Below are positions 1 to 17,392 of a stretch of DNA of 17,392 nt, in pieces. Location of the stretch: NCBI GenBank assembly GCA_023129675.1, contig JAGMBM010000146.1:1-17392 (forward strand), in the 5' to 3' direction. The notes under the pieces were generated by a model. The model saw nothing but the letters and a program-made list of their open reading frames with translations, made no database searches and was not told the DNA's origin. Numbering within the stretch: the stretch's first letter is position 1; each line of letters opens with the position of its first letter. The stretch is from Hadesarchaea archaeon. Lineage in GTDB: Archaea > Hadarchaeota > Hadarchaeia > Hadarchaeales > Hadarchaeaceae. The position numbers and the translations under genes were made by a program.

Positions 1-7
1 TGAGCTA

Positions 8-1129
8 ATGCGCATCTTGATGGCCTCAGATCTCTTCTATCCTTTTCTGCTAGGCGGTGGGGAAACGCGAATGTACGAGACAGCAAGAAGGTTGGCCAAA
101 AAACACGAAATTCATGTCCTCACGCGAAGATTCAAAGGGTTGCCAAGCTACGCGGTGCATGAAGGCCTACATATCCATAGGGTCTTCGTTCCTTCTGCGG
201 GGATAAAGCTCGAGTCACCCACCGATGGCTCCACTTTCATGGCGGACGCTCTGCTCAAGGGGCTAAATTTGGGGGATTTTGATCTCTACGCTCCGCAGCA
301 GTTCTTTCCCATTTTTCCCTTGTGGTTAATCGCAAAAGCGAAACGGAAACCACTCATTGTGACTATTCACGATGTCTATCGCGAAACTTGGCTGCAGAAA
401 TATGGGCTCAAGGGGTACTCTATGGCTGCGTTTGAGAGAGTGATGCTGAAACTTCCGTACACCAGAGTAATCACGGTCTCGAGCTCCTCGAAGAAGAAGT
501 TGATTGAGGGTGGTGTTCCCGAACACGTGATAGAAATAATCCCAAATGGCGTCGATGTAGGGAAGTATGACGAGGTAAAGGTAAGGAAATCCGATAAACC
601 ACGCGTGATCTACGTTGGACGTCTGATCGGGTACAAACATGTCGACGATTTACTCGTTGCGCTTTCGAAACTCGATTTTAATGTGGAACTGTATGTTGTG
701 GGCGAAGGTCCGGAAAGAAAAAATCTCGAAGCCTTAGCAAAGAAACTAAGAGTTGATGACAAGGTTACCTTTACAGGTTTCGTGAACGAACTACGTAAGA
801 TTGAACTTCTCAAATCTTCGCATGCGCTAGTTCTGCCATCAACGACTGAAGGGTTCGGTATCGCCTTGGTCGAAGCTATGGCCTCAAAAACGCCTGTCAT
901 CGCAGCAGATATACCCGCTCTCCGGGAGCTCGTGGGGGACGAAGAGGTTGGTTTGTTATTCAGGCCGAGGGATGTCAACACGCTCAAAACGAAGCTTGTG
1001 GATCTGCTAAAAAAGAGTGCGCTAAACAAGAGGTTCTCTCAAAAGGGTTATGAATTTGTGAAAAGGAAGTTTAGCTGGGATAAAATTACCAAAGAAACTG
1101 AGTCTCTCTTCGAATCAATAATATCTTAA
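8..1129 (+). CDS. GT4-family glycosyltransferase (GT-B fold)
   Basis: Retaining glycosyltransferase of family GT4, expected to move a sugar from a nucleotide-sugar donor to a lipid-linked or surface glycan at the cytoplasmic membrane face. The 373 residues fit the family. The N-terminal acceptor domain opens with MRILMASDLFYPFLLGGGET, the usual first strand plus glycine-rich loop (about residues 1-20). The donor domain begins with VIYVGRLIGYK (200-210) and carries the E-x7-E signature in EGFGIALVE (E281 and E289), followed by MASKTPVIAADIPALREL. The ATG at 8 is natural because it begins the first beta strand directly. No membrane segment is apparent. A TGA lies at the window edge (1-3), so an upstream gene may end there. 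Family is certain; donor and acceptor cannot be read from sequence. Confidence 0.93.
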   Translation: MRILMASDLFYPFLLGGGETRMYETARRLAKKHEIHVLTRRFKGLPSYAVHEGLHIHRVFVPSAGIKLESPTDGSTFMADALLKGLNLGDFDLYAPQQFFPIFPLWLIAKAKRKPLIVTIHDVYRETWLQKYGLKGYSMAAFERVMLKLPYTRVITVSSSSKKKLIEGGVPEHVIEIIPNGVDVGKYDEVKVRKSDKPRVIYVGRLIGYKHVDDLLVALSKLDFNVELYVVGEGPERKNLEALAKKLRVDDKVTFTGFVNELRKIELLKSSHALVLPSTTEGFGIALVEAMASKTPVIAADIPALRELVGDEEVGLLFRPRDVNTLKTKLVDLLKKSALNKRFSQKGYEFVKRKFSWDKITKETESLFESIIS

Positions 1130-1157
1130 AGCATGAAGAACTAGTCGCTTTCGACAA

Positions 1158-1191
1158 GTTTTAAACGGGACTTGCAAACATGAGTTGGTGA
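1158..1191 (+). promoter_or_regulatory. TATA-like box and SD site ahead of the SDR gene
   Basis: AGTTTTAAA at 1158-1166 lies about 25 bp before a likely transcript start near 1187. A GGTGA Shine-Dalgarno at 1187-1191 sits six bases before the ATG at 1198. This is consistent with an archaeal promoter with a very short leader, giving the SDR gene its own transcription. Judged by eye only. Confidence 0.4.
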
Positions 1192-1197
1192 CGAGAA

Positions 1198-2130
1198 ATG
1201 AAGGTGCTAGTGACTGGTGGGAGTGGGTTCATCGGCGCGGAGCTCCTGCCAAAACTGATCGAGCTTGGGCACGAAGTATGCTCCCTAGAACGCTACGTCA
1301 CTGGTCGCTATGTCCTCGGCACCCGGACCGCCACTGTTTTTGGGGACCTGCGGGACGGTTTTTCTATTCGCAAACTAGTAAAAGATACCCAACCCGAGGC
1401 GGTGGTTCACCTCGCCGCCATAAGCCCAGTCGCGTATTCATATAATCATCCTCAAGAGGTATTCGAAGTCAATGCGCTCGGCACAATAAATCTAGCTGAA
1501 GCGTGTTTGCGTGAGGTACCTAATTTTAAGCATTTCCTCTACGCTGGCACCTCTGAGGAATACGGGAACCAAGATAAATTCCCGGTCACCGAAGATGCGG
1601 AGCTAAGACCAAATAGCCCATACAGCGTAAGCAAGGTTGCTGCGGACAAATACCTGCAGTACATGCGCGTAGCCTATGGTTTCCCGGTCACCGTCCTTAG
1701 ACCCTTCAACACCTATGGGCGCAAAGATAACACCCACTTCGTGGTAGAACGCACCATAACTCAAATGTTGCAAGGCAAGACAGTGAGGCTAGGAGACCCA
1801 ACACCAACAAGGGATTTTCTATACGTGGACGATCATGTGGATGCCTACTTAACATGCCTAAATAACCCGAAAGCGAAGGGGGAGGTATTCAACTTCTGCA
1901 CGGGGCGCGATATTTCGATAAAAGGGATTATAGGACTGATTTCGAAACTCACGAGATTTAAAGGCAAAATTCAGTGGAATACAATACCCGCTAGACCGCT
2001 GGACATCAAAAAGTTGCTCGGCAACTACGAAAAGGCAAAGAGAGTACTTGGGTGGCGGCCGAAGTACACGCTCGAAGAAGGACTAAAGAAAACGATCGAA
2101 TTTTGGGAGAGCAAGCTCAAGGGCAGCTAA
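1198..2130 (+). CDS. Extended SDR NAD-dependent epimerase/dehydratase (nucleotide sugar)
   Basis: Extended short-chain dehydrogenase acting on an NDP-sugar, either a 4-epimerase or a 4,6-dehydratase type, in the cytoplasm. The Rossmann motif TGGSGFIG is at residues 6-13. FGDLRD (48-53) follows the second half of the fold. The catalytic region has TSEEYG (118-123), resembling the Thr-Ser-Glu of GDP-mannose 4,6-dehydratases, and YSVSK with Y142 and K146. The substrate region has LRPFNTYG (167-174) and ARPLD (265-269), and the usual C-terminal AKRVLGWRPKY. The 310 residues match the family. GGTGA before the ATG supports this start. It is placed between glycosyltransferases, so it probably makes a sugar donor for them. 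UDP-glucose/galacturonate epimerase is an equally possible activity. Confidence 0.9.
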   Translation: MKVLVTGGSGFIGAELLPKLIELGHEVCSLERYVTGRYVLGTRTATVFGDLRDGFSIRKLVKDTQPEAVVHLAAISPVAYSYNHPQEVFEVNALGTINLAEACLREVPNFKHFLYAGTSEEYGNQDKFPVTEDAELRPNSPYSVSKVAADKYLQYMRVAYGFPVTVLRPFNTYGRKDNTHFVVERTITQMLQGKTVRLGDPTPTRDFLYVDDHVDAYLTCLNNPKAKGEVFNFCTGRDISIKGIIGLISKLTRFKGKIQWNTIPARPLDIKKLLGNYEKAKRVLGWRPKYTLEEGLKKTIEFWESKLKGS

Positions 2131-2162
2131 ACTTAAGTTTGGACTGCTGTGGGTGTTGCAAA

Positions 2163-3239
2163 TTAACGCAGTATTTCGCGCGCCGCCGCTTTTATTTTCT
2201 CAACCCATTTCTCCTCAGCAAACACCTCAGCTCTCTTTCGGCAAGCCGCGGGATCAAACTCATAGCGGCCAAAATTTTTTATTGTCTTGATCAAATTTTC
2301 GACGTGTGGCGGATCGACCAGTAGGCCGGTCTTTCCATGCGTGATCGATATCCTGAAACCGCCTTCATTCACCGCTATACACGGCTTGCCTGACGCCATT
2401 GCCTCTAAAGGCACCAGACCGAAATCCTCGTCTATGCTGGTCTGAATAGCGGCCTTGCAGCGAGAGTAAAGATCGACGATTTCTTCGTCAGAGATCGTCC
2501 CAACGAACTCCACGTTTCTAGGAGCATTCTTTCGAAGCTTTTCAAAATAGATCCGATCGTCGTATGGGCCAGCGATCACGAGTTTTTCGTTCGGCAACCT
2601 TCGAAAGGTTTCTATTTGTAGCTCTACCCTCTTCGGTGGCGCAATCCTTTGGACGGAGAAATAAAAATTTTCAGACTTCTGATGTTTGAATCTTTTGACA
2701 TTCACCGGAACCCAAACTACTTCGGCATCTCTTCCGTAGTATCTTTTTATTCTCCCCCTCGTGACTTCAGAGTTACAGATTATTTTGTCTATTTTTAGCA
2801 CAGCTTGTTTGTCAAGCCTTCGCATCCACCAAACCCATAGTTTAAACAATTGTCGTCGATGCAGAGGGAGCCTACTTTTGATAAATGGATAAAGATCGTA
2901 AAATGGTCTCACTACAGTATTTTCGAAGTGGAGCTGGGGGTGATTCTCGCTTCTCATGCCCACATGCTTTCCCCAGTCTCCAGAGCTGAGGACCAAATCA
3001 TAGTCGGATAAGTCCATCCCCCTGAACTTGAAAACGGCTTCGGTTTGCATTAACCCTTGGCGAGGGAGAAAAGTTAACGGATGTTGAAAAATCTTGAGTT
3101 TTTTAAGTTCTGGATACGTGTCTTCTGGAGCGTACGAAGTCGTCCAAATGTCCGCTTTAAATTCTCTTGCCAAAATCGCAACTGCCTTGTCCATCCCGCC
3201 TTTCGTTATGAGAAAATCGTAAACTACGGCCGTTTTCAT
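2163..3239 (-). CDS. GT4-family glycosyltransferase (mannosyltransferase-like)
   Basis: Glycosyltransferase family 4. Starting at the ATG at 3239 the protein is 358 residues and begins MKTAVVYDFLITKGGMDKAV, the normal opening of this subfamily. An in-frame GTG at 3290 would add 17 residues and overlap the preceding gene, but those residues do not look like a GT4 start. GATGAGAG just before 3239 may serve as ribosome site. VVWVPVNVKRF (175-185) corresponds to the strand before the hinge. YFSVQRIAPPKR starts the donor domain, and the E-x7-E signature is EDFGLVPLE (E271 and E279). The subfamily often includes mannosyltransferases of O-antigen type. It is the last gene of a three-GT minus-strand operon and converges on the SDR gene with only about 30 bp between. 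Confidence 0.9.
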   Translation of the reverse strand: MKTAVVYDFLITKGGMDKAVAILAREFKADIWTTSYAPEDTYPELKKLKIFQHPLTFLPRQGLMQTEAVFKFRGMDLSDYDLVLSSGDWGKHVGMRSENHPQLHFENTVVRPFYDLYPFIKSRLPLHRRQLFKLWVWWMRRLDKQAVLKIDKIICNSEVTRGRIKRYYGRDAEVVWVPVNVKRFKHQKSENFYFSVQRIAPPKRVELQIETFRRLPNEKLVIAGPYDDRIYFEKLRKNAPRNVEFVGTISDEEIVDLYSRCKAAIQTSIDEDFGLVPLEAMASGKPCIAVNEGGFRISITHGKTGLLVDPPHVENLIKTIKNFGRYEFDPAACRKRAEVFAEEKWVEKIKAAAREILR

Positions 3240-3279
3240 TCTCTCATCTTTTGCCAACTGGGATTTAATCGTCAATTTT

Positions 3280-4401
3280 TCACTTTCCACTTTGGCTTAA
3301 CAGACCCAGCACTATTTTTTCATTTGCTTCAACATTTTTCTTAGCATCGAAATTTTCAACAGTGTATTTTCTAGCGCTTTCCCCAAGTTTTTTCCTCAGC
3401 TCGTCTTCTTCTAACAATTTTATTATGGCACTAGCCAAGTTGTCGACATCCCTCTCGGGAACTAGGATGCCAGTTTCGTCGTGCTTGACGTACTCAGGAA
3501 TTGCCCCAGAACGTGTCGATACAACAGGCGTTCCGCACGCCATGCTCTGGATATTTACCATCCCGATTTGTTCGCCCCATCTTTTTGTGGTGATTGACGG
3601 GGTAACAGTCAAATCGACAGCACGGAAGTACGGCGGCAAGTCTCTATGCTTCACGATGCCTAGGGTCACGATATTTTTTTTCATGTCGTTGCTTTTCGAG
3701 TATCTTTCCATCTCCCTGCGGAGTGGACCCTCACCTATTATCACAAGCTTAACCCCTTTTATTACCTCACTCACTTTTTTAAAAGCTGGGAGCAAATATT
3801 TGATCCCTTTGGCTTCCTCAAGTTTCCCGACAAAAAGTATTGCGCGTCCAAAATTCGGTTCTAACCCATTTTTCTTTGGGGTAAACTCATCGACATCGAC
3901 CCCCCAAGTCCCCCACATACACCGTTTTAATTTGTTTTCGACCACGCCAACATCTAGAAGATTTCTTTTTGCGCCGTTGTTCAAGTAAAAAATAACTCTG
4001 GCATGTTTTGCATAAATTCTCAAGTATTTTTTCAAAAGTGGGGAGCCAACGGGGCCGAACTTTGTCTCGGGAGGCCTGTTTTCTAGCATCGGGAAAAATA
4101 GCGGCACATTCAAAAATTTAGACATCAAAAAACTTGCCGCACATGCTTGAATTGTTCTTGGAAACCCATATGGCTCTGAACCTTGGATTATATCTGGTTC
4201 GTGTTTTTTTATTTTATGGCATAAATCGAACACACTCGTGTAGCGAATTAAATCTTGATCGAACTCGCCGGGATACAAATCAGAATAAGGAGCATATTTG
4301 TAAAAATGGATGACCCTCAATTCTCGAAAATATTGGATTGGTGACAAAAGGTCTCTCCTGACATCAGTGCTTATCATCGCCATCGTTGGTTTATCTCGCA
4401 C
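3280..4401 (-). CDS. GT4-family glycosyltransferase with Gln in the second E-x7-E position
   Basis: Glycosyltransferase family 4, second gene of the minus-strand operon. The best start is GTG at 4401: GAGGAG at 4409-4414 sits seven bases upstream, inside the end of the preceding gene. An ATG at 4416 is in frame but has no good ribosome site. From 4401 the protein is 373 residues and reads into AMISTDVRRDLLSP, typical of archaeal members. The donor domain starts ILFVGKLEEAKGIKYLL (188-204), with IIGEGPLR (221-228). The usual E-x7-E is E277 ... Q285 in EQIGMVNIQ, so the second acidic residue is Gln, as I recall for a known subgroup. The CDS overlaps the preceding gene by 11 bp, indicating coupled translation. 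Donor and acceptor are unknown. Confidence 0.88.
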   Translation of the reverse strand: MRDKPTMAMISTDVRRDLLSPIQYFRELRVIHFYKYAPYSDLYPGEFDQDLIRYTSVFDLCHKIKKHEPDIIQGSEPYGFPRTIQACAASFLMSKFLNVPLFFPMLENRPPETKFGPVGSPLLKKYLRIYAKHARVIFYLNNGAKRNLLDVGVVENKLKRCMWGTWGVDVDEFTPKKNGLEPNFGRAILFVGKLEEAKGIKYLLPAFKKVSEVIKGVKLVIIGEGPLRREMERYSKSNDMKKNIVTLGIVKHRDLPPYFRAVDLTVTPSITTKRWGEQIGMVNIQSMACGTPVVSTRSGAIPEYVKHDETGILVPERDVDNLASAIIKLLEEDELRKKLGESARKYTVENFDAKKNVEANEKIVLGLLSQSGK

Positions 4402-5482
4402 GAGAAATCTCCTCATAAATTCTCAATGTCTTCATAGCCGTTTTTTCCCAAGAAAACGACTTCGCTCTCTTCAAGCCCTTCTTGATCATGTCTTCCCTTA
4501 AACCATCGTTCGTCAGAACTTCGTACATGGCATCTGCAAAACCATCGATGTCATGAGGATGTTTCATTATGCCGGCGTCTCCAACGACTTCTGGCAATGA
4601 AGACGCGTTTGAGGTAATCACTGGCAAGCCACAAGCCATCGCCTCTAGCGGCGGCAAACCGAACCCTTCGTAAATAGACGGGAACACGAACAAGTCTGCA
4701 GAGTTGTAAAATAAGGGCAACTCATCTTCAGGTACGTACTCGACGAATGTTACATCTTTGTTTAAACCCAGTTTGGTTATCAGTTTGAGCAATTTTTTTC
4801 TGCCCAGCCTGCAGCCAGCTTTCCCAACTTTAACCATTTTAACATCGGGGAGTTTCTTTTTGAGCTTATAGAAGGCTTTTATCAGCGACGGGACATTTTT
4901 TCTAAAATCCTCTGTCCCTGAGTACAGGATTGTTTTGCCTTGAAAGCAATTTGGCTTTTGAAAATCGTGGAGGGGCCTGTATGCCTTTAAATCCACACCG
5001 AGATGGGTAGCCTCCACTCGTTCCGAGGGATACTTTAGGTCTCTCACGACTTCTTTCTTTGTGAACTCTGAAATCGTTATTATTTTTTCCGCTTTCGCCA
5101 ACGCTCTTGCCCATATCGGTACATCGAGTTTATGAAGCAGATAGTTCAGTCTGCCATACTCTTTGCGCATGTTTTTTCCGAGCATATACACGGTGAAAAT
5201 GTCGAACACGGTCACAATGGAGTTTTCGCTGCCTATCGCATCCAACACATGCGCCTGTTCATGTGAGGCGATATGCACTATGCCCTCCTGCAGTTTTTTT
5301 CTAGTTATCCTAGGATAAACGAGGTGTTTAGGGGCCAGGGAAAGCAAGGGGAATTTCAAACCCCCATAGTCTATCACGTTAAACTCAACTTTATCCTTCA
5401 GATGTGCATAAATCGCCTTTTGATATCTCGACTGGCCGAAAATTTCGCCCGTCCTTTCGCCGACGATGTAATTTACTAGCAT
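4391..5482 (-). CDS. GT4-family glycosyltransferase
   Basis: Glycosyltransferase family 4, first gene of the three-GT operon. I take ATG at 5482, which has AAGGAT about eight bases upstream and opens [12 protein letters not shown] as homologues do. A GTG at 5509 would add nine charged residues. From 5482 the protein is 363 residues. [10 protein letters not shown] lies at 73-82. [11 protein letters not shown] (135-145) is the usual end of the N-domain. [12 protein letters not shown] (185-196) starts the donor domain, and the E-x7-E signature EGFGLPPLE has E272 and E280, followed by [19 protein letters not shown]. Such proteins are common mannosyl- or rhamnosyltransferases of surface glycans. 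It is divergent from the GT-B gene at 5650 across a spacer of about 165 bp. Confidence 0.92.
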
Positions 5483-5548
5483 ATCGATATCCTTCTTTAA
5501 TTTGCTCACACCATTCTAAAAGCTTGGCAAATCCAATCAAACTTTCGT

Positions 5549-5586
5549 CGAATTTCGATTTTAAGCATGTGGTGCGTCGAAATTCG
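5549..5586. repeat. 10-bp inverted repeat in divergent spacer
   Basis: CGAATTTCGA at 5549-5558 and TCGAAATTCG at 5577-5586 are exact reverse complements with an 18-base gap, in the intergenic region between divergent glycosyltransferase genes. Each arm is itself nearly palindromic. It could be an operator read by a dimeric regulator, or an RNA hairpin in the 5' leader of the minus-strand operon. No T-tract follows. Confidence 0.4.
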
Positions 5587-5610
5587 TGTGACTTTCTCAC
5601 TACAATATGG

Positions 5611-5620
5611 CTAATAAAGG
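5611..5620 (+). promoter_or_regulatory. Possible TATA-like element before the 5650 gene
   Basis: CTAATAAAGG lies about 30-39 bases before the ATG at 5650, the distance expected for an archaeal TATA box with a short leader. The match to the consensus is only fair. It is supported mainly by position in the divergent spacer. Confidence 0.25.
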
Positions 5621-5649
5621 CGATTGTGATAACATAATTAGGGTAAAAA

Positions 5650-7047
5650 ATGAAGACAGTAGTCATTACAATCACGCATGGGGGCGTAGTTAGAAACATC
5701 CTCCGGAGTGATATATTCAAAATTCTAAAGTCTAGAAGAGACTTGAGGATCGTCCTCGCTGTGTTACACCGAACACCGTTTTTTAACAGCAAGAGTTTCG
5801 CCGCCGAATTCAGCGGGGGAAACGTTATCGTGGAAAACGTGGGCATCAAGTCTAACATCGTTGAACGCGCGTTAAAAAAAATAGCGGAGATGATTTTTTT
5901 CAACATAAATTACAACGAGACGATCAGGTTAAAAGAAATGACGCTCAAAAAGAAAAATTATTTCAGATATTTAGGACTCAAATTCGTGAAAAAAGTTCTC
6001 GGCAAAAATAAGAACGTCATCGAAGCTCTAAAAAGGTTAGACATGTTTCTTTTTGGTTATAAGCACAGGTACTATAGAGAACTATTCGAAAAGTATAAAC
6101 CATCCTTGATTTTTTCAACAGATTTTTTGTGGCCACATGAATGGGGCTTGATAAAGGCAGCTGAACATTACGATGTGCCCGTAGTATCAATGGTACTCAG
6201 CTGGGATCATTTGGGCAAAGGGAGACTCCCCACGAAATTCGACAAAGTCATCGTTTGGAATGATTTTTTGAAGGGACAACTCATCGAGTACTATGGTTAC
6301 AGTCCAAACGACATATTCGTTTCTGGTATCCCACATTTCGACTATTACATTCATGACAAAGACAAACTTTCTTCTAGAAGGGAATTTCTCAAAAATGTTG
6401 GTACAGCCCCAAATGAAAAACTAATAACGTATACGACTTCCCCACTTGCCCTATCACCGTTTGGACAGGATGTAATCGAGATCATATGCGAGGCAATAAA
6501 AAATGGCGAAATAAAATATCCGTCGCACTTGCATGTGAGATTTCACCCTGCAGATAATTTTGGTCGCTACGAAAAACTGAAAAACCACGGGGATATCATA
6601 ACGTTTGAAACCCCGGGAAAATCTGCTTCGCGCGCCGGATATACGTGGCGTCCAGACAGGGCGGATATGCTCCACTATGCGAATCTCCTGTCTCACAGTG
6701 ATGTTATGATCAATGTGTGTTCGACGGTGACAATCGACGCGTCGTCATTTGATACCCCGGTTATTAACATCGCATTTGACGGGTACGAGAAGAAGCCTTA
6801 TTGGGATTCGACGGCTAGATATTATGATTACACTCACTACAAGAACATCGTCAAGACCGGGGGGGCAAAGATAGCGAGAGATAAAGAAGAGTTGATAAAA
6901 TACATCAATGAATACTTAAAGAACCCCAAGCTTGATAGCGATGGTCGGAAGAGGATTGTTGAAGAAATGTGTTATAAATTGGATGGGAAGGCGGGAGAGA
7001 GAATAGCGAGATATATCTTGAATTTTTTAAATGAAAAAGGTAGGTAA
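5650..7047 (+). CDS. GT-B-like surface carbohydrate biosynthesis protein
   Basis: A 465-residue protein that reads as a GT-B-fold transferase of the surface-carbohydrate / CDP-glycerol glycerophosphotransferase type, though without a tight family match. Visible landmarks are LIFSTDFLWPHEWG (153-166) and PVVSMVLSWDHLGKGR (177-192), the end of the N-terminal domain; KVIVWNDFLKGQL (199-211); then VSGIPHFDYY (224-233), a typical hinge; HVRFHP (295-300); and INVCSTVTIDASSFDTPVIN (354-373), the conserved donor-side Ser/Asp block. No membrane helix or signal peptide is seen. The N-terminal 60 residues (ITHGGVVRNILRSDIF) resemble an acceptor-domain first strand. It is followed after 26 bp by the MurG/PseG-like gene. 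Probably transfers a sugar or polyol phosphate in the same glycan; substrate unknown. Confidence 0.7.
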   Translation: MKTVVITITHGGVVRNILRSDIFKILKSRRDLRIVLAVLHRTPFFNSKSFAAEFSGGNVIVENVGIKSNIVERALKKIAEMIFFNINYNETIRLKEMTLKKKNYFRYLGLKFVKKVLGKNKNVIEALKRLDMFLFGYKHRYYRELFEKYKPSLIFSTDFLWPHEWGLIKAAEHYDVPVVSMVLSWDHLGKGRLPTKFDKVIVWNDFLKGQLIEYYGYSPNDIFVSGIPHFDYYIHDKDKLSSRREFLKNVGTAPNEKLITYTTSPLALSPFGQDVIEIICEAIKNGEIKYPSHLHVRFHPADNFGRYEKLKNHGDIITFETPGKSASRAGYTWRPDRADMLHYANLLSHSDVMINVCSTVTIDASSFDTPVINIAFDGYEKKPYWDSTARYYDYTHYKNIVKTGGAKIARDKEELIKYINEYLKNPKLDSDGRKRIVEEMCYKLDGKAGERIARYILNFLNEKGR

Positions 7048-7073
7048 AATGGAAGAAAAAGGCTAGTAGTTTT

Positions 7074-8153
7074 ATGGTTTCGATAAAAATATTTGTTTCA
7101 GATGAAGGGTTTGGGCATATCGTAAGGCAGAAAGCAATCATTGGCGAATTGATTAAACATGATGATGTTGATATCGTGCTTCAAACACAGAAACATTTTG
7201 AAGCAGCCCAGAACTTTATTGGGGGTGGAATATCGTATAATTTACAATTTAATAATATAATGACCATTAAAAAGGAAGATGGATCATTAGATATGGATAA
7301 AACATATGAATTTATTAAAAATTATCCAGAAAATTCTAAAGAACTTATTGAAAAAGAATTAGATAGTTTCAATTATGATTTTGTTATTTCAGATTTTGTC
7401 CCTGAAGCTTTTCACGTATCTAAAAGCTTAGGTATATCTAATTGTGGTGCTGCCCATTTCACTTGGGATTGGTTCTTCTCAAAACTATACCCAAGTGATA
7501 AGGCCCTTATCAATACGTTAAACAAATATGTGGAGTGCGTGGATGAAATTTATTTCCCACCGCTTACGCCTGATGAAAATTTGGATAAGTTTAAAGATAG
7601 AGCTAAAGTTGTTCCTTTCATAATAAGTGAAGATTATCTAGGACAAAAAACTAAAGAACCTGCAGAAAAACTTAGAATACTAATTAGTGATAGTGGTACT
7701 GGAGCATTGTACCACATAATAAAAAAGAATTTACCGGTTTTTAAAAGTATGACTGATTTTCATTTCTTTTTACCACCGATGTTCAAAGTTGAAGCCGACA
7801 ACATAACCATAATCTCAAGGACAGAAGACGTTCCTAAACTTATACCACAGTTAGATTTGGTAGTTGCTCGTGCCGGATTCAATACGATAACGATGTGTAT
7901 TATTGCTAGAGTTCCTTTGCTGTTAGTAGAGGAAAAGGGCAGTCCAGAAGTGGAGGAAAATTTGAGAAAAGTTAGTGAATTGGGATTATGTGGTGAATTA
8001 CCCCCTGAAAAATACAGCAATAATTTTAAATCGGAATTGGAGGAGTTCTTGAAAAAAGATTTTGATACCGTCAAGAAAAATATGCAGAATTATAAGTTTA
8101 AGACGAATGGAGCAGAGATAATTGCCAAAGAAATACTAAAAAGAATTAAATAA
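7074..8153 (+). CDS. MurG/PseG-like GT-B protein (GT28-related transferase or UDP-sugar hydrolase)
   Basis: A 359-residue protein of the GT28/GT1-like GT-B superfamily. The N-terminus has IFVSDEGFGHIVRQKAI (residues 6-22). Its G-x-G-H-x-x-R-like loop is shared by MJ1255-type archaeal glycosyltransferases and by PseG, the UDP-sugar hydrolase of pseudaminate synthesis. YDFVISDFVPEAFHVSKSLG (101-120) is the second strand/acceptor region. RILISDSGTGALYHI (201-215) begins the donor domain, and LVVARAGFNTITMCIIARVP (262-281) is the diphosphate-binding region, followed by E292 and E295. It directly precedes the NeuB-like gene, which makes a hydrolase role in nonulosonate supply possible. A transferase role is equally possible. 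The gene is visibly AT-richer than its upstream neighbours (14 G+C of 60 at 7261-7320). The ribosome site before ATG 7074 is weak. Confidence 0.75.
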   Translation: MVSIKIFVSDEGFGHIVRQKAIIGELIKHDDVDIVLQTQKHFEAAQNFIGGGISYNLQFNNIMTIKKEDGSLDMDKTYEFIKNYPENSKELIEKELDSFNYDFVISDFVPEAFHVSKSLGISNCGAAHFTWDWFFSKLYPSDKALINTLNKYVECVDEIYFPPLTPDENLDKFKDRAKVVPFIISEDYLGQKTKEPAEKLRILISDSGTGALYHIIKKNLPVFKSMTDFHFFLPPMFKVEADNITIISRTEDVPKLIPQLDLVVARAGFNTITMCIIARVPLLLVEEKGSPEVEENLRKVSELGLCGELPPEKYSNNFKSELEEFLKKDFDTVKKNMQNYKFKTNGAEIIAKEILKRIK

Positions 8154-8259
8154 TTAGAGGACGAAATTGAAAGCCGGAGATATGATCGCAGTTGAGTAAA
8201 TGTGAATCATACTACCGCCAGTAATACTGAATGTAATGACAAATGTTTGAGGTAATTGG

Positions 8260-9216
8260 ATGGTAAAGATCATAGCAGAACTCTGTAGAAATCACAACGG
8301 AAACCTAAACATTTTAAAAGAGATGATATGGAAAGTAGCTGATGCTGGAGCCACGTATGCTAAAATTCAGTCAATGCTGCCAGAAGAACTAACTTTTAGA
8401 GAAAGATTTGAAGAGGGGAAAATAGAAAATGGGCAACAAATTGTAATAAAAAGATCATACGGCCCAGAATTAGAAAGTATAAAGAAAACCCATTTATCCA
8501 ATGAAACACACTATTGGTTTATAGACGAATGCAAAGTCGCTGGTATAAAACCTCTTACGACTGTTTATTCCAGATCGAGAATACCCTTCCTTGCTTCTTT
8601 ACCTTGGCCTGATAAACATATTAAAGTCGCCAGTTGGGATTGTGGTTCACATCCGATGATTAAGGAACTCGAAAATTTTGATCACTTGTTTGTATCAACT
8701 GGTATGACTGAAAACCATGAGGTGGAGGAAACAGCAAGAATACTGAGCGGTCATAGTTTTACGTTTCTGCATTGTGTTGGCATTTACCCAACGCCACTTG
8801 AAAAAATTAATCTGACAAGAATAAATTACTTGAAAACCTTGGCATCAGAAGTGGGTTTTAGCGATCATACTGCTGCAGCTAAAGATGGTATTAAAGCTTC
8901 TATAGCAGCATTGATGTTTGATGTCGGTGTGATAGAAAGGCATTTTACAATTCTCGATAGATCTCGAACAAAAGACGGATCAGTTTCCATTGATTTCGAA
9001 CAATTAAAACAATTAGTTGAATTTTCAAAAATGAGGAAATCGGAGGTGGAAGATTACGTGGCAAAAAACGTGCCTGAGTTTCAGAACATGATTGGAGGTG
9101 AACATCCCAGGCCAAGTCACAAAGAGCTAATAACAAAAGATTACCAAAAAGGTAGGTTTGCAAGTAAAGTTAATGGAGATTGGGTTTTCAATTGGGAAGA
9201 CAAGAAGGTTTTCTAA
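8260..9216 (+). CDS. neuB: NeuB-like nonulosonate (sialic acid-family) synthase lacking a SAF domain
   Basis: Member of the N-acetylneuraminate synthase family, condensing phosphoenolpyruvate with a hexosamine-type aldose to give a nine-carbon 2-keto acid in the cytoplasm. The TIM-barrel signatures are clear: IIAELCRNHNGNL (4-16), AKIQ (34-37, K35), KVASWDCGSHPMI (122-134), STGMT (146-150), LHCVGIYPTPLEKINL (170-185), GFSDHT (199-204, with metal-ligand His203) and VIERHFT (224-230, His228). The usual strand reads K-I-A/G-S-G-E, so the WDCGS variant is unusual. NeuB is typically about 340-350 residues with a C-terminal antifreeze-like SAF domain. Here 318 residues end after about 40 residues of linker, so SAF is missing. 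TTGAGGTAATTGG before the ATG is a good ribosome site. The NeuA-like gene at 10298 completes a synthase/activation pair. Exact sugar (Neu5Ac, legionaminate or another) not determinable. Confidence 0.85.
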   Translation: MVKIIAELCRNHNGNLNILKEMIWKVADAGATYAKIQSMLPEELTFRERFEEGKIENGQQIVIKRSYGPELESIKKTHLSNETHYWFIDECKVAGIKPLTTVYSRSRIPFLASLPWPDKHIKVASWDCGSHPMIKELENFDHLFVSTGMTENHEVEETARILSGHSFTFLHCVGIYPTPLEKINLTRINYLKTLASEVGFSDHTAAAKDGIKASIAALMFDVGVIERHFTILDRSRTKDGSVSIDFEQLKQLVEFSKMRKSEVEDYVAKNVPEFQNMIGGEHPRPSHKELITKDYQKGRFASKVNGDWVFNWEDKKVF

Positions 9217-10199
9217 TTAGAATCATCAATCTCTTGAGAAAAAATTAAAGGTACAAGTTCTTTGATTTTTTGAACTAAATACACCCCAGTCTTTTTCTGT
9301 GCTTCAAATGTTCCGCCCCCTAGATGGGGTGTAATAATTAAATTCTCATTATTTTTTGCGTATTTAACAAGCGGGTTATGTATAACTGGGCTTTCTTCTG
9401 AAGCTTCATTCGCAAGAACATCTAGGGCCGCGCCTGCAATTAATTTGTTTTGAAGAGCATACAAGAGCGCCTTTTCATCTATAATTCTTCCACGGGCCGT
9501 ATTAATGAGAACAACACCACGTTTCATTAATTTAAACTCATCGTGGCTAATCATGTTTTCCGTTTCTGGTGTAAGAGTTGCATGGATAGATATCACATCG
9601 GATTTTTTGAGTAACTTTTCAAAAGGCAGGGGCGAAACCCCAGCCTCGTCCATTTTTTTCTGGTTAATGTAGGGATCAAAAGCGATTACATTCATCCCAA
9701 ATCCTTTGGCAATTTTTGTGACTATTGTCCCCAATCTGCCAAATCCGATCATGCCCAAAGTCTTACCATTTAGTTCAACTCCAAAAAACTTACTTCTATT
9801 CCACCCTTCTTTTCTTATCGAATCAAATGCCCAAGGAATTTTTCTTATCAGGCTTAGGAGCAATGCAAATGTATGTTCTGCGGTAGAAGGCACATTCTTC
9901 AGAAGTTCTATCGCGCCTTTTAAACTTATCACCCTTACATTTTTTTGCTCCGCATATGCTACATCTATATGGTCAAGCCCGGTAGTCCCAGTCGCTATAA
10001 TTTTTAATTTTTTTGCACGATTTATCAACTCTTTATCGATCCTAGTTTCCATCCTTATTACTAGAATCTCAAAATTCTCTATTCTTTTGAGAAGCTCTTT
10101 TCTATTCATTCTCCTACATTCAACGTTTCCAATTTCTTTCAGCATGGCGATATTTTCATCATCATAAGTTTTTGGTTCAGTTACCAAGATGTTAATCAT
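9213..10199 (-). CDS. D-2-hydroxyacid dehydrogenase (phosphoglycerate-dehydrogenase-like)
   Basis: NAD(H)-dependent D-isomer-specific 2-hydroxyacid dehydrogenase, 328 residues. The Rossmann loop is GMIGFGRLGTIV (149-160) with G152, G154 and G157, and D175 in VIAFDPYI suggests NAD preference. Catalytic residues are R236 in NTARGRIID (233-241), E265 in LANEA (262-266) and H292 in PHLGGG (291-296). The N-terminal substrate domain carries IATGTTGLDHID (68-79). The C-terminal ACT domain of serine-pathway SerA is absent, so this is the short type. It lies tail-to-tail with the NeuB-like gene, their stop codons overlapping by three bases, and divergent from the NeuA-like gene 98 bp away. The placement suggests action on a 2-keto/2-hydroxy acid in the nonulosonate route, or simply serine metabolism. 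Only the family is certain. Confidence 0.88.
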   Translation of the reverse strand: MINILVTEPKTYDDENIAMLKEIGNVECRRMNRKELLKRIENFEILVIRMETRIDKELINRAKKLKIIATGTTGLDHIDVAYAEQKNVRVISLKGAIELLKNVPSTAEHTFALLLSLIRKIPWAFDSIRKEGWNRSKFFGVELNGKTLGMIGFGRLGTIVTKIAKGFGMNVIAFDPYINQKKMDEAGVSPLPFEKLLKKSDVISIHATLTPETENMISHDEFKLMKRGVVLINTARGRIIDEKALLYALQNKLIAGAALDVLANEASEESPVIHNPLVKYAKNNENLIITPHLGGGTFEAQKKTGVYLVQKIKELVPLIFSQEIDDSN

Positions 10200-10254
10200 T
10201 TCTTCCCTATCTAGGGTATGTACTTGGAATTTAAAACATTACTACCATCATGGC

Positions 10255-10291
10255 ATTATATGTGTTAGAGCGTGATACAATAAAATTGGAG
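10255..10291 (+). promoter_or_regulatory. TATA-like box and SD site of the NeuA-like gene
   Basis: ATTATATG at 10255-10262 gives an expected transcript start near 10283, and GGAG at 10288-10291 then precedes ATG 10298 by six bases. The box lies inside the in-frame extension that starts at ATG 10250, which argues that 10250 is not the true start. Confidence 0.45.
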
Positions 10292-10297
10292 ATGCAA

Positions 10298-11044
10298 ATG
10301 ATGAAGAAAAGGCACAGAATTCTAGGGATAATACCCGCCCGCGGCAGTTCCAAGTCTATACCAAAGAAAAATATAGCTCCTCTTTTAGGCAAACCATTAA
10401 TTTCGTATACTATTGAAGAAGCTTTGAAAAGCAGATTTTTAACTAAACTGATAGTGTCTTCTGATGACGATAAAGTTATAAAAATAGCGAAAAAGTATGG
10501 CGCGGAAGTACCGTTTAAGAGACCAAAAGAACTAGCAGAAGACACCACACCAACATTACCAGTAGTACAACATGTGGTCAAAATGATGGAGGGGCTAAAT
10601 AAGATAACTTACGATTGGATAGTACTGATGCATGCAACTACGCCCCTGAAAACAGTAGAAGACATAGATAACGCGATCCAAAAGGCGATTAAGTCTGGAG
10701 CAGATTCTGTGGCAAGCGTAGTTCGTGTTTTGGATTATCATCCTATGAAGATGAAAAAAATAGAAAACGATAGGTTAGTAGAGTTCTCTGATGAATTGGC
10801 AGCTATACGTGGGGGGGAGATGGTAAGGAGACAGGATTTACCACCAGCTTACATTCGCAATGACTGTGTGTATGTGACAAAAAGAGATGTCTTAATGAAG
10901 GAAAACTCATTTTTTGGGAAAGATTGTAGACCATACATTATGCCAGAAGAACGATCATACAATATTCATGAAAAGCATGACCTTCTAATTGTAGATGCGT
11001 TAATGAAAGCTATGAGAAAAGGTAAATTTCAAAGAACTCGATAA
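10298..11044 (+). CDS. neuA: NeuA-like CMP-nonulosonate (acylneuraminate) cytidylyltransferase
   Basis: Cytidylyltransferase activating a nonulosonic acid with CTP to the CMP-sugar donor. The nucleotide-binding motif IIPARGSSKSIPKKNIAPLL is at the N-terminus (residues 10-29 from this start), followed by GKPLISYTIEEA, VSSDDDKVIKIA and the RRQDLPP motif with NDCVY. The usual late D-I-D motif is replaced by NIHEKHDLLI. From 10298 the protein is 248 residues, close to the family's short form of about 230. An in-frame ATG at 10250 would add 16 residues, but a TATA-like box lies inside that extension and GGAG sits just before 10298/10301. It pairs with the NeuB-like synthase. KDO cytidylyltransferase is less likely because of the PARGSSK and RRQDLP motifs. 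Confidence 0.87.
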   Translation: MMKKRHRILGIIPARGSSKSIPKKNIAPLLGKPLISYTIEEALKSRFLTKLIVSSDDDKVIKIAKKYGAEVPFKRPKELAEDTTPTLPVVQHVVKMMEGLNKITYDWIVLMHATTPLKTVEDIDNAIQKAIKSGADSVASVVRVLDYHPMKMKKIENDRLVEFSDELAAIRGGEMVRRQDLPPAYIRNDCVYVTKRDVLMKENSFFGKDCRPYIMPEERSYNIHEKHDLLIVDALMKAMRKGKFQRTR

Positions 11045-11106
11045 ATAAAAAACTGTAACTGGACAGTATACTTCATGCAAACCCTCACAAGTTTACCTCC
11101 CCTAAA

Positions 11107-11125
11107 CTTTTTCTCGATGGGGCAG
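11107..11125 (-). repeat. Copy A of a 19-bp motif downstream of the 11129-11728 methyltransferase
   Basis: Plus-strand AACTTTTTCTCGATGGGGC. Copy B at 12375-12393 differs in one base. On the minus strand both read CCC/T-ATC-GAG-AAA-AAG-TT, i.e. P-I-E-K-K-F, and similarity extends back into A-E-K-V codons. Here it lies outside any clear gene, just after the stop of the methyltransferase. Confidence 0.6.
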
Positions 11126-11128
11126 TAG

Positions 11129-11728
11129 TCATCTCTCCACCTTCTCCGCCACGACCCCGAAGTGCATCGAGTATTGGGGGAAAAACCGTAAGAAAATCCT
11201 ATAAAGCACGCCAATTAAGTTCGTGCTACCTTGTTCCCCAAAGTGCTGGACTTCGATAACCCTGAAGCCGTGACGTTTGAGCATTCGTGAAAGAAACTTG
11301 GGCGTGAAAACAAAATTATGAGTCCGACCCGCTTTTTCTTTAAACGTGAACCCCAAATATCGGGCGGTCGGGGTGGTTATCACCACGCGCCCCCCCTCGC
11401 GCAAATTTTCCCAAGCGCGGTCAAAGACAAGCCCGGAGTTATCCATGTGCTCCACGCACGCGCCCAACACCACGACGTCGAATTTGCGCTCGGAAACAAA
11501 GTTTTCGGCATTCGCGTAGATTACATTGTAGCCGAGATTTCGCATCACCTCTACGCCCTCCCGGTTGATGTCGATGCCCAAGACGAATTTTGCACGTACG
11601 ATGATTTCAGGACACGTATGAGTTCTACCAGTGAGTATGCGACGGAAGTCTCCGACGCAGCCCACGTCGAGTACGTCCTTGCCCCCGACGCGGCTAGCGA
11701 CCCACTCGACGCGCTCTGGGAGCCTCAT
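11129..11728 (-). CDS. SAM-dependent class I methyltransferase (paralogue 1)
   Basis: SAM-dependent methyltransferase, 199 residues from ATG 11728. This start is preceded by a purine-rich GGAGGGGAGGAG stretch, and an ATG at 11773 would add 15 unlikely residues. Motif I is DVGCVGD (21-27), motif II GIDINREG (51-58), NAENF (73-77), motif IV-like VVLGACVEHMDN (86-97), then GGRVVITTP (112-120). It ends in GVVAEKVER. There is no signal or membrane segment. It is the second of two tandem paralogues and starts 35 bp inside the upstream copy. Such enzymes in glycan clusters commonly methylate or cap sugars. The substrate is not evident. A stretch of DNA is almost identical to the upstream copy (see repeats). 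Confidence 0.85.
   Translation of the reverse strand: MRLPERVEWVASRVGGKDVLDVGCVGDFRRILTGRTHTCPEIIVRAKFVLGIDINREGVEVMRNLGYNVIYANAENFVSERKFDVVVLGACVEHMDNSGLVFDRAWENLREGGRVVITTPTARYLGFTFKEKAGRTHNFVFTPKFLSRMLKRHGFRVIEVQHFGEQGSTNLIGVLYRIFLRFFPQYSMHFGVVAEKVER
11438..11546 (-). repeat. Near-identical tract, copy in paralogue 1
   Basis: By hand alignment this 109-bp tract matches 12054-12162 except at two bases (11509, 11522). Positions 11438-11508 are identical over 71 bp. It encodes roughly R-N-L-G-Y-N-V-I through V-E-H-M-D-N. The flanking halves of the two genes differ much more. Confidence 0.85.
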
Positions 11729-12359
11729 CTCCTCCCCTCCGCACCGACTCCACCTTCTCCGCGATGACTCCAAACTTCATCGCAAGCAAGGGAAAAAAGC
11801 GCAGAAGCACCCTTTCGTAGAGCTTACCCACCAAGTTTAATTTGCCCTCGTCGCGGAAGAACTGAACCTCAACAACCCTGAAGCCGTGATGTCCGAGCAT
11901 CTGTGAAAGGTGCTTGAGTGTGTAAATAAGACGATGATCTCGCCCCACCATCTCTTTGAAGGCAACCCCCAAGTATCGGGCGTTCGGGGTGGTTATGATC
12001 AAATGGCCTTTTTCTCGCAAATTCTCCCAAGCGCGATCTAAAACCAGTCCCGGGTTATCCATGTGCTCCACGCACGCGCCCAACACCACGACGTCGAATT
12101 TGCGCTCGGAAACAAAGTTTTCGGAATTCGCGTAGATCACATTGTAGCCGAGATTTCGCATCCTCTCTATGCCCTCTCGGTTGATGTCGACACCCAAAAC
12201 GGATTTTGCACACGCCGCGATCCTAGGATGTAACAAACTTTTATCATTAGGGATATTCATGTGGTGGAAATCCCCGACGCACCCCACATCGAGCACGTTC
12301 TTGCTTTTAACATGTTCGCACACCCAGTCGATGCGCTTGGCGAGGCGAGGGGCAGTCAT
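11694..12359 (-). CDS. SAM-dependent class I methyltransferase (paralogue 2)
   Basis: SAM-dependent methyltransferase, 221 residues, paralogue of the downstream gene. Motif I is NVLDVGCVGD (21-30), VDIN REG at 58-63, the VVLGACVEHMDN block at 91-102, and IITTPNARYLG at 121-131. The natural end of the family by comparison with the sister gene is FGVIAEKVE (196-204). Here translation continues with an Arg-rich tail (SVRRGGDEAPRARRVGR) that is encoded over the ribosome site and start of the downstream gene, so a stop seems to have been lost. The ATG at 12359 overlaps the TGA of the small upstream ORF (ATGA), pointing to coupled translation. The 35-bp overlap with paralogue 1 couples those two as well. 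Confidence 0.85.
   Translation of the reverse strand: MTAPRLAKRIDWVCEHVKSKNVLDVGCVGDFHHMNIPNDKSLLHPRIAACAKSVLGVDINREGIERMRNLGYNVIYANSENFVSERKFDVVVLGACVEHMDNPGLVLDRAWENLREKGHLIITTPNARYLGVAFKEMVGRDHRLIYTLKHLSQMLGHHGFRVVEVQFFRDEGKLNLVGKLYERVLLRFFPLLAMKFGVIAEKVESVRRGGDEAPRARRVGR
12054..12162 (-). repeat. Near-identical tract, copy in paralogue 2
   Basis: Partner of 11438-11546: 107 of 109 bases match by hand, including an exact 71-bp run (12054-12124). Identity includes synonymous positions, while flanking parts of the two genes are clearly more diverged. Confidence 0.85.
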
Positions 12360-12457
12360 GTAGTTTTCCCCGTGAACTTTTTCTCGATAGGGCGGCCAGA
12401 CATCACCTTCTCTGCATCCTCTCTCTTCAGTTCCTCGAGCTTTGAACCGATTGCCAT
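12356..12457 (-). CDS. Small ORF (33 aa), possible leader peptide or gene remnant
   Basis: Reads MAIGSKLEELKREDAEKVMS then GRPIEKKFTGKTT, hydrophilic and Lys-rich, predicted helical in the first half. AGGGG lies about eight bases before ATG 12457. A GTG at 12487 in the same frame would add ten residues. A good TATA-like box lies upstream at 12519-12527. Its TGA overlaps the ATG of the paralogue 2 methyltransferase (ATGA). The part AEKV...RPIEKKF resembles the 3' end and downstream flank of paralogue 1, so it may be the tail of a lost third methyltransferase copy rather than a working peptide. No known family recognised. Confidence 0.45.
   Translation of the reverse strand: MAIGSKLEELKREDAEKVMSGRPIEKKFTGKTT
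12375..12393 (-). repeat. Copy B of the PIEKKF-coding 19-bp motif
   Basis: One mismatch from copy A at 11107-11125. Here it lies within the small ORF just upstream of paralogue 2. The two copies therefore bracket the methyltransferase pair. Confidence 0.6.
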
Positions 12458-12518
12458 CAGCTTACCCCTTACAGTTACTAAACTCACTCCCTCACTTTAT
12501 TCTTTTATTTTCTGTCTG

Positions 12519-12527
12519 CTTTTATAA
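12519..12527 (-). promoter_or_regulatory. TATA-like box for the methyltransferase operon
   Basis: Minus strand TTATAAAAG, followed about 25 bp downstream by an A-rich start region near 12498. It would drive the small ORF and both methyltransferases. A perfect 10-bp palindrome CTCGATCGAG lies just upstream (12533-12542). Confidence 0.45.
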
Positions 12528-12556
12528 CCTCTCTCGATCGAGCTTTTAGGCGAGTT

Positions 12557-12582
12557 CCTCGTCCTTCTCAGAAGGGGCGAGG
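12557..12582 (-). terminator. Strong GC-rich hairpin after the transporter remnant
   Basis: CCTCG/CGAGG (12557-12561 and 12578-12582) encloses CCTTC/GAAGG (12563-12567 and 12571-12575) around a TCA loop. It lies just past the minus-strand stop at 12593, where a transcript of the remnant would end. There is no T-tract, so a true terminator role is uncertain. Confidence 0.3.
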
Positions 12583-12592
12583 GGCGTGGCGT

Positions 12593-12745
12593 TCACCCCT
12601 CGGTCTTCTTCTTCGGTATGAGCGACTTCACGCAGAGCATCGCCGCCACTCCGAGCATGCCCAACGCCCCCGCAAAGACCACTTGCTGGCTCTGCTCTGA
12701 AGACAGCGCACCCGTCACGACGGTTCCGCCTCCCCTAGACAGGTT
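12593..12745 (-). pseudogene. 3' remnant of a membrane transporter-like gene (MFS type?)
   Basis: On the minus strand the frame ending at TGA 12593-12595 reads VVTGALSSEQS, then the hydrophobic run QQVVFAGALGMLGVAAMLC, then VKSLIPKKKTEG. This is one transmembrane helix with a basic cytosolic tail, the usual look of the last helix of a major-facilitator transporter. Upstream of about 12735 the frame turns polar (LITRRNLSRGGG) and the rest of the gene is gone. No start codon with a ribosome site is visible. The truncation point coincides with the 5' truncation of the GH88 remnant on the other strand. Membrane-protein identity is fairly clear, MFS membership is inference from one helix. Confidence 0.5.
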
Positions 12746-13241
12746 TCTCCGAGTAATCAGAAAAACAACTTGGCAAGGATATGACGATGACTCCTGCTGG
12801 TCGAGGGGACAGGCGCGGAGTATCTACGGTTTCACGCTGGCCCACAAAGCTACCGAAGAGGAAGTATTTTTAAGCGTCGCGGAGAAGCTTGCGGATTATT
12901 TCATCAAAAATTTACCCGCAGATTATGTTCCCTATTGGAATTTTAATGACCCGCGGATTCCAAACGCCCCTAGAGACAGCTCTGCCGCAGCGATAGCCTG
13001 CTCCGGGCTAATGACATTATCTAAGCTCAACGGAAAGAAGAAATTCATGGACATGGCGAACAGGATTTTAAGCTCCCTATCTACAAACTACATTGCGGAA
13101 GAGAGCTGCGATGGGATATTAAAGCACGGATGTTTCCACATGCCAAAGAAGGTTGGGGTCGACGAGAGTTTAATATGGGGAGATTATTACTTCCTAGAAG
13201 CACTAATGAAAAGTAGCGATGAGCCGCAGGATGGTGAATAA
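12745..13241 (+). pseudogene. 5'-truncated GH88 unsaturated glucuronyl hydrolase
   Basis: C-terminal half of a family GH88 hydrolase, which removes unsaturated uronic acid from polysaccharide fragments. Recognisable blocks are WQGYDDDSCWSRGQARSIYG (12768-12827, containing the catalytic Asp of the family's DDSxWxRGQ motif), ADYVPYWNFN, APRDSSAAAIACSGLM, HGCFHMPKKVGVDESLIWGD and YYFLEAL near the normal end. The family has about 370-400 residues; only some 155-165 remain and the N-terminal half with the other active-site Asp is missing. An in-frame ATG at 12618 opens a longer frame, but its first 40 or so codons are antisense to the transporter remnant and do not resemble GH88. Very likely inactive. 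It ends TAA directly before the next ATG. Confidence 0.85.
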
Positions 13242-14384
13242 ATGAGGTTTGCATGCGTGGAACTTTACACGAAATATGGGAAGATATGGGATAGGGCAAA
13301 AGAGAAACCAAACTACCTTTGTGATCCTAAAACTGAAATCGATACATGCTCTTTTGGTTGTTGGACAAGTGCATTGGGTGGCGAGCATGTCCCCTTGCTG
13401 TGGTTTAAATTAAGGAAACCAGTAAGGTATATCTATCACAATTATCTTGCACCACGCATGTCAAGATTTAATTATGCTGGTTATTCAATCGTGTCGAAAT
13501 TGATCAATAGAGCACTTGATAAATTTTACAATTTACAATACGTCACGAAATTTGACGTCGTTCTAATTGTTGTACATGATTATTCGATTCGTGAAATGGC
13601 CAAATTTATAGTTAAAGCAAAAAAATTGCGAAAAAAGCCAATATTTCTCGGTGCCCTAGGTAATACGCTCGATTCGTTCCGAGAAACGTTAAAAGACAAG
13701 GACGCGTTTAGATTTTTTAAAATCTTTATCGATAACTGCGATGTGTTTGTAAACTATTACCATGAAGCCATTTCAGATTATCTGGGGCTTTATACCGACA
13801 CGCCAATAGTGAATTTTCCCCAATTCTACCCATTCGAATTCGCGAAATCTTTCTTTGAACCATACGAAAACAAGGAAAAAATAATTTTTGTTTCTGGGGA
13901 TACTTCAAGAACTGACCATATCTCCTCCCTATTAATCGCGAAAAAAATTCAAGCGCAATACCCCGATTTTTTGATAGAGGTGATAGGCAGGCCCTCACTT
14001 AACTTAGAACCATTAAAAAACTCAAGGTACAAAGTAACCCCCTTCTTTGAGTGGATAGATTACCTCAAGCATACCGGGAAGACCCACATTATCATAGATA
14101 TGGATAACACATGGACCCTCGGGAGGGTTGTAAGAGATGCAGCCGTTGTTGGCACACCATGTATCGGATTGAATTCGGAAAGTCAGAAAAGCCTTTTCCC
14201 CAATCTGGTGTGCTCAGATATCACTGATACTAAAAAAGCCATTGACTTGGGGATTAAACTGATAGAAGATAGGAAATTTTATGAAAGGGTTCAAAAAAAG
14301 GCTTTTAAACGGTTGGAAGCGTATTCCTACGAAAATTCGGTAAAAAGATTAAGCGGAATATTAGAAGAATATACAAAAAAATAA
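13242..14384 (+). CDS. GT-B-like glycosyltransferase (unassigned family)
   Basis: A 380-residue protein with the shape of a GT4-like/GT-B enzyme. The N-terminal half has FDVVLIVVHDYSIREMAKF (104-122) and KKPIFLGALG (131-140). VFVNYYHEAISDYLG (168-182) and PIVNFPQFYP (188-197) form the usual hinge. IIFVSGDTSRTDHIS (214-228) starts the donor domain. IIIDMDNTWTLGRVVRDAA (283-301) with GTPCIGLNSESQ (304-315) is the donor-side block. The E-x7-E motif is not obvious, so the sugar-binding mode may differ. GGTGA lies inside the end of the GH88 remnant, and the ATG abuts its TAA, so translation is coupled to a broken gene. A T7 tract ends the transcript. Family-level confidence only; it may transfer a sugar to the same glycan. 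Confidence 0.65.
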   Translation: MRFACVELYTKYGKIWDRAKEKPNYLCDPKTEIDTCSFGCWTSALGGEHVPLLWFKLRKPVRYIYHNYLAPRMSRFNYAGYSIVSKLINRALDKFYNLQYVTKFDVVLIVVHDYSIREMAKFIVKAKKLRKKPIFLGALGNTLDSFRETLKDKDAFRFFKIFIDNCDVFVNYYHEAISDYLGLYTDTPIVNFPQFYPFEFAKSFFEPYENKEKIIFVSGDTSRTDHISSLLIAKKIQAQYPDFLIEVIGRPSLNLEPLKNSRYKVTPFFEWIDYLKHTGKTHIIIDMDNTWTLGRVVRDAAVVGTPCIGLNSESQKSLFPNLVCSDITDTKKAIDLGIKLIEDRKFYERVQKKAFKRLEAYSYENSVKRLSGILEEYTKK

Positions 14385-14394
14385 CCATTTTTTT
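14375..14394. terminator. Back-to-back oligo-T terminators between convergent genes
   Basis: Seven Ts at 14388-14394 follow the plus-strand stop by three bases. Seven As at 14375-14381 are a T7 tract for minus-strand transcription 12 bases past that gene's stop. Oligo-T tracts terminate archaeal transcription, so one short spacer can serve both genes. Confidence 0.5.
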
Positions 14395-15166
14395 ACGATT
14401 GCGAATGTTTAGATCTAGATTTTTGTTTTTCCCATAATTTTGCATGCTTCACAAATGAATAAAACGCGGCGAAAACAGCCGCCGTGAAACCATGAGGCCC
14501 ATCTTTGAATCCCGCTTTTGAAAGATACTGTCTAAAAAACACGCCGATGGGATGATAAAAAGCGCGACCAACGTTAAACTTTAATTTCTTTTCTTCCATT
14601 TCGTTTGCCTCGAGAGCCGTGTAGAAATCCATTTTATTTATCCATTCCGAAACGGTCCTGAAGTTATAATGAAGCAATGAATTCTTTAGATAACCTACTT
14701 TTCCGTCTATCTTTAGCGCATCGTGAAGGCCTTTTTGATAGATACCCTTTCCCTTTCTGACCATCTTTGGCTCATATTCGTGCCACCCCCCGTGTCTCAT
14801 CCATTTTCCAAGGAAGTTACATTCTCTTATCACGGAGTAGCCGTCGAATCGCTTGTCATCCCCCCTCAAAATCTCCTTGATCTCTGCCCTGAGTTCCGGC
14901 GTCACAATTTCGTCTGCATCCAGTACCAAAATCCAATCACCTGTTGCCTTCCCCATACCCAAATTTTTGTTGAGGTTTATGCACCTTGAATTATCATTCA
15001 AAAAAATTTTCTTCGTGTACTGCTTTGCAATTTCAACAGTTTTATCCGTGCTGAACGAATCCACGACTATGATTTCGTCGGCCCACTTCACGCTCTCCAA
15101 ACATTGCTTGATGTTACCCTCCTCATTTTTTGTGATTATCACAACGGATAGTTTTGCCATGCTCAT
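14393..15166 (-). CDS. GT2 glycosyltransferase, WaaE/KdtX-like
   Basis: Inverting family GT2 glycosyltransferase. From ATG 15166 (GGTGGAG nine bases upstream) the protein is 257 residues, beginning MSMAKLSVVIITKNEEGNIK. A GTG at 15181 would add five residues. Nucleotide binding is shown by SVKWADEIIVVDSFSTDKTV (25-44), and the metal-binding D-x-D is LDADE (D83, D85). KWMRHGGWHEYEP (121-133) and the tail GRAFYHPIGVFFRQYLSKAG (200-219) with DGPHG are characteristic of the WaaE/KdtX group, which in bacterial lipopolysaccharide adds glucose to an inner-core heptose. It follows a methyltransferase in a two-gene operon and sits close to the heptose-precursor genes. The archaeal acceptor is not known. 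Confidence 0.88.
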   Translation of the reverse strand: MSMAKLSVVIITKNEEGNIKQCLESVKWADEIIVVDSFSTDKTVEIAKQYTKKIFLNDNSRCINLNKNLGMGKATGDWILVLDADEIVTPELRAEIKEILRGDDKRFDGYSVIRECNFLGKWMRHGGWHEYEPKMVRKGKGIYQKGLHDALKIDGKVGYLKNSLLHYNFRTVSEWINKMDFYTALEANEMEEKKLKFNVGRAFYHPIGVFFRQYLSKAGFKDGPHGFTAAVFAAFYSFVKHAKLWEKQKSRSKHSQS

Positions 15167-15199
15167 CACTTCTTGCTCCACCTGATTTTATGTTTCATG

Positions 15200-15796
15200 T
15201 TATCTCTTTATCTTTGCTAAATACATCGTGGGTTTTAACCAAGGTATCGCACGTTTAAATTCGCGCCTCGGCAACGTGTAGTAGTCCCTGCTCTCAGCTA
15301 CGTTAAATTTAGAAAGGATTCTTTCCCACTCCTTTTTTGGCAGAAGCCGCTCGTTGCCCACGTCTTTATGGCCGTAATGATTGTTGGGGACACTAAACAC
15401 CACATTGGGTCCAACGCGCAATTGCTCTTTGAGTAGTGCAACAATCTCTTCATCAGAAAAGTGTTCAAGAAAACCTTGGTGATAAACTAGATCAAATGAA
15501 TCACTTTTGAAGTCCAATTTAAACGCATCTTGCTTGATGAACTTCACCTCTCCGCTGAAAAGTTTATTGTGTTTTTTTGCCAATTCGATGACTTTTTCAT
15601 TACTGTCTATGGAGGTTACTTTAAAGTTGAAATGCGACAAAAAAATGCCCAAAGTTCCAGAACCAGACCCAATCTCTAAAATCCTTTTTGGCCTTTCAAT
15701 AAAGATCTCGCTTAAAAGTGGTGAGTGATTGGCAATGTTCCCTATGAAATCTTCCATCGTGTTCTCCGTTTTATAAACTTCCTCCCACTTTTTCAT
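15200..15796 (-). CDS. SAM-dependent class I methyltransferase
   Basis: SAM-dependent methyltransferase, 198 residues from ATG 15796, preceded by a GTGATGG ribosome-like site. A GTG at 15811 is an alternative. Motif I is ILEIGSGSGTLGIF (39-52), the acidic end of strand 2 is TSIDSN (61-66), KQDAF at 88-92, and the DLVYHQGFLEHF block (102-113) is typical of the ubiE/Coq-like class. SVPNNHYGH lies at 135-143. The protein is soluble. It is first in an operon with the WaaE-like transferase and divergent from the heptose operon. It is not closely similar to the 11129-12359 pair. Likely a sugar or small-molecule methylation; substrate unknown. Confidence 0.85.
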   Translation of the reverse strand: MKKWEEVYKTENTMEDFIGNIANHSPLLSEIFIERPKRILEIGSGSGTLGIFLSHFNFKVTSIDSNEKVIELAKKHNKLFSGEVKFIKQDAFKLDFKSDSFDLVYHQGFLEHFSDEEIVALLKEQLRVGPNVVFSVPNNHYGHKDVGNERLLPKKEWERILSKFNVAESRDYYTLPRREFKRAIPWLKPTMYLAKIKR

Positions 15797-15830
15797 GCCA
15801 TCACTTCGCACAATTAAAGGTAGTTAGTCG

Positions 15831-15841
15831 TTTTTAAATAA
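15831..15841 (-). promoter_or_regulatory. TATA-like element before the methyltransferase/GT2 operon
   Basis: Minus-strand TTTATTTAAAA spans this interval, about 35-45 bases before ATG 15796. It is divergent from the promoter of the heptose operon. Call made by position and A+T content only. Confidence 0.35.
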
Positions 15842-15925
15842 ACCACATATGTATCGGAATTATCGCGGAGATATCGATCGCGGTGAGGGCAGATGAAGAA
15901 AGCTGGAAAGAGTAGGTGGAGAAGA

Positions 15926-15933
15926 TTTTTATT
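15926..15933 (+). promoter_or_regulatory. TATA-like element before the heptose operon
   Basis: TTTTTATT lies about 30 bases before ATG 15964, giving a transcript start around 15955 and thus an almost leaderless message. The rest of the 152-bp divergent spacer holds a GC-rich patch with two copies of ATCGCGG (around 15861 and 15876), of unknown role. Confidence 0.35.
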
Positions 15934-15963
15934 AGTGGGCGGAAAATTACCTAAAGGGACCTT

Positions 15964-16563
15964 ATGCGAAACAGACCCTTTGTCAACCGTTACCTCCAAG
16001 AGCTGGAATCGGTAATTAAGCGCATATCACAGGAAGATATCGATGGGGTAATAGAGATTCTGTATGGAGCGTGGAAAGGCGAGCGACAAGTTTTCTTAGC
16101 GGGGAACGGTGGTTCAGCTGCGACGGCAACACACTTTGCAAGTGACCTATCGAAGTTCGCTTCGGTAGAGGGCAAGAAGAGGTTTAAGGCAATGGCTTTG
16201 ACAGAAAACATGTCCCTAGTTACGGCGCTAACCAACGACTTGGGATGGGAAAACGTCTACGTCGAGCAGCTGAAGAACTTGATGCGTGAAGGCGACGTTT
16301 TAGTTGTAATTAGCGTTCACGGAGGCGCCGGGGCCGAGAAAGCGGGCCCTTGGTCTCAAAATCTCTTGAAAGCGGCTAAATTTGTCAAGGATAATGGTGG
16401 AAAGGTCGTAGGGCTGGCGGGCTTCGACGGTGGCGTTTTGAAGCAAATCTCCGATGCGTGCATAGTCGTGCCCATAAACTCCACGCCGCATGTGGAGGGG
16501 TTCCACTCGGTGCTGGCCCACCTTATTTGTGCGAGACTACGCGAGTTGATAGCTGAATCTTAA
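15964..16563 (+). CDS. gmhA: GmhA-like SIS-domain isomerase (sedoheptulose 7-phosphate isomerase)
   Basis: SIS-domain phosphosugar isomerase of the GmhA group, converting sedoheptulose 7-phosphate to a heptose 7-phosphate, the first step of heptose supply. The 199 residues match. The phosphate loop is LAGNGGSAATATHFASDLSK (45-64) and ALTNDLGWENVYVEQL lies at 88-103. The second loop reads SVHGGAGAEKAGPWSQNLLK (117-136) instead of the usual S-T/A-S-G-N-S, a longer variant. The end has HVEGFHSVLAHL (176-187) with the active-site-type His181. In E. coli GmhA the zinc/catalytic Glu of HFAEE is Asp61 here (HFASD). It sits directly before the GmhB-like gene with an overlap-free four-base gap, forming an operon. 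Confidence 0.85.
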   Translation: MRNRPFVNRYLQELESVIKRISQEDIDGVIEILYGAWKGERQVFLAGNGGSAATATHFASDLSKFASVEGKKRFKAMALTENMSLVTALTNDLGWENVYVEQLKNLMREGDVLVVISVHGGAGAEKAGPWSQNLLKAAKFVKDNGGKVVGLAGFDGGVLKQISDACIVVPINSTPHVEGFHSVLAHLICARLRELIAES

Positions 16564-16576
16564 GGAAGTGTTGCAC

Positions 16577-17164
16577 GTGAGGGCCGTGTTTTTGGACAGG
16601 GACGGTGTGATAAACGAGATCGTTTATTTCCCGGAGCTTGGCGTGTTGAACTCGCCCCTTAACCCTAAACAGTTCAAACTGCTGCCTGGTGTTGCTAAGG
16701 CGATTAGAATTTTTAACAGGTTGGGTCTGAAAGTTGTTGTTGCATCAAACCAGCCGGCTATGGCAAAGGGCAAGATGACGAAGGAGCTTTTTGAAAAAAT
16801 CCGGTTGAAAATGAGAAGGGAGCTCAGGAAGGGTGGCGCGCGCATAGATGCTGAATACTACTGTTTTCATCACCCGTCCGCGAAGTATGCGAAATACAGG
16901 GTCAGGTGCAAGTGCAGGAAGCCGAAACCCGGCCTTCTTTTAAAGGCAGCTAATGATCTTGGACTGGATCTCTCGAAAAGTTACCTCGCGGGCGACAGTT
17001 TGACGGATATCGAGGCGGGTAGGGCGGTCGGCTGCAAGACATTCCTGATAGGTTATTTAAAGAGTTATCTGGCTAAGTTAATTGAGGATAAAGGTGTCAG
17101 ACCCGACTTTATCGTGCCGAGCTTGCTCCATGCGGCAAAAATCATCAAAAAAGAGGTGAGTTAG
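16577..17164 (+). CDS. gmhB: GmhB-like HAD phosphatase (heptose 1,7-bisphosphate 7-phosphatase)
   Basis: HAD-superfamily phosphatase of the GmhB/HisB-N type, removing the 7-phosphate of a heptose 1,7-bisphosphate. From GTG 16577 (GGAAG eight bases upstream) it begins MRAVFLDRDGVIN, with nucleophile D7 and acid D9. A GTG at 16568 would add three residues. Motif II is ASNQP (56-60), motif III K117 in CRKPKPGL, and motif IV AGDSLTDIEAG (138-148) with D140 and D144. The zinc loop ligands C96, H98, C111 and C113 are all present, distinguishing GmhB/HisB from other HADs. The 195 residues are normal. Histidinol-phosphatase is the alternative, but GmhA directly upstream favours heptose. Stop codon TAG overlaps the next GTG. 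Confidence 0.88.
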   Translation: MRAVFLDRDGVINEIVYFPELGVLNSPLNPKQFKLLPGVAKAIRIFNRLGLKVVVASNQPAMAKGKMTKELFEKIRLKMRRELRKGGARIDAEYYCFHHPSAKYAKYRVRCKCRKPKPGLLLKAANDLGLDLSKSYLAGDSLTDIEAGRAVGCKTFLIGYLKSYLAKLIEDKGVRPDFIVPSLLHAAKIIKKEVS

Positions 17165-17392
17165 TGGAGATTTTCCTCGACACAGCCAGCGTGAAAGAGA
17201 TAAAGGAGATTCTACCTTGGGGGATCGTTACCGGGGTTACCACCAATCAGAAAATATTCTTAGCAGAGAAGGGCGTCAAGTTCGAGGATAGGGTTCGTGA
17301 GATATTGTCGCTCGTGGATGGCTCGATCAGTATAGAGCTAACAAAGACTAAGGGCTCCTTCGATGATCTTATCAACGAGGCTAGGGAGTACG
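17164..17392 (+). CDS. Transaldolase / fructose-6-phosphate aldolase family, cut by window end
   Basis: N-terminal 76 residues of a small (TalC/FSA/MipB-type) transaldolase, a class I aldolase with a Schiff-base Lys beyond the window. IFLDTASVKEI has D6, and GVTTNQK (24-30) holds the conserved T26 and N28; the usual following Pro is Gln29. SISIELT (54-60) is the third strand. Start is GTG 17164, with an excellent GAGGTGAG three bases before it, overlapping the TAG of the previous gene by one base. Directly behind GmhA and GmhB, it could produce sedoheptulose 7-phosphate for them. The rest of the gene, including the active-site Lys, is not visible. Confidence 0.85.
   Translation, partial: MEIFLDTASVKEIKEILPWGIVTGVTTNQKIFLAEKGVKFEDRVREILSLVDGSISIELTKTKGSFDDLINEAREY

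Follow-up and report, generated by a model that had tools for sequence, protein, structure and literature searches.

Surface-polysaccharide loci that undergo rearrangement carry truncated genes lying back to back among glycosyltransferase genes, together with strand flips and tandem duplicates. The archaeal locus described here shows the same pattern, and its difference from gene remnants at surface-polysaccharide loci generally is limited to the particular genes involved. One remnant shares its C-terminal blocks with the Bacillus unsaturated glucuronyl hydrolase (UGL; GH88, PDB 1vd5), while approximately 190 N-terminal residues are gone, and with them the counterparts of Asp88 and Asp149, two residues of the solved enzyme that we take to matter for catalysis. 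The other remnant has, in the same order, the RGG linker, SSEQ-like stretch, hydrophobic segment and VK..KK tail of archaeal Ig-like surface proteins (those of G008 and G014, two genomes of the same family); unlike these proteins, it retains only about 50 residues and no Ig-like domain.

The window, meaning the whole stretch of 17,392 nucleotides analysed, is one whole contig of a metagenome-derived genome that comprises 975,796 bases in 245 contigs and is 78.8% complete. The features that bear on the join are as follows.

11694–12359, minus strand: methyltransferase gene to the left of the join, found on five contigs, the longest of 141447 bases
12593–12745, minus strand: C-terminal remnant, probably of an Ig-like surface protein, with a linker, one hydrophobic segment, a basic tail and a stop codon at 12593–12595
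12745–12750: the join, with GH88 homology from 12750 and the surface-protein frame recognisable to about 12745
12618–13241, plus strand: fortuitous ORF of 207 residues (P0001) spanning the join, identical on five contigs, the longest of 141447 bases
12750–13241, plus strand: what remains, up to and including the stop codon, of the C-terminal part of a gene of GH88 type (unsaturated glucuronyl hydrolase-like), placed by alignment to homologue P0003
13242–14384, plus strand: intact glycosyltransferase-like gene, starting at the base after the GH88 stop codon

Two C-terminal remnants

The GH88 homology and the surface-protein frame meet within a few bases of 12745–12750, and the first-pass annotation was right that a pair of truncated genes points away from a single junction. 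On the plus strand, residues 193–348 of P0003 (352 residues) align to 12750–13217 with 78% identity, and the last 163 residues of a GH88-type protein are encoded by 12750–13238. The segment RVIRKTTWQG, read from 12750, matches P0003 exactly, and the three residues before it do not match (alignment A1). The gene had been described as starting at a DDSxWxRGQ block at 12768; that block is indeed kept, but homology begins 18 bases earlier. The remnant retains this region as a QGY-S-WsRGQA block as well as the C-terminal WGDYYFLEAL block (A1), and keeps 38 of the 41 columns that are invariant in 19 homologues. The three altered columns (W, Y and D) place it, tied with the much more distant P0103, highest among the 20 rows, and at looser conservation cut-offs (18 or 17 of 19) other rows carry more changes than it does. 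This small excess of changes at conserved columns weakly suggests relaxed constraint on the remnant. Its frame contains no stop in 163 codons, and therefore the loss may be recent.

The missing part, residues 1–192 of P0003, has no credible match in the window (elsewhere only at E > 0.5) and none in the contigs of its own genome at E up to 10. At E up to 0.1 the remnant has no listed match to the Pfam family PF07470, and full-length P0003 matches this family at 4.2e-13. Against 1vd5, P0003 aligns over residues 9–348 (E 2.9e-59), and Asp88 and Asp149 of that structure, counted on the alignment, face P0003 residues well below 193; 2ahf, the second solved sequence listed, has Asn instead of Asp at residue 88. 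The remnant is probably inactive, because the part it has lost aligns with the stretch that holds both aspartates. Shortened GH88 proteins also occur elsewhere: P0011 (257 residues) and P0111 (205 residues) lie on contigs longer than 10 kb. Together with P0079, a homologue of 285 residues that is probably cut by a contig end, they are the three shorter than 300 residues among the 59 GH88 homologues on contigs of at least 5 kb in the matches listed.

On the minus strand, 76 open codons lead to the TGA at 12593–12595, about 50 of them before the join, and the recognisable portion runs from a linker rich in Gly through one hydrophobic stretch to a KKK tail. Its GC content by codon position (0.60/0.48/0.80) is coding-like. 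Among 41 genomes, its own included, a search at E up to 10 gave four matches besides the piece itself. The only convincing match is to G008, a genome of the same genus (E 0.0027, 33% identity over residues 9–56), the other three having E values of 0.17–0.25. This match is the end of a 227-residue open frame that begins at a contig edge, and residues 1–199 of that frame are 73% identical to a 1661-residue ORF of G014 that carries Laminin_G_3, Big_13, fn3 and other Ig-like Pfam domains. The alignment to G008 scores 69, and none of 2000 shuffles reached this value (mean 27.7, sd 5.7) when linker, hydrophobic segment and tail were each shuffled within their own composition; the shuffles make no correction for the preselection of G008 as the best search match. 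The alignment to G014 is weaker, with a score of 40 reached by 22 of 2000 shuffles. Such surface proteins are widespread in the genus and order: 22 of 28 genomes searched have representatives, and the own genome gives 16 matches. Within the own genome, no other protein shows a similar anchor at E up to 10, the piece has no Pfam match, and no Ig-like or lectin-like domain precedes the anchor in the remnant, where the frame ends at the join. The piece had been read as the end of a transporter; its translation shows one hydrophobic stretch, the rest of the protein being lost, and the resemblance to the G008 C-terminus makes an Ig-like surface protein, of which the piece would be the membrane anchor, the better and probable reading.

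Setting of the join among glycan genes

To the left of the join lie genes for glycosyltransferases, methyltransferases, a NeuB-like synthase and a cytidylyltransferase, and to its right are glycosyltransferase-like, isomerase-like and phosphatase-like genes. As far as the window shows, the join thus lies inside the cluster and away from its edge, and the earlier suggestion that it marks the border of a glycan island is not supported. Several other features of the window were recorded. The minus-strand methyltransferase genes at 11129–11773 and 11694–12359 are tandem duplicates with 82% DNA identity over 350 bases, and a 25-base stretch before the first of them (12369–12393) recurs after the second (11099–11123; 88% identical, E 0.073). 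GC content is low across about 5850–11100 (mostly 0.29–0.41, against about 0.45–0.57 in the flanks), a segment that contains the NeuB-like (8260–9216) and PseF-like (10250–11044) genes. GmhA-like isomerase and HAD-type phosphatase genes stand in a row at 15964–17391, and the ORF after the phosphatase gene, cut by the end of the window, is presumably transaldolase-like, judged by eye.

GH88 and the adjacent glycosyltransferase are missing from nearly all related genomes. The GH88 remnant was found in none of 60 relatives by single-sequence search, and a profile from A1 found matches in two of 374 genomes, its own and one other, in which a larger protein of different make-up contains a distant match. 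Searches with the glycosyltransferase gave no intact pair in any of 27 relatives, and a profile of this family (A2) recovered only the own genome among 374. Against genome contigs, the GH88 piece matched 20 loci at 28–48% identity, nearly all bacterial and one from a nanoarchaeon; in one of these, from a Parcubacterium (L010), no neighbour resembles the glycosyltransferase of the window when the gene list is inspected by eye. Scans of viral contigs yielded no relative. Neither an intact divergent pair with both full genes nor an intact ancestor was found in the relatives searched.

Possible origins of the join

Back-to-back C-terminal ends can be left by one deletion if the two genes were divergent, or by one inversion if they were co-oriented. 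We lean, with modest confidence, towards a single deletion between divergent genes, by illegitimate recombination in an archaeal surface-glycan locus. Such recombination would have produced the join by removing, in one deletion, the 5' part of the GH88 gene, the 5' part of the surface gene on the opposite strand and whatever lay between them. Two inactive C-terminal ends would remain, with the glycosyltransferase gene after GH88 left intact. The surface gene would have been long, the two genes divergent and the loss a single event. Deletion is the simplest cause, with the 5' half of the GH88 gene not found in the contigs of an incomplete genome. The first-pass annotation had called the arrangement the exact product of one deletion; this is plausible rather than demonstrated, as an inversion would leave an identical join and the relatives searched include no intact ancestor. 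Further points against the deletion reading are the lack of a second protein with this anchor among the matches in the own genome, the stop-free GH88 frame and the small number of changes at its conserved columns. Within 12300–13300, no repeat is longer than 21 nt, and one 14-nt inverted repeat pair lies across the join. A DNA search with 12380–12770 returned, outside the own genome, only matches of about 15–32 bases with E values of 0.002 or worse. We read the join as genuine but unremarkable, an instance of common gene decay at a glycan locus undergoing rearrangement.

An inversion of the stretch between a co-oriented surface gene and GH88 gene, with breaks inside both and the 5' halves meeting at its other end, is a less probable origin, though one with some precedent in the island itself. 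The epimerase (1198–2130) and a glycosyltransferase (4391–5509) lie on opposite strands in the window, while their homologues in G001, a genome of the same genus (L047; 83% and 81% protein identity), overlap and are co-oriented. The reciprocal join that an inversion would leave has not been seen, since the GH88 5' half is unmatched in the own contigs, but this absence weighs little against inversion because the genome is only 78.8% complete.

A stepwise mosaic, in which an already headless GH88 gene and its glycosyltransferase recombined as a module into or beside an already broken surface gene, is somewhat more doubtful again. The absence of both genes from nearly all related genomes would fit such an arrival, as would the fall in GC content across the join (about 0.55 on its left side, about 0.35 by 13500), the differing third-position GC of the minus-strand remnant (0.80), GH88 (0.53) and the glycosyltransferase (0.39), and the existence of shortened GH88 proteins elsewhere; on the other hand, more than one event is needed and no donor junction is seen.

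It is very improbable that the 207-residue ORF encodes a working short protein derived from the C-terminal half of GH88: the frame is open throughout and the glycosyltransferase start follows directly, but the first 44 residues of the ORF overlap the surface-protein remnant in antisense, the part aligned with Asp88 and Asp149 is missing, and three of the 41 columns invariant in 19 homologues are altered. Equally improbable is the joining of two unrelated places by the assembly of a fragmented metagenome-derived genome; although the five contigs that carry P0001 may come from the same sample or have been assembled anew from one set of reads, the join is present in several assemblies, and a one-off chimera is unlikely because one identical P0001 sequence occurs on all five and genes on both flanks (glycosyltransferase P0121; methyltransferases P0160 and P0162) show the same count and the same longest contig.

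GH88 and its glycosyltransferase neighbour

The first-pass annotation had taken GH88 to be foreign to glycan assembly genes. Among the matches listed, the homologues of GH88 and those of the adjacent glycosyltransferase have at least four longest contigs identical to the base (10468, 10225, 6674 and 8355), contig sameness being taken from equal lengths in bases as listed, and within each pair the source tags agree. The GH88 side of this comparison comprised 119 homologues (the best 120 of 1361, with its own removed) and the glycosyltransferase side 38 (39 found, with its own removed). When lengths were jittered, 0.32 shared values were expected, and four or more occurred in 0.075% of 4000 trials. 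A corresponding link between the methyltransferase and the glycosyltransferase, through one shared contig of 4568, was set aside as not above chance (0.14 expected; one or more in 13% of trials). Because GH88 homologues appear to share contigs with homologues of the glycosyltransferase, and because glycan genes stand on both sides, GH88 is probably a regular member of the glycan cluster. The first reading is thus amended twice: what remains on the minus strand suggests a surface protein, and GH88 is probably at home among its neighbours.

This pairing is the most interesting thread of the analysis. Unsaturated uronides made by lyases are not expected in archaeal surface-glycan assembly clusters of this kind, and a limited literature search found no description of GH88 in archaeal glycan clusters. 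It is a tentative and rather long-shot proposal that some such clusters regularly include GH88-family proteins together with a glycosyltransferase family as yet uncharacterised, that these proteins may trim or modify a uronic-acid-bearing glycan there, and that losing them, as at this locus, would offer a natural way to switch the structure of the coat. Should the pairing of GH88 with the glycosyltransferase hold in full contigs, it would raise a testable question about the role of a uronide hydrolase where glycans are assembled.
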